Of a DNA stretch of 64,000 nucleotides, positions 1-64,000 are shown piece by piece; the stretch's first letter is position 1, and each line of letters begins with the position of its first letter. This DNA is from a virus. The notes beneath the pieces were generated by a model. It saw nothing but the letters and a program-made list of their open reading frames with translations, had not been told where the DNA came from and did no database searches. A program made the translations under genes and the position numbers. The stretch spans positions 1 through 64,000 of IMG/VR virus record IMGVR_UViG_3300035698_013740; one strand, given 5' to 3'.

Positions 1-456
1 ACGGCTAAACAAGGATTACCTACAGATGTACACCTCAGTTCAGATGGAACTACTATGATTGTAGCTGGAACGTTTGGTGGTACTAGTAATAATTCACTAG
101 ATAGATATACATTATCACAGGCGTGGACGTTGGCTTCTGCAACTCACGACGAAGCGGGGTCATTATCGCACATGGCAAATCACTCTGGAGCTTCATATGG
201 TATTTGGGGGATTGACTTTAACACCGACGGAACGACATTAATCGTAGCTGGATATGGTCCGTACGATATGGTACAACAATATTCACTGTCATCTGCATAT
301 GATTTAACTACGTTGGATTATCAATATGCTAAAACAATAAATGTAATGGACGGTGGTGCAGGTACCCCAACGAACATACGATTTGGAAATAGTGGTGCTA
401 AAGTTTACATAAATTCATTTGATGATCAAGTCATGTACGAATATGACTTAACATAA
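1..456 (+). CDS. Beta-propeller-like tail-fibre-type protein, 3' end only
   Basis: The frame is open from base 1, so only the last 151 codons of a longer gene are present. The visible part carries propeller-type repeats: 'SDGTTMIVAG' followed by 'DRYTLSQAW', then 'TDGTTLIVAG' followed by 'QQYSLSSAYDL', ending 'DDQVMYEYDLT'. A hydrophobic strand followed by a 'QYSLS/YDLT' strand is a repeat style common in fibre or receptor-binding proteins of aquatic phages. The following genes are tail accessory and sheath genes, which fits a virion role. The ligand cannot be told from the sequence. Truncation is by the window edge, not by mutation. Confidence 0.6.
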   Translation, partial: TAKQGLPTDVHLSSDGTTMIVAGTFGGTSNNSLDRYTLSQAWTLASATHDEAGSLSHMANHSGASYGIWGIDFNTDGTTLIVAGYGPYDMVQQYSLSSAYDLTTLDYQYAKTINVMDGGAGTPTNIRFGNSGAKVYINSFDDQVMYEYDLT

Positions 457-467
457 TATTTATAATC

Positions 468-1037
468 ATGTTAGTAAAAATAAATAACGATAATACAATT
501 GCACAATTTCCGTACTCTGAAAGAGAGTTACGTAGAGATAACCCATCAGTAAGTTTTCCACGACAGATTCCAATTGGAGTGTTGAATGATTTTAGCGCGT
601 TTATTGTCACGATTGATAATAAACCTGAAATTGATGTAGCCACTCATAGAATTGTGAGAAACCAATTTCCTACATTAATTTCTGGAAATTGGATATTAGG
701 TTGGACATCTATTGCATTAGAGTTAGATCAAATTGATTCTGTAATAAGTGGATTCAAACATAAAGTTACTAAAGAAGCAAATCGTCGTGTAGATTTAATT
801 GCAGGTAATTCAACAGATAAGCTCATGTCTATGATGATTGCAATTGATTTATTGGATATTAAAAACTCTAGAGCTTGGACTCCAGGTGAACGATCTTCTA
901 TGGTTCATCTACGCAATGTAAAAGCCGCAATACGTTCTATACGGATTGCATCGGCTACAATTAAGGTATCTATGGAATCTATGACAGGAGCTCAATTAGA
1001 ATCTGTTGATATTTCTAATCACCCAAATTGGCCATAA
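468..1037 (+). CDS. Tail accessory / fibre-assembly-like protein
   Basis: A 189-residue protein. The N-terminal 75 residues have the layout seen in many small phage tail accessory or fibre-assembly proteins: 'PYSERELRRDNPSVSFP', then a turn-rich 'VTIDNKPEIDVATHRIV' stretch, then 'GNWILGWTSI'. The rest (about 85-189) is predicted mostly helical, with a 'DLIAGNSTDKLMSMMIAIDL' stretch. It lies 11 bases after the fibre-type gene and 10 before the next one, so the three probably form one unit. Family membership is from pattern memory only; function in fibre attachment or folding is inferred. Confidence 0.45.
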   Translation: MLVKINNDNTIAQFPYSERELRRDNPSVSFPRQIPIGVLNDFSAFIVTIDNKPEIDVATHRIVRNQFPTLISGNWILGWTSIALELDQIDSVISGFKHKVTKEANRRVDLIAGNSTDKLMSMMIAIDLLDIKNSRAWTPGERSSMVHLRNVKAAIRSIRIASATIKVSMESMTGAQLESVDISNHPNWP

Positions 1038-1047
1038 TTGAATACAC

Positions 1048-1410
1048 ATGGATACTCCAAATATTACGTATAGCGTCCGTAAAAAATCTTGGATTCTAAC
1101 TCAGGATTTTTACTTTGCAGATGGTTTATATCTCATTAGAGTTCCAAAGGAGTTTGAATTCAATTTGGCATCAGTACCTAGATTCCTATGGATCATTATA
1201 CCTCCATTTGAACTATCAATCCTGGCTCCTCTTATACACGATTACATTTACAGAACTGACGGCATAGTAGAAAATGTCAAATATACTAGACTAGAAACAG
1301 ATAAGCTTTTTAAAATTTTGATGAAACGCGAAGGAGTATCCAATTTTAAGGCAAATATATCATATTTAGCAGTGCGTGCACTTGGATGGATTCATTGGTA
1401 TTCAAAATAG
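1048..1410 (+). CDS. DUF1353-family phage protein
   Basis: A 120-residue protein with the DUF1353 pattern: 'FEFNLASVPRFLWIIIP' (about 32-48), then 'LAPLIHDYIYRTDG' (about 56-69) with the conserved His-Asp pair, then a helical tail ending 'AVRALGWIHWYSK'. DUF1353 proteins are small, usually phage-encoded and of unknown function; they are often near tail or lysis genes. It ends in TAG, which shows that TAG is a normal stop in this genome. The hydrophobic segments are too short and interrupted to be confident membrane helices. Confidence 0.65.
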   Translation: MDTPNITYSVRKKSWILTQDFYFADGLYLIRVPKEFEFNLASVPRFLWIIIPPFELSILAPLIHDYIYRTDGIVENVKYTRLETDKLFKILMKREGVSNFKANISYLAVRALGWIHWYSK

Positions 1411-1420
1411 TAGAATATAT

Positions 1421-1433
1421 ATACTTATCTGTA
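1421..1433 (+). promoter_or_regulatory. Late-promoter-like element ATACTTAT
   Basis: ATACTTATCTGTA lies 58 bases before the start of the next gene in an 81-base gap. It matches the recurring ATAYTTAT element listed elsewhere in the window (for example 15999 and 57954, which also continue into CTGTA). The role as a late promoter is inferred from position and repetition. Confidence 0.4.
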
Positions 1434-1437
1434 TGAC

Positions 1438-1453
1438 GCTAGTATATACTAGC
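1438..1453. promoter_or_regulatory. 16-bp perfect palindrome, possible operator
   Basis: GCTAGTATATACTAGC is its own reverse complement over all 16 bases. It sits 4 bases after the promoter-like element at 1421-1433 and 38 bases before the start at 1492. A binding site for a dimeric regulator is one reading; a chance AT-rich palindrome or a short RNA hairpin are others. Confidence 0.35.
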
Positions 1454-1491
1454 ATGACTTTAAAACTTAATCCCTAAATAGAGGAAAACCC

Positions 1492-1830
1492 ATGTCTAAG
1501 ACAAAGAACAAAGACGGAGTATTGGATCTGTCACAGAACGTAGTAGAAGACGCAGTTGTAAATAACGGACAACTCACAGAAGATGAAATTGGTGCAGTTA
1601 GAAATATTAGAAATAGAAGCACTGAGATTACACTAAAATTAGGACAGCTTAGATTAGAACAAATTAGAGTTCAATCTAGACTAGCACAGGTAAATAACTC
1701 AGAAACAGAGTTGATAGAAGAATATGGTAGATTGGTTCAGCAAGAGCAAGATACATTCAGTTCCATAAGTGAAAAATATGGTCAAGGAGAGTTAAATCTA
1801 GAAACTGGAACGTTTACTCCTGCAGAATAA
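1492..1830 (+). CDS. Small coiled-coil protein, unknown function
   Basis: A 112-residue protein that I do not recognise. Residues about 38-95 are a continuous helix with heptad-like spacing of Leu/Ile ('ITLKLGQLRLEQIRVQSRL' and onward), so a coiled coil is likely; the N terminus is polar and charged and the C terminus is a short extended tail. The start is preceded by AGAGGAAAA at good spacing. It has its own promoter-like element and sits directly before the tail sheath gene, so a virion or tail-assembly role is plausible but not shown. Confidence 0.55.
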   Translation: MSKTKNKDGVLDLSQNVVEDAVVNNGQLTEDEIGAVRNIRNRSTEITLKLGQLRLEQIRVQSRLAQVNNSETELIEEYGRLVQQEQDTFSSISEKYGQGELNLETGTFTPAE

Positions 1831-1863
1831 TTTTTCAAAAAATAACGTTTCAACTTATTGAAT

Positions 1864-1873
1864 TATACTTATA
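1864..1873 (+). promoter_or_regulatory. Late-promoter-like element TATACTTATA
   Basis: TATACTTATA lies 39 bases before the sheath start codon, with a clear ribosome site (AGGAG at 1901-1905) between. It is one of the ATAYTTAT set; sheath is a typical late gene, which supports the reading. Confidence 0.45.
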
Positions 1874-1912
1874 GAAGAATTGTAGCGATTTTTAAACAAT
1901 AGGAGAATTTAG

Positions 1913-4234
1913 ATGGCAGAAAAGATTGTCAGTCCAGGAGTATTCACACGAGAAAGAGATTTAACTTTCATACAGCAAGGTGTTGCCGAAATAGGTGCAG
2001 CTATTGTTGGTGTATATCCAAAAGGACCAGCATTTGTTCCTACTACGGTAGAAACGCAAGGAGATTTACAGGCTATGTTTGGAGTACCTGATGGCAAACA
2101 TTATGGTCAATATGTAGCAGAAGACTATTTACGACAAGGTGGAAAGGTAACAGTAGTTAGAGTCGGTGGTTTGGGTGGATATACTCAAACAGATGCACTA
2201 GCTCTTAAGGTAACATTAAGTGGTTCAGTTAGTACTGTAGCCATTTTGATGTCAACCTCACAGGATAGTGGATTAACTGGATTTACTACTTCAACATTCC
2301 TTCATGATACTTCGGCAGGATCTGCAAGTTACTCTAGCACAGAAACTGGAGTATTAAATTTATCTGGATCTGGAGTAACTGGAACAGATTATTCTGTATC
2401 GTTAGATCCTAAATCTCCAGATTATATTAAGAATGTTTTTGGTCAAAGTCCGCTGGGTCTTAAGGGAGGATACAATTACCTTATGTTTGATGAAAAATTA
2501 TCAAATTATACAGGATCTGCTGCACCTGGAATAACTGCATCTATATCTGTAATTTCTACTGTAGATTTTTCTTATGATATGTCAGTTGCAACTACTCCTT
2601 GGTTTCTATCACAGAAAATTTCAAGTGCTAGATACCAACTATTTAAATTCCATACATTGGGAAGTGGCACAAATGCAAATCGCCAAGTTAAAATTGCTAT
2701 AGATTCGGTTAGAGTTGCAGGTTCGGTTCTAAATTCAGATTACGGTACGTTTAATGTTACTGTTAGAGAGTATGGTGATACTGATGCACGACCTATTGTT
2801 TTAGAATCGTTCCAAGGCGTAAGTCTTAACAAAGAAGATACATCCAATTATATTGGCGCAGTTATTGGTGACAGAAATGTTACTGTAGATTCAAATGGTG
2901 ATTTATCTGAAACGGGCGATTGGGAAAATAGATCTAAATACATAAGAGTAGAAGTTAAGGGTGAAGGAACTTATCCTGTTACTGCTATTCCTGCTGGATT
3001 TGAAGCATTGGCACTACCTGTAAATGAGTCAACACTTCCAGTTGTAACATATACAACTGCATCTCTTACAGATCCATATACGAATTATAGCGGATTTGAT
3101 TTTAACAGATCAGATAATTTAAACTATGTAAATCCAACACCAGAAACTGCTGCATATGGAAATAACGTTTCATTCTCTCTAGACGAAACACTTGGAATAA
3201 GCGGATTAGGATTAGAACTCACAGGTTCTACACAAACTTCTGCTGATTTGAAGCAACGTAGATTTATAGTTGGATTTCAGGGTGGATTTGATGGATTGAG
3301 TCCATCAATTAGTGCATCTGTTGGTAGCAATATTTCAGCTGCAAATACATTTGGACTTGATTGTTCAACTTCAGCATCTAGTGGATCAGTTGCATACGCT
3401 AGGGCATTAAACGCAATTTCAAATCAAGATGAATTTGATATTAATTTACTAGTAACACCTGGAATTATAAGAAGCTTACATTCTTCTGTAACTACCAAGG
3501 CAATTGATGTTTGCGAAGATAGAGCAGATTGTTTCTATATTGCAGATTTAGTTGGATCTGACGCCACTGATGATGATGTGTTGGCTCAAGCAGAATTAGT
3601 TAATACTAGTTATGCTGCTACATATTACCCATGGGTGAAACTTAAAGATTCTAATACAAACCAATTAGTAACTGTACCTCCGTCGGTAGTAATGCCTGGA
3701 GTATATGCAGCTAACGATAGGTTAGGTGGTGAATGGTGGGCTCCAGCAGGATTCAATAGAGGTGGACTACCTGGAGTTGTATCTGCAGTTAAAAAGCTTA
3801 AACACACTTCTAGGGATGTTCTATACGAAGGAAAAGTTAATCCTATTGTGAGATTCCCAGGTAAGGGAGTAGTAGCATGGGGACAAAAAACTCTACAAAG
3901 TAAAGCATCGGCTCTAGATAGAATTAATGTTCGTAGATTGTTAATTGCACTTAAGAAATTTGTGGCATCGACATCTAAGTTCTTAGTATTCGAACAGAAC
4001 ACTACTGCTACTAGAAGAAGATTCCTAAGCACAGTTAATCCTTACTTGAATGAAATTCAGGCTCGTCAAGGACTAACAGCGTTTAGAATTGTTATGGATG
4101 AAAGTAATAATGGACCAGAGATTATTGATCGCAATATGCTTCAAGGTCAAGTATTTATTCAACCTACACGAACTGCAGAATTCTTAGTAATAGACTTTAA
4201 CGTATTACCGACGGGGGCCCAATTTGCCATATAA
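1913..4234 (+). CDS. Tail sheath protein (T4 gp18-like)
   Basis: This 773-residue protein forms the contractile outer sheath of the tail. It starts 'IVSPGVFTRERDLTF', the usual sheath opening, and its C-terminal third has conserved sheath segments: 'GGEWWAPAGFNRGGL' (about 606-620), 'NPIVRFPGKGVVAWGQKTL' (about 642-660), 'NVRRLLIALKKFV' and a final beta segment 'EFLVIDFNVLPTGAQFAI'. The long Ser/Thr/Gly-rich middle (about 90-480) fits the surface protrusion domains, which vary between phages; T4 gp18 is 659 residues, so this copy has larger inserts. It is followed by a terminator-like hairpin and then the tube gene, the usual sheath-tube order. Confidence 0.95.
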   Translation: MAEKIVSPGVFTRERDLTFIQQGVAEIGAAIVGVYPKGPAFVPTTVETQGDLQAMFGVPDGKHYGQYVAEDYLRQGGKVTVVRVGGLGGYTQTDALALKVTLSGSVSTVAILMSTSQDSGLTGFTTSTFLHDTSAGSASYSSTETGVLNLSGSGVTGTDYSVSLDPKSPDYIKNVFGQSPLGLKGGYNYLMFDEKLSNYTGSAAPGITASISVISTVDFSYDMSVATTPWFLSQKISSARYQLFKFHTLGSGTNANRQVKIAIDSVRVAGSVLNSDYGTFNVTVREYGDTDARPIVLESFQGVSLNKEDTSNYIGAVIGDRNVTVDSNGDLSETGDWENRSKYIRVEVKGEGTYPVTAIPAGFEALALPVNESTLPVVTYTTASLTDPYTNYSGFDFNRSDNLNYVNPTPETAAYGNNVSFSLDETLGISGLGLELTGSTQTSADLKQRRFIVGFQGGFDGLSPSISASVGSNISAANTFGLDCSTSASSGSVAYARALNAISNQDEFDINLLVTPGIIRSLHSSVTTKAIDVCEDRADCFYIADLVGSDATDDDVLAQAELVNTSYAATYYPWVKLKDSNTNQLVTVPPSVVMPGVYAANDRLGGEWWAPAGFNRGGLPGVVSAVKKLKHTSRDVLYEGKVNPIVRFPGKGVVAWGQKTLQSKASALDRINVRRLLIALKKFVASTSKFLVFEQNTTATRRRFLSTVNPYLNEIQARQGLTAFRIVMDESNNGPEIIDRNMLQGQVFIQPTRTAEFLVIDFNVLPTGAQFAI

Positions 4235-4270
4235 TATGTAAGTTAAAATCAATTACAATAAAAAATAAGA

Positions 4271-4318
4271 AAATCTTATATCTATTAGTTGTTACACCAA
4301 TAAGTATAAGATTTTTTT
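4271..4318 (+). terminator. Intrinsic terminator after the sheath gene
   Basis: A perfect 10-bp stem, AAATCTTATA at 4271-4280 with TATAAGATTT at 4305-4314, is followed by a T run. It lies 36 bases after the sheath stop and would limit read-through into the tube gene, which has its own promoter-like element. Confidence 0.75.
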
Positions 4319-4426
4319 ATGCGCAAAACCAATTATAGTGATTTTGACAGAGAGAAGTTATTTAAGGAAAATGGATACGATGTTGAAATTGTTTGGGAAA
4401 ATAAAACTAAAACTAGTATATCTTAA
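4319..4426 (+). pseudogene. Short remnant resembling the C terminus of a phage homing-type endonuclease
   Basis: A 35-codon frame beginning ATGCGCAAAACC encodes 'DREKLFKENGYDVEIVWE'. The pattern R-E-K-x-(8)-G-Y-x-V-x-x-V-W-E is the end of many phage GIY-YIG or Vsr-like endonucleases, where it is preceded by a catalytic domain of 100 or more residues. No such domain precedes it here; the frame opens at the terminator T run. It looks like what is left after deletion of a mobile endonuclease gene from the sheath-tube junction. It could instead be a real small gene, but there is no good ribosome site. Confidence 0.4.
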
Positions 4427-4433
4427 TATTTAT
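4426..4433 (+). promoter_or_regulatory. Late-promoter-like element ATATTTAT
   Basis: ATATTTAT lies 26 bases before the tube start and just after the terminator-bounded gap. It is one of the recurring set and sits before a typical late structural gene. Confidence 0.4.
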
Positions 4434-4459
4434 TAGTAATATACAAACACGAGATCATT

Positions 4460-4942
4460 ATGGCAAGAGAAGAATTAGTTTGGCGACCAGTGGAACCAAA
4501 AACACAAAACAGGTTCTGGTTTTATTTAGAACCAGGTGGCGTACCAAGTCATCTATGCGTGGCAACTAATAAGCCATCGTTTACTATGAGTCCAATTATA
4601 GTTGACCATTTAAATGTTCAACGTAAATTTAAGGGCAAAATGGAATGGCAAGATATAACTCTTACCTTAAACGACGTAATAGATCCAATTGCAGCAGCAT
4701 CGGTACATGATTGGGTATTGGCCCATCACGATCCTGTTACTGGTGTAGACGGTTATGCAGAAGATTACAAAAGGGAACTTCAATTGGACGCAATTGGACC
4801 AGATCTAGAACCCGTGGAAACATGGATTCTTAATGGTGCATTCATTATTGGAACTAACTATGGTGATTTAGATTTCGCAAGTAATGAAAAACTTACTATC
4901 GAATTGACTCTGGCATACGATTATGCAGAACTTCTATTTTAA
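4460..4942 (+). CDS. Tail tube protein (T4 gp19-like)
   Basis: A 160-residue protein; T4 gp19 is 163. It builds the inner tube through which DNA passes. Visible hallmarks are 'PKTQNRFWFYL' near the N terminus, 'IIVDHLNVQRKFKGKMEWQD' (about 47-66), the 'HDWVLAHHDPVTG' helix and turn, and the closing 'NEKLTIELTLAYDYAEL' beta strand, which is the conserved end of T4-type tube subunits. Position directly after the sheath and before the tail chaperone and tape measure supports the call. Confidence 0.9.
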   Translation: MAREELVWRPVEPKTQNRFWFYLEPGGVPSHLCVATNKPSFTMSPIIVDHLNVQRKFKGKMEWQDITLTLNDVIDPIAAASVHDWVLAHHDPVTGVDGYAEDYKRELQLDAIGPDLEPVETWILNGAFIIGTNYGDLDFASNEKLTIELTLAYDYAELLF

Positions 4943-4966
4943 CAAATAGACATTTAACAATAAAAA

Positions 4967-5764
4967 ATGGAAAAGGTTACAAGAGCGGGGGTTAAGACTC
5001 CTAAAGCAGAAAAGGCAACATACGCATTTCCAACTGAAGTAATTGATCTTCCTAGTTTAGGCAGATTATATCCAGAAGGCCATGCATTATCTAGTGGTAA
5101 TATTGAAATAAAATATATGACTGCTAGAGAGGAGGATATTCTTACTTCCCAAAATCTAATTAACAAAGGAATAGTTCTAGATAAGTTATTAGAATCTGTA
5201 ATCGTTACAGATGTAGATGTAGATGATTTAGTTGTAGGTGATAAAAACGCAATTTTACTTGCATCTAGAATATTGGCATACGGACCAGATTACGATTCTA
5301 GAATAACATGTCCTAGTTGCAACACAGTCAATGAAGTATCTGTAGACTTATCTGTATTAGAAAACAAAGATGTTGAGCTATTAGATGGGAACGGAAATTC
5401 ATTTGGGTTTAAACTTCCACAATCTGGAGTAGAAATTACTTTTAAAATTCTAACTCATGGTGATATTCGAAAGATTCAAAACGAAATTGACACATGGGAA
5501 AAACTAGGTAATGAAGTCAGAGCAGAAATGAGTATTAGATATAAATTCATGATTACATCTGTTGGTGGAAATACTAGTAAAGCATACATTAAGGAATTTG
5601 TTAGAAATGGATTTACTATGCAAGATTCTTCTGCGTTAAAGGAGCACATATTTGATATGTCTCCAGGAATAGATCAAACATTTGATTTTGGTTGTCAGAG
5701 GTGCGACTACACTGAAAGGCTTAAAATACCTTTCGGTATAGACTTTTTTTGGCCTTCCATCTAA
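4967..5764 (+). CDS. Tail assembly chaperone / baseplate hub protein (T4 gp26/gp51-like), zero-frame product
   Basis: A 265-residue protein of the T4 gp26/gp51 type. It has 'EVIDLPSLGRLYPEGHAL' (about 24-41), 'IEIKYMTAREEDILTS' and 'YDSRITCPSCNTVNEVSVDL', with a second Cys pair in 'GCQRCDY' near the end, so a zinc-binding knuckle is likely. The zero frame stops six codons after TTTTTTT, with last residues 'FFWPSI'. Its place between tube and tape measure is where tailed phages keep a tail assembly chaperone made in short and frameshifted long forms. The second frame continues directly (see 5744-5963). Start ATG at 4967 follows ACAATAAAAA; no strong ribosome site is visible. Confidence 0.8.
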   Translation: MEKVTRAGVKTPKAEKATYAFPTEVIDLPSLGRLYPEGHALSSGNIEIKYMTAREEDILTSQNLINKGIVLDKLLESVIVTDVDVDDLVVGDKNAILLASRILAYGPDYDSRITCPSCNTVNEVSVDLSVLENKDVELLDGNGNSFGFKLPQSGVEITFKILTHGDIRKIQNEIDTWEKLGNEVRAEMSIRYKFMITSVGGNTSKAYIKEFVRNGFTMQDSSALKEHIFDMSPGIDQTFDFGCQRCDYTERLKIPFGIDFFWPSI

Positions 5765-5963
5765 CTATAAATCCATTCTACTAAGTCACATTTGGGAGTT
5801 GACTTATTACGGTAACGGATTCACACATTCAGATGTATGGAGTTTACCAGTTAGATATAGAATATTTTATCACGGAAAATTGATAGAAGCAAAAGAAAAA
5901 GAAAAACCCACACAATCTGCACCAACATCAACTACAAACACTAATATAAGTCCAGGAAGATAA
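5744..5963 (+). other. Candidate programmed ribosomal frameshift and 70-codon extension of the tail chaperone
   Basis: The zero frame reads GAC TTT TTT TGG. Moving +1 (or -2) on the seven T residues at 5744-5750 enters a frame open from the stop-free 'GLPSNYKSILLSHIWEL' through 'SDVWSLPVRYRIFYHGKL' to a Lys/Glu-rich and Thr/Ser-rich tail, stopping at TAA 5961-5963. The extension has no ATG, GTG or good ribosome site of its own, uses normal codons for this phage, and its stop lies in the loop of the terminator hairpin. This matches the G/GT type of tail chaperone expression. A single-base homopolymer sequencing error would give the same picture and would make it one 331-335 residue gene. Confidence 0.6.
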
Positions 5964-5980
5964 TTTCTCTGGACTTTTTT
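5948..5980 (+). terminator. Intrinsic terminator ending the chaperone extension
   Basis: AAGTCCAG at 5948-5955 pairs with CTGGACTT at 5969-5976, followed by a T run. The stop codon of the frameshift extension is inside the loop, so gene end and terminator are superimposed, which supports the extension being translated. Confidence 0.7.
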
Positions 5981-5989
5981 AGTTTCTAG

Positions 5990-5997
5990 ATATTTAT
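5990..5997 (+). promoter_or_regulatory. Late-promoter-like element ATATTTAT
   Basis: ATATTTAT sits 10 bases after the terminator and 21 bases before the next start codon, the shortest promoter-to-start distance of the set. Confidence 0.4.
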
Positions 5998-6018
5998 CCA
6001 CAAGTAACTGAGTCAAAA

Positions 6019-6261
6019 ATGGAATTTATAACTGAAAATTTTCTTAAGCAATTAATAACGATACTAAAGCCGTTAGATAAATCTGGGCTTAGTGTCAGGC
6101 AAATTATAAAGAAAATCAACGCAGATCCTGATATGAAGGCCCACTTTAAGAAAATGGGCAAAGATGCTGCAATAATTAAAAAGGCTGCAGCAAAACGCAG
6201 AAAGGAAGATCCAACATTTGATGCAATTCATGGAATGTTAGACAAATACTTAGACGCTTAA
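6019..6261 (+). CDS. Small basic helical protein before the tape measure, unknown
   Basis: An 80-residue protein that I do not recognise. It is predicted all helical and strongly basic in the middle ('KKAAAKRRKEDPTFDAIHG'), with a final amphipathic helix 'GMLDKYLDA'. It lies between the tail chaperone and the tape measure and ends 10 bases before the latter, so it probably belongs to the same late unit. A role in tape-measure handling or hub assembly would fit the position but nothing in the sequence shows it. Confidence 0.6.
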   Translation: MEFITENFLKQLITILKPLDKSGLSVRQIIKKINADPDMKAHFKKMGKDAAIIKKAAAKRRKEDPTFDAIHGMLDKYLDA

Positions 6262-6271
6262 TTTGTAAGAT

Positions 6272-8380
6272 ATGGCAAAAAGAAAAAAACCTGTTGGAAG
6301 AACACCTCGCTATAAGGATATTGAATCATTTATAGATCCTAGAAATCTTGGAGATTTTGATAAGTTTATAGATAAGATTGGTGAATTTGAAGATGCTCTA
6401 GATGGGGCAGCTCGTAAAAGTGTAGACATGAAGAAGCATGTTTCAGAGGCAGCTAGTGAGTATAAGGATTCATTGGATAGCTTGGGTTCTTTGGGTAAAA
6501 AGATTGTTAAATTGTTTAGTGTTCAGTCTGATATGGCAGATGATCTGACAAACAGAATTAATGGATTTTCTAAAGCGTCGTTTGATTCAATTAACCCTGC
6601 AGTAAAAAATGACATATTAGATAGAATTAAGGCAATTAAGGGACTTACTGACGGTGTAGAAGCGTTTGGATTGAAGAGCACAATGGGACTTGGATTCTTA
6701 CGGGATTATACAGGACAAATTGGTGGAGATATTGCAAATTGGGTAACCAATGGTGGAGAGTTCATTGGGAAACTTAAAAAAATGGGTTTAATTATGGCAC
6801 CAATTGCACTATTTGCAGGTGCAATTGTTGGTGCATTTAAAATAGTTACAGGAATTTTTACTAAAGCGTTAGACAGATTATTAGAAATAGAAGACGCATC
6901 AATTTCAATTAGAAAGGAATTTGGACTCTCAGCAAACGCTGCTAAGGAATTTACAGGATACATTAATGCAAATAGAGAAAAGTTTTTAGCATTGGGAATA
7001 AGTTCCGAAGTTCTAGCAGGAAATATAAATGAAGCTCAAAAGGAATTTGGATTTATTAGAGATATAACTTCTACTGAATTGAGTCTAATCAACCAATTGA
7101 ACGCAAGATTGGGGATAACTGCATCCACAACTGCTGGAGTTCTTAAGTTGTTTAACCTTATAGGAAAGGAAACAAGACAATCTGACGCTAATATGTTGCT
7201 CTCTACACTAGCGTTATCAGAGGCAGGAAGGGTTGCAAACGCTGAGGTATTTGAGGACATAAAAGATAATAGTGAGCAAATTCTGCTATTCTTTAGAGGT
7301 ACAGATGCAGAATTATCTCAAGCTGTAATCAAGGCAAGACAATTAGGATTATCTATTTCCAGTGTGACCGGGTTTGCATCACAATTACTAGATTTTGAAA
7401 GTTCTATTGCTAGTGAATTGAACGCATCTGTTCTATTGGGTCGTCAAATTAATTTGGATGTTGCTAGGCGATTAGCATTTGAAGGAGATCTTGTTGGTCT
7501 TCAGGAAGAAATGCTAAGAATTACTAAAAGCGCTGGTGATTTTGATAAAATGAATATGTTCCAAAAGAAGGCAATTTCAGATGCATTAGGATTGTCTGTT
7601 ATGGAAATGAGAAATATGTTAGTATTGGAGGAGAAATTATCCAAACTGACCGATGGTGATAAAGCAAAATTTGCTCAATTATCTAAGGCTCAAAAGGCAG
7701 AATTAGAGGGACAACAAAAAATAACATCATTAGATATTGACAGAGTTAAAAACATAGGTGACATGCAAAACACTATGGATAGACTTAAAAATTCGTTTGG
7801 TGCAATAATTGGAAATATCGTAAAGACTGCACAACCTGCAATTGCTACGGTTTTAAAACATGTTCAACAACTGACTTCTGCATGGGGAGATGCGTTTAAT
7901 GATCCCGATACACGAAGGGGATTAGTTGAATCATTTCAGAAAATATCATATTCAGTAACTCAATTATTAGATAAATTGTTTAAGCCTGAAAATTTGCAAA
8001 AAATTGCATCTGTAGTAGAAACTATAATTGCAGGAGCTATAGGAGTTGTAGATTGGGTAATGAATATGTTCGGTGGTGGGAGATCTAATTCTAGTGTTTC
8101 TAGCATGATTAAGTCTTCACAGACCCCTAGTGTTTCTAGCATGACTAAGTCTTCACAGACCCCTAGTGTTAAATCTACTGCAAACGCAAATATATTATCT
8201 AAGACAGGAATGCCTACTCAAATAACTAGCCAAACTGCATCATTAGATAATGCATCTAGGGACGCAAATACCAAAGCAATAAACGAATTAGTGGCTATGT
8301 TAGGTAAACCGCTGGGTGTCAATATAGATGGAAGAAAAATGAATTCACATATGGCAGGTATGGGAGAATTCGCATCATAA
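6272..8380 (+). CDS. Tail tape measure protein (T4 gp29 position)
   Basis: A 702-residue, mostly helical protein located after the tube and chaperone genes, where the tape measure is expected; T4 gp29 is 590. It has long coiled-coil-prone helices (about 20-150 and 400-520), one strongly hydrophobic segment 'LIMAPIALFAGAIVGAFKIV' (about 172-191) that fits the membrane-active region of tape measures, and a Ser/Thr/Gln-rich linker near 600-640. The linker contains a 36-bp tandem duplication (see 8091-8170). The C terminus 'NIDGRKMNSHMAGMGEF' may bind the hub. Length should set tail length; this is known for the family, not shown here. Confidence 0.75.
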   Translation: MAKRKKPVGRTPRYKDIESFIDPRNLGDFDKFIDKIGEFEDALDGAARKSVDMKKHVSEAASEYKDSLDSLGSLGKKIVKLFSVQSDMADDLTNRINGFSKASFDSINPAVKNDILDRIKAIKGLTDGVEAFGLKSTMGLGFLRDYTGQIGGDIANWVTNGGEFIGKLKKMGLIMAPIALFAGAIVGAFKIVTGIFTKALDRLLEIEDASISIRKEFGLSANAAKEFTGYINANREKFLALGISSEVLAGNINEAQKEFGFIRDITSTELSLINQLNARLGITASTTAGVLKLFNLIGKETRQSDANMLLSTLALSEAGRVANAEVFEDIKDNSEQILLFFRGTDAELSQAVIKARQLGLSISSVTGFASQLLDFESSIASELNASVLLGRQINLDVARRLAFEGDLVGLQEEMLRITKSAGDFDKMNMFQKKAISDALGLSVMEMRNMLVLEEKLSKLTDGDKAKFAQLSKAQKAELEGQQKITSLDIDRVKNIGDMQNTMDRLKNSFGAIIGNIVKTAQPAIATVLKHVQQLTSAWGDAFNDPDTRRGLVESFQKISYSVTQLLDKLFKPENLQKIASVVETIIAGAIGVVDWVMNMFGGGRSNSSVSSMIKSSQTPSVSSMTKSSQTPSVKSTANANILSKTGMPTQITSQTASLDNASRDANTKAINELVAMLGKPLGVNIDGRKMNSHMAGMGEFAS
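8091..8170 (+). repeat. 36-bp tandem duplication inside the tape measure gene
   Basis: Two copies of a 36-base unit starting CTAGTGTTTCTAGCATGA (8091-8126 and 8127-8162) differ at one base, followed by 8 bases of a third. In frame it repeats 12 residues, 'PSVSSMTKSSQT'. In a tape measure gene such a change would lengthen a flexible linker by 12 residues. Confidence 0.9.
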
Positions 8381-8390
8381 CGAGAACATT

Positions 8391-9149
8391 TTGCCACAAT
8401 CAATAATTCCAACGCAAATACCTAGAAAGGATAAAAAGTCAATAGATGGTTTAACCAAATTGAATCCTAGAGGAACTACGCAATTACCTACTACTCCATT
8501 AGATCCATTAAATCCAAGATCTAGGACAGTATCTGTTGCACTTCCAGGTCCAGCATCTGATCCAATAAACGATTCAGTATTTACAGACGATCCGTTATCT
8601 ATTTCAATAGATGACACTGTTAATTTCAAAATCAAAGACGTCATAAATAATAAAACAATTCAGTTTAGATGTACTGTATCTAATTTGACTGAATCTGGAC
8701 AACCTTCTTGGAATCAAATAGATTATATTGGAAGGCCATATCCTGTATATGTTTATAAAGGAGTCACTAGATCAGTGACATTTGATTTTAAGGCGTATGC
8801 TAGTAATGAACGAGAGGTGCCAATAATATGGAGTAAAATAAATTACCTAGCAGGATTAATTCATCCAGCAGGATATACACAGGGTGGATTTATGATTCCA
8901 CCGTATATTGAATTTACAATAGGTGATTTATTTAAAAAGCAAATTGGATTCATATCTAGTTATAATAACTCAATTGCACCTGAAGTTCCTTGGGAAGTCA
9001 GATCGGACAGGTTGAAGCTTCCACAAATGGCAGATATAAATTTGACAATAAATATAATTGAAAACGAATTAAAGAGTCCATACGGTCCTAATCATAAATT
9101 ATATGGTTTTGATCCTACGTACGCAATACCTAATCCGGGCACCAAATAA
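8391..9149 (+). CDS. Baseplate tail-tube initiator/cap-type protein (gp48/gp54-like)
   Basis: A 252-residue protein. The first 60 residues are Pro/Thr/Ser-rich and probably extended. The remainder looks like a tube-fold domain: 'DTVNFKIKDVINNKTIQFR', 'YIGRPYPVYVYKGVTRSVTF', 'VPIIWSKINYLAGLIHP', 'MIPPYIEFTIGDLFKKQIGF' and 'LPQMADINLTINIIENE'. That succession is seen in proteins that start the tail tube on the baseplate, such as T4 gp48 and gp54. It follows the tape measure and precedes the gp53-like gene, as expected for baseplate parts. It could be either the initiator or the cap; the sequence alone does not decide. Confidence 0.6.
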   Translation: MPQSIIPTQIPRKDKKSIDGLTKLNPRGTTQLPTTPLDPLNPRSRTVSVALPGPASDPINDSVFTDDPLSISIDDTVNFKIKDVINNKTIQFRCTVSNLTESGQPSWNQIDYIGRPYPVYVYKGVTRSVTFDFKAYASNEREVPIIWSKINYLAGLIHPAGYTQGGFMIPPYIEFTIGDLFKKQIGFISSYNNSIAPEVPWEVRSDRLKLPQMADINLTINIIENELKSPYGPNHKLYGFDPTYAIPNPGTK

Positions 9150-9151
9150 TT

Positions 9152-9454
9152 ATGGCACGATATTCAACACAACCTATTAAGAAAACCATCAATGGAAAGA
9201 GAACTCTAACTACTACTAGATATCCAAAAATTCCAAATAGAATTTCTGACGTATATGTAGTAGCAACAGACGGCGATCGTTTAGATATTCTAGCTCACCA
9301 GTTTTACGGAAGAGTAGATTATTGGTGGATTATTGCTTCTGCAAACAATGTAGGTAAGGCATCATTACACATAACAGAAGGGCTTCAACTTAGAATTCCA
9401 AAGGAAACTGACGCAATTATTCAAGAATTTAATCGGTTAAACAATGTCACTTAA
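9152..9454 (+). CDS. Baseplate wedge LysM-type protein (gp53-like)
   Basis: A 100-residue protein consisting mainly of a LysM-like fold: 'VVATDGDRLDILAHQFYGRV' (about 31-50), 'DYWWIIASANN' and 'ITEGLQLRIPKETD'. This is the N-terminal domain of T4 gp53, which clamps the baseplate wedges, and also of the small tail protein X family. T4 gp53 is 196 residues, so this is the short form. It starts 3 bases after the tube-initiator stop and overlaps the next gene by 11 bases, so the three baseplate genes are translationally linked. Confidence 0.7.
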   Translation: MARYSTQPIKKTINGKRTLTTTRYPKIPNRISDVYVVATDGDRLDILAHQFYGRVDYWWIIASANNVGKASLHITEGLQLRIPKETDAIIQEFNRLNNVT

Positions 9455-12400
9455 CAGACATAAAACATTTTCAAATAATGTAGCACATGAATTTAAGAGA
9501 AGAGAAAACGATTTTGGAGTCTCTAAACAATCTAGTACCTCCCAGGCTACACTGGCTTCACCAATAAATGATGAGCAAGATAACAAATGGAATGGTACTG
9601 GAGGTCGTACTGTATGGTCTAGAGTGTCTTCAGGAGTAATTGGTTATAGACGAGACGATTCCAATAACAGGGAATCTCTAGAAAAGAGTTCTATTGACAG
9701 TTTGGGTGGAATAAAAACAATATCTACTAGAATTGATGGAGATCCAAAAGAAAATGAAATAAACGGAATAGTATTAGAAACCAATTATAAAGCAGAAGAC
9801 ATGTATGGAATTAACCCATATCCTGGATTCAGATCTATTGCAAAGGTTTTATTTAATAAAGATTCTACATCAAATCTGCTAAACAGCAACAACAATCTTC
9901 AAATATTCTCAGATAGAGGACAGCCTGGTCCAGTTTTAGAATCAATTTCTATAAATCACCAAGGATCTTGGGGAATGATTAAAGAAGCAGACGTTACATG
10001 GAGAGCATTTAGCCAAGAACAGTTTGAAACGCTTTCTCATTTTTTATGTAATGTTCAAAAAACAGTAGTTGTGGAGTATGGTTGGTCTTCACACAGGAAG
10101 CCTACACTAGATCTAAGCGATATAGAAAAGGTGAAATACCTTCAGTCTAACCAAATTATGGCCTTAGTTAAAAAGGATAATGAAAATTTTTATGAATCTG
10201 AAAAACAATTTATTGAATCATCTAGGCAGCTAGGAACTGCATCTCAAAATAACAATGATTTAGATTTTGAATCACTTACTCCATACGAAATAGAACAGGA
10301 GCGAAGAGGAGCAGATTACGATGTGTTTATTGGAATCATAAAAAACTTTGTCGTTCAAATAGAAGATGGTGCGTACGTTGTTACTACAAAATTGGTTTCT
10401 ATGTCTCCTGCAGTTATTTCTTCTAGAAATTCAATTAATAACTATTTTGAAACTAGGTTTAATACAGATATAGATCACCTTAGATTAAATAAGGATCCTA
10501 GAGTTTGGTATAAACCATCTAGTTTAATTTCACCGACGTTTTCTAGCAATTCAGATGCTACTGTTCAAGAAGAAATAACTCAAACTGATTTATCAAAGAT
10601 AGAAGATTTTTGGAAAATAATGAGAAATCCAGAAGGTCATATTTTCTATAACAAGTCTAGGGCAGTTTTTGAATTGCAGCCAGAAAACAGATTTCGTTCT
10701 ACAGGATTAGAAGATCATAGGTGGCACTTATACACCCCAGAATTTATTACAGATTTACAATATGTAACTGATTTAGAATTGAAACGCGCATTGATTAGGG
10801 GTGGAAAATTATTAAAGAATTGGAAGCAAGTGGAGCCTGATGTTGTAAACCCAGATGGAGTTACCATTGGACTTATCTTTGGAGCAGTATTGGGTGGAAT
10901 TGCTGGAGGCCCAGGTGGAGTTCTCATAGGTGGTGGAATTGGAGCAGCAACAGGTGAAGCAATGTCTACCTTTGCTAAGGAAATAGATAATTCCTTTGAT
11001 GAAAGAAATTGGCAAGATATTAGGATATTTATTCAAAAAATAGCAGAATTATCAGGAGTAAGCATAACTGGTAAATTGCTAGAAGTATTTTCTAGACGAT
11101 ACCCTGCACCCATATTACATTTTGATTATCCAGAAATAGATCCATATAAATGGCTGGATCCATTAATGGATCAAATTAGATATGTATTAGAACGGCAGCA
11201 TAGGCAGTATCTAGGTATGAGTAAAATACCACCATTTATTCCAGGTGCGATAGATGAGCCACAAGATAAAGGAAAGTTAGAATACGATATTAATTTTGGA
11301 GATCCAACATACAATACAGTTGGCAATAGGGGATCTATAATTGAAAAGGTATACAATTACATTAAAGTTCATTTAAGTGAAAACTCATCTGGACGCGCAT
11401 ACTTAGATAATGGCATTCAGTTTGGAACAGATTTTGCGTTCAATGCAGTTAGGGATGTATTTAACCCGTTTACTGATTATAGATCTCCTAGATTAGATTT
11501 ACGAGGTGGTAAAGGAAAAGGAATTGGATCTGATAGAGAAACTGAAATAACATTAGCAAGATTTGCAGCAATTCAACATCATCTAGGAACAATAGATGCA
11601 CCTAACGTAGATATTGGAAACGATAGCACATTTTCTCTGTTATCTAGAGACAAAAAACTAGAACGCCATTCATATTCCTTCATTACTTGGGGATTATTAG
11701 AAGAACTGCTAAACGCTCAGTTTGTTTCTAAAACTTCTAAATTTTTAAAATTAGATTCAAGCACAACAAAAATCAGATTTCATGAAAATTTAATTTCAAC
11801 TGATGGTGATGTGTGTATACTTCCAAATAAAAACGCACCAAGATTTGATAAGGGAATATTAGTAGATGGGTCTAGATACGATTTATCTATAAATGGAATT
11901 TCACATAGAGACGTAGGAAACGACACATCTGGAAAACTAGAAGAAGATGAAGCTTGGTTGTATTCAATATTTGTTAGTACGGATTTGATTAAATCTGTAT
12001 TTGGAAAAACAGAAACAATGAAGGATGCATTAAGGGAACTCTTAGATTATATTAGCGGAGCACTAATAGACAACTATGAATTTAGAATAGATCAGAGAGG
12101 ATCTACTGCAAGTGTTGTAGATGTTGCGTATTCTAAATACGATAGCTCTACTGAGCGATATAGATTTAAATTCAATCAAGCCACATCTTTTATTAGAAAT
12201 ATTGATTCCGATATAAGTCACACTACACAAACGCAAATGCAAGCGATTTACGGAATGCATAGTGATAAAGATAACAACATATATGGTCCTTTCGAATCTA
12301 GCATCACCCCAATTGTCTCCAAGGGTAAGGATAACTTAGATCTATTTGCACAAGATTTAATTGAAAGCGATGAATCTGATACCGTTCAGAATAATACAGA

Positions 12401-12758
12401 TAAGCTAGATAGCAAGCCAGGCGATGGACATTTTGGTAATTTTTGGATTAACCACGAATCGGGATGGGCTAATTATGTATATCCTGACAAAGAAACCATA
12501 GTGAAACATATTTACGGTCTAGATGTTAATAGTGAACCAATTAACTCAGGAACTACCATACCGAATCTATCAGTTAGTATAACGTTAGATGGAATTAGTG
12601 GAATCAGATATTGGGATGCATTTAACATAGATTACATACCTGCAATTTATAATGAACAAGGATTTTTCTTTGTCACATCAATAAATCAGTCTATAGTAGC
12701 AGGAGATTGGGTAACAACAATAATTGGAAACTATAGATTAAAATCGGTATCTAGATAA
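9444..12758 (+). CDS. Large baseplate / hub-type structural protein
   Basis: At 1104 residues this is the largest protein in the window. Residues about 145-210 include 'GQPGPVLESISINHQGSWG' and 'VVVEYGWS', a pattern of phage hub proteins in which a beta domain ends in an 'E-x-G-W-S' turn. A glycine-rich, hydrophobic segment at about 470-500 ('GAVLGGIAGGPGGVLIGGG') could be membrane-active. The C-terminal part ('ITLDGISGIRYWDAFNIDY', 'FFFVTSINQSIVAGDWVTTI') resembles the end of baseplate hub proteins of other large phages. Exact T4 counterpart is not clear (gp27/gp5-like function is possible). It shares a base with the next start codon (TAATG). Confidence 0.55.
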   Translation: MSLNRHKTFSNNVAHEFKRRENDFGVSKQSSTSQATLASPINDEQDNKWNGTGGRTVWSRVSSGVIGYRRDDSNNRESLEKSSIDSLGGIKTISTRIDGDPKENEINGIVLETNYKAEDMYGINPYPGFRSIAKVLFNKDSTSNLLNSNNNLQIFSDRGQPGPVLESISINHQGSWGMIKEADVTWRAFSQEQFETLSHFLCNVQKTVVVEYGWSSHRKPTLDLSDIEKVKYLQSNQIMALVKKDNENFYESEKQFIESSRQLGTASQNNNDLDFESLTPYEIEQERRGADYDVFIGIIKNFVVQIEDGAYVVTTKLVSMSPAVISSRNSINNYFETRFNTDIDHLRLNKDPRVWYKPSSLISPTFSSNSDATVQEEITQTDLSKIEDFWKIMRNPEGHIFYNKSRAVFELQPENRFRSTGLEDHRWHLYTPEFITDLQYVTDLELKRALIRGGKLLKNWKQVEPDVVNPDGVTIGLIFGAVLGGIAGGPGGVLIGGGIGAATGEAMSTFAKEIDNSFDERNWQDIRIFIQKIAELSGVSITGKLLEVFSRRYPAPILHFDYPEIDPYKWLDPLMDQIRYVLERQHRQYLGMSKIPPFIPGAIDEPQDKGKLEYDINFGDPTYNTVGNRGSIIEKVYNYIKVHLSENSSGRAYLDNGIQFGTDFAFNAVRDVFNPFTDYRSPRLDLRGGKGKGIGSDRETEITLARFAAIQHHLGTIDAPNVDIGNDSTFSLLSRDKKLERHSYSFITWGLLEELLNAQFVSKTSKFLKLDSSTTKIRFHENLISTDGDVCILPNKNAPRFDKGILVDGSRYDLSINGISHRDVGNDTSGKLEEDEAWLYSIFVSTDLIKSVFGKTETMKDALRELLDYISGALIDNYEFRIDQRGSTASVVDVAYSKYDSSTERYRFKFNQATSFIRNIDSDISHTTQTQMQAIYGMHSDKDNNIYGPFESSITPIVSKGKDNLDLFAQDLIESDESDTVQNNTDKLDSKPGDGHFGNFWINHESGWANYVYPDKETIVKHIYGLDVNSEPINSGTTIPNLSVSITLDGISGIRYWDAFNIDYIPAIYNEQGFFFVTSINQSIVAGDWVTTIIGNYRLKSVSR

Positions 12759-13174
12759 TGTCAATATCAGAATATAATAAGCTTACACGTATAGATAGTT
12801 CACTCTATGCAAGAATTCCTAAGTCAGAAAGAAACTTTTCTACTGACAAGGATGTATTAAAAGGATGGTTTCATAGATACTTTATGTCCAATTCAAATGG
12901 AAAGGATTTAGTAAGAGAAGTATCCAAGAAAACGTATTTTCAATTTATTGATAATCCGTTTTGGATTGGAGTTATTCTTAAATGGAATATAGTCAATAAT
13001 GAGGCAAGAGAGTTGAATTTAAACCAAATACGCATGGGACTGAGAACTATAAACGATTTAGATGTATTGCTACCAAACTTATTAGAATATCATAGATCTG
13101 GGGAGTATGTGAGCACAGGAGTACTTACTCCATCCACAACCCAAGTATCACCATTGCAAATATTTGATAAATGA
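12758..13174 (+). CDS. Unknown protein at the end of the tail module
   Basis: A 138-residue protein that I do not recognise. It has aromatic-rich stretches 'GWFHRYFMSN' and 'FIDNPFWIGVILKWN' and a C-terminal Ser/Thr-rich tail ('STGVLTPSTTQVSPL'). It overlaps the hub-type gene by one base (TAATG) and the polymerase-like gene by four (ATGA), so it is made together with both. The position suggests a baseplate accessory protein. Confidence 0.6.
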   Translation: MSISEYNKLTRIDSSLYARIPKSERNFSTDKDVLKGWFHRYFMSNSNGKDLVREVSKKTYFQFIDNPFWIGVILKWNIVNNEARELNLNQIRMGLRTINDLDVLLPNLLEYHRSGEYVSTGVLTPSTTQVSPLQIFDK

Positions 13175-14523
13175 TAACAACTATAACTAACGAAACCTTT
13201 GGTAGTTTTTTACGTAGATGGCAAAACGATGAATGTTTTGTAGATTTTGTATTATCTGATAGCGAACTACATCCTAGAAATAATTCTATATCTTTGATTT
13301 TAATTAAATTTATAGATGACGGGGATACGTTTGTACTTCCAATAAATCATAATGAAGCAAATAACGTAAACATAGATTTGTTATTAATGCTCAGAAGTTC
13401 TAACACTGCAAAATACGTTTTAGAAAAAAAGAAAATTAACCATGCGTTTTCACTAAGGGGAAATGTAATTGATGTTTCCTTAAGTAGATATATAATGGAT
13501 GGATCCACAACAGAATATGATCTCCATTATACAAAGTCCCATACTCACATATACTCTACTCAATATAAGTATAAAAACTTAAATAGGGCAATACCTGTTT
13601 TAAAGTGGGTAGAATGGTTTGAATCCGTATACGAAGAAATTTATCCATACCTTAAAGATATAAAGGTAAATTCGTTTTACAACATAAGCTTTTTGAATAC
13701 TCTATCTATTATAGAGCGAAATGGATTATTTGTAAATCCTAATAAATTCACAGGATCAGATAAGCATATTTCAAAACAAGGATTGGTACATACCGAGTAC
13801 AATCCATTTACCTCCACAGGTCGACCTTCTAATAGATTTGGCGGAGTTAATTTTTCTGGTCTTTCTAAGAGAGATAAATCTAGAGACGCATATGTTAGTA
13901 GATTTGAAGATAACGGAGAAATGGTATTGTTTGATTTTTCTGCATATCATCCGCATTTATTAGCAAAGTTAATTCAATACAAACTGCCAGAAGGCAATGT
14001 ATATGAATGGCTAGGTAAACAATATTTTGATAAATCTGAATTAACTGACGATGAAATTGAAGAAGCAAAAATAAAGACATTTCAGTATTTCTATGGTGGA
14101 TTTGATAAGAGTACATCATCTATTCCATATTGTGCAAAAATCATAGAGTTTACTGATACACTGTGGGAATACGGAAATGTCAAGGGATACATTTCATCTC
14201 CAGTATCTAAGAGAAAAATTCATTTAGATTTGATTAATGATATAACTAAGCAAAAGCTTCTTAATTATTTACTTCAGTTATATGAAACTGAAATGAACAT
14301 CCTGGTAATGAATAGATTGAATTCGATATTATCTGGTAAATCAAGTAAATTGGTTTTATATACATATGATTCGTTCCTATTTGATATAAACAAATCAGAA
14401 AATGAAAATGGGCAATTGTTAGATCTAATTGTACAAGAATTAAATCCATCTGGACTATTTCCAGTTAGAGGATACAAGGGAAAATCGTATGGAAAATTAA
14501 AACAAATAGAACTAGAAAGATAG
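13171..14523 (+). CDS. Family A DNA polymerase-like protein
   Basis: A 450-residue protein with family A polymerase landmarks in order: 'STGRPSNRFGGVNFSGL' (about 216-232, like the T-x-TGR-(L)-S-S region), motif A 'LFDFSAYHPHLLAKL' with Asp255, motif B 'KIKTFQYFYGG' with Lys302 (compare the K-T-F-x-Y-x-(F/L)-Y-G of T7 polymerase), and motif C 'YTYDSFLFDI' with Asp400. The first 170 residues may be a degenerate 3'-5' exonuclease-like domain ('FVDFVLSDSEL', 'NVIDVSLSRYI'). It is much shorter than Pol I and lies in the tail module, while the replicative family B enzyme is at 22823. It could be a repair or end-filling enzyme, or inactive; the motif order is clear, the activity is not. Confidence 0.65.
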   Translation: MITTITNETFGSFLRRWQNDECFVDFVLSDSELHPRNNSISLILIKFIDDGDTFVLPINHNEANNVNIDLLLMLRSSNTAKYVLEKKKINHAFSLRGNVIDVSLSRYIMDGSTTEYDLHYTKSHTHIYSTQYKYKNLNRAIPVLKWVEWFESVYEEIYPYLKDIKVNSFYNISFLNTLSIIERNGLFVNPNKFTGSDKHISKQGLVHTEYNPFTSTGRPSNRFGGVNFSGLSKRDKSRDAYVSRFEDNGEMVLFDFSAYHPHLLAKLIQYKLPEGNVYEWLGKQYFDKSELTDDEIEEAKIKTFQYFYGGFDKSTSSIPYCAKIIEFTDTLWEYGNVKGYISSPVSKRKIHLDLINDITKQKLLNYLLQLYETEMNILVMNRLNSILSGKSSKLVLYTYDSFLFDINKSENENGQLLDLIVQELNPSGLFPVRGYKGKSYGKLKQIELER

Positions 14524-14549
14524 TTATAGTACAATAGATAAGGAAAATT

Positions 14550-15179
14550 ATGAAATACGACGCATATTTTAGCGCTGCTTTATCAACTACTACATTTTTG
14601 GCTAAAGTAGGGTTTGAGCCAGTAGATTTATCTAAGAGTATCCATAGAGACGCTCTTAAGGAATCTCTCAAAGAAATTGGTACTCCTGATGATGTAATAT
14701 ACGAATTGATTCAAAACGTATTAGATCTGCTATACGAAGATGAAGATAAGGGAAGCGGTAGTGCTAGAGCACAACGAGATAAATTAGGACTTAAGCACAT
14801 TGCATATGGTTTTTATTCTAAATCTGGAAAACAACCAGTTGAATTTAAGCGTGATGGTGATAAGTTTGTACAATCCAACGATTCAGAATATGAAAAAATT
14901 GCAAATGATCGTGGTGAAGATGGTAAGGATAGTGCTCCAGTTAAACAAGATTCTACACCCAACGATTCTACACCTTCTACCGATAATGTTTCTACAGGCG
15001 AAGACGGAGAAGGTGAAGAGCAACCCCCAAATATTGTAGCAACACCACGCCCTGGAAATAGTAAAGAAGCAAAACGAGCAGCTGCATATGGATCAGTTGC
15101 AGCTGAGCTAGCAGTTAAGTACGTTGAAGATACAAAAGAACGTGAAAAACTAGAAGCAGAAGACAAAGAAGGTTTATAA
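14550..15179 (+). CDS. Unknown protein with acidic low-complexity C-terminal half
   Basis: A 209-residue protein that I do not recognise. Residues 1-75 form a compact helical region ('LAKVGFEPVDLSKSI', 'VIYELIQNVLDLLYEDEDKG'), followed by a short mixed region ('HIAYGFYSKSGKQP') and then a disordered Asp/Ser/Thr/Pro-rich stretch (about 120-165). The last 40 residues are again helical and charged. It begins 26 bases after the polymerase-like gene. The build (small folded head, long acidic linker, end helix) resembles scaffold or adaptor proteins, but nothing identifies a partner. Confidence 0.6.
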   Translation: MKYDAYFSAALSTTTFLAKVGFEPVDLSKSIHRDALKESLKEIGTPDDVIYELIQNVLDLLYEDEDKGSGSARAQRDKLGLKHIAYGFYSKSGKQPVEFKRDGDKFVQSNDSEYEKIANDRGEDGKDSAPVKQDSTPNDSTPSTDNVSTGEDGEGEEQPPNIVATPRPGNSKEAKRAAAYGSVAAELAVKYVEDTKEREKLEAEDKEGL

Positions 15180-15193
15180 CTCCTTTCGAGATG

Positions 15194-15221
15194 TTGTTGT
15201 GTATTTATATGTACACAACAA
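15194..15221 (+). promoter_or_regulatory. Hairpin with promoter-like loop before the GIY-YIG frame
   Basis: TTGTTGTGTA (15194-15203) and TACACAACAA (15212-15221) form a perfect 10-bp stem around the 8-base loop TTTATATG; the bases TATTTATA span the loop edge. There is no T run after it, so it is not a simple terminator. It ends 4 bases before AGGAG and 15 bases before the apparent start of the endonuclease frame. T4 uses hairpins holding a late promoter to block early translation of I-TevI and other genes; that parallel is an inference here. Confidence 0.45.
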
Positions 15222-15236
15222 ATTTAGGAGACTACG

Positions 15237-15509
15237 ATCAAAAGCCAGTTTCAAATTTACAAAACTACAAATGTAGTTAATGGTAAACAATATATAGGAC
15301 TATCTGCACAAGGTAATAAAAATTATTTTGGATCAGGTAGATTAATAGAAAAGGCAATACGGAAATACGGTAAATCTTCATTTACAAAAGAAATTTTAGA
15401 TGAAACTACTGATGAAGTATATGCCAATGAATTAGAAAGACACTACATTGAAAGTCATAATGCTATAAAAAGATGGCATTTTGATAATTGTAAGTGGAGA
15501 CGTAATTGA
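15237..15509 (+). pseudogene. GIY-YIG endonuclease-like frame lacking a standard start codon
   Basis: A 90-codon frame encodes a short GIY-YIG domain: 'FQIYKTTNVVNGKQYIGLS' (GIY and YIG strands), 'NYFGSGRLIEKAIRKYG' and 'NELERHYIESHNA' with the usual Glu. A good ribosome site (AGGAG, 15226-15230) is followed, six bases later, by ATC at 15237; an in-frame TAG at 15225 excludes an earlier start. The start is therefore ATC, a non-standard codon, or the gene has lost its ATG by a G-to-C change. No DNA-binding tail follows, so it may also be truncated. It overlaps the TTG start of the next gene by four bases. Confidence 0.6.
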
Positions 15510-15898
15510 AATCGCAATTGTTATGCACCTTCACTTCAAGAAATTTACTAGAAACAGTATTATCAGAGATTCAATATTCGTACGACCTAATATTTAGCCA
15601 TTTGTTTATTCTTCAAAATAAGTTAAATGAGGAGGAACTTTTTTGCACATACAATGTACATAACGATACAAATTATCGACATCCTGATCTAAATACGATT
15701 CTAGTTCATCGAAAGAGACAAACTAATACGTTATATACGATCAACGCCCTGAATGAGTTGGTTAGGATGGAGACTGGAAGAGTAAGTCGCAGTCATGTTG
15801 TCCCATGGGAAGAGCACAGAAATAGTGTGCTGTTATTGGATAGCAATGGTCTACGCAAGGTATCAACTAAGGTATTTGAAATTATCAATATCGATTAA
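15506..15898 (+). CDS. Conserved T4-like phage protein, unknown function
   Basis: A 130-residue protein beginning 'KSQLLCTFTSRNLLETVL' and containing 'NTILVHRKRQTNTLYTINAL' and 'VPWEEHRNSVLLLDSNGL'. The same overall pattern is found in unannotated proteins of marine T4-like phages; I know of no assigned function. The start is TTG at 15506, overlapping the stop of the GIY-YIG frame; no downstream ATG preserves the conserved N terminus. It sits immediately before the ssb-uvsX replication block, so a replication or recombination link is possible. Confidence 0.6.
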   Translation: MKSQLLCTFTSRNLLETVLSEIQYSYDLIFSHLFILQNKLNEEELFCTYNVHNDTNYRHPDLNTILVHRKRQTNTLYTINALNELVRMETGRVSRSHVVPWEEHRNSVLLLDSNGLRKVSTKVFEIINID

Positions 15899-15998
15899 TC
15901 TAAAAAAACATAGAAAATTTTGCGATAATTATATCTAAATGACGCTCGCAATTTCTAAGTTTATTTTAGCAAATGATGGCAAAAGACTATGGTACTTA

Positions 15999-16011
15999 AT
16001 ATTTATCTGTA
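15999..16011 (+). promoter_or_regulatory. Late-promoter-like element ATATTTATCTGTA
   Basis: ATATTTATCTGTA lies 51 bases before the ssb start in a 164-base gap. The same 13 bases occur at 57954-57966 and, with one change, at 1421-1433, which makes this the best-supported form of the element. A ribosome site (GAGGAAAG at 16048-16055) follows. Confidence 0.5.
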
Positions 16012-16062
16012 CTATTAAACGCTAAACACTTAAACACGTAAACAACGAGGAAAGACACCAAT

Positions 16063-16956
16063 ATGAATATTGATGCATTAAAAAAGAAGTTAACCAATCT
16101 TAAAAAAACTGGTAATAACGACGTATTCAAATTAGAATATGGATCACAAACAGTAAGGATTGTTCCTTACAAATTTAATTCTGATGATCCATTTACAGAG
16201 TTGCAATTTCATTACAACATCCAAAAGAAAACCTATTTATCTCCACAGACTTATGGGAGACCAGATCCGATAGCTGAATTTGGAGAAGCTTTGCGAAATG
16301 AAGGCAAAGACGGATGGAAAAAGGCAAAACCATTTCTTCCTAAATTGAGAACATACGTTCCTGTAATTGTAAGGGGAGAAGAAGACAAAGGAGTTCGTTT
16401 TTGGTCATTTGGAAAAACTGTATTATTGGAACTGTTAGCAATTGTTGCAGACCCAGAATATGGTGATATTTCAAGTGTATTGGAAGGGACTGATTTGAAG
16501 GTAGAGTATGAGTCACCAGAAGATGCTGGACAAATGTATCCAAAAACTTCTGTGAGACCTGCTAGAAAGGCTTCTAAACTAAGCGACGATCCTAAGTTAG
16601 TTAAAAAATGGCTAAAAGATCAGAAAAACTTAGAAGAAATGTTTACTGAACTATCATATGATGAGTTGGAAGAAATTTTAGAAAATTGGGTTAATCCTAA
16701 AAATTCTAAAAAGAATAACGACGATGATGATGACGATGATGGTGATGACGATGATGGTGACGATGATGGTGATGAAGAAACAAAACCTAAGAAGTCTAAG
16801 AAGTCTAAAAAGGACAAAAAAGGTAAGAAGTCTAAGAAATCTAAGAAAAGTGATGCTCCTTGGAAAGAGGAAGATGACGATGATGACGACGATGACGAAA
16901 ACCTAGACGACGACGAATTCACAAAAGAATTCTCAGAAGTATTTGAAACCGAGTAA
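16063..16956 (+). CDS. Single-stranded DNA-binding protein (T4 gp32-like)
   Basis: A 297-residue protein (T4 gp32 is 301) that coats single-stranded DNA during replication and recombination. The core (about 20-130) has 'VFKLEYGSQTVRIVPYKF', 'FTELQFHYNI' and 'VRFWSFGKTVLLELLAIV'. The tail from about 218 is unusual: an Asp run, then a Lys/Ser run ('KPKKSKKSKKDKKGKKSKK'), then a second Asp run and 'DEFTKEFSEVF'. An acidic tail that binds replisome partners is normal for gp32; the basic block between two acidic ones is not. The gene is followed 6 bases later by uvsX. Confidence 0.88.
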   Translation: MNIDALKKKLTNLKKTGNNDVFKLEYGSQTVRIVPYKFNSDDPFTELQFHYNIQKKTYLSPQTYGRPDPIAEFGEALRNEGKDGWKKAKPFLPKLRTYVPVIVRGEEDKGVRFWSFGKTVLLELLAIVADPEYGDISSVLEGTDLKVEYESPEDAGQMYPKTSVRPARKASKLSDDPKLVKKWLKDQKNLEEMFTELSYDELEEILENWVNPKNSKKNNDDDDDDDGDDDDGDDDGDEETKPKKSKKSKKDKKGKKSKKSKKSDAPWKEEDDDDDDDDENLDDDEFTKEFSEVFETE

Positions 16957-16962
16957 GTATAT

Positions 16963-18102
16963 ATGGCAAAGAAGAAATCTAGCAAACCTATTGACGGGAG
17001 CTTAGAAGAAACACTTGCCGATAGTCTTAATTCGTTATTCGAAGGTCAAAAAGTGGCGTATACTCTAGATGAGTTAGATGCGCCAACCCACGTATCCGAT
17101 TGGATATCTACTGGTGATTCAATATTGGACATCAAGATATCCAATCGTCGATACGGTGGAGTGCCTGTTGGAAGAATAACTGAAATTACAGGATTAGAGC
17201 AAAGTGGCAAATCATTAGTATCTGCGCATTTATTGGCAAATACTCAAAAGAAAGGTGGAGTAGCTGTTCTCATTGATACTGAGATGGCAGTTAGTAGGGA
17301 ATTTTTTAGAGCAATAGGTGTAGACACTAAGAATTTAATTCTAGTAAATGCAGATACTGTTGAAGAAATCTTCTCATACATAGAAAATACAATTGAACAG
17401 ATACGTAGCACGGTAGATAATTCTAGATTTGTAACTATCGTTGTAGATTCTGTTGCTGCAGCTTCAACCGAACAGGAATTAGCTTCAGATTATGGTAAAG
17501 ATGGTTATGCAACAGGCAAAGCAATTATCATAAGTAAGGCATTAAGAAAAATTACTAATATGATTGGAAGGCAAAGAATTACTCTAGTCTTCACTAATCA
17601 ACTTAGAATGAAAATGAATGCACCAGCATTTGCAGATCCATACACTACATCAGGTGGAAAGGGTTTACAGTTTCATTCATCAGTAAGACTTAGGCTAAAA
17701 AAGAAAGCTAAGCTAAAAACAAAAATCAAAGGAAATGATGTTGTATCTGGAATTAAGGTTCAAGCTGTAGTAGTTAAAAACAGATTAGGACCTCCTGAAG
17801 GATTCTGTGACTTTGAAATTAACTTCAATAGCGGCATTGATGAATATGCTTCTTGGCTTAAGGTAATTAAAGATTACAAAATTGTCAAAAAGAAAGGATC
17901 ATATTCAGTATATGATCATATAGATAAAGATACCGGAGAGGTATTAGAATCATGGCAATTTCAAACTGATGATTTTAAGGCAAGAATGAAATCAGATCCA
18001 ATAATCAGAGATGCAATATATAATGAAATCTGTGATGAGATGATTATGAAATATGACGAAGGTGATGCAGAAGGTGAAGCATCAGAATTAGAGTTGGCAT
18101 GA
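16963..18102 (+). CDS. uvsX: RecA-like recombinase (UvsX)
   Basis: A 379-residue strand-exchange ATPase of the UvsX type. Walker A is 'GLEQSGKS' (about 77-84), the adjacent 'VLIDTEMAVSREF' holds the Glu that activates water, and Walker B is 'TIVVDSVAA' (about 158-166). 'FTNQLRMKM' and 'TSGGKGLQFHSSVRLRL' match the conserved DNA-binding and interface region. The C terminus is acidic. It lies between ssb and the 5' nuclease, fitting recombination-dependent replication as in T4. The start ATG at 16963 is 6 bases after the ssb stop. Confidence 0.92.
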   Translation: MAKKKSSKPIDGSLEETLADSLNSLFEGQKVAYTLDELDAPTHVSDWISTGDSILDIKISNRRYGGVPVGRITEITGLEQSGKSLVSAHLLANTQKKGGVAVLIDTEMAVSREFFRAIGVDTKNLILVNADTVEEIFSYIENTIEQIRSTVDNSRFVTIVVDSVAAASTEQELASDYGKDGYATGKAIIISKALRKITNMIGRQRITLVFTNQLRMKMNAPAFADPYTTSGGKGLQFHSSVRLRLKKKAKLKTKIKGNDVVSGIKVQAVVVKNRLGPPEGFCDFEINFNSGIDEYASWLKVIKDYKIVKKKGSYSVYDHIDKDTGEVLESWQFQTDDFKARMKSDPIIRDAIYNEICDEMIMKYDEGDAEGEASELELA

Positions 18103-18105
18103 TCC

Positions 18106-19176
18106 GTGGTAAACGAAAATCAAAGATACTATGAGCTCTTTAATAAACTGAAGAGTGAGCGCCCAGATCATTCTAAACTAACTGCAAATTCAAATGTTTT
18201 AATTGTTGACGGCCTAAATACGTTTATTAGAACGTGGTGTGCAATTCCAACTCAAAATGAACATGGTGACCATATAGGTGGAACCACTGGATTTTTAACA
18301 TCAGTAGGATACGCTATTAGACAATTTAAACCCACAAGGGTAATAATTGCGTTTGATGGCAAAGACGGATCTGCTAGCAGAAAAAAAATATATTCTGAAT
18401 ACAAGGCAAATCGAGGTAAAAATCGATTATCTAGAGTGAACAGAGTATATGGCCAATTGTCAGATAACGAAGAAAGACGCCAGATGAAGCGTCAACTGCA
18501 GATAACTGCTAAAATACTATCTAGACTTCCAGTAAGTCTCATGTTATACCCAAGGGTTGAAGCAGATGATGTTATTGGATATGTGTCTAGAAAGTTATGT
18601 AAGGAACGATCAATTATAATGTCGTCCGATAAAGATTTTCTTCAATTGGTTGATGATGAAACTACAGTATGGTCACCTACTAAGAAAAAGCTTTACACAA
18701 AGGAATCTTTATACGAAGAATATGGAATTCCTAATGAAAACTTTTTGTTGTTTAGAATGATAGACGGAGACGCTTCTGATAATATTGGTGGAATAAAGGG
18801 AATAGCACTAAAAACACTGATAAAACGTTTTCCAATCATTACTGGTGGAAAAATATCTATGACGGATTTATTGGAATACGCCCAAGAACAAGTAGATGGT
18901 GGAAGCAAAATAAAGGTTTACTCTACTCTATTGGAATCTGCAGATATTTTGAAGAGAAATAAGAAACTAATGAATCTTGAAAAGACGTTAATTAGTGGAG
19001 CATTGAAACTGAAAATAGTAGATAATTTCAATTCACATATACCAGAATTAAATCGATTAGAATTGCAAAAGAAACTAATAAAGGAAGGTATGATAGATGC
19101 AATGCCAAGTCTTCCAACATGGATTCAGTCAACATTTAAAACACTAGATAGATACGCGCATGAGTCAAACGGATAA
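18106..19176 (+). CDS. 5'-3' exonuclease / RNase H-type flap nuclease
   Basis: A 356-residue FEN-type nuclease like T4 RNase H, which removes primers from lagging-strand fragments. Metal-binding acidic positions are visible: 'VLIVDGLNTF' (Asp35), 'IIAFDGKDG' (Asp84), 'EADDVIGY' (152-159), 'SSDKDFLQL' (173-181) and 'GDASDNIGGIKGI' (from 221), the last being the helix-hairpin-helix entry. 'KANRGKNR' is the basic arch region. It begins with GTG at 18106, three bases after uvsX, and overlaps the helicase gene by 17 bases. Confidence 0.88.
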   Translation: MVNENQRYYELFNKLKSERPDHSKLTANSNVLIVDGLNTFIRTWCAIPTQNEHGDHIGGTTGFLTSVGYAIRQFKPTRVIIAFDGKDGSASRKKIYSEYKANRGKNRLSRVNRVYGQLSDNEERRQMKRQLQITAKILSRLPVSLMLYPRVEADDVIGYVSRKLCKERSIIMSSDKDFLQLVDDETTVWSPTKKKLYTKESLYEEYGIPNENFLLFRMIDGDASDNIGGIKGIALKTLIKRFPIITGGKISMTDLLEYAQEQVDGGSKIKVYSTLLESADILKRNKKLMNLEKTLISGALKLKIVDNFNSHIPELNRLELQKKLIKEGMIDAMPSLPTWIQSTFKTLDRYAHESNG

Positions 19177-20551
19177 TTTATCTACATTCGGGCAATCATT
19201 TCAAACAAAAGTTCTTGCTGCGTTACTCACAGATAGGGGATTCTTAGAAAGAATTCGAGACATCATTCATCCTGAATTCTTTGAAAGTGATGCAAACACA
19301 TGGGTTTCAGAACGCATATTAGATTATTATGATGAATATTCAATACCTCCTACATTGGAAGTATTTAAGATTCTGATAAAAACTACTGTTGATGATGACA
19401 TATTTAAAGCTGTCATTATAGATCAACTTAGGAATATCTATAAGAATTTAGAAGCAAAGGATATCCAATTTGTAAAGGATCAATTTTCTGAATTTTGTAA
19501 AAACCAAAGAATGAAGTCTGCATTACTGAAGTCAGTAGATTATATGCAGGCTAAAAATTGGGATGCTATTGCTGAGGAGATAAAAGACGCCCAGAGAGTG
19601 GGAGAAGAATTTGATATTGGTCATGAGTATTTTGACGATATTAAAGCTAGATTATCTGAAGAAGCTAGATTGACTGTTCACACTCCTTGGGATATTATCA
19701 ATTCTGCACTAGATGGAGGATTAGGACCTGGGGAATTAGGAGTTGTGTTAGCACCAACAGGTGGTGGAAAATCATGGATGTTATCTAAAATTGCACAACA
19801 AGCAATACTGGATGGTAAAAACGTAATTCACTATACACTAGAACTTTCTGAAAAATATATGGGAAGAAGATATGACAGTATTTTCAGCGGAATTCCATCT
19901 CAGAACATCCTATCTAAGAAGAAAAAAATTACTAGAATTCTAAGGAACATTAAAGATCCTGGAAATTTAGTCATTAAATTCTATCCTCAGAAAACGGTTA
20001 CTACTAGAACAATAAAATCTCATATTGAAAAGCTAATAGCTTTAGGTAAGAACCCAAATTTGATTATAATTGATTATGGTGATCTCCTTAAGCAATCTAA
20101 CAAATCATCTGATAGCAAATACGATGAAATGGGTGGGATATATGACGAGCTAAGGGGAATGGCAGGGGAACTGCAACTTCCTATATGGACAGCATCTCAA
20201 ACAAATAGAAGTGCAGTAGATAAGCAGGTCATTCAAGCAGATTCAATGGCAGATAGTTTTGCAAAGGCAATGATCGCAGACTTTATTATGTCAGTATCTA
20301 GAACGAACAATGATAAAGTGAATGATAAAGCAAGAATTCATATTGTTAAAAATAGATTCGGCTCAGACGGAATGACATTCCCTGCCAAAATGGATCTATC
20401 AATTGGATATATAGAAATTTATGACGTTAATTCTAGCGACGGGGTTAAGGTTAGAAATAATATGAAAAATGATGAAGAAACTGATAAGGAAATGATTTTT
20501 AAAAGATATAAATCTATGAAGGGATCTAATAAGGGAATTGATGAAGAATAA
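19160..20551 (+). CDS. Replicative DNA helicase (DnaB / T4 gp41-like)
   Basis: A 463-residue RecA-fold helicase; T4 gp41 is 475. The N-terminal 150 residues are helical, as in DnaB. Walker A is 'APTGGGKSWML' (about 198-208) and Walker B is 'LIIIDYGDLL' (Asp305). 'ASQTNRSAVDK' and 'KARIHIVKNRFG' match the DnaB H3/H4 region, including the Arg finger. It overlaps the flap nuclease gene by 17 bases. No primase gene (gp61-like) is visible in the window. Confidence 0.9.
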   Translation: MSQTDNLSTFGQSFQTKVLAALLTDRGFLERIRDIIHPEFFESDANTWVSERILDYYDEYSIPPTLEVFKILIKTTVDDDIFKAVIIDQLRNIYKNLEAKDIQFVKDQFSEFCKNQRMKSALLKSVDYMQAKNWDAIAEEIKDAQRVGEEFDIGHEYFDDIKARLSEEARLTVHTPWDIINSALDGGLGPGELGVVLAPTGGGKSWMLSKIAQQAILDGKNVIHYTLELSEKYMGRRYDSIFSGIPSQNILSKKKKITRILRNIKDPGNLVIKFYPQKTVTTRTIKSHIEKLIALGKNPNLIIIDYGDLLKQSNKSSDSKYDEMGGIYDELRGMAGELQLPIWTASQTNRSAVDKQVIQADSMADSFAKAMIADFIMSVSRTNNDKVNDKARIHIVKNRFGSDGMTFPAKMDLSIGYIEIYDVNSSDGVKVRNNMKNDEETDKEMIFKRYKSMKGSNKGIDEE

Positions 20552-20640
20552 AGTTGATGTTTATTAAAATAACGCGCAGAAATCTTTAGGTATATATGAT
20601 ACTTAAACTTACCTGAAAAACTTAAAGACCGGAGAAGTGA

Positions 20641-22500
20641 ATGGAGTTAGCTAGTGGAATACTGTCTGATATTACAGTTTATATGAAGTATGCGAAATAT
20701 CAAAGTGAGTTGCAGAGAAGAGAAACTTGGGAAGAATTAGTTACTAGGAATATGGAAATGCATATTAAAAAGTATCCACAATTGACAAGTGAGATATATG
20801 AAGTTTACGATTTTGTATATACCAAAAAAGTTCTTCCATCTATGAGGAGCATGCAATTTGCTGGAAAATCAATAGAAATCAGCCCTAATAGAGTTTTTAA
20901 TTGTGCATATTTGCCGATAGATGATTGGAGAGCGTTTGGAGAAACAATGTTTTTATTATTAGGTGGTACAGGAGTTGGATATTCAGTTCAATACCATCAT
21001 ATAGAAACTCTTCCAGAAATTAGAAAGCCAAATCCAAACAGAACAAAACGATTCTTAATAAGCGATTCAATTGAAGGATGGGCAGATACGATTAAAGTTC
21101 TTATGAAATCGTATTTTGAAGGAACGTCTACAATATTATTTGATTATTCAGATATTAGACCAAAGGGTGCAGCATTGGTAACTAGTGGAGGTAAAGCACC
21201 AGGTCCACAGCCACTTAAGGATTGCGTTCATGATATTACTAAAATTCTAGATACTAAAACAAACGGAGAAAAATTAACGTCGCTAGAAGTTCATGATATT
21301 GTTTGCTTTATTGCGGACTCAGTTTTATCTGGTGGAATTAGAAGAGCTGCACTGATTGCATTATTCTCGTTTGATGATGAAGATATGGCAACTTGCAAAT
21401 ATGGAAATTGGTCCGAATTGAATCCACAGAGGGCAAGATCTAATAACTCTGCAGTAATTTTAAGACATAGAGTTAAGAAGGACGAATTTTTAGAATTTTG
21501 GGATAGGGTGAAGAAAAGTAGATCAGGAGAACCCGGAGTTTATTTTTCTCACGACAAAGACTTTGGAACAAATCCTTGTGCAGAAATAGCTTTGAGAGCA
21601 AATCAATTTTGCAATTTAACTGAAGTGAATGCAGCTACAGTAGAAAATCAAGAAGATTTAAATGCAAGAGTAAAGGCTGCTGCATTTATCGGTACCCTCC
21701 AAGCGGGGTATACCGATTTTCATTATCTTAGGGATGTATGGAAAAAGACAACTGAAAAGGATGCACTAATTGGTGTAGGCATGACTGGTATTGCAAACAG
21801 AAAATTAGAAAACTTAGATTTAGTAGGAGCATCTAAAATTGTGCTTAAGGAGAACGCAAGAGTTGCCAGATTGATCGGTATCAATAAGGCTGCAAGAACA
21901 ACAACTGTGAAACCTTCAGGAACATCTTCATTAGTTTTGGGATGTGCATCTGGGATTCACGCATGGCATTCACGCCATTATATTAGAAATATTCGAGTTG
22001 GTAAGAATGAAGCAATTTACGCATATCTAGCAGAGAATCATCCATCATTAATAGAAGATGATTTTTTCAAACCACATCTCCAGGCTATTATAGGAATTCC
22101 ACAAAAAGCACATAGAGGTGGATTGCTAAGATCTGAATCTACTATAGACTTTTTAACACGAATTTCCAAATGGAACGAAGAATGGGTTAGAGGAGGACAT
22201 AGAAGCGGTGCAAACAGTCATAATGTATCTGCTACAATATCCATTAAGAATGGGGATTGGGCAATGGTAGCAGAATGGATGTGGTCAAATAAAACCAAAT
22301 TTAACGGACTTAGTTGTCTTCCATTTGATGATAATGAACACACGTATGTGCAAGCTCCGTTTCAGGAATGTACAAAAGCAGAATATCAAACTAGATTAAA
22401 AACCCTATCCAATGTGGAACTTACCAACATATTAGAAGTAGAAGACAATACGGATTTAGCTGGTGAGTTGGCGTGTGTCGCTGGCGGATGTGAGGTATAA
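20641..22500 (+). CDS. Class II (adenosylcobalamin-dependent) ribonucleotide reductase
   Basis: A 619-residue reductase that makes deoxyribonucleotides. Landmarks are the redox Cys in 'FNCAYL' (Cys88), 'LLLGGTGVGYSVQYHHIETL', the catalytic triad arrangement in 'NPCAEIALRANQFCNLTEVN' (Cys313, Glu315, Cys324), 'TTTVKPSGTSSLV' and the C-terminal swinging pair Cys612/Cys617 in 'ACVAGGCEV'. The Cys-x4-Cys end and the 'GTGVGYS' region fit the monomeric B12-dependent triphosphate reductase (about 740 residues in Lactobacillus), and there is no small-subunit or NrdG-type gene in the window. It is shorter than that enzyme, so the allosteric insert is reduced. A ribosome site GGAG precedes it. Confidence 0.85.
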   Translation: MELASGILSDITVYMKYAKYQSELQRRETWEELVTRNMEMHIKKYPQLTSEIYEVYDFVYTKKVLPSMRSMQFAGKSIEISPNRVFNCAYLPIDDWRAFGETMFLLLGGTGVGYSVQYHHIETLPEIRKPNPNRTKRFLISDSIEGWADTIKVLMKSYFEGTSTILFDYSDIRPKGAALVTSGGKAPGPQPLKDCVHDITKILDTKTNGEKLTSLEVHDIVCFIADSVLSGGIRRAALIALFSFDDEDMATCKYGNWSELNPQRARSNNSAVILRHRVKKDEFLEFWDRVKKSRSGEPGVYFSHDKDFGTNPCAEIALRANQFCNLTEVNAATVENQEDLNARVKAAAFIGTLQAGYTDFHYLRDVWKKTTEKDALIGVGMTGIANRKLENLDLVGASKIVLKENARVARLIGINKAARTTTVKPSGTSSLVLGCASGIHAWHSRHYIRNIRVGKNEAIYAYLAENHPSLIEDDFFKPHLQAIIGIPQKAHRGGLLRSESTIDFLTRISKWNEEWVRGGHRSGANSHNVSATISIKNGDWAMVAEWMWSNKTKFNGLSCLPFDDNEHTYVQAPFQECTKAEYQTRLKTLSNVELTNILEVEDNTDLAGELACVAGGCEV

Positions 22501-22502
22501 GA

Positions 22503-22814
22503 ATGGGTTGGGCAGATGATTATATTGAAACGTTAAAAGCGGGAATATCTGTATCGTTTAGACCCGTTGGAAACTCTATGACACCGATAATAGAATCGGG
22601 TCAATTATGTAGAGTTAAACCATACGACTTTGTAAATTTCACGCATCCAATTAAGAAGGGTGATATTGTGTTATGCATGGTTGGAAAAAAGCAATATCTT
22701 CACATCATCAGAGGAATTCATAAGGATAGATACCAAATTGGAAACAACCACGGTAAAATGAATGGTTGGATACTGAAATCAAATATCTTTGGAAAATTAG
22801 TTAGTGTAAAATAA
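22503..22814 (+). CDS. S24/S26 peptidase-fold small protein
   Basis: A 103-residue protein with a LexA / signal peptidase-like fold: 'FRPVGNSMTPIIESGQLCRV' (Ser25 in the GNSM box), 'IKKGDIVLCMV' and 'QIGNNHGKMNGWI'. Family members cut themselves or signal peptides with a Ser-Lys pair. Here the place usually held by Lys, in 'QYLHIIRGI', has His67, so catalysis is doubtful, although Lys62/Lys63 are close. It follows the reductase by two bases. It may be a binding protein derived from the fold rather than a protease. Confidence 0.6.
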   Translation: MGWADDYIETLKAGISVSFRPVGNSMTPIIESGQLCRVKPYDFVNFTHPIKKGDIVLCMVGKKQYLHIIRGIHKDRYQIGNNHGKMNGWILKSNIFGKLVSVK

Positions 22815-22822
22815 AATAGTAT

Positions 22823-25345
22823 ATGTATCAAAATTGTTATGTAGATTCGTACAATAGACAAGCGTATGTATGGGACGATATATTAGGACTTCAAACATTT
22901 CCGTATAAAAGATATTGTTATGTTAAGGACGAAGATGGAGAATTCACAACTATGTTTGGGGATTCTTGTAGAAAGACCTTTAATTGGAAGGATGAAAATC
23001 CAGACGATCTATTTGAAAGCGATGTAAATCCAACAACTAGAACATTAGTAGATTTATATACTGATGACGATACTCCTTCAATAAATCATACAATATTAAC
23101 ATATGATATTGAAGTTGAAACTACCGTTGGATTTCCTCATGCGAATAAGGCAGAAAATACTGTAACATCAATTGCGGCACACGACAATGTATCTCAAACA
23201 TATGTCGTATTCATTTTAGATCCAGAAGGTAGAGTAAAGCGCACAGTAACTCCTACTAGAATTGTTGAGCCATTTGAGGATGAAGAAAGTTTACTTATGG
23301 CGTTTGTTAATTATTGGGTAGATATTTCTCCAACAATTGTAACAGGATGGAATACATCAGGATTTGATAATCCATATGTCATAAATAGGGTTGGAAAAAT
23401 CTTAGGAGAAGATCATGTAAAGAGATTATCTCCAATTGGAATTGTGAAGTTCTCAGAATATGGTAATGTGTGGAGAATTGCAGGAGTGAGTCTATTAGAT
23501 TATATGCAACTCTATAAAAAATTCACGTATACAAAATCTGCATCATATTCACTAGAAGCCATTTCTCAACAAGAATTGAAACGCGGAAAAATAAAATATT
23601 CTGGAAATCTCAATGAATTACTAAAGGATGACATTAATAAATTTATTGAATACAATATAACAGATGTTGAATTAGTTTTATCGCTAGACGCAAAATTACA
23701 ATTAATAGATTTGGCTAGAGGTATCGCGCATGCAGGTAGAGTATGTTACGAAGATTTCATTCATTCGTCTAAGTACCTAGAAGGCGCCCTTCTTACATAT
23801 TTAAAACAGAATAACGTTGTTTCTATAAATAAGCCAAAACGAGATTTTCAAATAGATGAAAGCAATTCATCTAAGGCAAGTTTTACTGGAGCATATGTAA
23901 AAATTCCCCAAGGTGGATTATATGACTGGGTATATGATTTAGATTTAACATCTCTATATCCATCAATCATAATGTCTTTGAATATATCACCAGAAACCAA
24001 AGTTGGAAAGGTTGAAAATTGGAATGCTGATGATTTTAGAAATGAAACTAGAAAGAAATGGGTATTAGATGGTGATATAGTATCGCATAAGCAACTCAAG
24101 AAGTTTTTTAAAGAAGGTGGAGTATCTATTTCGTCTAACGGAATAATTTATAGGACAGATATTCAAGGTTGTATTCCAAACGTACTTAGTAAATGGTTTG
24201 ATAAGAGAGTCAAATTCAAAAAGTTAATGCAAAAATATGGAAATGAAGGAGATGATAAAAAATACAAATTCTATAAGCAACGTCAATTGGTTCAGAAGAT
24301 TCTTCTTAATTCGCTATATGGGGTATTAGGTCTTTCAGTATTTAGATTTTATGATTTAGATAACGCATTAGCAGTTACAAGTGTTGGTCAGAATGTGATT
24401 AAAAATACGGCTAAAGCAATTAATCACAAATACAATAAAGAATTAGAAAGCGGAAATAAAGATTACAACATATACATTGATACAGATTCAGTTTATTTTA
24501 GTGCTAAGCCGCTGTTGGATGCTAGATTTGAAGATTTAGAAGATTGGGATGATGATAAAGTTGCAAAGGCAACATATGATATAGCAGAAGAAGTTCAAAA
24601 TTTTACCAATTCATTCTATGATGTATTGGCATATAGAATGTTTAATCTTAAAATACATAGACTTGAAATTAAAAAAGAATCTGTAGCTAGACGAGCATTA
24701 TGGGTTGCAGCTAAAAAGGCATATGCCCAGTGGATTATTATTGATGACGGAGTTCCTGTAAATGAATTAAAGGTTACAGGATTGGCAACAGTTAGATCAT
24801 CATTTCCACCTGCATTTAAAAAGGTAATGACAGATGTTCTTAATGGAATTGTTTTGGAAAATTTAGAACAAGAAAAAGTAGATTCAATTATCTTAGATTT
24901 CAAGAAGGTTATGAAAACGCTGACTCCGCTTGATATGGCAAGAGTATCTTCAGTTAACACACTAAAAAAATATAAATTGCCAACATCAAACAGTGGCAAA
25001 GTTGGAGTATTTAAGAAAGGAACTCCAATTCAAGTTAAGGCTGCAATGGCATACAATGATCTTCTTAAATATTTTGAATGTTCATACGATTTCCCTCCAA
25101 TAGTAAACAATAGTAAAGTTAAATGGGTATATCTAAAGGATAACCCACTGAAGCTAGATCAATTGGCATTTAAAGGGGAAGATGATCCTGTTGAAATCAT
25201 GGAATATGTAACAGAATACATGAACGTAAATAAAATATATGATACGGAGCTTGATAACAAATTAGGAAGAATATATGAAGCTCTGCGATGGACTAAGCCT
25301 ACTACAAATTCGGCATTAGTAAATAAATTCTTCACATTATCGTAA
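22823..25345 (+). CDS. Family B DNA polymerase (T4 gp43-like)
   Basis: An 840-residue replicative polymerase; T4 gp43 is 898. The exonuclease domain has Exo I 'LTYDIEVETT' (Asp95, Glu97), 'VTGWNTSGFDNPYVINR' (Exo II) and 'YNITDVELV' (Exo III). Polymerase motif A is 'DLTSLYPSIIM' (Asp374), motif B 'KILLNSLYGVLGL' and motif C 'YIDTDSVYF' (Asp553, Asp555). All catalytic residues are present and no intein or split is seen. The clamp gene follows 22 bases later, then both loader subunits, as in T4. Confidence 0.96.
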   Translation: MYQNCYVDSYNRQAYVWDDILGLQTFPYKRYCYVKDEDGEFTTMFGDSCRKTFNWKDENPDDLFESDVNPTTRTLVDLYTDDDTPSINHTILTYDIEVETTVGFPHANKAENTVTSIAAHDNVSQTYVVFILDPEGRVKRTVTPTRIVEPFEDEESLLMAFVNYWVDISPTIVTGWNTSGFDNPYVINRVGKILGEDHVKRLSPIGIVKFSEYGNVWRIAGVSLLDYMQLYKKFTYTKSASYSLEAISQQELKRGKIKYSGNLNELLKDDINKFIEYNITDVELVLSLDAKLQLIDLARGIAHAGRVCYEDFIHSSKYLEGALLTYLKQNNVVSINKPKRDFQIDESNSSKASFTGAYVKIPQGGLYDWVYDLDLTSLYPSIIMSLNISPETKVGKVENWNADDFRNETRKKWVLDGDIVSHKQLKKFFKEGGVSISSNGIIYRTDIQGCIPNVLSKWFDKRVKFKKLMQKYGNEGDDKKYKFYKQRQLVQKILLNSLYGVLGLSVFRFYDLDNALAVTSVGQNVIKNTAKAINHKYNKELESGNKDYNIYIDTDSVYFSAKPLLDARFEDLEDWDDDKVAKATYDIAEEVQNFTNSFYDVLAYRMFNLKIHRLEIKKESVARRALWVAAKKAYAQWIIIDDGVPVNELKVTGLATVRSSFPPAFKKVMTDVLNGIVLENLEQEKVDSIILDFKKVMKTLTPLDMARVSSVNTLKKYKLPTSNSGKVGVFKKGTPIQVKAAMAYNDLLKYFECSYDFPPIVNNSKVKWVYLKDNPLKLDQLAFKGEDDPVEIMEYVTEYMNVNKIYDTELDNKLGRIYEALRWTKPTTNSALVNKFFTLS

Positions 25346-25367
25346 ACAACAAAAGGTTATAAAAAAA

Positions 25368-26099
25368 ATGGTTAAAGCCAGCTTAAAAAACTTCATCCAA
25401 AAATATCATTTGGGTGGAGCAGCAGATTCAGTAAAATGGAAAATAAAAAACAATGTACTGAGTACTAGATTTATTGCAGAAGATAAATCAGTATTAGGCT
25501 TTGTTTCTATGGAAAACGTAGATCTTCCAAACTCTGAATTTGGAATTTATGGAACTGCAAATTTAAGTAGAGTTATTAATATGTTAGGAAGCATGATTGA
25601 TATATCTATTAAAAATGCAGGACAAGATGATCCTATTGCGTTAGAATTTAAGGACGATGGATTCAATGTTAGTTTTGCATTGTCAGAACTTAGCGTTATT
25701 CCAAAGGCTCCAGATGCAGATGATGTTCCTTCAGATTGGGTAGCATACTTTAAATTGAATGATGACTTTGCTGAAAAGTTTGTAAAGGCAGTAAACGCTA
25801 TTGGATCAAAGAATTTTGCAATAACATATGACAAAGCTCATGGGATTGCACGTGTGGTTGTTGGATATTCCACAGTTAATACTACTCATGTCAGCATTGA
25901 TGTTGAATCAGAGTACACTGGAAACCCGCTTCCAACCAAATTGTTCTCAGCTAAACATTTAAAGGAAATTTTGAATGCAAATAAGGAAGCAGATGAAATG
26001 ACACTAAGTGTTAGCAGTGAAGGAGTTGCAAATATTTCTTTTGACATTTTAGATTACAAGTCAGATTATTATTTAATAGAAGTAGATGAAGATGAGTAA
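25368..26099 (+). CDS. Sliding clamp (T4 gp45-like)
   Basis: A 243-residue protein (T4 gp45 is 228) that rings DNA and holds the polymerase; in T4-like phages it also activates late transcription. Recognition rests on order (polymerase, clamp, loader) and on sequence: 'ENVDLPNSEFGIYGTANLSR', 'LGSMIDISIKNAG', 'LPTKLFSAKHLKEILNAN' and the final strand 'SFDILDYKSDYYLIEVDEDE'. The acidic C terminus is typical. The clamp loader gene starts inside its last codons. Confidence 0.88.
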   Translation: MVKASLKNFIQKYHLGGAADSVKWKIKNNVLSTRFIAEDKSVLGFVSMENVDLPNSEFGIYGTANLSRVINMLGSMIDISIKNAGQDDPIALEFKDDGFNVSFALSELSVIPKAPDADDVPSDWVAYFKLNDDFAEKFVKAVNAIGSKNFAITYDKAHGIARVVVGYSTVNTTHVSIDVESEYTGNPLPTKLFSAKHLKEILNANKEADEMTLSVSSEGVANISFDILDYKSDYYLIEVDEDE

Positions 26100-27063
26100 A
26101 AATCTAGATAAGTTTTTTGGAAATATAACAGATGATAAGCAATTAAACCATTCTCTATTTCCTGAAAAATATAGACCTACTAGGTTAGACGAATTTATTG
26201 GCAATGATGCAATAAAGTCAGCAGTAGCTAAACATATAGAAACTGGAAATATTCCACATCTAATGTTTTATGGATCTGCAGGAACTGGCAAATCTACATT
26301 GGCTAGAATACTAGCAAAATCGTTAGATTGTGATTACCTTATAATCAATGCGTCTGACGAAACTGGAGTAGACGTTGTTAGAACTAAGGTTAAAGGATTT
26401 GCAACAACTAGAAGCTTCAGAGATGGTAAAATAATCATATTAGATGAATTTGACTACATGTCTATAAGTGCTCAGGCAATGCTTAGGCATCTTATGGAAA
26501 AGTTTTCAAATAATTGTAGATTTATTCTTACCTGCAATTTTATAGAACGAGTTATCGAGCCAATCAAAAGCAGATGTCAGATATTTAATGTTGTTCCTCC
26601 AAACAAAAAGAGTGTAGCTAAACACATATCTAAAATTCTTAAGAAGGAAGGTATCGAATACGAAACATCAGATTTGGTAACAATCGTCAATCGCCATTAT
26701 CCAGATATGAGGCAAATAATCAATGAGTGCCAGAGGCAAATTGACGACGATACTCTTGTATTAGATAAGAAATCTCAATTAGATGGGGATTTTAGATTGA
26801 AAATACTTGGTCTATTGGGAGAAAGTAGAAGCGCAAAATCTATCTTCAATGATATACGTCAATTGATAGCAAACAATCATGTTTCTAAATTTGATGATGT
26901 ATATAGATTGTTATTTGATAAGCTGCATGAATTTGCAAAAGGAAAAGAAACTGCATGTATTTTAATAATAGCAGATTATTTATATAAGGATGCGTTAGTC
27001 ATAGATTCAGAAATAAACTTTATGGCATGCATTATAGAATTATTATCAGAACTTAAAAAATAG
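26086..27063 (+). CDS. Clamp loader large subunit (T4 gp44-like AAA+ ATPase)
   Basis: A 325-residue AAA+ protein (T4 gp44 is 319). 'PEKYRPTRLDEFIGN' opens the fold, Walker A is 'GSAGTGKS' (63-70), Walker B 'IIILDEFDYMS' (Asp120, Glu121), sensor 1 'FILTCNF' and the SRC box 'IKSRCQIF' (about 160-167) that reaches into the neighbouring site. It overlaps the clamp gene by 14 bases; a second ATG at 26092 could also be the start. It should work with the small subunit encoded at 27986, separated here by two other genes. Confidence 0.93.
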   Translation: MKMSKNLDKFFGNITDDKQLNHSLFPEKYRPTRLDEFIGNDAIKSAVAKHIETGNIPHLMFYGSAGTGKSTLARILAKSLDCDYLIINASDETGVDVVRTKVKGFATTRSFRDGKIIILDEFDYMSISAQAMLRHLMEKFSNNCRFILTCNFIERVIEPIKSRCQIFNVVPPNKKSVAKHISKILKKEGIEYETSDLVTIVNRHYPDMRQIINECQRQIDDDTLVLDKKSQLDGDFRLKILGLLGESRSAKSIFNDIRQLIANNHVSKFDDVYRLLFDKLHEFAKGKETACILIIADYLYKDALVIDSEINFMACIIELLSELKK

Positions 27064-27073
27064 GGTTACACTT

Positions 27074-27409
27074 ATGTCAAAAACGACAGACTTTACTAAT
27101 TTGCCACCAAAGCAAATAACACTTGCAGACACAACAGCAGTTCTATGTCCACACTGCGAAGGTGATCAGTTTATGGAAACTGTTATGCTTAGGAAGGTTA
27201 GCAGAATTTTAACAGGAGATGCTTCAGATAGCTATCAGCATGTTGAGGTTTTAAATTGCGTCAAATGTGGAAAAATGTTATTAGAAACATTACATCCACA
27301 AATTCAAGCACTATTGCTTAAAGAAATAAAGGACGCAGAAGACGGAATAGAAAAATCTGCAATAGACAACGGATCTACAACTACTACTCCAATCATAACA
27401 TCAATATGA
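27074..27409 (+). CDS. Small zinc-ribbon protein, unknown function
   Basis: A 111-residue protein with two Cys pairs, 'LCPHCEGDQF' and 'LNCVKCGKMLL', about 35 residues apart, which make a zinc ribbon. The N terminus is short and polar and the last 40 residues are helical followed by a Thr-rich tail. It lies between the two clamp loader genes and overlaps the SLOG-type gene by 4 bases (ATGA). It may help a polymerase or transcription complex, but only the metal site can be seen. Confidence 0.65.
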   Translation: MSKTTDFTNLPPKQITLADTTAVLCPHCEGDQFMETVMLRKVSRILTGDASDSYQHVEVLNCVKCGKMLLETLHPQIQALLLKEIKDAEDGIEKSAIDNGSTTTTPIITSI

Positions 27410-27984
27410 CCATACAAACATTTTTAAATGGATACACAAATCACAGTGGTGGTTGCCCAGGTTCTGATATGACTTGGGAAGTTGAAGGTTTTTTAAGAGG
27501 TGCAAGCACAGTGGCATATTCGTTTAAGGGTCATACTCATGATTCTAGATACCCATATGTTATGTCAAACACAGAATTAGAAGAGGGATTTGAACATGTC
27601 AAGATTGCAGATGAAACTCTAAACAGGGGTTTAGCAAGATTGGACGATGCTCCATATATTAAAAAACTTATATGTAGAAATTGGTTTCAGATTAAACACG
27701 CAGAATCCATATTTGCAATAGGAACATTTGTCAATTCAACAAATCAATTGGTAAACGGTGGAACTGGTTGGGCAGTTCAAATGGGAGTTGATGAGGGAAA
27801 GAATGTATATTTTTTCGATCAAAAAAACAATAAATGGTATTTGCGAACTAACGAAGATGACAAATTTAAATACATAGATTACATTCCAGAGTTAACTACG
27901 GAATTTGCAGGAATTGGTACTAGAGCAATTAATGATAATGGAACTAACGCAATAACTGAATTGTTAGACAACATCGATAAATAA
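27406..27984 (+). CDS. SLOG (DprA/LOG-like) nucleotide-binding-fold protein
   Basis: A 192-residue phage protein with three conserved stretches: 'NHSGGCPGSDMTWEVEG' near the N terminus, 'NGGTGWAVQMGVDEGKNVYF' in the middle and 'FAGIGTRAINDNG' near the end. This set of Gly-rich turns belongs to the SLOG superfamily of Rossmann-like proteins that bind or hydrolyse nucleotides and related ligands. It sits between the clamp loader subunits. Possible roles are nucleotide salvage or handling of a signalling nucleotide; neither is shown. Confidence 0.6.
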   Translation: MTIQTFLNGYTNHSGGCPGSDMTWEVEGFLRGASTVAYSFKGHTHDSRYPYVMSNTELEEGFEHVKIADETLNRGLARLDDAPYIKKLICRNWFQIKHAESIFAIGTFVNSTNQLVNGGTGWAVQMGVDEGKNVYFFDQKNNKWYLRTNEDDKFKYIDYIPELTTEFAGIGTRAINDNGTNAITELLDNIDK

Positions 27985-27985
27985 T

Positions 27986-28450
27986 ATGGCAAAGAAAATA
28001 GATAAACCGAAAACATTATTTGATCATATACGCCAAATAACTGCAACTCAAAACCCAGATTATTGGTCAACATTGACAGATACAGATAAAAAATCATGGT
28101 CTACATACATGATTATGCGGTTTCTATCTATGCAGCCTGAGTGGATTACAACTGTTAATGAATTACAACCCTTTGTAGAAAGATTAGATCCACCAATTGT
28201 GTATGAATTGCTCATTGGCATTATTCCTAAGAGTAGAGTGTTTTTAAAATATGTAAAACCTGACTTTAAAACTCCAAAATACGAACCGTGGCTAGTAGAT
28301 CTAGTTAAGAAAGAGTTTGAATGTAAAACTGAACGTGCAATATCATACATAAACATTTTACGATCTTTAGAAAACGGAGTAGATACCCTATATTCTATTT
28401 GTACTAAGTACGGTACAGATCCAAAAATTGTAGAGAAATTAAAATTATGA
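27986..28450 (+). CDS. Clamp loader small subunit (T4 gp62-like)
   Basis: A 154-residue protein (T4 gp62 is 187). The N terminus has the gp62 pattern 'TLFDHIRQITATQNPDYW', 'LTDTDKKSWSTYMIMRFLSM' and 'YELLIGIIPKSRVFLKYV'. gp62 forms a 1:4 complex with gp44. It lacks a nucleotide-binding site, as expected. It begins one base after the SLOG-type gene and overlaps the PD-(D/E)XK gene by four bases. Confidence 0.82.
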   Translation: MAKKIDKPKTLFDHIRQITATQNPDYWSTLTDTDKKSWSTYMIMRFLSMQPEWITTVNELQPFVERLDPPIVYELLIGIIPKSRVFLKYVKPDFKTPKYEPWLVDLVKKEFECKTERAISYINILRSLENGVDTLYSICTKYGTDPKIVEKLKL

Positions 28451-29355
28451 CAACAGAATCAGAACCAAGAAGATTAAGCTATAGTCAGTTTTCTACGTGG
28501 TCACAGTGTCCTAGACAGTACAAATACAAATATGTTGACCGAATAGGAGGTAGAATGGGTAGCATTCATACTCTGTTTGGAACTGCTATGCATGAAACTC
28601 TTCAGCATTATTTGTTGACTATGTATACTGAAACAAAGGCTAAGGCAAATGAGATAGACCTTAATAGGCTTTTGATGGATAGCATGAAGGCTGAATTCTT
28701 AAAAGAAAAAACCAAATTATTAGAATCTGGTGAAACTGACCTTACTAAAATATGTGGACCTAGAGATCTAAATGAATTCTATAGAGACGGGTTAGAGATT
28801 ATTAGATGGTTTAAAAAGTCAAAGAATTTAGCAAGATTTTATCAAAAACGTGGATGGAAACTTCTAGGTATTGAATTATCACTAAATCTTAAAATACGAG
28901 ACGGCATTATAGTAGTTGGGTTTATTGACGTAATCATTCAGAATGTTAGATCTGGTAAGATTACAATCATAGACATTAAAACATCTACAAATGGATGGAG
29001 TAAGTGGCAAAAGGGATCTGATCTCAAAAAGCAGCAAATATTACTTTACAAAAAATGGTATTCTCAGCAGTATGATGTACCAATTGATAGTATTAGTGTT
29101 GAGTTTCAAATAGTAAGACGAAAACTACCAAAGGATTCTGAATTTCCAATTCCTAGAATGTCAAGATTTGCACCTGCACATGGAAGGGTTAGCATGAACA
29201 AGGCTATTAAGGCTTTTGACGCTTTCGTAGATATGGTTTTCAAAGAAGATGGATCATTTATTTCAATATTAGATGACGATTATCCTACAAAGCCTAGTAA
29301 ATTGTGTGATTGGTGTGATTTTAACGGCTCACCCTGTGATATAAACTCAAAGTGA
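28447..29355 (+). CDS. PD-(D/E)XK nuclease (RecB/Cas4-like)
   Basis: A 302-residue nuclease-fold protein. Visible are 'LSYSQFSTWSQCPRQYKYKY' (start of the RecB-like domain), 'GTAMHETLQHYLL' with the conserved His, 'VGFIDVIIQ' with the first Asp, 'ITIIDIKTST' (D-x-K core) and 'LKKQQILLYKKWY' (Q-x3-Y helix). The end 'KLCDWCDFNGSPCD' is a Cys cluster; with an early Cys ('WSQCPRQY') it could hold an iron-sulfur centre as in Cas4/AddB. It probably processes DNA ends. No CRISPR array is present. Confidence 0.85.
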   Translation: MTTESEPRRLSYSQFSTWSQCPRQYKYKYVDRIGGRMGSIHTLFGTAMHETLQHYLLTMYTETKAKANEIDLNRLLMDSMKAEFLKEKTKLLESGETDLTKICGPRDLNEFYRDGLEIIRWFKKSKNLARFYQKRGWKLLGIELSLNLKIRDGIIVVGFIDVIIQNVRSGKITIIDIKTSTNGWSKWQKGSDLKKQQILLYKKWYSQQYDVPIDSISVEFQIVRRKLPKDSEFPIPRMSRFAPAHGRVSMNKAIKAFDAFVDMVFKEDGSFISILDDDYPTKPSKLCDWCDFNGSPCDINSK

Positions 29356-29371
29356 TATATACTTATTTATA
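29356..29371 (+). promoter_or_regulatory. Late-promoter-like element ATATACTTATTTATA
   Basis: ATATACTTATTTATA directly follows the nuclease stop and lies 22 bases before the next start. It contains both the ATACTTAT and TATTTATA forms of the element and stands before the long glycosyltransferase run. Confidence 0.4.
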
Positions 29372-29392
29372 GGAACCAAAATAAGAGTTTTT

Positions 29393-29599
29393 ATGGATAA
29401 GAAAAAAGTAGACATACAATTAACTAGTGTTAAATTATTATCGAATATATACCAATCATTCAAGATATTGGGCATTCAACACGACACATCTCTTCAGAGA
29501 GTTGTAAACAGATCGATATTCTTATATCTAACAGACAGAGAGTTTAGGGATAGAGTTGATGAAGTAACTGAATTAGAAATTAGTGGATCAAACTTTTAA
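29393..29599 (+). CDS. Small unknown protein, possibly ribbon-helix-helix
   Basis: A 68-residue protein opening 'KKVDIQLTSVKLLSNIYQSF', i.e. a beta strand followed by two helices ('SLQRVVNRSIFLYLTDREF'), the order of a ribbon-helix-helix DNA-binding protein. The match is weak and no known relative is recognised. It has its own promoter-like element and ribosome site, and begins the unit that leads into the glycosyltransferases, so a regulatory role is conceivable. Confidence 0.5.
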   Translation: MDKKKVDIQLTSVKLLSNIYQSFKILGIQHDTSLQRVVNRSIFLYLTDREFRDRVDEVTELEISGSNF

Positions 29600-29615
29600 G
29601 AATTGAGCAGGTTAT

Positions 29616-31019
29616 ATGGCAAAACGGAAAAAAAAGATTTTATTGTTGTCTGATGATTTACGAATGCACTCAGGAATAGCAACAATTAGCAGGCAAATAG
29701 TTACAGGTACTGCAGACAAATTTGACTGGGTTCAAATGGGCGCTGCAATAACTCATCCTGATGAAGGAAAAATATTTGATCTCTCTCAAGCAATTCAAGA
29801 AGAAACTGGGTGTAAAGATGCTAGCGTAAAGGTTTATCCTTGCTCAGGCTACGGAGATCCAAATAAGCTAAGGGAAATTATAGCTAGAGAACAGCCCGAT
29901 GCAATTCTCCACTTTACCGATCCTAGATATTGGATATGGTTATATGAATCTGCACACGAATTTAGAGAAAAACTTCCAATTTTATTCTATCACATTTGGG
30001 ATGATCTCCCAGATCCAATGTATAATAGAAATTATTTTGAATCATGTGATTGGATTTCATGTATTTCTAAGCAAACATATGGAATCGTTAGGAGAGTTTG
30101 GGGAAGTAAAAGGGAATCTACTTGGAATCAGCCAAAAAAGTGGCAAGTAAAATACGTTCCCCATGGAATCAGTTCAGATTGGTATTATCCTGTTACAGAT
30201 GAGGCTGAGCTAGTTGAAATGGAGACATTTACGGAACAGGTAAAAACTCAATGTGGTAAAAAGGATTTTGTTTTGTTATGGATTAACAGAAATATTAGAC
30301 GTAAACAGCCTGGAGATCTCATCTTAGCGTATAAAGAATTTTGTGATAAATTACCTAAGGCAAAATCTAAAAAATGCTTATTGTTAATGCACACTTCTCC
30401 AATTGATGATAATGGTACAGATCTAATTGCAGTAAAGAAAGAATTATGTCCAGATTATGATGTGATCTTCTCAGGTGGTGGATTAGATACTACTAGAATG
30501 AATTGGTTACATAATATGGCAGATGTTACAATTAATATTGCCAACAATGAGGGCTTTGGTCTTACAACATGTGAATCAATGATGGCTGGAAATCCAATTA
30601 TTGTAAATGTCACAGGTGGATTACAGGATCAATGTGGATTTTCAGTTGATGGAGTAGAATTAGATGAAGAAGATTATGTAAAGCATGGATCACTACATAA
30701 TTGGAAAACATGGGAAGGCAAAGTAGATCACGGAGTATGGGTGAAACCAATTTGGTCTAGAGTTAGAAGTCTTAATGGTTCACCACCTACCCCATATATT
30801 TTCGATGACAGAGTAGATTACGAAGAAGTATCAGATAAGATTATGGAATGGTACAATACTCCAGCAGATGAAAGAAAGGCTGCAGGATTAGCAGGAAGGC
30901 AATGGCTATTAGATGGTAAATTAAACCATAATTACATGTGTGATGCCATGGCAGACGGAATAAACGATACATTAAAAAATTGGAAACCTCTTAAACGATT
31001 TACTGTAAATAAAATATGA
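29616..31019 (+). CDS. GT-B glycosyltransferase (family 4-like)
   Basis: A 467-residue protein of the GT-B fold. 'KKILLLSDDLRMHSGIATIS' opens the first Rossmann domain with a Gly-containing loop; 'VPHGISSDWYYPV' and 'LLWINRNIRRKQPGDLILAY' mark the hinge and second domain; 'DVTINIANNEGFGLTTCESM' holds the E-x7-E donor-sugar site. It should move a sugar from a nucleotide-sugar donor. It starts the glycosyltransferase island and overlaps the next gene by four bases. Acceptor (phage protein, phage DNA or host glycan) is unknown. Confidence 0.85.
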   Translation: MAKRKKKILLLSDDLRMHSGIATISRQIVTGTADKFDWVQMGAAITHPDEGKIFDLSQAIQEETGCKDASVKVYPCSGYGDPNKLREIIAREQPDAILHFTDPRYWIWLYESAHEFREKLPILFYHIWDDLPDPMYNRNYFESCDWISCISKQTYGIVRRVWGSKRESTWNQPKKWQVKYVPHGISSDWYYPVTDEAELVEMETFTEQVKTQCGKKDFVLLWINRNIRRKQPGDLILAYKEFCDKLPKAKSKKCLLLMHTSPIDDNGTDLIAVKKELCPDYDVIFSGGGLDTTRMNWLHNMADVTINIANNEGFGLTTCESMMAGNPIIVNVTGGLQDQCGFSVDGVELDEEDYVKHGSLHNWKTWEGKVDHGVWVKPIWSRVRSLNGSPPTPYIFDDRVDYEEVSDKIMEWYNTPADERKAAGLAGRQWLLDGKLNHNYMCDAMADGINDTLKNWKPLKRFTVNKI

Positions 31020-31483
31020 TAGAAATTAAAGCAGCAAGTGACTTTTTCCTAGACATTCAAAACAGATTTTCAGTATTCCTTGCTGGGAGTATTGAAATGG
31101 GAAAGGCAGAAAAGTGGCAAGATAAGGTAGTTAAATTATTGGAAGAAGATGACGTAATTGTCTTAAATCCAAGACGTGATGATTGGGACTCATCATGGGA
31201 ACAAACGGATGGTGATAATGAATTTACAAAACAAGTAGAATGGGAATTATTAGCTCAGACATATTGTGATTTGATCATAATGTATTTTGATCCTAACACT
31301 ACATCTCCAATTACACTGTTAGAACTTGGCTTATTTGGAGCAACACATCCACAATCAATTGTTGTATGTTGCCCAGAAGGATTTTACAGAAAAGGAAATG
31401 TGGATGTTACATGTAGATGGTACGGAATTAAACAAGTTAATTCAATCGAAGAATTGGTTAACGAAGTAAAGGGTAGATTATAA
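31016..31483 (+). CDS. Nucleoside 2-deoxyribosyltransferase-like protein
   Basis: A 155-residue protein with the fold and order of this family: 'FSVFLAGSIEMGKAEKWQD' (Gly-rich loop), 'VIVLNPRRDDWDSSWEQ', 'EWELLAQTYCDLIIMYFDPN' and 'SPITLLELGLFGA' with the conserved Glu. Such enzymes swap or remove bases on deoxynucleosides. Related forms in phages may hydrolyse or modify nucleotides. It overlaps the glycosyltransferase by four bases. The catalytic Asp/Glu positions appear kept; substrate is not known. Confidence 0.7.
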   Translation: MIEIKAASDFFLDIQNRFSVFLAGSIEMGKAEKWQDKVVKLLEEDDVIVLNPRRDDWDSSWEQTDGDNEFTKQVEWELLAQTYCDLIIMYFDPNTTSPITLLELGLFGATHPQSIVVCCPEGFYRKGNVDVTCRWYGIKQVNSIEELVNEVKGRL

Positions 31484-31888
31484 ATGACAAAATTGCAAGA
31501 AGCAATACAGCGTGGTATACATAAAGTATCTGACCAACTTCATAGACAAACCATGTGTGGTGGACCCGAAGTTTTATACGTGTCACCACGGGTATATACT
31601 GAAATTGAAAGAATGGACGGGTTCTATGATGGGACGTATTGCAACCGATACCACATCGTCAAAACGAATGCATTTATAGCAGGACCAGATGTATATGCAA
31701 TAGTACCACGAGGTAGATTGACATACACATGTGAACCAACTGATAGTACGCCAATAGTTGATGCTGAGGGGTTGGATACACTACTCGATATACCACATAT
31801 TAATATTGAAGTGGTACGTGAGATACAACTGGCAGTGGATGCGACGTTTGAATTTACAAAAGAAGAGTGGGAAGAATTAAATGATTAA
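31484..31888 (+). CDS. Unknown protein in the glycosyltransferase island
   Basis: A 134-residue protein that I do not recognise, beginning immediately after the previous stop (TAA-ATG). Features: an N-terminal helix, 'RQTMCGGPEVLYVSPRVYTE', a mixed middle with 'NAFIAGPDVYAIVPRGRLTY' and an acidic C-terminal helix. The local base composition is richer in G and C than the flanking genes, which may point to later acquisition. It overlaps the next glycosyltransferase by eight bases. Confidence 0.55.
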   Translation: MTKLQEAIQRGIHKVSDQLHRQTMCGGPEVLYVSPRVYTEIERMDGFYDGTYCNRYHIVKTNAFIAGPDVYAIVPRGRLTYTCEPTDSTPIVDAEGLDTLLDIPHINIEVVREIQLAVDATFEFTKEEWEELND

Positions 31889-33164
31889 ACCATTATTAAT
31901 ATTTAGTGGACCAGTAGAAACACGATCAGGATACGGTGATCATGCTAGAGATCTAGTTTTATCCCTTATTAAAATGGATAAATTTGATATTAAAATAGCA
32001 TCTACTAGATGGGGTAGCACTCCTATGAATGCACTCTCTACTAGTAATGAAGATCATCAAAGGATACAAAATAGAATCCTAACCCAAAATCCAGATAGAC
32101 CTGTTGACATATGGGTTCAAGTTACAGTACCTCACGAATTTCAAAAGAACGGAAGATTCAATATTGGTATCACTGCCGGAATAGAAACTACCGCTGTATC
32201 TCTAGATTGGATACATGGATGCAACAGAATGGATATGGTTATTGTTCCATCAAATCATGCTAAGGTTTGCTTAGAAGGCACCCAATACAAAGAACAAAAC
32301 AACCAAACTAGTGAAGTTGTTAATGTTCATAAGGTCAATGTTCCTGTTGAAGTTCTATTTGAAGGAACAGATACAAATGTATTTAACAGCGAATACATTT
32401 CTGACGAACATGTAGAAAGTGAGTTATTAAATGTAAAGGACGATTTCAATTTCTTATTTGTAGGCCACTGGCTTCCTGGAGAATTAGGACAAGATCGCAA
32501 AGATGTTGGCATGATGATAAAAACATTCCTAAGTGTTTTCAAAAATAAGAAGGATGCACCTGGATTAATTTTAAAAACTTCTCAAGCTACATTTAGTGTA
32601 TTAGATAGAGAACGAATTGCAACTAATATTAGAGATATTAAGGGAAGCATAACTGGAAAATTACCTAATATCTATTTGTTGCATGGAGATATGACACAAC
32701 CTCAATTAAATTCATTATTTAATCATGATAAGGTTAAAGCAATGGTATCATTTACTAAGGGTGAAGGATATGGAAGACCACTTCAAGAATTTATGTTCAG
32801 TGGAAAGCCAATTATATCATCAAATTGGTCAGGTCATATTGATTTCCTCACAGGATATGCAGATTTAATAGATGGTGAACTGACACCCGTGCATCCAACT
32901 GCAGCAAATAATATGATATTAGAACATGCAAGTTGGTATACATTGAATTATAGTAATGCAGGTAAGGCTCTAATGGAAATGTTTAAAAGTTATGATGAGA
33001 AGATTAAGCACACTAGTGGATTAGTAGAATCTAGATCTTATAAATTTTCTTTAGATTCTATGGATGTAGAATTTGAAAAGCTAATAGAAAAATACGTTAC
33101 AGCACAAACACAGGTTCCACTTAAGTTACCAACAGGTGGGTTGCCTACGCTAAAACAATTATAA
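31881..33164 (+). CDS. GT-B glycosyltransferase (family 4-like)
   Basis: A 427-residue protein of the GT-B fold: 'LLIFSGPVETRSGYGDHARD' at the N terminus (Gly loop), 'IGITAGIETTAVSLDWI', 'VPVEVLFEGTDTNVFN' (hinge), 'FNFLFVGHWLPGELGQDRKD' and 'AMVSFTKGEGYGRPLQEFM' with the E-x7-E-like donor site. Similar to glycosyltransferases used for surface glycans. It is distinct from the neighbour at 29616, not a recent duplicate. Acceptor unknown. Confidence 0.85.
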   Translation: MIKPLLIFSGPVETRSGYGDHARDLVLSLIKMDKFDIKIASTRWGSTPMNALSTSNEDHQRIQNRILTQNPDRPVDIWVQVTVPHEFQKNGRFNIGITAGIETTAVSLDWIHGCNRMDMVIVPSNHAKVCLEGTQYKEQNNQTSEVVNVHKVNVPVEVLFEGTDTNVFNSEYISDEHVESELLNVKDDFNFLFVGHWLPGELGQDRKDVGMMIKTFLSVFKNKKDAPGLILKTSQATFSVLDRERIATNIRDIKGSITGKLPNIYLLHGDMTQPQLNSLFNHDKVKAMVSFTKGEGYGRPLQEFMFSGKPIISSNWSGHIDFLTGYADLIDGELTPVHPTAANNMILEHASWYTLNYSNAGKALMEMFKSYDEKIKHTSGLVESRSYKFSLDSMDVEFEKLIEKYVTAQTQVPLKLPTGGLPTLKQL

Positions 33165-33167
33165 ATT

Positions 33168-33695
33168 ATGGCAAATTATTCAGCAATATACAAACAGGCA
33201 GCTATCTCAGAGCATGCAGTAAGCCCTACAGGGATACTTCCTATGCAGCTTATAGCATTCGATTATAAGACTCCTGGACCAAGGCGCATTGGATTATCAT
33301 TGGGATATATTCCTAGCACAAAGATGCTACATTGCATTAGACTTAATGCCCTTCCACTTAATCATTTTAGATTACTTATGAAGAATATGATAGATCATAA
33401 ACTTCGTAACATTTATAAGAAGGCAAACAAGCGTAATGTTTTAATCGAATCAATTATAGTAAATAAATTTAGACTTCCATTTGAATCTGTTCCATATGGT
33501 CAGTTACAAAGTTTTTATGCAAACAATTTTAAAAACAACGCATACATAAAAAAGAATCCGGTGTATAGATCGTATCATATGCCTGATATGTCTGCAGCTA
33601 CTGTAATGTTACCAGATTTAGAATATCTAGGATTAATTCCAAGAAAGAATAAACAATCTCCAACGGCAGAGGATATATGGAAGACAACAAAATAA
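33168..33695 (+). CDS. Unknown basic protein
   Basis: A 175-residue protein that I do not recognise. It is basic, with 'LIAFDYKTPGPRRIGLSLGY' in the first half, a helical Lys/Arg/Asn-rich middle ('KLRNIYKKANKRNVLIES') and 'YLGLIPRKNKQSPTAEDIW' at the end. It starts 3 bases after one glycosyltransferase and overlaps the next by 19 bases. It lacks nucleotide-sugar motifs. A nucleic-acid or virion binding role would suit the charge, but that is a guess. Confidence 0.55.
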   Translation: MANYSAIYKQAAISEHAVSPTGILPMQLIAFDYKTPGPRRIGLSLGYIPSTKMLHCIRLNALPLNHFRLLMKNMIDHKLRNIYKKANKRNVLIESIIVNKFRLPFESVPYGQLQSFYANNFKNNAYIKKNPVYRSYHMPDMSAATVMLPDLEYLGLIPRKNKQSPTAEDIWKTTK

Positions 33696-34372
33696 AAGTT
33701 TCATATGCAATAACTGTCTCTACTGAAATTGAAGAATTAAAGAGACTTATCCATAAGTTAACTTTAGCTAGAGAAGCTTGGGAGAATCAACTAACTAGTG
33801 AAGTTGTTGTATTAGTGGATAAAAGTAATACAACAGAAGAGGTAGTTGAATTTGTAAAAAGTTTAAGTGAGTGGCAACTTCATGGATATGGCCAAGGCTA
33901 TGCAACTAGATCAATTACTAAGGTAGAATTTGCAGATCTAAATAAAGATTTTGCTACATTTAAAAACACTCTAAATTCATTATGCTCAGGCAAATGGATT
34001 TTTCAGTTAGATGCAGATGAGTATCCTCATGATCATCTATTGGAAAACATAAATGAAATATTAGACATCAATGAAGATGTAGAAGTTATATGGGTTCCTA
34101 GAGTTAATACAGTAGAAGGATTAACAAACGAAGATACTGCTCGTTGGAGATGGCATGTAACTGAAAATGGTTGGATTAATTGGCCTGACGCGCAATTGCG
34201 ACTCTACAGAAATAAGCCAGAAATTAAATGGAAAAAACCTGTTCACGAACAGCTTAGTGGATATAAAGTTTGGTCTGCACTTCCAGATGAAGAACAATAT
34301 GCATTGTATCATCCTAAAGGAATTGATAGACAAAGAAGACAAAACGCATTTTACGATACAATACAGGATTGA
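33677..34372 (+). CDS. Glycosyltransferase family 2-like protein
   Basis: A 231-residue GT-A-type protein: 'VSYAITVSTEIEELKRLI' at the N terminus, 'FATFKNTLNSLCSGKWIFQL' leading to the metal-binding 'DADEYP', and 'WPDAQLRLYRNKPEIKWKKP' followed by 'VHEQLSG'. This is the layout of GT2 proteins resembling WaaE/KdtX, which add sugars to lipopolysaccharide core. The D-A-D metal site is present. It overlaps the GDPD-like gene through TTGA. Confidence 0.8.
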   Translation: MEDNKIKVSYAITVSTEIEELKRLIHKLTLAREAWENQLTSEVVVLVDKSNTTEEVVEFVKSLSEWQLHGYGQGYATRSITKVEFADLNKDFATFKNTLNSLCSGKWIFQLDADEYPHDHLLENINEILDINEDVEVIWVPRVNTVEGLTNEDTARWRWHVTENGWINWPDAQLRLYRNKPEIKWKKPVHEQLSGYKVWSALPDEEQYALYHPKGIDRQRRQNAFYDTIQD

Positions 34373-34911
34373 ATCAGAGGCTAATAGCATATCGTGGAAA
34401 TATTCAAGGCAATAAGCCATACTTTCTTAATAAACCAGAGTATGTTGATATCGCTTTACAATATGGATATGATGCAATGGTAGATGTATGGATTAAAGAT
34501 GGTGAGTATTGGTTAGGTCATGACAATCCTAGATATGCAATACCTACTCACTTTTTATCTACAAAGGGAATATGGTGTAGGGCCATGACACGAGAAGCAC
34601 TTGATTCTATGATGAATGAGAAAGATATTCATTGCTTCATGAATGGTAATGATCCAATAGTCCTTACTAACAGGAATATAATGTGGTTAAATGATTCTAC
34701 CAAACTGTTTGACGATATGAAATCTGATGCTGTTTATTTTGATCCAGAAGGTGCTGAAGAAACAATGTATAGAAACATATACGCAATATGTTCAAACAAC
34801 GTAAGAGCAATACGGGAGATATTAACAGGAGAGCAGCAAAGAGAATTTAATATGAATGACGCTAGAGATATTGCAGATATAATACCAGACCTTGATAACT
34901 TTACAGGATAA
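34369..34911 (+). CDS. Glycerophosphodiester phosphodiesterase-like protein
   Basis: A 180-residue protein of the GDPD-like group found in glycan loci: 'LIAYRGNIQGNKPYFLNKPE' (in place of the usual A-H-R-G), 'ALQYGYDAMVDVWIKDGEYW' (metal-site E-x-D is M-V-D here) and 'LGHDNPRYAIP'. True enzymes cut glycerophosphodiesters using His, Glu and Asp; the first His is Tyr here, so activity is uncertain. The start is TTG at 34369 overlapping the previous stop (TTGA); a later start would remove the conserved N terminus. Confidence 0.55.
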   Translation: MNQRLIAYRGNIQGNKPYFLNKPEYVDIALQYGYDAMVDVWIKDGEYWLGHDNPRYAIPTHFLSTKGIWCRAMTREALDSMMNEKDIHCFMNGNDPIVLTNRNIMWLNDSTKLFDDMKSDAVYFDPEGAEETMYRNIYAICSNNVRAIREILTGEQQREFNMNDARDIADIIPDLDNFTG

Positions 34912-34912
34912 T

Positions 34913-35626
34913 ATGTACTCAATAATACTTCCATATAGAGATAGATTAAATCATCTAACCAAACTGCTTCCTAGACTCCATGAGAAGTTTGATGGAACGG
35001 ATTACGAAATTTTAATAATAGAACAGGATGATACTGAAAGCTTTAAATTGGCTCAGCTATTTAACGTTGGTGCGTTAAATTCTAAAGGTACCAACTTAGT
35101 ATTTCATGATGTAGATCATTATCCAAGTGATGACGTATCATATGAAATAACTGATAGCCCAGTATATCCAATTCAAAAAGTATTATTTCTGTCAGAAGAT
35201 GGAGAATCATTACGTCCAATGTGGGATGTTCCTGCAGGATATCGTAAGTTTTCAAAGTCAGCAGACGGACACTGGGGTGGAGTGTTTATTCTTACCAAAA
35301 AAATGTTTGAAGGTATTGGTGGTTTTAATCCAATGTATTCCGGTTGGGGTAAAGAGGATAATGATAGGCACCAAAGACTACTGTTAGCAGGATATCACCC
35401 AATTAGAAGACAGGTTGGCACATTTTACGGACTATATCATGAAGACAATTGTCCTTCACATACTGATACTGACTTCGTAAAAAACCACCAAATACTGAAT
35501 GATATGCAAACGTATCTTCACATTGGTCACAAAAATATGACGTATGACTTTACTGAATTTTCGGTTGGTAATGATAAAAGCGTAAGATGGTTAAAGGTTA
35601 CAAACATTAAAACGGTTGGAATATGA
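34913..35626 (+). CDS. Galactosyltransferase-like GT-A protein
   Basis: A 237-residue protein that starts 'MYSIILPYRDRLNHLTKLLP', the opening of GT7/GT27-type galactosyltransferases. 'LVFHDVDHYPSDD' is the metal-binding D-V-D, and 'WGGVFILTKKMFEGIGGFNP' with 'GWGKEDNDRHQRLLLAGY' is the highly typical W-G-(x)-E-D-x-D acceptor-side motif. ATG 34913 is chosen because it begins the conserved strand; an in-frame TTG 21 bases upstream would lie inside the previous gene. It overlaps the next gene by four bases. Confidence 0.8.
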   Translation: MYSIILPYRDRLNHLTKLLPRLHEKFDGTDYEILIIEQDDTESFKLAQLFNVGALNSKGTNLVFHDVDHYPSDDVSYEITDSPVYPIQKVLFLSEDGESLRPMWDVPAGYRKFSKSADGHWGGVFILTKKMFEGIGGFNPMYSGWGKEDNDRHQRLLLAGYHPIRRQVGTFYGLYHEDNCPSHTDTDFVKNHQILNDMQTYLHIGHKNMTYDFTEFSVGNDKSVRWLKVTNIKTVGI

Positions 35627-36525
35627 AATACAAAAAGGATCTCATAGTAGGAGCAGTGTCTTCAAATTATGAAGTTAGTGATGTAGTCAATTGGAGTGAG
35701 TCTATTATTAAGTCAGGATTTAAAGGAGATGTAGTAGTATTCTGCTACAACTTTAAGGCGACCGACGCCATTCCCGATTTTTTTAGGAACAAAAATTTTA
35801 AAGTCGTAATTCCGCATTCGGATATGTTTGGTAATGATGTTGAAAAATTTCAAACCCATACTGGTGAAGGAGATTCTACGAATAACTACACATTGGTACA
35901 TCAGCAACGATTTTTTCACTATTGGCAATATTTGAAATATGGTGATGAAATGTATAGATACATTATTACTACTGATGTTAGGGATGTCGTATTTCAAACA
36001 AATCCGTCAGAATATCTAGATTCATTTGATGATGGTGAATATACAATTTTAGCATCTAGTGAGAATGTGTTAGCAGGCAACGAGCCATGGTTTAGCGGAA
36101 TGGCAACAAAACATTTTGGTGGATACGTATTCAATGATGTGTTATCTAAACGTCCAGTATTTAATGTAGGTACATTTGCTGCAAGACATAAAGTTTTTAT
36201 GGATATGTCAATAAACAATTATTACTTATCATTATCATTTCATCCAGGAGTTCTTCCAGCCGTTGGGGATCAAACTGGATTTAATTTGTTGATTGCTACT
36301 GCATATTCAAATTATACTGCAAATTTGGGACCAAGTTCACATTGGGGATGTCAATGTGGAACAATGTTAAATCCGCAATTTGCACAACTTCAAGTAGAAT
36401 CTATTGATGGCATACATGAAAAGGATAGTATTGTTTACAATGGAGATACTCCGTTTGTAATTTTACATCAATATGATAGAGTTCCAGACCTAGTAGAGAA
36501 AATAAACGAAAAATATAGTAAATAA
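35623..36525 (+). CDS. GT-A-like glycosyltransferase, divergent
   Basis: A 300-residue protein with a likely GT-A fold. 'KKDLIVGAVSSNYEVSDVVN' and 'FKGDVVVFCYNFKA' give the first strands; 'YRYIITTDVRDVVFQTNPSE' carries a D-x-R-D in the place of the D-x-D metal site; 'WFSGMATKHFGG', 'PVFNVGTFAARH' and 'GDQTGFNLLIATA' follow as in GT8-like or DUF5672-like enzymes. Two Cys in 'HWGCQCGTM' may be structural. The next gene starts two bases later. Confidence 0.65.
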   Translation: MKYKKDLIVGAVSSNYEVSDVVNWSESIIKSGFKGDVVVFCYNFKATDAIPDFFRNKNFKVVIPHSDMFGNDVEKFQTHTGEGDSTNNYTLVHQQRFFHYWQYLKYGDEMYRYIITTDVRDVVFQTNPSEYLDSFDDGEYTILASSENVLAGNEPWFSGMATKHFGGYVFNDVLSKRPVFNVGTFAARHKVFMDMSINNYYLSLSFHPGVLPAVGDQTGFNLLIATAYSNYTANLGPSSHWGCQCGTMLNPQFAQLQVESIDGIHEKDSIVYNGDTPFVILHQYDRVPDLVEKINEKYSK

Positions 36526-36526
36526 G

Positions 36527-36889
36527 ATGATTGATTTAGTTGAAAAGTGGAAAGTTACTGGCTTGTTGGAGGGCATTGCTAGTACAGAACGTAAAGAAGT
36601 TATATCTAAACTGTTAGAAGAGTCTTCTAAATATTTAATAAGAATATCAGGAACTAGAACAATATCTGAACAGGCTGCAGGAGTTGTATTACCGGCAGTT
36701 CGACGAGTATATGGTAGTAACGGATACGAAGAATTTGACATTATTGATTTTTGTAAATTTATAAATCTTGAGGTTAGGAAATGGAAACCTAAGTTTAACC
36801 ACTACTCAAAATTAGACGAAGAAGCAGAAATGACTATTTATATATGTGAACAATACATAAAACAAGAGAGACGTAAAAATGGCAGTTGA
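36527..36889 (+). CDS. Unknown protein
   Basis: A 120-residue protein that I do not recognise, mainly helical: 'DLVEKWKVTGLLEGIASTER', 'LLEESSKYLIRISGTRTISE' and a final 'MTIYICEQYIKQERRKNGS'. It follows the glycosyltransferase by one base and overlaps the next small gene by 11 bases, so it is part of the same run. No catalytic motif is visible. Confidence 0.55.
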   Translation: MIDLVEKWKVTGLLEGIASTERKEVISKLLEESSKYLIRISGTRTISEQAAGVVLPAVRRVYGSNGYEEFDIIDFCKFINLEVRKWKPKFNHYSKLDEEAEMTIYICEQYIKQERRKNGS

Positions 36890-37031
36890 AAAAATATATG
36901 AAATTGATTGGGATCTTGTCATCACATTTGATGATTTAAAGAGAATTTTACGGGTATTGGATTTCAGATTTTCGGAATCTGCTACCAATTTAAACCTGAT
37001 AAGTGATTTAACTAAAGAAGTGGTGGTATAA
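36879..37031 (+). CDS. Small unknown protein, 50 residues
   Basis: A 50-codon frame starting ATG at 36879 inside the end of the previous gene and ending TAA at 37031, two bases before the next ATG. It encodes 'VEKIYEIDWDLVITFDDLKR' and a second helix 'LNLISDLTKEVVV'. Start/stop packing with both neighbours and normal codon use support translation. Function unknown. Confidence 0.5.
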   Translation: MAVEKIYEIDWDLVITFDDLKRILRVLDFRFSESATNLNLISDLTKEVVV

Positions 37032-37033
37032 GT

Positions 37034-37411
37034 ATGGCAATTAATTACCCAGTAGCAGAAATGGCAGATCGATATACGATTGCCCGATTGAAATTTGAAC
37101 GAATTCAATCAAACGAACGTTTCAGATTTTCAGCAGAAATGGATATTTATTTCGAAGAGCTTGATAAATACGAAGAATTGAATCCGTTTTTGGAAAGACT
37201 GTTCGAGAGCAACGGCAAAATCTGGGACCTAGAGACTGAGATTAGACGAGGCGCACTTGAAGATAAAGGGTTTGCGTGGATTGGTGAACGAGCAATTGCT
37301 ATTCGAGATGAGAATCGAGTTAGAGTTGGTATCAAGGGAGAAATCGTTGACCATTACGGTGAAGGATTCAAAGATATGAAGTGTAACTACTCAGGCGGGG
37401 ATGAAGAGTGA
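37034..37411 (+). CDS. DUF6165-like protein of glycan loci
   Basis: A 125-residue protein with 'YPVAEMADRYTIARLKFERI', 'ESNGKIWDLETEIRRG' and 'GERAIAIRDENRVRVGIKGE'. This arrangement, with a helix ending 'K-x-E-R-I', a central 'L-W-x-(x)-E-x-x-I-R' and a final 'R-x-x-I-K-x-E-I', resembles the DUF6165 group, small proteins next to glycosyltransferases in bacteria. The gene is somewhat richer in G and C than its neighbours. It overlaps the GT9-like gene by four bases. Confidence 0.45.
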   Translation: MAINYPVAEMADRYTIARLKFERIQSNERFRFSAEMDIYFEELDKYEELNPFLERLFESNGKIWDLETEIRRGALEDKGFAWIGERAIAIRDENRVRVGIKGEIVDHYGEGFKDMKCNYSGGDEE

Positions 37412-38307
37412 GAGTATTAATCAAAACATATGGATACTTTGGAGATATTCTTTTTGCATCATCAATTGCTAAATCTCTTAAGACCCATACTCAATATGGG
37501 GTAACTCATGTAGATTTTCTTATTGGATTTCCACAACTTCATGAATTAATGTCAAATAATCCATATATTGATAGAGTATGGGTATCTGATCATCCTAATC
37601 CAATGCCACATAATTCAATATTAGATGAATCACAATATGATAGGATGTATCAATTAGGTCAACTATCATTTAGTCTTCCACCTCCTGAAGAATTTCAAAG
37701 GTTGATTGGTATTGTCAATCCTAGAAAGAATTTTGAAGTGTATACTACTAAAGCTAACGATGAGTTAGTCCAAGCAGAATTTGCGTTAATTCGAGAAAAG
37801 TTAGATCCTTCTCAAAAAATAATTTATATACCATACAATTGGGATGCAAAGGCTTTTAGATATACTGAAGATGAATACGAAGCAGGTAGATATCAAAGAC
37901 CTAGGGATGCAGAAATTCAAACTAGAAGTATTGATAAAATAGTAGATAGTCTATCTCAATATCATTACGTAGTTTTTGGTGGTCTTCCTTACGGTAATTC
38001 ACAAATTGGAGTTGAAAGTCTTCAAAAGAGTTTGGCGTTGGAAGCGTCTATTATAAAGTATGCAGATTGGTATGTTGGTCCAGAAAGTGGATTATGCAAT
38101 ATAGCAGGTGGAGTTGGTACAAAAACGATAATAAATTGGGATTGGGTACATCACTTATATGGTCCTAAGGGAATAATAAAGCAATGTGATCCACCAATGT
38201 TAGGACCTGCAAACATGTTTGGTGCTGATAAACATTGGGTAATAGATCCATATGTAACTGATGAAGAATTATTTCAGAACATAGTGGGCATCATTAAAAA
38301 TAATTAA
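37408..38307 (+). CDS. Glycosyltransferase family 9-like (heptosyltransferase-like) protein
   Basis: A 299-residue protein of GT-B fold. 'RVLIKTYGYFGDILFASSIA' is the GT9 opening (G-D-x-x), 'VDFLIGFPQLHELMSNNPYI' the first domain, 'YVVFGGLPYGN' the hinge strand and 'ADWYVGPESGLCNIAGGVGT' the donor-site loop (usual G-x-D-(S/T)-G-x-x-H-x-A-A). GT9 enzymes add heptose to lipopolysaccharide core. Start is GTG at 37408, overlapping the previous stop. The usual loop His is Cys here. Confidence 0.75.
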   Translation: MRVLIKTYGYFGDILFASSIAKSLKTHTQYGVTHVDFLIGFPQLHELMSNNPYIDRVWVSDHPNPMPHNSILDESQYDRMYQLGQLSFSLPPPEEFQRLIGIVNPRKNFEVYTTKANDELVQAEFALIREKLDPSQKIIYIPYNWDAKAFRYTEDEYEAGRYQRPRDAEIQTRSIDKIVDSLSQYHYVVFGGLPYGNSQIGVESLQKSLALEASIIKYADWYVGPESGLCNIAGGVGTKTIINWDWVHHLYGPKGIIKQCDPPMLGPANMFGADKHWVIDPYVTDEELFQNIVGIIKNN

Positions 38308-38316
38308 AAAAAAAAT

Positions 38317-38982
38317 ATGAGTAAAAATTGTAAATGCGCATCGTGCATATGTGGCACATTAGATAGTAAAGACTTTATAGGTTGGACAGAATCTATTGGA
38401 ATAACACTAAATCCTGCACAAGTGATGCTGTATAACCATGTTATGAATAGTAATAGATGTATTCAATATAAATGTAGGCGACTTGCAGGATTTTCATTTT
38501 TATATACACTGCTTGCATATTGGCTAGTTGTTAAGCATGATAGGTTAGTAGCTATGATAGTACCAAATCATTCAGGAATTAAGTTAATAAAGCAGGATTT
38601 AGTTCGTATGGGATTAGATTGGCCAACTAATGGATTTCTCATAGTGCCAAGTAATAATATAGAAATTGGATTAAGGGGATATGGAAAACTAGATTATGTA
38701 TTTTTTGATGAAGCTAGTTTCTGTAAAAATTTAGAAGACGCAGTTCAAGATTTAAAACGATATACTGCAGGATCAGCTGATGATACTATAGTTCTTTATT
38801 CATCGTTTGCTCATCCATATCTTACATATTTGCAAAGAATGAGTTCTAGGTGGGATAGTGAATGGACGTTTTTTCAAGTTCCTGCATTTGTATTCAATAT
38901 GCAACATAGTAACGCAATGACGCCACAACAAGTTGGACAACCACAATACGCAATGGAAATGGAGTGTAAATTTGATGGATAG
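38317..38982 (+). CDS. Terminase/helicase-like ATPase domain with altered Walker A
   Basis: A 221-residue protein. 'ITLNPAQVMLYNHVMNSNRC' resembles the start of large terminase ATPase domains; the expected Walker A strand is 'IQYKCRRLAGFSFLYTLLAY', which keeps Arg and Gly but lacks the GK(S/T). 'LVAMIVPNHSGIKLIKQDL' is the next strand and 'LDYVFFDEASF' a clear Walker B with D-E. 'DDTIVLYSSFAHP' fits motif III. The nuclease domain is absent. The N terminus has 'CKCASCIC', perhaps a metal site. It may be a regulatory or degenerate terminase-like protein; the main terminase should be elsewhere. Confidence 0.5.
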   Translation: MSKNCKCASCICGTLDSKDFIGWTESIGITLNPAQVMLYNHVMNSNRCIQYKCRRLAGFSFLYTLLAYWLVVKHDRLVAMIVPNHSGIKLIKQDLVRMGLDWPTNGFLIVPSNNIEIGLRGYGKLDYVFFDEASFCKNLEDAVQDLKRYTAGSADDTIVLYSSFAHPYLTYLQRMSSRWDSEWTFFQVPAFVFNMQHSNAMTPQQVGQPQYAMEMECKFDG

Positions 38983-39991
38983 ATTAAAAAAATCAGTTTT
39001 AATAACAGGAGTAGCAGGACTATTAGGTTCTAGGCTAGCTACATGGATTTTTGAAAATACAAATTACTATGTAGTAGGTGTTGATGATCTCTCAGGTGGG
39101 TATTGTGAAAACGTCCCAGAAGGTGTTCATTTTCATAAAATAGATTTATCAATAGCAGAAGGATTTAATTTCACTAATTTGAATAAAATGTTTAAAACAT
39201 ATAAACCAGATTATGTATTTCATTTTGCAGCGTACGCAGCAGAAGGATTGAGTCCGTTTATTAGATGTTTCAATTACGAAAATAATTTAGTAGCAACTGC
39301 AAATATTGTAAACATGTGCATCAAATATGATGTGAAGAGATTAGTATTTACAAGTTCTATGGCGGTTTATGGAAATGCAGCTCCACCATTTAATGAAGAT
39401 GTTCAGCCTAACCCAATTGATCCATATGGAGTGGCAAAATTTGCTGCAGAGCAAGACATTAAAATCGCTGGAGATCAACATGGATTAGATTGGTGCATTA
39501 TACGACCTCATAATGTGTATGGTGTAAATCAAAATATTTGGGATAGATATCGAAACGTTCTTGGCATTTGGATGTATCAGCATCTCAATGGTCAGCCTAT
39601 GACAATATTTGGTGATGGAGAACAAACTAGAGCATTCAGTTATATTGATGATTGTTTGGAACCTTTTTGGAAATCAGCTGTTAAAGAAGAAGCGTCAAAG
39701 CAAATTATAAATTTGGGTGGCATTCATCACATTTCTATTAATGATGCAGCACATACACTTAAAGAAGTGATAGGCGGTGGAGAAATCGTTTATAGAGAAG
39801 CAAGACACGAAGTTAAAAATGCATATCCTACTTGGAAAAAATCTGTAGATATTTTAGAATTTGAACATAATACAGATTTTAGAGAAGGATTAAAATTGAT
39901 GTGGGAATGGGCACAAACTCAACCAAACCGTGATCAATTTATTTGGCCTGAATATGAATTAGAGAAGGGAATATATTCCTTTTGGAAATAA
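38975..39991 (+). CDS. NAD-dependent sugar epimerase/dehydratase
   Basis: A 338-residue extended short-chain dehydrogenase. 'SVLITGVAGLLGSRLATWIF' is the Rossmann G-x-x-G-x-x-G, 'YVVGVDDLSGGY' the NAD ribose-binding Asp, 'LVFTSSMAVYG' the Ser/Thr strand and 'DPYGVAKFAAEQ' the catalytic Y-x3-K. 'IIRPHNVYGVNQ' is also typical. It most likely makes a nucleotide-sugar (UDP-glucose 4-epimerase type) for the island's transferases. ATG 38975 is preferred over an upstream TTG because it begins just before the first strand and gives the 8-base overlap seen elsewhere. Confidence 0.88.
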   Translation: MDRLKKSVLITGVAGLLGSRLATWIFENTNYYVVGVDDLSGGYCENVPEGVHFHKIDLSIAEGFNFTNLNKMFKTYKPDYVFHFAAYAAEGLSPFIRCFNYENNLVATANIVNMCIKYDVKRLVFTSSMAVYGNAAPPFNEDVQPNPIDPYGVAKFAAEQDIKIAGDQHGLDWCIIRPHNVYGVNQNIWDRYRNVLGIWMYQHLNGQPMTIFGDGEQTRAFSYIDDCLEPFWKSAVKEEASKQIINLGGIHHISINDAAHTLKEVIGGGEIVYREARHEVKNAYPTWKKSVDILEFEHNTDFREGLKLMWEWAQTQPNRDQFIWPEYELEKGIYSFWK

Positions 39992-40006
39992 TAAAGAGAT
40001 AAGATT

Positions 40007-40426
40007 ATGTTGATATATGTAATAACTGCGTTAGTAATGGCACTTGTCATTGGTTTTGCTTTGGGATTTGATAAAGGACTACGAAGAGCAAAGGAAGTTA
40101 GTATAGTCATTGATGGAAAGAAAATTTCTAGTACATTTGACGTAACAGGTAAGCGAGGAAATACTGAAGATCTTTCAGTAGTAATTGGAGATGCAGAAGC
40201 TAGCATTGCTGCAGTTAGGGACCGATTTACTAAACTGATTAATCATCCAGGTCGTGGACCTTCTACCCAAAAGGCAGGAATATTGAGTACAGATAATGTA
40301 GGAAACATTACGTCATACGTAACGGTAGAAGAATTAGAACCATCGTATGTTCAATCACTGCATGATAAATTAGAATCTGATACTGAGATAATTAGAAATG
40401 TAGCAAATCAAAATTATGATGCATAG
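40007..40426 (+). CDS. Membrane-anchored unknown protein ending at an in-frame amber
   Basis: A 139-residue protein with an N-terminal membrane anchor ('LIYVITALVMALVIGFALGF', about 2-21), a basic turn and a soluble part with 'KEVSIVIDGKKISSTFDVTG' and 'LSVVIGDAEASIAAVRDRF'. The TAG at 40424-40426 is followed by CAG TTA and 25 more sense codons in frame (see 40427-40504). It has good spacing from the epimerase (15 bases). Function is not known; the anchor suggests an envelope location. Confidence 0.6.
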   Translation: MLIYVITALVMALVIGFALGFDKGLRRAKEVSIVIDGKKISSTFDVTGKRGNTEDLSVVIGDAEASIAAVRDRFTKLINHPGRGPSTQKAGILSTDNVGNITSYVTVEELEPSYVQSLHDKLESDTEIIRNVANQNYDA

Positions 40427-40504
40427 CAGTTAGAGCTTACTGATGTTATACGTGAACTAGAAGCTGATGTTATGCGTGAACTAGAAGCTGAAGTTAATGA
40501 ATAA
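40427..40504 (+). other. In-frame extension after an amber codon, with a 24-bp repeat
   Basis: After TAG 40424-40426 the same frame continues for 25 codons, 'LTDVIRELEADVMRELEAEV' in the core, to TAA 40502-40504. It contains two 24-base direct repeats (GATGTTATRCGTGAACTAGAAGCT), a coiled-coil-type heptad. The FkbM gene starts at 40497 within ATGAATAA, the same 8-base start/stop overlap used by other genes here, which implies that translation normally ends at 40504. Either amber read-through or a recent nonsense change. Confidence 0.55.
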
Positions 40505-41129
40505 ACAACTAGAAAGATTAGTTCATCTTAAGGATAGAGGATTTAACCCAAAATCTATAATTGATATTGGCGCAAACATAGGTCAATGGTACGCAATTGC
40601 CAATGATGTATTTCCAAACGCAGATATTCTAAGCATTGAACCAAATCCACCATCTTTTGATGAATTGGTTAAAATAAATCCAAATTCAAAACAATTGCTA
40701 CTTGGCGATTCTAATAATAAAGTAGTTGAATTTTTCGTTAATGAAGATGATGATAAGTGCACAGGAGCTTCTATTTATTTAGAACAAACACATTATTATT
40801 CTACTCCAACTGTGATTCCGTTAACAATGGGTACATTGGATAAACTGAATATGAAATTTGATCTTATCAAAATAGATGTTCAAGGAGCTGAACTGGATGT
40901 GTTACAGGGTGGCCTTAATACCCTTCAACACGCCACATTCGTAACTTTAGAACTTGCAGTTATGAGATATAATAAAGGTGCACCATTAATAAATGAAGTA
41001 ATACAATATATGAGTGCACATGATTTCATGATATTTGATATATTTGAATTACATTATTTAAACGGCGCACTTAACCAAATTGATATCTGCTTTTTAAACA
41101 AAAAGTATAACTATATGGTTGAACTTTAG
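40497..41129 (+). CDS. FkbM-family methyltransferase
   Basis: A 210-residue SAM-dependent methyltransferase: 'FNPKSIIDIGANIGQWYAIA' is motif I, 'ADILSIEPNPPSFDELV' motif II, 'FDLIKIDVQGAELDVLQGGL' the very typical FkbM core and 'ATFVTLELAVMRYNKGAP' the last strand. FkbM enzymes O-methylate sugars or other small acceptors and are common in glycan loci. It is coupled to the previous gene by ATGAATAA. The likely acceptor is a sugar built by the island. Confidence 0.88.
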   Translation: MNKQLERLVHLKDRGFNPKSIIDIGANIGQWYAIANDVFPNADILSIEPNPPSFDELVKINPNSKQLLLGDSNNKVVEFFVNEDDDKCTGASIYLEQTHYYSTPTVIPLTMGTLDKLNMKFDLIKIDVQGAELDVLQGGLNTLQHATFVTLELAVMRYNKGAPLINEVIQYMSAHDFMIFDIFELHYLNGALNQIDICFLNKKYNYMVEL

Positions 41130-41139
41130 TTGATACCTG

Positions 41140-41149
41140 ATATTTACAT
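41140..41149 (+). promoter_or_regulatory. Late-promoter-like element ATATTTACAT
   Basis: ATATTTACAT lies 24 bases before the ribB start in a 44-base gap, the only real gap between 40007 and 47889. It differs by one base from the common ATATTTAT form. Confidence 0.35.
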
Positions 41150-41173
41150 ATATAAAAACAAACACAAATTAAT

Positions 41174-41788
41174 ATGACAGAATTAGCACAGCGCATTATT
41201 AAAGATATCAGACGGGGAAAGCCTGTTATGGTAGTAGATGATTATACTAGAGAAAATGAAGCAGATCTAATTATATCAGCAAAACAAGCAGACATATATA
41301 ATTTGACATTTTCTATGAGACATGCAAAGGGATTAATGTGTATTCCATGCATGCAAAATACGTTAGATAAGTTGGATATTGCAATGATGCATAGCAACTC
41401 ATTAGATCAATATGATACTCCATTTGCAAATTCTATAGATGCAACCTACGGAACAACTACTGGAATGTCAGTAGATGACAGATTGAAAACAATCCAGACA
41501 CTATTGAATCCATTGGCAGTTCCAGGTGATGTTACTCAACCTGGACATATGTTTCCACTAAGGGCAAGAAAGGGACTTCTTAAGGAGAGAAGAGGACATA
41601 CCGAATCTGCAATTGAATTGATGAGATTATCAGGTGAACCTGATGTCGCAGTCATTATAGAAATTATGGATGACAACGGCCAAATGTTAAGGGGAATGGA
41701 TTTGGTTTCATACGCCCATATTTATGATTTAAACATGATCTCAGTAGAAGAAATTTATGAAGCAAGATACGGACTCCCTAGTAAGTAG
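41174..41788 (+). CDS. ribB: 3,4-dihydroxy-2-butanone 4-phosphate synthase
   Basis: A 204-residue enzyme (E. coli RibB is 217) that converts ribulose 5-phosphate to 3,4-dihydroxy-2-butanone 4-phosphate and formate, the first step of the xylene ring of riboflavin. Motifs: 'VVDDYTRENEADLIISA' (metal and phosphate binding), 'RHAKGLMCIPC', 'TYGTTTGMSVDDRLKTI', 'PGHMFPLRARKGLLKERRGH' and 'TESAIELMRLSG'. All are near-complete, so activity is likely. RibB genes are rare in phages. It heads an overlapping run with a kinase, a HAD phosphatase and a transaldolase, not with other riboflavin genes. Confidence 0.9.
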   Translation: MTELAQRIIKDIRRGKPVMVVDDYTRENEADLIISAKQADIYNLTFSMRHAKGLMCIPCMQNTLDKLDIAMMHSNSLDQYDTPFANSIDATYGTTTGMSVDDRLKTIQTLLNPLAVPGDVTQPGHMFPLRARKGLLKERRGHTESAIELMRLSGEPDVAVIIEIMDDNGQMLRGMDLVSYAHIYDLNMISVEEIYEARYGLPSK

Positions 41789-42779
41789 AGCATATAATGA
41801 CTTCAGAATAATTGATAATTTGCTTATAAAAAAATCTAGTGATACTACTAGGTTAGCAAATGAAATTGAGTATTATATGACCGTTCCTAAATGGTTTGCT
41901 CATTATTTTCCAAGAGTATTTGAATATTCAATATGTGAAAATAATAGTCCAAATTCATGGATGATAATGGAGTATTATTCATATGACGATGCGTCTAAAC
42001 TGTTGTTTGAACTAAAAAATCCATCTCCAACTAAAATCCAAAAGTTTATCAATCACATTGATAAATTTTTAGGTAGTGCTAGATTACATAATAATGCACA
42101 CATACGTAATACAACAAAAGAGCAAACTAGAATAGACTCAAGATCGATGTATGTAGATAAGACTAAGCTGTATTATTACGAATTAATTACAGATTTTGAG
42201 TTATTTAAAGAAATTGCATCATATCCTAGATTGTTCATAAACGGTAAAAGCTACCATAATTTTGAACAAATGCAAGAATGGATTTTTAAAATGGTGGATT
42301 TTCACGTTAAAGAAATATATCCAGCGTTTATTCATGGAGATTTTTGCCTTTCAAACATACTATTTGGATATAATGAAAATTCAATAAACCCAAAATCTAC
42401 TGTAAAATTTATTGATCCTAGGGGAAAATTTGGAAATGCAATTCATGAGGGAGATGTATATTATGATCTTGCTAAGTTGATGCATTCTACTCATGGTGGA
42501 TATGAATTTATTATACATGATAGATTTACAGTAACGCAGCTAGAAGATTCCAATCAACACTGGGAGTTGATCATTCCTGAAAACAAAGTAGTTCAACAGC
42601 ATTTTGATGAATTGTTATTTTCAAAATATGATGCAAAAATCATAAAATTACTTCAGGGATTAATTTTTATAGGAATGTGTTCTAGGCACTATGACAGCGA
42701 AGATAGACAAGTGGCAATGTACCTTCAAGGAATAAAAATTCTAAACGAAGTAATGTATGAAAACGGGTTTGTAATATGA
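41757..42779 (+). CDS. Aminoglycoside phosphotransferase-like small-molecule kinase
   Basis: A 340-residue kinase-fold protein. 'SYDDASKLLFEL' region marks the N lobe; the catalytic loop is 'AFIHGDFCLSNILFG' (H-G-D-x5-N) and the metal site 'VKFIDPRGKFGNAIHEGDVY' (I-D-x-R/G). 'YYDLAKLMHSTHGGYEF' is also shared by choline/APH-type kinases. It should phosphorylate a small hydroxyl compound such as a sugar or amino alcohol. It overlaps ribB by 32 bases and the next gene by four. Confidence 0.75.
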   Translation: MKQDTDSLVSRAYNDFRIIDNLLIKKSSDTTRLANEIEYYMTVPKWFAHYFPRVFEYSICENNSPNSWMIMEYYSYDDASKLLFELKNPSPTKIQKFINHIDKFLGSARLHNNAHIRNTTKEQTRIDSRSMYVDKTKLYYYELITDFELFKEIASYPRLFINGKSYHNFEQMQEWIFKMVDFHVKEIYPAFIHGDFCLSNILFGYNENSINPKSTVKFIDPRGKFGNAIHEGDVYYDLAKLMHSTHGGYEFIIHDRFTVTQLEDSNQHWELIIPENKVVQQHFDELLFSKYDAKIIKLLQGLIFIGMCSRHYDSEDRQVAMYLQGIKILNEVMYENGFVI

Positions 42780-43003
42780 AAAAATATAGAGTAGGATTTG
42801 GAACACCAATACGAGAACGTGGAGGACCTAGATACGGGATTTCTACGTTTGTTCATGCGTACAGTTCAAGAACATATCATGAAATAGAAGCCAAAGATAT
42901 GATGGAACTTATTAATAAAATTAAACATCAAGACGCAAAAGAAGCAGGATTGGATTTAAATACTGAATATCATCTTGAAATAGAAGAAATTCCAAATGAA
43001 TAA
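42776..43003 (+). CDS. Small unknown protein, 75 residues
   Basis: A 75-residue protein that I do not recognise: 'YRVGFGTPIRERGGPRYGIS' then 'YHEIEAKDMMELINKIKH' and a short acidic end. It sits between the kinase and HAD genes, overlapping them by four and eight bases, so it is made with them. The strand-helix order 'V-x-A-x-x' could be a small alpha/beta domain. Confidence 0.55.
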   Translation: MKKYRVGFGTPIRERGGPRYGISTFVHAYSSRTYHEIEAKDMMELINKIKHQDAKEAGLDLNTEYHLEIEEIPNE

Positions 43004-43352
43004 AAAATATAGATTTTGTTTTGATTTAGATGGCACTATTTGCCATACTAAGAAAATGGATCAATCATACCGTCAGGTAAAACCAATAGATGGAATGCCT
43101 GAATTATTGCAAAAAATCGATGAAGATGGCCATTACATAATCATATATACTGCCAGAAATATGGAAACATATCAAGGTAATATGGGTAAGATCACTGCAT
43201 ATCAAGTTCCAATTATAATAGAATGGCTGAGAACGTGGAAAATTCCGTTTGATGAAGTGATTGTAGGAAAACCATTGGCAGATTTTTACATAGATGATAA
43301 GGCAGTAGAATTTAGAACAGTAGCATTACTCAAAGAGGATTTAGGAATATGA
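42996..43352 (+). CDS. HAD-superfamily phosphatase
   Basis: A 118-residue HAD protein. 'YRFCFDLDGTICHTKK' is motif I (D-x-D-G-T), 'YIIIYTARNM' motif II (Thr), and 'VIVGKPLADFYIDDKAVEF' supplies motif III Lys and the motif IV acidic pair. Its short size and order match capsule or lipopolysaccharide locus phosphatases that dephosphorylate sugar phosphates. It overlaps both neighbours (8 and 4 bases). All four motifs are present, so activity is expected. Confidence 0.82.
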   Translation: MNKKYRFCFDLDGTICHTKKMDQSYRQVKPIDGMPELLQKIDEDGHYIIIYTARNMETYQGNMGKITAYQVPIIIEWLRTWKIPFDEVIVGKPLADFYIDDKAVEFRTVALLKEDLGI

Positions 43353-44200
43353 ACGAAGAATTTAGAGAATTTTATATAGATACAGCTGACACCCATTATA
43401 TAGATTTAGTTCTGTCTAGGTTGTCAAATCAGGGTGACGGACAAACTGTTAGCCATTTTAGAGGAATTACTACTAATCCAAATGCAATGTCAAAGGTAAA
43501 TGCCCATACATTGTCTCAGTGGACATCTCAACTCCGTAAGATATGTAAATTATTGAATAAGTGGACTCACGGAATACCTAAAATTCCAGAATTACATGTT
43601 CAACTTCCAAATACACGATTTATATCTGATAGCGATGTTGCAAAATTTGTGGGTTATTTACAAGACAATTTAACTGAAGGTGAGTTTCAATTATGTATTA
43701 AGATTTCACCATATCAGTTAGCTTCTGTATCTGCATATTTGCAATCTGAAGGAGTTAAGGTTAATGTTACTGGATGTGCTGATTATGCAAGCGTCCTTAG
43801 AGCCTCTTCATATGGAGTAGATTATGCATCTATCATACCAGGACGAATGGATGAACGTAAGATCCAATCAAATAAACATCTATCATACTTAAATGCATGT
43901 GACCTAGGAAATACTAAAGTAATTACTGGAAGTATGCGAACAGTTAGAGGAGTTAGGGATGGATTCAAATATGGAACTATTCCAACTATCGGCAGTAGAG
44001 TTTGGAATAAAATACTAATTAATAAGCATGCACATGAGCAATTCGATACTATATTGAATGTTCCTAGCAAACTAAATCTTGGTAAATTTTTAGCTCCAGT
44101 TCAAATTACAAAGGATTCTCAAGATTTAACCAATGAATTTTTTGAAAGCATGGATGAACTTGGAACTCAGGCGTACATTGGATTAATGTCAAGACGATGA
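43349..44200 (+). CDS. Transaldolase / fructose-6-phosphate aldolase-like enzyme (TalC type)
   Basis: A 283-residue barrel enzyme. 'FYIDTADTHYIDLVLSRL' begins the barrel, 'FRGITTNPNAMSKV' the N-term substrate loop, 'FQLCIKISPY' the Schiff-base Lys (Lys118), 'VKVNVTGCADYASVLRASSY' and 'IIPGRMDERKI' the following strands, 'KVITGSMRTVRGVRDGF' the phosphate site. Transaldolases move a three-carbon ketol unit; TalC is a known marine phage metabolic gene. It ends the overlapping RibB-kinase-HAD run, which suggests a shared pathway rather than general carbon flow. Confidence 0.85.
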   Translation: MNEEFREFYIDTADTHYIDLVLSRLSNQGDGQTVSHFRGITTNPNAMSKVNAHTLSQWTSQLRKICKLLNKWTHGIPKIPELHVQLPNTRFISDSDVAKFVGYLQDNLTEGEFQLCIKISPYQLASVSAYLQSEGVKVNVTGCADYASVLRASSYGVDYASIIPGRMDERKIQSNKHLSYLNACDLGNTKVITGSMRTVRGVRDGFKYGTIPTIGSRVWNKILINKHAHEQFDTILNVPSKLNLGKFLAPVQITKDSQDLTNEFFESMDELGTQAYIGLMSRR

Positions 44201-44892
44201 AAGTAGCAATTCTTATTTCAGGAATGCCTCGCAATTATGAGCAAGGTTTTCCTTCGCATCTTAAATACCTAATAGAACCATTTGATGAAGTAGACATCTT
44301 CATTCACACATGGGTAAATCCTGAATTAGTAGGTACTTCATTTTTTAATGAAGGTGGAAACAAAGTTACCAAGGATTTAGAATCAGATTATATGAATAGG
44401 ATAGTGGAACTATACAATCCTAAATCTATAACATTTGAACACATTACTCCAAATTTTCCAATGAGTGATGCTCATCATGAAAAGATGTTTCCTAACGTAC
44501 GTCTCTATGCACATTGGTCTATGTTTTATGGAATGTATCGTGCATGGAAATTGATGGAAGATTATCATGCAAATGATGAAATGACTGAATATGATTTAGT
44601 GTTCAGACTTAGATTTGATTGGGAGATTTATAGTCTTCCATTAGGAGATGTATTTCCAAACACAATTTACGCTCCAGATGATGGACCACATAAATTATCA
44701 TTCAACGATCAGTTTGCATACGGACAGCATACAGCTATGAAAAAATATATGACTACATATGAAGATCTATTTGAGATCAATGAAGAAGTATATGGTATTG
44801 TTGGAGAAACTGTAGTATTTCAGAGAATGTTAGATACAGATACTAATATAGTAGTTCAACCAATAAAATACAGAATAATTAGAGAAGGATGA
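44197..44892 (+). CDS. Glycosyltransferase-like protein of surface-glycan type
   Basis: A 231-residue protein starting 'MKVAILISGMPRNYEQGFPS' and then 'VDIFIHTWVNPE', a pattern common in uncharacterised glycan-locus transferases. 'YDLVFRLRFDWEI' has an R-x-D-W site in the place of a metal-binding motif, and 'LSFNDQFAYGQHTAMKKYM' follows. GT-A fold is likely but donor and acceptor are unknown. It overlaps the transaldolase gene and the next gene by four bases each. Confidence 0.65.
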   Translation: MKVAILISGMPRNYEQGFPSHLKYLIEPFDEVDIFIHTWVNPELVGTSFFNEGGNKVTKDLESDYMNRIVELYNPKSITFEHITPNFPMSDAHHEKMFPNVRLYAHWSMFYGMYRAWKLMEDYHANDEMTEYDLVFRLRFDWEIYSLPLGDVFPNTIYAPDDGPHKLSFNDQFAYGQHTAMKKYMTTYEDLFEINEEVYGIVGETVVFQRMLDTDTNIVVQPIKYRIIREG

Positions 44893-45182
44893 TAAGCACT
44901 AAAGATTACATTAAAATTAATAAATGTGTAGATGGTGGGTTGTATAGTATAGAAGCTAGAAACGGAGTATTTGGATATTGGAATAGCAGTAGTGAATCAT
45001 TTACTCTTAGACGATGTAAATTCGGGTCAATATTCTTATTTGATGAATACCATTGGGATATTGGAGCTCCATATGGAACTGTAAAGCCAATTGCATACTT
45101 AAACGAAGAGCGACCTGCTACTGATACTGAGGCGATTATTAGACTTTCAGAGTTAACTGAAGAACGCTTTAAACGTAAATAA
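44889..45182 (+). CDS. Small unknown protein, 97 residues
   Basis: A 97-residue protein that I do not recognise, with several short strands: 'GGLYSIEARNGVFGYWNSSS', 'FTLRRCKFGSIFLFDEYHWD' and a C-terminal helix 'TEAIIRLSELTEERFKRK'. It resembles small phage proteins rather than enzymes. It overlaps the previous gene by four bases and ends four bases before the HD-domain gene. Confidence 0.55.
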   Translation: MISTKDYIKINKCVDGGLYSIEARNGVFGYWNSSSESFTLRRCKFGSIFLFDEYHWDIGAPYGTVKPIAYLNEERPATDTEAIIRLSELTEERFKRK

Positions 45183-45186
45183 TAAA

Positions 45187-45723
45187 ATGATTAATAAAGA
45201 CTGCCGGATTCAGACATATACAGGCAAACAATTTTATCTTTTGGATACTATTCAAGATGATATAGATGTTGTAGATATTGCTCATGCGTTGGCTAATATG
45301 TGCAGATTTAATGGACATTGCAATGAATTCTATTCAGTTGCTCAACACTCAGTAATTGTATCTCAATATTGTGATGATCCATTATGGGGTTTAGCTCATG
45401 ATATGACAGAAGCATATTTGCCAGACGTAACTAGACCATTAAAGCAAGTTCTTCCAAATTTTAAAGTAATTGAAGATAATTTAATGTCAGTTATTGCTCA
45501 AGCATTTGGGTTAAACGGAACAACAATTCCAGATCAAGTTAAGGTAATAGATAACAGAGCACTTGTTACTGAGCGTAGAGATTTAATGGCAGACGCTCCA
45601 ATTCCATGGGGTGGATTGCATGATCTAACGTGTCTTCCACAAAAGATAGTTCCAGTGAGTGCAAAAATGGCAGAGAAGATGTTTCTTAGAAGATTTCACG
45701 AGTTAGTAACAGTAGAAGTATGA
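45187..45723 (+). CDS. HD-domain phosphohydrolase
   Basis: A 178-residue HD protein. 'MCRFNGHCNEFYSVAQHSVI' gives the first His residues, 'WGLAHDMTEAYLPDVTRPLK' the H-D metal pair and the following Glu/Asp, and 'DNRALVTERRDL' the distal Asp. The group includes 5'-deoxynucleotidases (YfbR type) that dephosphorylate dNMPs; phage copies may adjust nucleotide pools or degrade signalling nucleotides. The metal ligands are intact. It overlaps the next gene by four bases. Confidence 0.82.
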   Translation: MINKDCRIQTYTGKQFYLLDTIQDDIDVVDIAHALANMCRFNGHCNEFYSVAQHSVIVSQYCDDPLWGLAHDMTEAYLPDVTRPLKQVLPNFKVIEDNLMSVIAQAFGLNGTTIPDQVKVIDNRALVTERRDLMADAPIPWGGLHDLTCLPQKIVPVSAKMAEKMFLRRFHELVTVEV

Positions 45724-46484
45724 TTAGAGTATTTTATAGATTGTCAGATCATGGATATAAAAAGACAAAACCTGCATATGTCACAAATGACAATTGTTTA
45801 TCGAATTTTGTAGCTTCATGTGAATTAGTTAATAGGGATTGGAAAATGAGAATCCTAATGGACAATGTATCTCAGGAAACATATGATCATATTTTTAAGG
45901 AATATGCTGGAATTTGTGAAATACGAGGATCTAAATTGGGGTCAGGTGCACAGTCATTCAATAAAGTATTAGACTATGCAATAAAGCATGGATCTGATGA
46001 TGACATAATCTATTTTGTAGAGGATGATTATATCCATGAATACGGATGGGGTAAAATTCTTAAAGAAGGATTTGAAATAGGTGCAGATTATGTAAGTTTG
46101 TATGATCATCCAGATAAATATTTGAATCCGCAACTGGGTGGTAATCCATACGTTGAGGGTGGTGGAGAGGTAACTAGATTGATGAAGTCAGATTCATGTC
46201 ATTGGAAACTCACAAACTCTACAACAATGACGTTTGCTGCAAAATTGAAAACTCTTAAAGAAGATGAAGATATTTTAAGAGGCCATACTAGTGGGACATA
46301 TCCTAAAGATTTTGATATGTTTTTAGCACTTAGAGAAAAGGGAAGATCACTAGTAACTCCAGTACCAGGATACGCAACACATGGGGAAACCACATGGCTA
46401 AGTCCTTTTAAAAATTGGAAACAAATCTGCGCGGATACGAATATGACTTCACTTCACAGAATTAATCACGGAATATCAATATGA
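45720..46484 (+). CDS. GT-A glycosyltransferase-like protein
   Basis: A 254-residue protein beginning 'IRVFYRLSDHGYKKTKPAYV'. The metal site is 'IIYFVEDDYIHEYGWGKIL' (E-D-D), preceded by 'GSGAQSFNKVLDYAIKHG', and the acceptor side contains 'SCHWKLTNSTTMTFAAKL' and 'HTSGTYPKDFDMFLALREKG'. GT2-like fold; donor unknown. It overlaps both neighbours by four bases, as most genes of the island do. Confidence 0.7.
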   Translation: MIRVFYRLSDHGYKKTKPAYVTNDNCLSNFVASCELVNRDWKMRILMDNVSQETYDHIFKEYAGICEIRGSKLGSGAQSFNKVLDYAIKHGSDDDIIYFVEDDYIHEYGWGKILKEGFEIGADYVSLYDHPDKYLNPQLGGNPYVEGGGEVTRLMKSDSCHWKLTNSTTMTFAAKLKTLKEDEDILRGHTSGTYPKDFDMFLALREKGRSLVTPVPGYATHGETTWLSPFKNWKQICADTNMTSLHRINHGISI

Positions 46485-47080
46485 GACAAATATCACAAAT
46501 ACATGAGGTTCGCACAATTAAAGAGTTGCGAACCATGTCAAAATACAAAGGAGCATCATACGTGTTCTTTTGGGGTCATTCTGATACTGACCCAGAACGT
46601 GTGAATGAAGGATGCCTTAGCAATTGGTATCCTGCACCGTTCGAATTAGATGGAATAGTTTATCCTACCTCAGAACATTGGATGATGACTGAAAAGGCTA
46701 GATTATTTGAGGATGATGATTCGTTAGCACTAATGTTAGAAGCTGAATCTCCATGGAAAGTTAAAAAGTTGGGACGAAAGGTTGCAAACTTTGATAATGA
46801 TGTTTGGAGAAAATATTGTTTTGATTCAACAGTAAAGGGATGCATAGCAAAATTTACTCAAAATCCACATCTTGGTGAATATCTTAAAAATACTGGAAAA
46901 TCTGTATTAGTTGAAGCAAGTCCGTATGATACAGTTTGGGGAATTGGAATGGCGTTTGATAAGGATAATTTAGAAATCGGAGATCCTACAAATTGGAAAG
47001 GAGAAAATCTTTTAGGATTTGTTCTTATGGAAGTTAGAGATCAATTAAATTTCATATCATCTGCGGCATCATCAATATGA
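46481..47080 (+). CDS. NADAR (YbiA-like) N-glycosidase-fold protein
   Basis: A 199-residue protein with the NADAR pattern: 'VFFWGHSDTDPERVNEGCLS' then 'NWYPAPFELDGIVYPTSEHW' (conserved S-N-x-Y and S-E-H-W/Y-M), 'KARLFEDDDSLALML', 'DTVWGIGMAFD' and 'NWKGENLLGFVLMEVRDQL'. Known relatives act on ADP-ribose derivatives: YbiA on a riboflavin intermediate, others remove ADP-ribose from guanine in DNA. In a phage it may reverse DarT-type ADP-ribosylation or process NAD-related compounds. The key motifs are intact. Confidence 0.85.
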   Translation: MRQISQIHEVRTIKELRTMSKYKGASYVFFWGHSDTDPERVNEGCLSNWYPAPFELDGIVYPTSEHWMMTEKARLFEDDDSLALMLEAESPWKVKKLGRKVANFDNDVWRKYCFDSTVKGCIAKFTQNPHLGEYLKNTGKSVLVEASPYDTVWGIGMAFDKDNLEIGDPTNWKGENLLGFVLMEVRDQLNFISSAASSI

Positions 47081-47889
47081 TTAGTGTAGTAATTCCAACA
47101 TATAAAAACCCAAGATGTTTAGATTGGTGCTTGACTTCTGCAATTAATAATGCACATGATGACAAAAATTATGAAATTATTGTAGTAGTAGACGGATTTA
47201 TTGAAGAGAGTCAAGGCGTTTTAAATAAACATTCTAATGAAATACAAGTTTTAGATCTAGGTCAAAACTTTGGTATGCAGCATGCATTAAATATGGGAGT
47301 CTATAATGCATCATATGAAAAAATTCTTATAGTAAACGATGATAATGTTTTTCCATATGGATGGAATTCTACATTAGACGGATTTGCAATCACAAGTGTC
47401 AATAATAGAGTTATAACTCCAAATCAAATTGAACCTTTAGGTCCATCGATATTCAATTTTACAATTAAAGATTTTGGAAATCCTGAAACATTTGATTTAG
47501 AAGAGTATTCTAATTGGGAATCTAAAAATAGAAATGGAAGTTGGACTGAGGATGGAGGAATTTTTCCATTCTTAGTAAGCAAGAGAGATTATATGATGGT
47601 TGGTGGTTTTGATACATTATATCAATCACCGTTCATATGCGACTGGGATTTCTTTCTTAAGTTAGAAATGGCAGGAATAGTTTTTAGAAGAACAGATTTA
47701 CTTTCGTTTTACCACTTTGGATCTATTGCAACAAAAAATAGATCTGATGGTGAATCAGATAAATTTAAGAAGAGTGAACAGGATGCATTTGAAACATTCA
47801 GATATAAATGGGGCTTTGATGCATTCAGAGGAAAAAACAATACTCATAGACCAAGTAATACTACAATCAGGGGAATAGAATTTAACTAA
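47077..47889 (+). CDS. Glycosyltransferase family 2
   Basis: A 270-residue GT2 enzyme: 'ISVVIPTYKNPRCLDWCLTS' opening, 'YEIIVVVDGFIEES', 'VLDLGQNFGMQHALNMGVYN', metal site 'KILIVNDDNVFPYGWNS' (D-D-N) and 'YMMVGGFDTLYQSPFICDWD' with 'FFLKLEMAGI' as acceptor side. It is the best-conserved transferase of the island and its last gene. It overlaps the NADAR gene by four bases. Confidence 0.88.
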   Translation: MISVVIPTYKNPRCLDWCLTSAINNAHDDKNYEIIVVVDGFIEESQGVLNKHSNEIQVLDLGQNFGMQHALNMGVYNASYEKILIVNDDNVFPYGWNSTLDGFAITSVNNRVITPNQIEPLGPSIFNFTIKDFGNPETFDLEEYSNWESKNRNGSWTEDGGIFPFLVSKRDYMMVGGFDTLYQSPFICDWDFFLKLEMAGIVFRRTDLLSFYHFGSIATKNRSDGESDKFKKSEQDAFETFRYKWGFDAFRGKNNTHRPSNTTIRGIEFN

Positions 47890-47890
47890 G

Positions 47891-48028
47891 ATGGCAAAAG
47901 GAAACACTAACGGAACTTACAGCGGTGGAAATAGCACCAAACGACCAGGAGTACACTCAAAAAGAAAGGCTTCTAAACTGAAGCAATCTAAAAACTATCT
48001 AAAGCGGTATAAAGGACAAGGAAAATAG
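47891..48028 (+). CDS. Small basic phage protein, 45 residues
   Basis: A 45-codon frame, ATG 47891 to TAG 48026-48028, one base after the previous stop. It encodes 'GNSTKRPGVHSKRKASKLKQ' and ends 'YLKRYKGQGK'. Tiny proteins with K-R-P-G-V-H-x-K and a K-x-Y-K-G-Q-G-(K/R) end occur in many large phages and have no known role; the charge suggests nucleic-acid binding. Confidence 0.7.
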   Translation: MAKGNTNGTYSGGNSTKRPGVHSKRKASKLKQSKNYLKRYKGQGK

Positions 48029-48059
48029 TTTAAAAATTGGTACTTATCTCAGCATTCTG

Positions 48060-48067
48060 ATATTTAT
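48060..48067 (+). promoter_or_regulatory. Late-promoter-like element ATATTTAT
   Basis: ATATTTAT lies 30 bases before the holin candidate; a further TACTTAT is at 48051-48057 just upstream. The lysis genes are expected to be late. Confidence 0.45.
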
Positions 48068-48097
48068 ATAAGATTACAATGAAATACAGAGATATCA

Positions 48098-48415
48098 ATG
48101 CCAAACAAATTCAAAGACGCAGTTTCAAAGCTGCTCAAAGACACGTCAGGAAAACCTAGTAGTAAAAGAACAATTACTTTTATTGCATTTAGTCTTATGT
48201 GTCTTGCATTTTTACTAAACCTTGCATTTGAAATTCCTATGGAGGAATTCATTTATGAAGGTATGTTATATGTAGTAGCAGGTGGTCTAGGCTTTAGCGC
48301 ATTAGAACACTTATCACCTGGAAAATCGGGTGATACTCAAAATATAGATCGCTCATCAACCACTAAGGTGGGAGTTGGAGCGGTAGAAAATCCAGAAATG
48401 TTCGAGGGACAATAA
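48098..48415 (+). CDS. Holin candidate, two membrane segments
   Basis: A 105-residue protein with a basic N terminus, a hydrophobic segment 'TFIAFSLMCLAFLLNLAF' (about 26-43), an acidic turn 'EIPMEE' and a second 'GMLYVVAGGLGFSALEHL' (about 55-72), then a polar tail. Size, two-segment topology and the position two genes before the M15 endolysin fit a class II holin or another lysis-membrane protein. No family match is recalled, so this rests on topology and context. Confidence 0.5.
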   Translation: MPNKFKDAVSKLLKDTSGKPSSKRTITFIAFSLMCLAFLLNLAFEIPMEEFIYEGMLYVVAGGLGFSALEHLSPGKSGDTQNIDRSSTTKVGVGAVENPEMFEGQ

Positions 48416-48416
48416 T

Positions 48417-48695
48417 ATGTCATTTTTTAAAATAGGCGGAGTATTCACTGTTGCTCCTACAGGTGATGGAACAGTTACAGTTCAATGTGGCGGAAACGAT
48501 TCTGGCACAGGATCATTAGCAAATCCTAAACTTACTAAGGCGTGGGGAGTAATGGTTGGAACTGCTACCGGTGGATCAATTGATTTTGACAATTCAGGAT
48601 CAATTCAAGTTGCAGATATGATAGTAGGTGAAGTTTACCCATGCTATCCTAGAGCAGTAACTGCTAATAGCGGTTCAATTTATATTTTATTGTAA
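48417..48695 (+). CDS. Small Gly/Thr-rich protein, possibly a virion decoration protein
   Basis: A 92-residue protein, almost all beta by composition: 'FKIGGVFTVAPTGDGTVTVQ', 'GSLANPKLTKAWGVMVGTAT' and 'YPRAVTANSGSIYILL'. It starts two bases after the holin candidate. Such small Gly/Thr/Ser-rich proteins can be head or tail decoration proteins, but no relative is recognised. Confidence 0.5.
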   Translation: MSFFKIGGVFTVAPTGDGTVTVQCGGNDSGTGSLANPKLTKAWGVMVGTATGGSIDFDNSGSIQVADMIVGEVYPCYPRAVTANSGSIYILL

Positions 48696-48700
48696 ATCAT

Positions 48701-48833
48701 GTTTGTTATTACCAATTAGGAAGATAGCACTCAATAAATTTTGCACATACGTATAAACTAAACTACTTAAAGAGGTGATTCGATAAATTAACAAAATTTA
48801 TTAGTGCAATCTTTCTAATTTGTAATAACCAAC
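48701..48833. repeat. Long imperfect inverted repeat before the endolysin gene
   Basis: Arms 48701-48743 and 48791-48833 can form about 39 pairs, with three mismatches, one G-T pair and a single-base bulge, around a 47-base loop. It fills the gap between two genes and ends 13 bases before the endolysin start. There is no T run on either side. As RNA it would be a strong RNase III-type duplex next to the endolysin ribosome site; as DNA it could be a remnant of a small mobile element. No open frame of useful length is inside. Confidence 0.85.
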
Positions 48834-48846
48834 AATAGTACAATAT

Positions 48847-49353
48847 ATGTCAAACCGAATATCCAAATATATTAGTTTTAGCGAGTCTATAAAATCTCAA
48901 ACTGCCGTTAGAAAAAATATAGATAACAGCCCATCTAAAGATACACATCTAGTTGCTATGAAAAATATAGCAACCAAAATATTTGATCCAGTAAGAGAAC
49001 ACTTTGGAGTTCCAATTGGAATCAGTTCGTTTTATAGAAGTCCTGCCTTGAATAAGGCAATTGGAGGATCGTCAACATCCCAGCATTCAGTAGGTGAAGC
49101 AATAGATATGGATGCTGACATGTATGGTAAACTTACCAACAGTGAAATATTTCACTTTATTAAGGAAAATTTTGTGTTCCATCAATTGATATGGGAATAT
49201 GGAGACAGCAATAATCCGGCATGGATTCATGTAGGATTGCGACTAAGTGGCATAAACAGACAAGAAGTAAAGAGCGCAGTTCATTATCAAAAATGGAATG
49301 CTAAGAAGGGAAAATACGTAACAAAAACGAAATATGTTCCATGGCAAGAATAA
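48847..49353 (+). CDS. Peptidase M15 endolysin (D-Ala-D-Ala carboxypeptidase-like)
   Basis: A 168-residue zinc peptidase that should cut peptidoglycan peptides for lysis. 'ISSFYRSPALNKAIGGSSTS' is the family opening, 'QHSVGEAIDMDA' has the first zinc ligands (His80, Asp87), and 'WIHVGLR' the last (His128). No signal peptide is present, consistent with holin-dependent release. The start lacks a strong ribosome site and lies just after the long inverted repeat. The gene overlaps glutamine synthetase by 13 bases. Confidence 0.88.
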   Translation: MSNRISKYISFSESIKSQTAVRKNIDNSPSKDTHLVAMKNIATKIFDPVREHFGVPIGISSFYRSPALNKAIGGSSTSQHSVGEAIDMDADMYGKLTNSEIFHFIKENFVFHQLIWEYGDSNNPAWIHVGLRLSGINRQEVKSAVHYQKWNAKKGKYVTKTKYVPWQE

Positions 49354-50348
49354 AGGCAGAATACATTTGGATTGACGGTATAGAACCTACCGCACTAGTT
49401 AGAAGCAAAACTAAAATACTTATTGGAACTGAAGGCACAGTTCCAAACTTTCCGAAGTGGGGGTTTGACGGTAGCAGTACAAATCAAGCAGTTGGAAACG
49501 ATAGTGATTGCATACTAAATCCAGTATCATTTAGAATTAATCCGCTAAACGATGACGGGTTTTTAGTGTTATGTGAAGTTTTAAATTCTGATGAAACTCC
49601 ACACAAATCAAATAAGCGAGCTAAACTTAGAATAGTTCAAGATCAATTCAAAGACTATGAATGCTGGTTTGGATTTGAACAAGAATATACGCTAATGAAA
49701 GGCGGAAGACCATATGGTTGGCCAAAGAATGGATATCCACCGGCTCAGGGTCAATTCTATTGTGGAGTTGGTGCAGATAATGTGTACGGCAGAGAATTGA
49801 TAGAATCTCACTTGGATGCATGTATTATTGCAGAACTATCTATTGAAGGTATAAATGCTGAAGTAATGCCAGGACAGTGGGAATTTCAAATTGGTGCAGG
49901 TCTTGGGTTAAAAATGTGTGATGATTTAATTTACGCCAGATGGTTACTTTATAGAATTGGTGAAGCGTATGATATTAGTGTTACATTACATCCTAAACCA
50001 ATAAAGGGAGATTGGAATGGTGCAGGAATGCATACCAATTTTTCTACTAATGGTATGAGAAGGCAGGGTGGGTATGAACATATTGAAAACGCAATTAAAA
50101 AATTAGAACATAATCACACTACCATAGTAGAAGTATATGGAGCAGATAATCATGAAAGATTAACTGGAAACCATGAAACGTGTGGAATTGACGAATTTAA
50201 ATCAGGAGTTGCAGATAGAGGAGCATCTATACGAATTCCTAGACATGTAGCAAGTCAACAGTACGGATATTTAGAAGATAGAAGGCCAGCAGCAAACGCA
50301 GATCCATATGAAGTTGCTAGGGCTCTAATGGTAACGATCTGCGACTAA
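49341..50348 (+). CDS. Glutamine synthetase, type II (eukaryote/GlnII-like)
   Basis: A 335-residue enzyme that makes glutamine from glutamate, ammonia and ATP. 'PKWGFDGSSTNQAVGNDSDC' and 'WFGFEQEYTLMKGGRPYGWP' open the active site; 'QFYCGVGADNVYGRELIESH', 'NAEVMPGQWEFQIGAGLGL', 'LHPKPIKGDWNGAGMHTNFS', 'HERLTGNHET' and 'VADRGASIRIPR' follow in type II order, ending 'DRRPAANADPYEVARALMVT'. Length matches type II (about 330-370), not bacterial type I (about 470). All metal and substrate motifs look intact. A phage glutamine synthetase is unusual. Confidence 0.93.
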   Translation: MARIKAEYIWIDGIEPTALVRSKTKILIGTEGTVPNFPKWGFDGSSTNQAVGNDSDCILNPVSFRINPLNDDGFLVLCEVLNSDETPHKSNKRAKLRIVQDQFKDYECWFGFEQEYTLMKGGRPYGWPKNGYPPAQGQFYCGVGADNVYGRELIESHLDACIIAELSIEGINAEVMPGQWEFQIGAGLGLKMCDDLIYARWLLYRIGEAYDISVTLHPKPIKGDWNGAGMHTNFSTNGMRRQGGYEHIENAIKKLEHNHTTIVEVYGADNHERLTGNHETCGIDEFKSGVADRGASIRIPRHVASQQYGYLEDRRPAANADPYEVARALMVTICD

Positions 50349-50367
50349 TAAATAAAAGGTTATAAGA

Positions 50368-51012
50368 ATGAAGGTTGAATTGGTTTGTGTCACTCCAGAT
50401 GCAGAAGAAAATATTGTAAAAATCGCTAGAGTATCATCTAGCAGAAAAGATAAAAAGGCAAATAGTGCTGGGTTACTGAGATACCTAATCACCAACAAGC
50501 ATTGGTCTCCGTTTGAACATGGTTATATGACACTTGAAATTGAAACATCAAAATCAATTGGCATTCAGTATTTACGTCATAGATCATTTACGTTTCAAGA
50601 GTTTAGCCAGAGATACCAAGATGTTGGAGTTTTAGGAGAAATGTTTGAGCCTATTGAATTGAGAGCTCAAGCAACAGACAACAGACAATCATCTACAGAA
50701 GTATTTGATCCAGTATGTGAAGATGGTAGATTAGCATCTAAGGTAGTTAGCGATACGTTAGACGTGTGTAAGACTGCATATAATTTATTACTAAAGGCAA
50801 CCGTTGCAAGAGAATGTGCTAGATTCGTTCTTCCAGTAGCAACTAGGACTAAGATTTACATGACAGGAAGTATTAGAAGTTGGATTCATCTTATTCAACT
50901 AAGAGATGATGGTCATGCCCAATTGGAAGCTCAAATTATTGCCAGAGAAGCTAAAGCAATATTTATTGAAGAATTTCCTGTAATTGCCGATGCATTAACG
51001 TTAGAGGTCTAA
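50368..51012 (+). CDS. thyX: Flavin-dependent thymidylate synthase
   Basis: A 214-residue enzyme that makes dTMP from dUMP using FAD and methylene-tetrahydrofolate. The signature is 'LRHRSFTFQEFSQRYQDV' (Arg70 to Arg82, R-H-R-x7-S-x-R). 'KHWSPFEHGYMTLEIET' and 'RTKIYMTGSIRSWIHLIQLR' with 'DDGHAQLEAQ' are further conserved. It follows glutamine synthetase with a short gap and a ribosome site. Together with the class II reductase it gives the phage its own dTTP supply; FAD need links loosely to the ribB gene. Confidence 0.93.
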   Translation: MKVELVCVTPDAEENIVKIARVSSSRKDKKANSAGLLRYLITNKHWSPFEHGYMTLEIETSKSIGIQYLRHRSFTFQEFSQRYQDVGVLGEMFEPIELRAQATDNRQSSTEVFDPVCEDGRLASKVVSDTLDVCKTAYNLLLKATVARECARFVLPVATRTKIYMTGSIRSWIHLIQLRDDGHAQLEAQIIAREAKAIFIEEFPVIADALTLEV

Positions 51013-51016
51013 TTTT

Positions 51017-51502
51017 ATGAAGAGAGGAATGGGTGCAAGACCACTATTGGCTTCAGAGATCAAAGAGGCTCAATCTAAATCCCTGTCAGCCGCTGGTGCC
51101 GCTCGACATCTAGATGTGTCATACAACACATATAAGAAATATGCTAGGATGTATGGACTCCACAATGATTTTGTAAATCAAGAAGGGCATGGTATCAGTA
51201 AAGGTTATTCTAGCACTGGTGGGAAATATCCTCTCAAAGATATTATAGAAGGAAAGCATCCAGAATATTCTAAAAATAAATTGATGTCTAGGCTCATAAA
51301 GGCTGGATATCTTCAAGAAAATTGTAGATGTTGTGGATTTGACGAAAAACGACTTACCGATGATAGAGTACCATTAAAGATGAATTTCAAAGATGGTAAT
51401 TCTAAAAATCATTTATTTGATAATCTAGAATTGCTGTGTTACAATTGTTATTTCCTACAAGTGGGCAATTTAACAGGAAAGAAAAAGGATTTTTTATACT
51501 GA
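51017..51502 (+). CDS. HTH plus HNH-fold protein without the catalytic His pair
   Basis: A 161-residue protein. The N-terminal part is a helix-turn-helix ('LSAAGAARHLDVSYNTYKKY', about 23-42). The C-terminal part has HNH-fold zinc Cys pairs, 'NCRCCGFDEK' and 'LLCYNCYFLQVGN', around 'VPLKMNFKDGNSKNHLFDNL'. The place of the catalytic H-H/H-x-D in HNH nucleases is M-N-F-K-D, so it is probably a DNA-binding protein and not a nuclease. This altered form is common in marine phages. It may be a regulator. Confidence 0.65.
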   Translation: MKRGMGARPLLASEIKEAQSKSLSAAGAARHLDVSYNTYKKYARMYGLHNDFVNQEGHGISKGYSSTGGKYPLKDIIEGKHPEYSKNKLMSRLIKAGYLQENCRCCGFDEKRLTDDRVPLKMNFKDGNSKNHLFDNLELLCYNCYFLQVGNLTGKKKDFLY

Positions 51503-51503
51503 T

Positions 51504-51752
51504 ATGGAAAAATTAACACCAGTAATGACACGAGTTCCACAAGAATGGGATAGTTGGGTAGAATGCGATAATAGCGATAGTGAAGTATTTGAAACTATCT
51601 ATGATGCTTTTGGATTTGCAAATGATAAGTATGGATACACAGAATTTAGATTATCTCTTACAGATGGTATGATTTATGGTATAGTTGAAGACGGAAAAGA
51701 AGACGTACCTAAAGAAGAACCTAAGCGATTTAATCTATATGGTGATAGATAA
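51504..51752 (+). CDS. Small acidic unknown protein
   Basis: An 82-residue acidic protein that I do not recognise: 'RVPQEWDSWVECDNSDSEVF', 'IYDAFGFANDKYGYTEFRLS' and a polar end 'EEPKRFNLYGDR'. It follows the HTH/HNH-fold gene by one base. No motif of known function. Confidence 0.55.
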   Translation: MEKLTPVMTRVPQEWDSWVECDNSDSEVFETIYDAFGFANDKYGYTEFRLSLTDGMIYGIVEDGKEDVPKEEPKRFNLYGDR

Positions 51753-51767
51753 CCAATAGAGAAGTAT

Positions 51768-52448
51768 ATGTCTTTGCATCCTCATAGCAACAGAAAAATA
51801 AAAAAGGGATATCAATATCCATATGATAGGCGCAATATATGGAGGAGATCCTTTTGGGCGTTTAGAAATTTGTTGTGGCAAAACTTTAGATTTTTGAAGA
51901 GACAGCGATCTACATTGAAAAAGATATTTATTTTCAAACGTCCATTCATTCAATATAACGATGCTTGGCCACATTTAAAATTGACAGGTCTTCACGATAT
52001 TACCTTTAAGTGTAACAGAGTAAAGACCAGATTTGAACGAACTAGCGATATGAATGATGCTAGGAATCAAAGATTATCTATGTCACACGAATATTCAGAT
52101 AGGGTCATTGCTAGATATTCTGAAGATGGTGTGGTACTTACTACTTATGCATATAGAGATGGATATGGTCCTGCTACGAAAACTCCACATCCAGCAGAGG
52201 TTGTATTATCTAGACCACTATGTACTGTTCCATATAATACTGAGATTCATATAAGTATTGTTAGAGAAAATATGATGACAACGTATTCAGTACATGATAG
52301 ATTTGGATTTGAATTTGGAGTATCTAGATTAGCTCAAACTAAGAAGCCATCATTTTTTCAAATGCCAAGCGGAGCTCATGCAAATAACGGCCCTACATCT
52401 CCATGGGCAACATCGGAAATAAATTGGGAAGAAGATTTTAAACATTAA
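51768..52448 (+). CDS. Unknown protein with basic N-terminal region
   Basis: A 226-residue protein. The first 65 residues are rich in Arg, Lys and Trp ('WRRSFWAFRNLLWQNFRFLK'), suggesting nucleic-acid or membrane contact. The rest is a beta-rich domain ('RVIARYSEDGVVLTTYAYRD', 'PYNTEIHISIVRENMMTTYS') ending 'WATSEINWEEDF'. No family is recognised. ATG at 51768 follows a short gap with a weak ribosome site. Confidence 0.55.
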   Translation: MSLHPHSNRKIKKGYQYPYDRRNIWRRSFWAFRNLLWQNFRFLKRQRSTLKKIFIFKRPFIQYNDAWPHLKLTGLHDITFKCNRVKTRFERTSDMNDARNQRLSMSHEYSDRVIARYSEDGVVLTTYAYRDGYGPATKTPHPAEVVLSRPLCTVPYNTEIHISIVRENMMTTYSVHDRFGFEFGVSRLAQTKKPSFFQMPSGAHANNGPTSPWATSEINWEEDFKH

Positions 52449-52469
52449 AATTTTGTTGTATATTAGAAT

Positions 52470-52862
52470 ATGCTTAAAAATACAAAGAAACTGAATAAGG
52501 CTGACCGAGAAAAGGCATTTAATGATGTTTACCAATTAGCAAGAATTACAGGACTTCAATCTGGAGAATATTTTGAACCAACCCCAATGATAGTTGTGGA
52601 TGACATTGGTCAAGAATATATCATAGAAGAAGGTCTTTGTGGATTTGCATGGATAAATATTAAACCTGGAAATAGTCAATTTGCAAATTGGCTAAAGGCT
52701 AATGACCATGCAACTAAAGATTCATATTATGGTGGGGTAACAGTATGGGTATCTGAGTTCAATCAATCTATGGAACGAAAGATCAAATATGCCAGAGCAT
52801 TTGCCAAGGTGTTATCAGATAATGGATTGGAAAGAGTATATGTAGGATCTAGAATGGATTAA
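52470..52862 (+). CDS. Conserved-looking unknown protein, 130 residues
   Basis: A 130-residue alpha/beta protein: 'NKADREKAFNDVYQLARITG' helix, then 'MIVVDDIGQEYIIEEGLCGF', 'WINIKPGNSQFANWLKAND' and 'YYGGVTVWVSEFNQSMERKI', ending 'RVYVGSRMD'. Proteins of this order are seen in phages and some bacteria without function. It is the last gene before a 265-base gap that holds two promoter-like sites and a terminator. Confidence 0.55.
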   Translation: MLKNTKKLNKADREKAFNDVYQLARITGLQSGEYFEPTPMIVVDDIGQEYIIEEGLCGFAWINIKPGNSQFANWLKANDHATKDSYYGGVTVWVSEFNQSMERKIKYARAFAKVLSDNGLERVYVGSRMD

Positions 52863-52867
52863 TTTGG

Positions 52868-52899
52868 CTGTGTACTTTACGAGATTTAGTAGTTATTAT
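52868..52899 (+). promoter_or_regulatory. Sigma-70-like promoter candidate P1
   Basis: CTGTGTACT, 15 bases, then GTTATTAT: read as -35 TGTACT and -10 TATTAT with a 17-base spacer. The identical pair with identical spacing recurs at 53054-53085. It is followed about 110 bases later by a terminator, so its transcript may be short. Confidence 0.45.
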
Positions 52900-52907
52900 T
52901 ATATCTC

Positions 52908-53035
52908 GCATTTGCAATCGCGAACTTAGTATGGTGATGATCATGCTTTTACAACTAAATAAGGTAAAGAGGATTTAGTGCCTGTAAGCACGATTCTTGG
53001 AAGATTAGGGATTTAACATGAATCCCTTTTCTTTT
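52908..53035 (+). ncRNA. Candidate small RNA between P1 and a terminator
   Basis: The stretch has no gene of 50 or more codons. It contains GTGC/GCAC hairpin potential (GTGCCTGTAAGCAC near 52979), an ATGATCAT palindrome and ends in the terminator at 53007-53035. With P1 just upstream it could make a short RNA of about 120 bases. It may alternatively be a leader that attenuates transcription into the next genes. Confidence 0.35.
53007..53035 (+). terminator. Intrinsic terminator in the 52863-53127 gap
   Basis: AGGGATT (53007-53013) pairs with AATCCCT (53021-53027), loop TAACATG, followed by TTTCTTTT. It separates P1 from P2. Confidence 0.65.
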
Positions 53036-53053
53036 GTCAAAAAATTAGGGTGA

Positions 53054-53085
53054 CTGTGTACTATTAGTCTGGATTTTGTTATTAT
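53054..53085 (+). promoter_or_regulatory. Sigma-70-like promoter candidate P2
   Basis: Same CTGTGTACT-N15-GTTATTAT as P1. It lies 43 bases before the start of the small gene at 53128 and downstream of the terminator, so it can drive the 53128-55070 run. An early or host-polymerase promoter is the simplest reading. Confidence 0.5.
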
Positions 53086-53127
53086 GTACTTGTCGTCACA
53101 CACACACAAACCAACCGACGATTTATC

Positions 53128-53370
53128 ATGGCTATTAAAGATCAAACAATCGAGCCTGCCAAATACGGCGAAGGCGTTTCAGTCTACGAATTTGGCAGAT
53201 ATCCTCGCTCAAGCGTTCTAGCAGGGCAGACGAAAAAACAATACCTAGACGGTTTCGACACAGTAGAGGAAGCGCAGGAAGCATTTCCACGTGCTGTAGC
53301 TTCGGGCTGCACAAGATCGGCACACAACACATTCGACCATCTTCCTGATGGTCCAGATTTGGTATACTAA
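53128..53370 (+). CDS. Small conserved protein of foreign base composition
   Basis: An 80-residue protein: 'YGEGVSVYEFGRYPRSSVLA', 'GFDTVEEAQEAFPRAVASG' and 'TFDHLPDGPDLVY'. Proteins with this G-E-G-x-S-V-Y-E-(W/F)-G-x-Y-P-R-x-S-V-L-A-G core occur in bacteria, plasmids and phages, with no known role. Its codons (GCC, GGC, CGC, GTC) are richer in G and C than those of all neighbours, which suggests recent transfer. It is the first gene after P2. Confidence 0.65.
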   Translation: MAIKDQTIEPAKYGEGVSVYEFGRYPRSSVLAGQTKKQYLDGFDTVEEAQEAFPRAVASGCTRSAHNTFDHLPDGPDLVY

Positions 53371-53372
53371 AA

Positions 53373-53633
53373 ATGACACTTTTAGAACATATGCCGCAGG
53401 ACGCTCTCAATGAACTCACAGATGGTAGAGATCGAGTAACCAAATTCTTTGATAAAGATGTTGTTACTGAGTGGAATAGTTGGGACGGATTTATGTCAAA
53501 GCACGTAAAACCATGGCCAGGATCACATAAAAATGTTTTTGTATGGTGGGAACTTGAAACTGGCCATGCAATTGGTTGGAATGAAAACCCATCACGAGGA
53601 TGGTCATTCCCAGTTATTAAACTCAAAAAATAA
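53373..53633 (+). CDS. Small unknown protein, 86 residues
   Basis: An 86-residue protein starting two bases after the previous stop. 'DVVTEWNSWDGFMSKHVKPW' and 'NVFVWWELETGHAIGWNENP' with 'GWSFPVIKLKK' at the end make a small Trp-rich domain. Related Trp-rich small proteins are seen in phages; function unknown. It shares one base with the next start (TAATG). Confidence 0.6.
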   Translation: MTLLEHMPQDALNELTDGRDRVTKFFDKDVVTEWNSWDGFMSKHVKPWPGSHKNVFVWWELETGHAIGWNENPSRGWSFPVIKLKK

Positions 53634-53833
53634 TGAAAAAATATCAAGATAATCCTGCTCCACTTTCTAGAGAATTGGAAATGGAAAGCCTTCGTAAATC
53701 AATGAAGGCATGTAGAGATCTTCTTCGAGCATTTAATAGAGGATTGGAACCATACGGAGACGTTACGGTTCAAAGTGTAGAAGAAGAGTATTCAAAATAT
53801 TACAATAGATTGAATGCGCTCTTTGCAAAATGA
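53633..53833 (+). CDS. Small helical unknown protein, 66 residues
   Basis: A 66-residue protein, predicted helical: 'LSRELEMESLRKSMKACRDL', 'LLRAFNRGLEPYGDVTVQSV' and 'EYSKYYNRLNALFAK'. It overlaps the previous stop by one base. Probably a helical hairpin; function unknown. Confidence 0.55.
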   Translation: MKKYQDNPAPLSRELEMESLRKSMKACRDLLRAFNRGLEPYGDVTVQSVEEEYSKYYNRLNALFAK

Positions 53834-53840
53834 GGTAAAT

Positions 53841-54113
53841 ATGGAATCAGTGGTAGATGAATTGGAATACCCAATTGACCAATCAGGTCATGAAATGAAA
53901 TTAGGTGACGAGGTAATCTTTTGGACTGGAGGCTATATTGCTAAGGGCCAAATCATAAAGCTCACTGGAAGAAAACCAAGATATAACCGTAGAGGCCGTC
54001 TAACGCGATGGAGTGGATGGCCAGCCTGGATAGAATTTGAAAACGGTGGAACAATTACCCTGAGAGATTGTAGAAAGACTGCAATGAAAATAATTTTATC
54101 AAAGAATGCTTAG
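53841..54113 (+). CDS. Small beta-rich unknown protein
   Basis: A 90-residue protein with 'GHEMKLGDEVIFWTGGYIAK', 'GQIIKLTGRKPRYNRRGR' and 'PAWIEFENGGTITLRDCRKT'. The KOW/SH3-like run of strands (L-G-D-x-V-x-(6)-G-x-I) suggests a small nucleic-acid or protein-binding barrel. ATG 53841 is preferred because GAGGTAA lies at ideal spacing; an in-frame ATG at 53814 is inside the previous gene. It overlaps the next gene by eight bases. Confidence 0.55.
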   Translation: MESVVDELEYPIDQSGHEMKLGDEVIFWTGGYIAKGQIIKLTGRKPRYNRRGRLTRWSGWPAWIEFENGGTITLRDCRKTAMKIILSKNA

Positions 54114-54318
54114 AACTCATAAAATCAAAATCATACTAAATTCGTATGTACATTGGGACTATTGTATTGGCAAATCTATTCGTACTTCGTTTAACAAAGG
54201 GTCAATTAGATACATCTCATTCTCAGACAAAACATGGTCAGTAATAACCGACGGATTTGTTCCTGATGTACCATACAATTCAGATTTAACAGTATTTAAG
54301 GAACTAGGTATACTTTAA
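54106..54318 (+). CDS. Small unknown protein, 70 residues
   Basis: A 70-residue protein with an N-terminal 'RTHKIKIILNSYVHWDYCIG' and 'TSFNKGSIRYISFSDKTWSV'. Strand-rich and basic. It overlaps the previous gene by eight bases and the next by one (TAATG). No relative recognised. Confidence 0.5.
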   Translation: MLRTHKIKIILNSYVHWDYCIGKSIRTSFNKGSIRYISFSDKTWSVITDGFVPDVPYNSDLTVFKELGIL

Positions 54319-54848
54319 TGCCATACCAATATTTGATTACAATAGACAGATCGTCTATTAAAAGAAACCCAAATTATGGAAAAACTAGAATTCCATTTAG
54401 AGGAAGGTCTAGTCTATATGCAATATTTACAAATGAAATCCCAAAATCATTAAAGGATAAATTTGAAGTAGTAGATATTGCCACTGCAGGATTTGATGAT
54501 GAAATGGTAGAATTAGGTGCACATGGAATTGGAAATCCAATTGAACTTCAAAAAGAATTATTGAATCTACCGCACAATCAGCGACCACGGAAAGTTGAAA
54601 TTACAGCAAATGTACTAGACGTTGAATGTTGTAATCCACCACAATATCTATATGAATATCTTCCAGTAACAGTACAGTGTTATATGTGTGATGTAAGCTT
54701 TTTACATACTGCATTAGAAGACGATTATAATGACTACTGTGATTATACGAGCACAGACACAAAATGCCCAAACTGCAAAGAATGGGATTGTGTAGAACTT
54801 ACGTATGAAGATTTAACAAAAGACCTAATAAAACAAACAGGACATTAG
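54318..54848 (+). CDS. Zinc-ribbon-containing unknown protein
   Basis: A 176-residue protein. The first 110 residues form an unknown alpha/beta region ('PYQYLITIDRSSIKRNPNYG', 'FRGRSSLYAIFTNEIP'). The end has Cys pairs in 'VQCYMCDVSFLH' and 'TKCPNCKEWDCVEL', a zinc ribbon of the phage small-protein type. It may bind nucleic acid. It shares the start base with the previous stop. Confidence 0.55.
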   Translation: MPYQYLITIDRSSIKRNPNYGKTRIPFRGRSSLYAIFTNEIPKSLKDKFEVVDIATAGFDDEMVELGAHGIGNPIELQKELLNLPHNQRPRKVEITANVLDVECCNPPQYLYEYLPVTVQCYMCDVSFLHTALEDDYNDYCDYTSTDTKCPNCKEWDCVELTYEDLTKDLIKQTGH

Positions 54849-54851
54849 AAT

Positions 54852-55070
54852 ATGAAATATTATGAAGTTCACGTAGAATGGCGTGATGAAAACGGAGATA
54901 AAGTTAAAAAGTTTACTGAAAGGTATCTTGTATTTGCTGTATCTGTTACGGATGCAGAAGTTAGAGTTACTAAAGTATTCGGAGAAGAAGAATCCACATC
55001 TGGAGTTGAATTCAATGTGAAGTTGGTAAAAGAATCTTCAATTGTTCGAGTGTTTGAAGTTGGTCAATAG
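54852..55070 (+). CDS. Small phage protein with strand-helix-strand pattern
   Basis: A 72-residue protein: 'YYEVHVEWRDENGDKVKKFT' then 'RYLVFAVSVTDAEVRVTKVF' and 'IVRVFEVGQ'. The beta-alpha-beta order with 'A-V-S-V-T-D-A-E' is found in a group of small phage proteins of unknown role. It is the last gene before a strong terminator. Confidence 0.6.
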   Translation: MKYYEVHVEWRDENGDKVKKFTERYLVFAVSVTDAEVRVTKVFGEEESTSGVEFNVKLVKESSIVRVFEVGQ

Positions 55071-55105
55071 TATGTGACAATACATACTCGATTTTCAAAA
55101 AGCTG

Positions 55106-55136
55106 CCCTTGCTAGAATTAATCTAGCAAGGGTTTT
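55106..55136 (+). terminator. Strong intrinsic terminator before phoH
   Basis: CCCTTGCTAGA (55106-55116) pairs perfectly with TCTAGCAAGGG (55122-55132), loop ATTAA, followed by TTTT. It ends the small-gene run that begins at P2. Confidence 0.9.
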
Positions 55137-55157
55137 GCCTTTTATACGGTGTACCTC

Positions 55158-55165
55158 ATATTTAT
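55158..55165 (+). promoter_or_regulatory. Late-promoter-like element ATATTTAT
   Basis: ATATTTAT lies 22 bases after the strong terminator and 49 bases before the phoH start, so a promoter is needed in this gap. Confidence 0.45.
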
Positions 55166-55214
55166 TTTAAATGGTTACATTTGTTCATTTAAATTATTAA
55201 CGAGGAATGTGTAT

Positions 55215-55973
55215 ATGGACGATTCAACGATCGACAACACAAGAGAGTTCAGTGGTGAATTTGAAGAATTAAAAAGGGCAGGAATGCCTCAGTTTGTAAA
55301 ACCTCTGACATTTGCGACAGAAAATCAAGGAAAATGGTATGATGAAATATCAAACCCGACAAATAAAATAATAATGTGCCATGCTGTAGCAGGTGTGGGA
55401 AAAACGCATATAACGCTATATAGTGCACTTGAACATATTTTCAAAAAAGATAGACCTCAGAAGAAGCTTATTATTATTAATCCTACTGTCGACGTTGGGA
55501 ATGAAAATGCTCTTGGATTTCTTCCGGGATCTCTTGGACAGAAAATAGAAAATTATAATGAAAGCGCGTATTATGTTCTTGCTAAGTTAATGACTAAAAG
55601 TAAATTAGATGAATTAATAAAAAAGGAAAAGATTCAATTTAGAGTATTGAACTTTTTAAGGGGAGTAAATTTAGAGGATATGGTAGTTCTATTAGATGAA
55701 GCTCAGAATGTATCTAGTAAGCAACTTAAGACACTGATGACTAGAATTAATGATGATACTAAGCTTATTATCCAAGGAGATCTGGGACAATGTGATAAAT
55801 TTAAGGATTGGAAACAATCTGGCTTCTTTGATGTTTGGAAAAGATTAAAGGGCGTAGAAGGTGTAGGCTATATGGAATTTACACCGCATGATGTTATTAG
55901 ATCTAAAATTGTAAAGGATGTTTTATCAAGATACGCTACTGAGGAAAATATTGTATTAAACGGTTTTTCTTAA
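55215..55973 (+). CDS. phoH: PhoH-family ATPase
   Basis: A 252-residue P-loop ATPase. Walker A is 'CHAVAGVGKTHITLYSALEH' (AVAGVGKT at 57-64), Walker B 'MVVLLDEAQNVSSKQLKTLM', and 'TKLIIQGDLGQCDKFKDWKQ' is the sensor region typical of PhoH. Host PhoH genes can respond to phosphate; phage copies are widespread in marine phages and their role is unsettled (RNA helicase-like ATPase activity is suspected). ATG 55215 has CGAGGAA upstream; an in-frame ATG at 55149 would add 22 hydrophobic residues without a ribosome site. The gene has its own promoter-like element. Confidence 0.88.
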   Translation: MDDSTIDNTREFSGEFEELKRAGMPQFVKPLTFATENQGKWYDEISNPTNKIIMCHAVAGVGKTHITLYSALEHIFKKDRPQKKLIIINPTVDVGNENALGFLPGSLGQKIENYNESAYYVLAKLMTKSKLDELIKKEKIQFRVLNFLRGVNLEDMVVLLDEAQNVSSKQLKTLMTRINDDTKLIIQGDLGQCDKFKDWKQSGFFDVWKRLKGVEGVGYMEFTPHDVIRSKIVKDVLSRYATEENIVLNGFS

Positions 55974-56043
55974 GAATAATTTAACATTGTAGATAAGTAT
56001 TGTATATATTGTTAATTCAACTTATATACATACAACAAACAAA

Positions 56044-56553
56044 ATGAATATCGCTAGAAAGCATACATTGGTTTTAAACAGTACTGGAATTCCTATTATG
56101 ATTATGGATTCTAGGCGGGCGTTTAAAAACGTATATACTGACGCAGTGTACCTTGTTAGCAATTACACTGGAGAATTCTTTAGATCAACCAATGAATCAT
56201 TTGGAGTTCCTTCAGTTATTAGATCTAAGAGATTTGTAAAGCTACCATTCAAAAAGGCAACACGCACTAAAGAAAATGTCTTCAAAAGAGATAAATACGA
56301 ATGTGTGTATTGTGGTGATGGCAATAAAAAGCATCTTACAATCGATCATGTGCTTCCAAAGTCCAGAGGTGGTAAAAGTTCTTGGACCAACGAAGTGACA
56401 TGTTGCTTTAGTTGTAATAATAAAAAGGATAATAAGACTCCTGCAGAAATGGGATGGAAAGATCCAAATCCACAGCATCCCCATTACTTAATTCTTATGA
56501 ATTCATTCGTTAAAAACGTTCCTAATGATTGGGAACCATATCTATTTATGTAA
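56044..56553 (+). CDS. HNH endonuclease
   Basis: A 169-residue HNH nuclease. 'NVFKRDKYECVYCGDGNKKH' begins the domain, 'LTIDHVLPKSRGGKSSWTNE' has the catalytic D-H and 'VTCCFSCNNKKDNKTPAEMG' the final Asn/Lys and second Cys pair. The first 70 residues ('LVLNSTGIPIMIMDSRRAFK') are the usual N-terminal part of free-standing bacterial and phage HNH proteins. Motifs are intact. It could be a homing-type or a defence-type nuclease; it is not inside another gene. Confidence 0.88.
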   Translation: MNIARKHTLVLNSTGIPIMIMDSRRAFKNVYTDAVYLVSNYTGEFFRSTNESFGVPSVIRSKRFVKLPFKKATRTKENVFKRDKYECVYCGDGNKKHLTIDHVLPKSRGGKSSWTNEVTCCFSCNNKKDNKTPAEMGWKDPNPQHPHYLILMNSFVKNVPNDWEPYLFM

Positions 56554-56557
56554 AATT

Positions 56558-56713
56558 ATGAAAAAAGTTTATATTTATGAATCTCCAGATAAAGGAAAGA
56601 CTATCTTCCGTAGGGAATTTGGTGTATATGGAAAGCGTGAAAAGAAAATTGAATGGTATGCACCTGCTGCAATTGGAAATCCAATTACAGTAGTTTGGGT
56701 TCCTGAAGTTTAA
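56558..56713 (+). CDS. Small unknown protein, 51 residues
   Basis: A 51-residue protein: 'KKVYIYESPDKGKTIFRREF', 'GVYGKREKKIEWYAPAAIG' and 'ITVVWVPEV'. ATG 56558 starts 4 bases after the HNH stop; the longer in-frame start at 56525 lies inside that gene and is less likely. It ends two bases before tRNA-Cys. Similar tiny strand-rich proteins are seen in phages; function unknown. Confidence 0.55.
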   Translation: MKKVYIYESPDKGKTIFRREFGVYGKREKKIEWYAPAAIGNPITVVWVPEV

Positions 56714-56715
56714 AT

Positions 56716-56786
56716 GGGTCAATGGCCGAACGGTTAGGCACGGGGTTGCAAACCTCGGTATGTGAGTTCGAATCTCTCTTGGCTCT
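56716..56786 (+). tRNA. tRNA-Cys (GCA)
   Basis: Acceptor GGGTCAA pairs with TTGGCTC, D arm GCC...GGC, anticodon stem CGGGG/CCTCG with loop TTGCAAA (anticodon GCA) and T loop TTCGAAT. Discriminator T; CCA is not encoded. It stands apart from the main cluster, between two small genes. Confidence 0.9.
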
Positions 56787-56805
56787 CAAAAAATAAAGGT
56801 TACAT

Positions 56806-57108
56806 ATGTTAGATTTAGATAGGTTATTGGATTTAGAAATGCAAGGCAATGATTGTGACGCAACTACAATTAGAGATTATTTGCATAAGTTACTAAGGGA
56901 AGTTTGGGTAGAACAAGATGGATTCTCAGGTAAAAGACCATTTGGAAATAGTTCATGGGAATATGATATGTATATTCCTCTAATTAAAGATGGAATTATT
57001 GATGGTAAATTCGAAGATGATGATCCTGAATGTTATATTGAATCTGTTGATTCGAAATTAGGACATAAAATCATCCTTCAGCTCATTGACCATATATTTG
57101 GAAAGTAA
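56806..57108 (+). CDS. Small phage protein, related to the one at 63542
   Basis: A 100-residue protein. 'LLREVWVEQDGFSGKRPFGN' and 'SSWEYDMYIPLIKDG' share with the 63542 product the pattern L-x-x-(A/V)-(W/Y)-V-x-(5)-F/G-(x)-K-R-P-(F/Y)-G-N-S, which is common in small phage proteins of unknown function. The rest is helical and acidic. It starts 19 bases after tRNA-Cys with AAAGGT as ribosome site. Confidence 0.6.
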   Translation: MLDLDRLLDLEMQGNDCDATTIRDYLHKLLREVWVEQDGFSGKRPFGNSSWEYDMYIPLIKDGIIDGKFEDDDPECYIESVDSKLGHKIILQLIDHIFGK

Positions 57109-57109
57109 A

Positions 57110-57553
57110 ATGATAGAAACATTTTTGTATGATAGAGAAAAGAAGCGTGATGTATCAGAAATGATATGGAATATATGTGAAACTGAATTTGCAGATTTTA
57201 TAGAAAATGGTGGATTAGGTAGGTGTGATCATAGTAGTGTTGGAACTGCAATAGTACACACTCACCGAATATGTATATGCGGTCCACAAATCAGTGACAA
57301 ATATATTCATAATGAGATTATGGCCTATTTTATTGGTCACTTTCATCATTGGAGATTATTTTTCTTTAAAGAAGCGTTTGTTATGGATAGATTATGTATT
57401 GCTGCTTCTTGCGCTGGTACTAGCAAATTTCCGAATGAGTTACATAGCCATGGTGGAGAAACGTTGTTTATGAGAGGAGCAGGAATTAATCATGATGACG
57501 AATGGGAACTTCATTCATATAATCATCAGCCGAGCATTTGGAATGGAAAGTAA
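57110..57553 (+). CDS. Unknown protein rich in His and Cys
   Basis: A 147-residue protein with 'GGLGRCDHSSVGTAIVHTHR', 'HFHHWRLFFFKEAFVMDRLC', 'ELHSHGGETLFMRGAG' and 'WELHSYNHQPSIW'. The many His and Cys suggest a metal site, but no family is recognised. ATG 57110 is chosen because it follows the previous stop by one base; an upstream in-frame ATG lies inside that gene. It overlaps the Pth2 gene by 11 bases. Confidence 0.5.
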   Translation: MIETFLYDREKKRDVSEMIWNICETEFADFIENGGLGRCDHSSVGTAIVHTHRICICGPQISDKYIHNEIMAYFIGHFHHWRLFFFKEAFVMDRLCIAASCAGTSKFPNELHSHGGETLFMRGAGINHDDEWELHSYNHQPSIWNGK

Positions 57554-57947
57554 GCAAGTAATAGTAGTTAGAAAGGATCTAAATATGCGAAAAGGAAAGA
57601 TAGCTGCCCAAGTTGCTCACGCATCTATGGGAGTTATTTTAGATTTGGTTGCAAACGGTAGAATAGTATACTCAAAAGAAGACTGTTGGGCTACCCAATA
57701 TGAAGACATGACATCAGTCACCGAATGGCTGAATGGTTCATTTACTAAAATTGTAGTTAGTGTAGATTCAGAAGAAGAACTAATGGGTTTATTTTGTTTA
57801 GTAACAAATACATTAGTACCTTGCAAGTTAATATTAGATAGCGGTCTTACAGAATTTGGTGGAAAGCCAACATTTACCTGTATGGCAATAGGTCCATGGT
57901 ATTCAGATAGAATAAATAACTTTACGGAAAATTTGAAATTATTATAG
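57543..57947 (+). CDS. Peptidyl-tRNA hydrolase, Pth2 type
   Basis: A 134-residue enzyme of the archaeal/eukaryotic Pth2 fold. 'KQVIVVRKDLNMRKGKIAAQ' and 'VAHASMGVILDL' are the family signature (V-R-x-D-L-x-M-x-x-G-K-x-A-A-Q-x-A-H-A), 'TKIVVSVDSEEELMGLFCLV' the middle helix and 'VPCKLILDSGLTEFGGKPTF' plus 'TCMAIGP' the end. Pth2 frees tRNA from peptidyl-tRNA left by aborted translation. ATG 57543 is the start that begins just before the first strand. Its position between tRNA-Cys and the tRNA cluster is notable. Confidence 0.88.
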   Translation: MESKQVIVVRKDLNMRKGKIAAQVAHASMGVILDLVANGRIVYSKEDCWATQYEDMTSVTEWLNGSFTKIVVSVDSEEELMGLFCLVTNTLVPCKLILDSGLTEFGGKPTFTCMAIGPWYSDRINNFTENLKLL

Positions 57948-57953
57948 GATGTG

Positions 57954-57966
57954 ATATTTATCTGTA
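57954..57966 (+). promoter_or_regulatory. Late-promoter-like element ATATTTATCTGTA
   Basis: Identical over 13 bases to the element before ssb (15999-16011). It lies 22 bases before the next start codon. Confidence 0.5.
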
Positions 57967-57988
57967 CACTTAAAATAGGATAAATGTT

Positions 57989-59179
57989 ATGTCTGTAAAT
58001 ATTAAATTTGATGGTGAAGGTACTGGCACCAAAAAAGATCCATTCAAAATTCCAGTAGTACCATTGGTAAAAACCAAACTTAAACCACTATACTTAGAAA
58101 TTGAAGTACTGTCTTCACATGGTGGCAATACAACGCCAGAACTATATAACGTTGGGTTTAGAACTGAACAGTGGATTGCAGTAGGTGGTTCTGTTAAGGA
58201 ATCTATTACTGGTGGCATTAAGATGAGAGTTCCATTATATGCTAGGAATGATTTTCAAGATAAGCCTGAAAAGATTTATATGGCTGCATTTAAGTATGCA
58301 TCTAAGACACCAGCAGGACAATTTGTAAATGCATACAGGCTCTTAGATCCAAATTTTACATCTGAGGATGGTTGGAGTGGTAACGACTATTGGGCAATTT
58401 CATATACGGCTGAAGAAATGGTCGAGTATGCTAAATTGTTTGAAACACCAAAGGCAGAATTGCCAATTACTATTAAAGGAACGTTAGATCTTCCACAAGT
58501 AGATGAAGTAGTAGAACTGCAATCTAAAGAATTATCTGAAGTGGAAGATATGCTTATTGCTCTAGAAAAACGAGTATCATCTCTAGAAGGTGGTGTTAAA
58601 GCTGAACCGGTAGATATGCTTATTGCTCTAGAAAAACGAGTATCATCTCTAGAAGGTGGTGTTAAAGCTGAACCGGTAGAAGTTGTAGTAGAACCTATTG
58701 CTGATGTATATGTTGAAGAAAATGTAGATGGTATTAATTTCTCAGTTGATCATGAATGGATAGATGAAAACACATTTATTTTGAATTTGAAACTTGATAA
58801 TGTAGATGAATACGAAGGATTTGCAAACTTTCAATTTGATGTGCCATTTATCAATGGTACTAATTTTGTAGATACTATTGCAGAAGGAACTTATTTTGAT
58901 AATACTCCAGCAAATGATGGAACATTTGATGAGGCAAAGGTAATTAGTGGATGGACTTGGCGAGCGTTTAGAAATGATAACTTACAAAAGATCAGAGTGT
59001 CTGGTTTTGCATCATCTCTAAGTACAATTTATGATGATGGAACTTTAGTAAGAATGAAATATGACGTAACTGATTCAGCTGCTGAAAATTTTACATTTTT
59101 CTTTAATACTGTTAGATTAAATGGGTTAAGGACTCCAGTTAACCCAAAAAATCCAAGATACATTGTAACTAAAGATTAA
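57989..59179 (+). CDS. Repeat-bearing protein with cohesin-like C-terminal domain, probable virion or surface protein
   Basis: A 396-residue protein. Residues 1-170 form an unknown beta-rich region ('KFDGEGTGTKKDPFKIPVVP', 'YNVGFRTEQWIAVGGSVKES'). About 187-230 is a coiled-coil linker of two identical 22-residue units built on 'LIALEKRVSSLEGG' (see 58547-58678). The last 150 residues ('NTFILNLKLDNVDEYEGFAN', 'FDEAKVISGWTWRAFRNDNL', 'RVSGFASSLSTIYDDGTLVR') resemble cohesin or Ig-like domains of extracellular proteins. A fibre, decoration or adhesion role is likely; it has its own promoter-like element. Confidence 0.6.
   Translation: MSVNIKFDGEGTGTKKDPFKIPVVPLVKTKLKPLYLEIEVLSSHGGNTTPELYNVGFRTEQWIAVGGSVKESITGGIKMRVPLYARNDFQDKPEKIYMAAFKYASKTPAGQFVNAYRLLDPNFTSEDGWSGNDYWAISYTAEEMVEYAKLFETPKAELPITIKGTLDLPQVDEVVELQSKELSEVEDMLIALEKRVSSLEGGVKAEPVDMLIALEKRVSSLEGGVKAEPVEVVVEPIADVYVEENVDGINFSVDHEWIDENTFILNLKLDNVDEYEGFANFQFDVPFINGTNFVDTIAEGTYFDNTPANDGTFDEAKVISGWTWRAFRNDNLQKIRVSGFASSLSTIYDDGTLVRMKYDVTDSAAENFTFFFNTVRLNGLRTPVNPKNPRYIVTKD
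58547..58678 (+). repeat. Perfect 66-bp tandem duplication
   Basis: Two identical 66-base units (58547-58612 and 58613-58678), starting GATATGCTTATTGCTC. In frame they duplicate a 22-residue coiled-coil segment. No base differs between copies, so the event is recent or kept identical by recombination. Confidence 0.95.
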
Positions 59180-59530
59180 AAAAAAAGAATTTTTAGGAAC
59201 ATTGAAACAAAAAGAAACAGTTAGAGTATATTTAAACATAATGACGAAGCAAAGACAACATATAAAACGATTTTGGTATATAGATACGAACCCGAATAGG
59301 GATCCGCTATCTCACCAATCTATATGTTCAATCCTGGATACGGAATTGTAACGTTCATATATGGATATAAAACCATTAGGTTTTGGAGAGATAGGATTTT
59401 AGAATCTTATCTCTCTTTTTTTTGTTTTGCTGTTTCTTTATGAAACTTTTTGAAATATATTTAGTACTAGCTCATCTAGGAAACTAGAAAAAATGAGCAA
59501 TTGTTTTTTGACTTATTGATATTACCAAAT
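59180..59530 (+). ncRNA. Structured noncoding stretch before the tRNA cluster
   Basis: There is no gene in these 351 bases. ATATAGAT near 59279 pairs with ATCTATAT near 59320, enclosing smaller helices (CCC/GGG and ATAG/CTAT). A strong terminator follows at 59386. It may be a small RNA, an extended 3' end of the preceding mRNA, or a processing signal for the tRNA transcript. The bases after the terminator (59424-59530) are plain AT-rich spacer. Confidence 0.35.
59386..59423 (+). terminator. Strong intrinsic terminator before the tRNA cluster
   Basis: GAGAGATAGGATT (59386-59398) pairs with AATCTTATCTCTC (59403-59415), with one G-T pair, followed by eight T. The tRNA cluster must therefore have its own promoter or depend on read-through. 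Confidence 0.9.
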
Positions 59531-59596
59531 GTGGGAGTAGCTTAATTTGTAAAGCATACTTAACGTAGTTGTAGATTCGAATCCTACCTCCTGCAC
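59531..59596 (+). pseudogene. tRNA-like gene with almost no anticodon arm
   Basis: Acceptor GTGGGAG pairs with CTCCTGC, D arm GCTT/AAGC, and T arm GTAGA-TTCGAAT-CCTAC with one mismatch. Only 15 bases lie between the D and T arms instead of about 22; they can form just a TAC/GTA mini-stem, so there is no seven-base anticodon loop. About 65 bases in all. Either a decayed tRNA gene or an RNA kept for another purpose. Confidence 0.55.
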
Positions 59597-59664
59597 AAAA
59601 GAGTGGTAACCTTATACACGGGGTTGTAAGTAGATTATCGAAGAGATAAGTCTCACCATTATAT

Positions 59665-59739
59665 CTGGATATAGCGCAGTTCGGTCGTCGCACTTGATTT
59701 GGGATCAAGGACACGGGGGTTCAAATCCCTCTATCCAGA
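59665..59739 (+). tRNA. tRNA-Pro (TGG)
   Basis: Acceptor CTGGATA/TATCCAG is perfect with the C1-G72 pair of proline tRNAs; anticodon stem CTTGA/TCAAG, loop TTTGGGA (anticodon TGG), T arm GGGGG/CCCTC with loop TTCAAAT. Discriminator A. Regular in all arms. Confidence 0.92.
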
Positions 59740-59742
59740 CAA

Positions 59743-59835
59743 TAGGGAAGGAGCATTGAAGTGACTAGCATGATGTTTGAGGAAGGGGTCGCAACCTAAC
59801 TGAGTCAAGGAGAGTGAAAGACCTCCCTTTCCCTA
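59743..59835 (+). other. tRNA-sized structured spacer between two Pro tRNA genes
   Basis: TAGGGAA (59743-59749) pairs with TTCCCTA (59829-59835), a 7-bp closing helix like an acceptor stem; GGAG and CTCC can extend it with bulges. There is no T-loop or anticodon arm, so it is not a tRNA. Could be a decayed tRNA or a processing spacer. Confidence 0.3.
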
Positions 59836-59843
59836 AGTTTAAT

Positions 59844-59916
59844 CGAGAATTGGCGCAGCTGGTAGCGTACTCCGTCTGGAGCGGAGGGGTCGTGGGTTCG
59901 AGTCCCACATTCTCGA
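59844..59916 (+). tRNA. tRNA-Pro-like (TGG) with C33
   Basis: Acceptor CGAGAAT/ATTCTCG, D arm GCGC/GCGT, anticodon stem CTCCG/CGGAG, variable GGGTC and T arm GTGGG-TTCGAGT-CCCAC are all regular. C1-G72 and GGGTCG resemble proline tRNAs. The loop is TCTGGAG: the middle triplet is TGG, but position 33, almost always T, is C. It is a second Pro-type gene 105 bases after a regular one. Decoding ability is uncertain. Confidence 0.8.
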
Positions 59917-59923
59917 CTAAGAT

Positions 59924-59995
59924 GCTTCTGTGGCAGAGAGGATATGCAACGGTTTTCTAAGCCGTACCACGTGGGTTCGAATCCTATCAGGAGTA
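59924..59995 (+). tRNA. tRNA-Arg (TCT)
   Basis: Acceptor GCTTCTG/CAGGAGT with G-T pairs, anticodon stem ACGGT/GCCGT, loop TTTCTAA (anticodon TCT, reads AGA), T arm GTGGG/CCTAT with loop TTCGAAT. AGA is the main Arg codon in these genes, so this tRNA fits the phage's needs. Confidence 0.9.
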
Positions 59996-60001
59996 CAACA
60001 T

Positions 60002-60075
60002 ATGCCATTAGCACGGTCTGGTAGTGCAGCTGTCTTATATGCAGTTGGTCACAGGTTCAAATCCTGTATGGTATA
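60002..60075 (+). tRNA. tRNA-Ile (TAT)
   Basis: Acceptor ATGCCAT/ATGGTAT, D arm GCAC/GTGC, anticodon stem GCTGT/GCAGT, loop CTTATAT (anticodon TAT, reads ATA), T arm ACAGG/CCTGT perfect. Most bacteria read ATA with a modified CAT anticodon; a TAT gene is less usual. ATA is frequent in the window's genes. Confidence 0.9.
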
Positions 60076-60079
60076 CACT

Positions 60080-60151
60080 GGGCCTGTAGCTCAAAGGTAG
60101 AGCACCCCGCTCATAACGGGACGGTTGAGTGTTCAATCCACTCCAGGCCCA
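60080..60151 (+). tRNA. tRNA-Met (CAT)
   Basis: Acceptor GGGCCTG/CAGGCCC, D arm GCTC/GAGC, anticodon stem CCCG/CGGG with one outer mismatch, loop CTCATAA (anticodon CAT), T arm GAGTG/CACTC. The paired G1-C72 argues against an initiator. It could be an Ile tRNA with modified C34, but a TAT Ile gene is already next to it. Confidence 0.88.
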
Positions 60152-60331
60152 CAAAAAATTCACAGCGATGCGATTATAGTTCCCAATGAGTTCGAAATCG
60201 TAGTGACGAGGGAAATAGTACATCGCCTTCATCGTAACAAAAGGATGCCACTTACATTATCTTAGGATAAATAAAGACGGTACTAACTTGCAGGCCATTA
60301 CCAGAGCCGAAAGATTTAAATCTGGTTTTAT
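60152..60331 (+). other. 180-base spacer in the tRNA cluster with helices but no tRNA
   Basis: No complete tRNA or gene is seen. GCGATG (60165-60170) can pair with CATCGC (60221-60226), TTCCC with GGGAA inside it, and ACCAGA (60300-60305) with TCTGGT (60321-60326). May be decayed tRNA genes or processing signals. Confidence 0.3.
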
Positions 60332-60414
60332 CTAGATGTTGGACAATTGGATGGTCCACCTGACTGTAAATCAGACGCTTAATCGCCGTGTAGGTTCGAA
60401 TCCTTCCATCTGGA
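60332..60414 (+). tRNA. tRNA-Tyr (GTA)
   Basis: Acceptor CTAGATG/CATCTGG, D arm GGAC/GTCC, anticodon stem CCTGA/TCAGA with one mismatch, loop CTGTAAA (anticodon GTA), 14-base variable arm as usual for Tyr, T arm GTAGG/CCTTC with loop TTCGAAT. Confidence 0.88.
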
Positions 60415-60442
60415 CAAGGCTTTAGGAAACTAAAGTTTACAT

Positions 60443-60531
60443 TTATCCGTAGCTCAGTCTGGTCAGAGCGCGACGCCGTTAACGTCGAGGCCCTTATAAG
60501 GTTTACATAGGTTCAAATCCTATCGGGTAAT
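60443..60531 (+). tRNA. tRNA-Asn-like (GTT) with C33 and a long variable arm
   Basis: Acceptor TTATCCG/CGGGTAA, D arm GCTC/GAGC, anticodon stem CGACG/CGTCG, T arm ATAGG/CCTAT all pair well. The loop is CCGTTAA: anticodon GTT but C33 in place of T33. The variable region is 19 bases and contains the palindrome CCTTATAAGG, whereas Asn tRNAs have about 5. A regular Asn gene is at 63914. Confidence 0.8.
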
Positions 60532-60536
60532 CAAAT

Positions 60537-60655
60537 GTGCAGGTGGCGGAACGGGTAGACGCTAGGGACATACGTCCTGAGAAGTTTAGGTATAATACAC
60601 ATAGTATGGTTAATACTTGTAAATCTTCGTAGAGGTTCGAATCCTTCACTGCACA
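60537..60655 (+). tRNA. tRNA-Leu-like, no readable anticodon, giant variable arm
   Basis: Acceptor GTGCAGG/ACTGCAC, the TGGCGG...GACGC D region typical of Leu tRNAs and T loop TTCGAAT with a weak stem are present. The anticodon arm folds as GGAC-ATAC-GTCC, a tetraloop rather than a seven-base loop; an alternative TAGGG/TCCTG stem leaves loop ACATACG with no sensible anticodon. About 50 bases of nested hairpins (GAAG/CTTC, GTAT/ATAC) occupy the variable arm. Total 119 bases. Possibly a decayed or repurposed tRNA. Confidence 0.55.
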
Positions 60656-60661
60656 CAACAT

Positions 60662-60735
60662 GGAACTCTAGTGTAAACTGGTGAGCATGTGAGTCTGAAA
60701 AGCTCATGGTTTGGGTTCGATTCCCAGGGGTTCTA
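60662..60735 (+). tRNA. tRNA-Phe (GAA)
   Basis: Acceptor GGAACTC/GGGTTCT, D arm GTGT/GCAT, anticodon stem TGAGT/GCTCA, loop CTGAAAA (anticodon GAA), T arm TTGGG/CCCAG with loop TTCGATT. Regular. Confidence 0.9.
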
Positions 60736-60760
60736 CAAAACAAAAATGATGGTATAGTAA

Positions 60761-61234
60761 ATGATAGAAGGATTAACATTAGAAGAGCAGGCAACGAATC
60801 ATGAAACATGGAGACATATTCATAGAGTTCAATATTATCTGTTAAACGTAGTAGCTAATTTACAAAAGAGATTACATATTCATGATCAATCTAAATTGGC
60901 AGAACCTGAAGTACAACTTTTTACTGAATATACTGATAAGCTAAGGGATGTTACATACGGATCTGAAGAATACAAATCGTTTTTAAGTGGATTGAAACCT
61001 GCATTAGATCATCACTATGCAAATAACAGACACCATCCAGAACATTGGAAAAATGGTGTAGAAGATATGACTCTTCTAGATTTGATTGAAATGATTTGTG
61101 ATTGGAAAGCTGCAAGTGAGAGACACAATGATGGTAACATTCGTAAAAGTATTGAACTTAATACTGAACGATTCAATATGAGTCCTCAACTCAGAAGAAT
61201 TTTTGAAAACACAGTAGACGAAATACTGATATAA
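60761..61234 (+). CDS. DUF5662-like phage protein inside the tRNA cluster
   Basis: A 157-residue helical protein: 'ETWRHIHRVQYYLLNVVANL', 'RLHIHDQSKLAEPEVQLF', 'YGSEEYKSFLSGLKPALDHH' and 'YANNRHHPEHWKNGVEDMTL', then 'LIEMICDWKAASERHNDGNI'. The H-D-x-S-K and H-H-x-(3)-N-R-H-H-P-E-H pattern is that of the DUF5662 group, common in phages and likely metal-binding, of unknown activity. An HD-like hydrolase is possible. It splits the tRNA cluster in two. Confidence 0.75.
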   Translation: MIEGLTLEEQATNHETWRHIHRVQYYLLNVVANLQKRLHIHDQSKLAEPEVQLFTEYTDKLRDVTYGSEEYKSFLSGLKPALDHHYANNRHHPEHWKNGVEDMTLLDLIEMICDWKAASERHNDGNIRKSIELNTERFNMSPQLRRIFENTVDEILI

Positions 61235-61246
61235 AGATAAAACAAC

Positions 61247-61344
61247 ATGGATTGGATAGAAACCTTTTGGAACAGATTGAGTATTATAGAAAATATTGGG
61301 AAAACTCTGGGATAGACCCAGATACAATGAAGAAATTTGAATAG
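61247..61344 (+). pseudogene. Small gene with an apparent -1 frameshift
   Basis: ATG 61247 starts 'MDWIETF' in one frame, which soon becomes unconvincing and stops at 61313-61315. The frame one base back, entered at CCTTTTGG (61263-61270), encodes 'LLEQIEYYRKYWENSGIDPD' and 'TMKKFE', stopping at 61342-61344, a pattern of small phage proteins. The two together make one peptide of about 32 residues. A frameshift mutation or a sequence error is most likely; programmed shifting is possible but the site is weak. Confidence 0.35.
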
Positions 61345-61374
61345 AAGCATATTCAATAGGAAAAGAATAATTTT

Positions 61375-61448
61375 GGTCCTACAGTCCAGAGGCCGTGGAC
61401 GCCACCCTGTCACGGTGGAGATCGAGGGTTCGAATCCCTCTAGGATCG
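61375..61448 (+). tRNA. tRNA-Asp (GTC)
   Basis: Acceptor GGTCCTA/TAGGATC, D arm GTCC/GGAC, anticodon stem CCACC/GGTGG, loop CTGTCAC (anticodon GTC), T arm GAGGG/CCCTC with loop TTCGAAT; discriminator G as required for Asp. Fully regular. Confidence 0.95.
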
Positions 61449-61450
61449 CA

Positions 61451-61514
61451 TTTCGTATAGTATAAGAACGATGTGGCGTATACACCCATGATGGTTCAAA
61501 CCCATCTACGAAAT
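61451..61514 (+). pseudogene. tRNA-like gene without a D arm (GTA triplet, C33)
   Basis: Acceptor TTTCGTA/TACGAAA and T arm GATGG-TTCAAAC-CCATC are perfect. Only 11 bases follow the acceptor before the anticodon region and cannot form a D stem. The anticodon stem is GTG/CAC with loop GCGTATA (middle triplet GTA, C33). 64 bases in all. The intact outer helices argue against random decay. A regular Tyr (GTA) gene is at 60332. Confidence 0.5.
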
Positions 61515-61524
61515 CCATTTTATG

Positions 61525-61612
61525 GTGATTGAGGCAGATTATTGGTTAGCTGCGCTAGGCTGTGACCCTAGTAGGAGAAATCCTTTTGCGAGTTCGATTC
61601 TCGTCATTCACC
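61525..61612 (+). tRNA. tRNA-His (GTG) with an added variable-arm hairpin
   Basis: Acceptor GTGATTG/CATTCAC with one T-T mismatch, a G at -1 opposite discriminator C as in His tRNAs, D arm GCAG/CTGC, anticodon stem CTAGG/CCTAG, loop CTGTGAC (anticodon GTG), T arm GCGAG/CTCGT. The variable region is 16 bases with the hairpin AGGA-GAAA-TCCT, unlike any usual His tRNA. A second His gene is at 61693. Confidence 0.82.
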
Positions 61613-61617
61613 CATTT

Positions 61618-61690
61618 GGTGCAGAAGAACAAATGGCAGTTCACCTGATTGTCTATCAGGAAGTTGCGGGTTCGAACCCCGTGTGCACCG
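61618..61690 (+). tRNA. tRNA-Asp (GTC), second copy with T37
   Basis: Acceptor GGTGCAG/GTGCACC with the last pair mismatched, D arm GA-AC/GTTC, anticodon stem CCTGA/TCAGG, loop TTGTCTA (anticodon GTC), T arm GCGGG/CCCGT; discriminator G. Position 37, normally a purine, is T. A regular Asp gene is at 61375. Confidence 0.82.
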
Positions 61691-61692
61691 CT

Positions 61693-61765
61693 GTGGCCGT
61701 AGCTTAATTGGTAAAGCGCTAGATTGTGGCTCTAGTACATACGGGTTCAAGTCCCGTCGGTCACC
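61693..61765 (+). tRNA. tRNA-His (GTG)
   Basis: Acceptor GTGGCCG/CGGTCAC, D arm GCTT/AAGC, anticodon stem CTAGA/TCTAG, loop TTGTGGC (anticodon GTG), normal five-base variable region, T arm ACGGG/CCCGT. Discriminator C as in His. The base at -1 is T, so G-1 would have to be added after transcription. Confidence 0.9.
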
Positions 61766-61788
61766 CCATTTTCTAAATAAAAAATAGC

Positions 61789-61935
61789 ATGGAAATTGAT
61801 ATGATATATTTTGAAGTTTTATGTTGGGTATTGTTATACTTGATATTAGGAATAGTAGGGATCGTATGGTATACTGGAACACAAGAATACCAAGATATGG
61901 ATGACGAAGAAAGAGCAAAATTTTGGTTTGGATAA
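61789..61935 (+). CDS. Small membrane protein in the tRNA cluster
   Basis: A 48-codon frame, ATG 61789 to TAA 61935. 'YFEVLCWVLLYLILGIVGIV' is a single membrane segment (about 7-26), followed by 'WYTGTQEYQDMDDEERAKFW', acidic and likely cytoplasmic. It stands between tRNA-His and tRNA-Lys. Single-span tiny proteins are common in large phages; function unknown. Confidence 0.6.
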   Translation: MEIDMIYFEVLCWVLLYLILGIVGIVWYTGTQEYQDMDDEERAKFWFG

Positions 61936-61945
61936 AATAATTTAT

Positions 61946-62019
61946 GGATGCAAAGCTCAATAGGAAGTAGCACCGGACTTTTAATCCGGGGGTTGTGGGT
62001 TCGATTCCCACTGCATTCA
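61946..62019 (+). tRNA. tRNA-Lys (TTT)
   Basis: Acceptor GGATGCA/TGCATTC, D arm GCT/AGC, anticodon stem CCGGA/TCCGG, loop CTTTTAA (anticodon TTT, reads AAA), T arm GTGGG/CCCAC. Discriminator A. AAA is the dominant Lys codon in the window. Confidence 0.92.
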
Positions 62020-62040
62020 CACACACAATCGTAATAGACT

Positions 62041-62415
62041 ATGTATAAATTATTTTTAGATGACGAGCGAATACCAAGAACTATTTATCCTGAAGATCCT
62101 GTTGGATGGGTAGTTATTAGATCGTATTCAGAGTTTGTGAAAATTATAGAAGGAACAGGTTTACCTAAGATTCTTTCGTTTGATCATGATCTTGCAGAAG
62201 AACATTACGATCCAGCAATTTGGAGAGATGGAAATCCAGTTCCATACGATACATACAAAGAAAAAACTGGTTATGATTGTGCAAAATGGCTAATAAGCAA
62301 AGAACATGATCTTAGAAACATAGATATTAGAGTACATAGCTATAACCCAGTAGGTGCTAAAAACATTAGAATGTTGTTAGAAAACTGGAATAAACACTTA
62401 AACAAAAACGTGTAA
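62041..62415 (+). CDS. cPPR (cyclic-phosphate processing receiver-like) protein
   Basis: A 124-residue protein: 'YKLFLDDERIPRTIYPEDPV', 'WVVIRSYSEFVKIIEGTGLP', 'ILSFDHDLAEEHYDP' and 'TGYDCAKWLISKEHDLRNID', ending 'VHSYNPVGAKNIRMLLENW'. L-D-D-x-R-x-P, S-F-D-H-D-L and H-(S/T)-x-N-P-x-G mark the receiver-like domain predicted to act on cyclic phosphate ends. It sits between the tRNA cluster and DNA ligase. A part in RNA-end repair is a prediction for the family, not shown here. Confidence 0.8.
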   Translation: MYKLFLDDERIPRTIYPEDPVGWVVIRSYSEFVKIIEGTGLPKILSFDHDLAEEHYDPAIWRDGNPVPYDTYKEKTGYDCAKWLISKEHDLRNIDIRVHSYNPVGAKNIRMLLENWNKHLNKNV

Positions 62416-63537
62416 ATGCAAAATTATTTTGAGACTGATCTTCATTTGTCTCTAACTTCAAAGGGATTTAAGAAATTTTGGCAAGGATTTGCTGTAACAG
62501 ATGGATATGACAATTTCTATTCAAGGTCAGAATCTTGGCAAGAAAAAGCAGATGGCTCAGAATCTAAACATATTGTATCTGCACCAAAACTTGCAAAAGC
62601 AAAAAATGTTGGTAGAGCAAATGAAGTAGCTCCTAGAGAACAAGCAATATTAGAAATCAAATCTACTCTTTTAAATAAAACACATAGTGGATATGTAAAA
62701 GAAGGAGAACCCTTAGTTCCATTAAGACCTCAAGCAATGACTGCTCTAAGTTTTGCAAAACGAAGTCATAATATTTCATATCCTGCATTAATTCAACCAA
62801 AGCTAGATGGAACTAGAATGTTGTTTAATGGAGAAGTCGGTTGGACTAGAAAGAATATTGACTATATTCCTGATGTGCTTGTTCATCTAAATTGTGAGCT
62901 CCCCAACGGAATCGTATTAGATGGAGAATTGATGCTGGATCAAAACGAATTCACATTTCAGGAAACTATCTCAGCTATTAAGAAATTCAAGAAAGGAACT
63001 AGTGATCAACTTAGATATTATGTATATGATTTGGTAGATACTACATATCCTGATATGGATTTCACTGATCGATATGGAGTGCTTAAGGATATTGTGGAAG
63101 CACTTAATAACCCATATATTATCTTAGTACCTACATTCGAACTAGAGGCCAAAGAGCATATTCAGGAGTTCCATGACACATTTGTTGCAGATAGTTATGA
63201 AGGTGCCATGGTTCGTAATAGATTAGGAGAATATAAGTTAGGAAATAGATCTTCAAATCTTCAAAAGTTTAAAGTATTTTTTGATGAAGAATTTATCATC
63301 ATTGGTGCAAAGGATGGAGTTGGCAAATATGCTGGATGTGTTACATGGATTTGTGAGACAAAAGATAAAGTAGAATTTGATGCAACTCCAAAGGGAACAA
63401 TTGCTATGAAGCAGCAGTGGTTTGATGATCGAGATTCAATTATTGGTAAAGAGTTAACAGTTCGTCACTTTGGATATACCGATGGTGGAAGCCTTAGATT
63501 TCCAGTTGGCATTATAATAAGAGATTACGAAGGGTAA
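62416..63537 (+). CDS. ATP-dependent DNA ligase
   Basis: A 373-residue ligase. The adenylation motif is 'PALIQPKLDGTRMLF' (Lys129 in K-x-D-G-x-R), followed by 'GIVLDGELMLDQNEFTFQET' (motif III), 'RYYVYDLVD', 'SYEGAMVRN' (motif IV) and 'LQKFKVFFDEEFIIIGAKDG' (motif V, K-x-K). The C-terminal OB-type part ends 'LRFPVGIIIRDYEG'. The first 100 residues are an unusual N-terminal extension. It starts directly after the cPPR stop, so the two are coupled. It should seal nicks in phage DNA. Confidence 0.9.
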   Translation: MQNYFETDLHLSLTSKGFKKFWQGFAVTDGYDNFYSRSESWQEKADGSESKHIVSAPKLAKAKNVGRANEVAPREQAILEIKSTLLNKTHSGYVKEGEPLVPLRPQAMTALSFAKRSHNISYPALIQPKLDGTRMLFNGEVGWTRKNIDYIPDVLVHLNCELPNGIVLDGELMLDQNEFTFQETISAIKKFKKGTSDQLRYYVYDLVDTTYPDMDFTDRYGVLKDIVEALNNPYIILVPTFELEAKEHIQEFHDTFVADSYEGAMVRNRLGEYKLGNRSSNLQKFKVFFDEEFIIIGAKDGVGKYAGCVTWICETKDKVEFDATPKGTIAMKQQWFDDRDSIIGKELTVRHFGYTDGGSLRFPVGIIIRDYEG

Positions 63538-63541
63538 AAAT

Positions 63542-63904
63542 ATGCTAGGAACACAAAAATTTGAAGTAAAATGGGAACATCTTGCACTTCTAGAACGTGC
63601 ATATGTTGGATGGAATGGATGTGAGTTTGGAGCACCAAGTATGGATTGCAAAAGACCATACGGCAATAGCGACGTATTTACTGATATAGGAGAAATACTT
63701 AATATTGAAGGTACGTATGACGAAGAAGAAGAGTATACAACTTTTTCTGACGAACAACAAACTCATATGAGAAAGATTCACGAGGAAATGAAAACAGTAC
63801 TTCAAATTCTATTTGTACATGCTACTACTGGTATTAGACAGGGTCTCTATGAATCAGAAAGATATGGAACAAATTGGAAGCTAAAATATAAGATAGATCA
63901 CTAA
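63542..63904 (+). CDS. Small phage protein, related to the one at 56806
   Basis: A 120-residue protein: 'WEHLALLERAYVGWNGCEFG', 'APSMDCKRPYGNSDVFTDIG' and 'HATTGIRQGLYESERYGTNW'. The K-R-P-Y-G-N-S-D-V pattern is widespread in small phage proteins without known function; the same core is in the 56806 product. It begins 4 bases after the ligase and is followed by tRNA-Asn. Confidence 0.65.
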   Translation: MLGTQKFEVKWEHLALLERAYVGWNGCEFGAPSMDCKRPYGNSDVFTDIGEILNIEGTYDEEEEYTTFSDEQQTHMRKIHEEMKTVLQILFVHATTGIRQGLYESERYGTNWKLKYKIDH

Positions 63905-63913
63905 ACAGATACA

Positions 63914-63985
63914 CTCCTCTGTAGTATAGCGGTAGAACGTATGGCTGTTGACCATAAGATGACGGTTCAACTCCGTCCAGGGAGC
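63914..63985 (+). tRNA. tRNA-Asn (GTT)
   Basis: Anticodon stem TATGG/CCATA, loop CTGTTGA (anticodon GTT, T33 present), four-base variable region, T arm GACGG/CCGTC with loop TTCAACT. The acceptor CTCC-T-CTG pairs with CAGGGAG apart from one extra T. This is the regular counterpart of the 60443 gene. Confidence 0.88.
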
Positions 63986-64000
63986 TACATAAACAGCTTG

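What the first reader, a model, noticed from the sequence alone, without database searches (positions are those of the whole stretch)
59665..63985. Pairs of isoacceptor tRNAs, one regular and one deviant
Seen: Pro (59665 regular, 59844 with C33), Asn (63914 regular, 60443 with C33 and long variable arm), Asp (61375 regular, 61618 with T37), His (61693 regular, 61525 with added hairpin) and perhaps Tyr (60332 regular, 61451 lacking the D arm). A phage that only needed to adjust codon supply would not be expected to keep a second, structurally odd copy for the same codons. Known: hosts cut anticodon loops as a phage defence, and phage tRNAs that escape cutting are an established counter-measure. 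The deviant set may be decoys or cut-resistant versions.
Basis: partly seen in the sequence, partly recalled or inferred. Interest (0 to 1): 0.8.

Follow-up and report, generated by a model that had tools for sequence, protein, structure and literature searches.

The report
Viral tRNA pairs, one altered copy
This virus carries two transfer RNAs for several of the same codons, one ordinary and one altered at specific spots; two of these pairings (proline and asparagine) recur in unrelated viruses more often than chance, which suggests the altered copy is a working spare less dependent on, or less vulnerable to, host enzymes that handle tRNA.

Summary
The pairs are real. Pro, Asn, Asp and His each have two intact tRNA genes, and all four deviants fold as cloverleafs scoring 36-57 bits. 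The fifth deviant, Tyr (61451), is a degenerate remnant. A sixth pair (Gln) lies just past the window. "Regular/deviant" is imperfect: the deviant His has the G-1:C73 His identity that the regular His lacks. Decay and chance do not explain the intact four. In a survey of about 490 other viral loci (~4,200 tRNAs), loci with two or more tRNA-Pro(UGG) carried both a G37 and an A37 copy in 16 of 18 cases (8.4 expected, p=1e-4). All 56 A37 copies keep Pro identity, and A37 is nearly absent from sampled bacteria. Hairpin-bearing variable arms on class-I tRNAs are over-represented among same-anticodon pairs (pooled OR 2.5), Asn above all. C33 is a common viral variant and not a pair feature. The Asp T37 pair is not statistically supported. 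Best reading: functional backup isoacceptors altered where host enzymes touch them. For Pro', independence of TrmD m1G37 methylation fits at least as well as nuclease escape, because A37 is frequent in every TrmD-type viral tRNA. "Decoy" is not supported. Mechanism is inferred; nothing was measured.

The parts
59665..59739 (+). tRNA-Pro(UGG), loop TTTGGGA (U33, G37): regular partner
   Evidence: ARAGORN; Rfam 55.3 bits
59844..59916 (+). tRNA-Pro'(UGG), loop TCTGGAG (C33, A37); all stems intact, C1-G72 and A73 kept
   Evidence: 56.6 bits; cloverleaf MFE; homologues in other phages with the same anticodon stem have TTTGGGG
60443..60531 (+). tRNA-Asn'(GUU), loop CCGTTAA (C33) with an added variable arm AGGCC(CTTATAA)GGTTT
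   Evidence: (53.9 bits)
60488..60504 (+). variable-arm hairpin of Asn'; same AGGCCCTTATAAGGT hairpin in L606 and L489, near-identical in L548
63914..63984 (+). tRNA-Asn(GUU), loop CTGTTGA: 'regular' partner, acceptor stem with one bulged T
   Evidence: (49.7 bits)
61375..61448 (+). tRNA-Asp(GUC), loop CTGTCAC: regular partner
61618..61690 (+). tRNA-Asp'(GUC), loop TTGTCTA (T37), G73 kept
   Evidence: (47.4 bits); same loop in L255, L593, L600 and L625
61524..61613 (+). tRNA-His'(GUG) with encoded G-1 and C73; added variable arm AGGA(GAAA)TCCT at 61573-61584
   Evidence: (36.4 bits); V-armed viral His in L097, L249, L530, L547 and L602
61693..61766 (+). tRNA-His(GUG), loop TTGTGGC: regular partner, no encoded G-1
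   Evidence: 65.6 bits
60332..60414 (+). tRNA-Tyr(GUA), loop CTGTAAA: the only intact Tyr tRNA of the contig
61451..61514 (+).
   Evidence: T arm GATGGTTCAAACCCATC; not found by ARAGORN or Rfam; MFE is not a tRNA
60537..60654 (+). Leu-like tRNA remnant with disrupted anticodon arm and long insert
   Evidence: T arm; 60549-60654 folds no better than shuffles, z 0.68
59531..59596 (+). tRNA-like sequence with shortened anticodon arm (38.2 bits), not called by ARAGORN
62041..62415 (+). cREC protein (PF20274, predicted cyclic-phosphate processing receiver), inside the tRNA array
   Evidence: 5.7e-24; predicted role from PMC9503650 and PMC7824862
62416..63537 (+). ATP-dependent DNA-ligase-type ligase directly after cREC
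57492..57947 (+). PTH2 peptidyl-tRNA hydrolase
   Evidence: 5.8e-30

Best explanation
The virus keeps functional spare isoacceptors. For each of these codon sets one copy looks host-like and the other is an intact, probably chargeable tRNA changed at positions that host tRNA-handling enzymes contact: position 37 and 33 of the anticodon loop, or the variable region, which becomes a hairpin arm. The altered copy can go on decoding when host-like tRNAs are cut, or when the host enzyme that must modify them is limiting. For Pro' (G37 to A37) the most likely specific gain is independence of TrmD m1G37 methylation, which host tRNA-Pro(UGG) needs for charging and frame keeping. For the V-armed Asn' and His' the most likely gain is loss of contact with an enzyme or nuclease that approaches the variable region. 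Shown: the sequences, the folds, the recurrence and its statistics. Inferred: charging, expression, and every gain of function.
For: Intact folds and scores. In loci with two or more tRNA-Pro(UGG), both G37 and A37 occur in 16/18 (exp 8.4, p=1.2e-4), 14/16 without BLAST-fetched loci (p=3e-4) and 7/8 in loci not selected on Asn (p=0.006). 56/56 A37 copies keep C1-G72/A73; the nearest relative lies in the same locus for only 2 of 41, so they are not fresh duplicates. A37 Pro by pattern: 0/249, 0/249 and 2/247 bacterial genomes in three phyla, against G37 in 36/61. A37 share in viral TrmD-type tRNAs: Leu 43-61%, Arg(CCG) 72%, Pro(CGG) 39%, while t6A-type tRNAs such as Thr(UGU), Arg(UCU) and Asn stay A37. 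Class-I V arms: pairs vs singles pooled OR 2.5, p=7e-5; Asn 5/9 mixed, exp 1.4, p=0.004; 101 intact V-armed viral Asn with varied hairpins and frequent GNRA loops. cREC, PTH2 and NADAR nearby. E. coli adapting to m1G37 loss recodes A37-bearing Arg tRNAs (PMC8643618).
Against: No expression, charging or cleavage data; host unknown; the contig is a fragment. The V-arm enrichment was strong in the first sample (OR 8) but weak and not significant in the replication (OR 2.4, p=0.17). Most V-armed Asn are the only Asn in their locus, so pairing is not required. The Asp 37 pair shows no excess. C33 is not consistently pair-linked. Arrays are phylogenetically related to an unknown degree. TrmD-independence does not by itself explain why the G37 copy is kept too. 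T-arm and tRNA remnants show that decay also happens in this array.
Confidence: 0.5

Rival explanations
1. Nuclease escape proper: the deviant copies are cut-resistant versions of tRNAs that host anticodon or variable-loop nucleases destroy, as argued for other phage tRNAs.
For: Changes sit in the anticodon loop and variable region; precedent for anticodon-loop escape (PMC10264068) and for retron-Eco7/Septu cutting in the variable loop, with T5 tRNA-Tyr reported resistant through its own variable loop (PMC13096335). cREC and PTH2 in the array are predicted to serve tRNA-cleavage conflicts.
Against: No host nuclease is known here; A37 across all TrmD-type tRNAs points to modification rather than one nuclease; known V-loop cutters target Tyr, and the Tyr copy here is the degenerate one; Pro/Asn/His/Asp/Gln share no known single nuclease.
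Confidence: 0.25
2. Remolding and acquisition without selection on the deviation: phage arrays pick up tRNAs of many lineages; a second tRNA with the same anticodon arises by anticodon mutation of another isotype, and the odd features are baggage.
For: Gln' (contig 64106) has a Leu-like body with long V arm, and several V-armed Ile/Asn tRNAs are most similar to Ser/Tyr/Leu tRNAs. Pair members are usually not each other's nearest relatives.
Against: Several V-armed tRNAs match their own isotype best (Arg L377, Gly L229/L341, Gln L301, Pro L343). It does not predict the G37/A37 excess in Pro pairs, nor complete retention of Pro identity in A37 copies.
Confidence: 0.17
3. Decaying duplicates: the deviants are pseudogenes on their way out.
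For: Remnants exist in the same array: Tyr' 61451, Leu-like 60537, 59531. Asp' and His' score lower than their partners.
Against: Pro' and Asn' score higher than their partners; all four keep stems and fold as cloverleafs; the same loops and arms recur in many viruses with different stem sequences.
Confidence: 0.06
4. Unchargeable decoys that soak up nucleases or modifying enzymes.
For: Altered loops; no functional test exists.
Against: Identity elements of Pro' (C1-G72/A73), His' (G-1:C73) and Asp' (G73) are kept (sequence; for Pro A37 in general), which a decoy would not need.
Confidence: 0.02

Closest known systems
Phage tRNAs with anticodon-loop mutations predicted to escape anticodon nucleases (van den Berg et al. 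2023, PMC10264068)
   Same: Phage tRNA array; changes concentrated in the anticodon loop around the anticodon
   Different: There the phage copy differs from the host copy; here the virus itself keeps both a host-like and an altered copy, and variable-arm additions occur. Host and nuclease unknown here.
Phage tRNA-Tyr that defeats retron-Eco7/Septu, and tRNA-Lys that defeats PrrC/PARIS (PMC11555353, PMC13096335)
   Same: Supplying a phage copy to replace an attacked host tRNA; the variable loop matters for tRNA-Tyr
   Different: Isotypes here are Pro, Asn, Asp, His and Gln; the V arm is newly added to class-I tRNAs; no defence system identified
E. coli tRNA-Arg genes with A37 recoded to replace m1G37-dependent tRNA-Arg(CCG) (PMC8643618)
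   Same: An A37-bearing isoacceptor takes over from one that needs TrmD methylation
   Different: Laboratory evolution in a bacterium, Arg not Pro; here a natural viral G37 + A37 pair

Membership tests
functional elongator tRNA (Pro', Asn', Asp', His') | cloverleaf with four stems and 7-nt anticodon loop | tested here: met
functional elongator tRNA (Pro', Asn', Asp', His') | aminoacylation identity elements of the anticodon's isotype | tested here: inconclusive
   met for Pro' (C1-G72, A73), His' (G-1, C73) and Asp' (G73); Asn' has T73 and the regular Asn also lacks G73 (sequence)
functional elongator tRNA (Pro', Asn', Asp', His') | expressed and charged | not testable with these tools
   needs tRNA sequencing and acid gels
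functional elongator tRNA (Tyr' 61451) | cloverleaf | tested here: not met
phage tRNA that escapes an anticodon nuclease | loop differs from the host or regular copy near the cleavage site | tested here: met
   Pro', Asn' and Asp' loops differ from the regular copies; His' does not differ in a recognised cleavage position
phage tRNA that escapes an anticodon nuclease | host encodes a nuclease cutting that tRNA, and the phage copy resists it | not testable with these tools
   host unknown, no cleavage data
V-loop-nuclease-evading tRNA-Tyr (Eco7/Septu type) | tRNA-Tyr isotype with a distinctive variable loop | tested here: not met
   V arms are on Asn' and His'; the second Tyr is a remnant
TrmD-independent tRNA-Pro | position 37 not G in an otherwise intact tRNA-Pro(UGG) | tested here: met
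   loop TCTGGAG, cloverleaf intact
tRNA pseudogene | broken stems or lost identity relative to partner | tested here: not met
   for Pro', Asn', Asp' and His'; met for Tyr', Leu-like 60537 and 59531

The most novel reading that the evidence does not exclude
Large-array viruses of bacteria maintain, for the same codon, one tRNA that is a substrate of host tRNA enzymes and one built not to be. The clearest form is a G37 plus an A37 tRNA-Pro(UGG), a TrmD-dependent and a TrmD-independent copy. A parallel form is a class-I tRNA given a variable-arm hairpin beside a normal one (Asn, Ile, Pro, Thr, His). This would be a general, undescribed design of viral tRNA arrays.
Probability: 0.35. Interest if true: 0.8.

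Novelty: new variant of a known kind. Interest (0 to 1): 0.6.

Why it matters
Why phages carry tRNAs, and why they carry more than one for the same codons, is an old open question. A regularity that can be stated in one line (two tRNA-Pro(UGG) in a viral locus almost always means one G37 and one A37), together with its bacterial rarity, makes a specific hypothesis directly testable with available genetics: TrmD depletion, tRNA sequencing, deletion of one copy. V-armed class-I tRNAs would also be natural examples of tRNAs redesigned against, or around, host enzymes.

Tried and rejected
Queuosine idea: Asn, Asp, His and Tyr are exactly the GUN tRNAs, and C33 should block TGT; dropped because C33 is also common in non-Q tRNAs (Ile, Lys, Val, Thr), Pro and Gln pairs do not fit, and no TGT was found among the ORFs scanned with Pfam. 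C33 as rare oddity: rejected, about 3% in U33-selected loci and far more in C33-selected ones. Asp T37 pair as recurrent type: rejected, 3 of 9 mixed vs 4.7 expected, though the loop itself recurs (34 genes). RNA ligase/PNK repair in the contig: not found; the ligase after cREC is of DNA-ligase type. A close relative with the same array: not found. The DNA ligase search gave none; of four PolB relatives only one had tRNAs, and Microcystis phage Mel-JY01, the nearest named relative by PolB (46.6%), shows one annotated tRNA in the part viewed. So conservation was tested across unrelated viruses, not within a lineage. Nearest-phage BLAST of the deviants gave mainly Pro homologues. Codon supply: dismissed on amino-acid use.
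Full report
What is there. The window is the first 64 kb of a 72,381-bp virus record. The record has DNA polymerase B, RecA, a helicase, RNR, a tail sheath and a T4-type baseplate protein. Its closest named relative by PolB is Microcystis phage Mel-JY01 at 46.6% identity. A tRNA array runs from 56.7 kb to the end of the record: 26 genes by ARAGORN and 28 Rfam matches. A further same-anticodon pair, Gln(UUG), lies at contig 64026 and 64106; the second has a Leu-like body with a long variable arm.

The deviants one by one. Pro' has U33 to C and also G37 to A, with every stem intact; phage homologues sharing its CTCCG/CGGAG anticodon stem read TTTGGGG. Asn' has C33 and a 5-bp variable arm. Asp' has T37 and one acceptor mismatch. 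His' has a normal loop, a GAAA-capped variable arm and an encoded G-1. All four have cloverleafs as minimum-energy folds. Tyr' (61451) is a remnant, as are a Leu-like element (60537-60654) and 59531. The set is therefore mixed: four intact variants plus decay products. The regular partners are not flawless either: the regular Asn has a bulged acceptor stem and the regular His lacks G-1.

Is each deviation rare? I collected tRNA-bearing viral loci with pattern scans. Asp with T37 (11/64), Pro(UGG) with A37 (21/95), Asn with long V (10/104) and C33 (13/104) are all recurrent. A scan for V-armed Asn gave 101 intact new examples with varied hairpins. The own hairpin AGGCCCTTATAAGGT is found again in L606 and in a Verrucomicrobiia contig (L489), and nearly so in L548. 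In 247 genomes of one bacterial phylum the same scan gave four matches. The A37 Pro pattern gave 0/249, 0/249 and 2/247 genomes in three phyla, whereas the G37 pattern rang in 36/61.

Are the deviations tied to pairs? Long V arms on class-I tRNAs were 10/70 in same-anticodon copies against 22/1080 in single copies (p=8e-6). An independent sample gave 3/39 vs 12/364, same direction but not significant; pooled OR is 2.5, p=7e-5. A permutation test over 70 anticodon-feature combinations ranked Pro-37 first. With two or more Pro(UGG) in a locus, 16 of 18 loci hold both G37 and A37 (expected 8.4, p=1.2e-4). It holds without BLAST-selected loci (14/16, p=3e-4) and in loci not selected on Asn (7/8, p=0.006). 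Asn V arms are also mixed more than expected (5/9, expected 1.4, p=0.004), Ile(GAU) weakly (4/16, expected 1.3, p=0.017), Asp-37 not at all. C33 was not linked to pairs in the main sample; two smaller samples showed some excess.

What might it do. A37 copies of tRNA-Pro keep C1-G72/A73 in 56 of 56 cases and are not fresh duplicates. A37 is frequent in all viral tRNAs of the type that needs TrmD m1G37 in bacteria (that list is from my own knowledge of E. coli): Leu(UAG, CAG, GAG) 43-61%, Arg(CCG) 72%, Pro(CGG) 39%. Where t6A is required, A37 is almost invariant (Thr(UGU) 154/154, Arg(UCU) 147/147, Asn 254/256). m1G37 is needed for reading frame and charging at Pro, and E. coli lines evolving without it recode A37-bearing Arg tRNAs (PMC8643618). 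I therefore favour release from host modification for Pro', with nuclease escape as the main rival. For V arms no mechanism can be singled out; steric avoidance of an enzyme at the variable region is an inference with precedent in tRNA-Tyr. The neighbourhood is compatible with tRNA damage: cREC at 62041-62415, PTH2 at 57492-57947, NADAR at 46481-47080, all with predicted roles only.

Limits. The record is a fragment with unknown host; loci are cut at about 15 kb, so single copies may have unseen partners; samples share ancestry; several tests were run (the Pro result survives a 70-fold correction, the others do not). Nothing here shows expression, charging or resistance.

Literature. In the library searched I found work on anticodon-loop escape and tRNA-Tyr/Lys rescue, but none of the papers I opened reports G37/A37 Pro pairs, C33, or added variable arms in phage tRNAs. 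The library is partial.

Noticed in passing
L077, L170, L255, L349, L365, L376, L394, L407, L411: Viral tRNA-Ile(UAU) often has a long variable arm (16 of 39) whose 7-nt loop, CAGAUNA in most, is conserved while the stem varies; looks like a selected RNA element.
   Followed up: partly
window 60488-60504: The variable arm of Asn' is a 5-bp stem with loop CTTATAA, identical to an Ile(UAU) anticodon loop; L606 and L489 share it, and L548 has CTTACAA (like Val UAC). A tRNA with two anticodon-arm-like hairpins, perhaps coincidence.
   Followed up: partly
L085, about 5470-5610, minus strand: Apparent circularly permuted tRNA-Leu gene: a 3' half (T arm and acceptor TCCCTGC) followed by a 5' half (GCAGGGA, D arm). 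Read by eye only.
   Followed up: no
contig 65000, 66495, 66626 (L081 11001, 12496, 12627): Isolated T arms with acceptor 3' halves; the latter two have a matching 5' acceptor strand 140-160 nt upstream, so they may be tRNAs with inserts or remnants.
   Followed up: partly
whole array, window 56716-63985 and on: 18 of 26 tRNA genes encode discriminator-CA instead of CCA (548 of 4,359 in other viral loci).
   Followed up: partly
viral survey loci: Viral tRNA-Phe(GAA) has G37 in 63 of 123, although bacteria have A37 there (own knowledge); position 37 varies at m1G37, i6A and m2A sites but hardly at t6A sites.
   Followed up: partly
window 46481-47080 and 62041-62415: NADAR and cREC domain proteins, predicted ADP-ribose / cyclic-phosphate processing enzymes.
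   Followed up: partly
window 59741-59843 and 60160-60330: Spacers inside the array contain inverted repeats (AGGGAAGG...CCTTTCCCT) and may be further small RNAs; no Rfam match.
   Followed up: no
L417 and similar Bacteroidota contigs: tRNA-Asn pattern matches with palindromic GCCCCGATAGCTATCGGGG before the T arm, a chromosomal repeat rather than a viral V arm.
   Followed up: no
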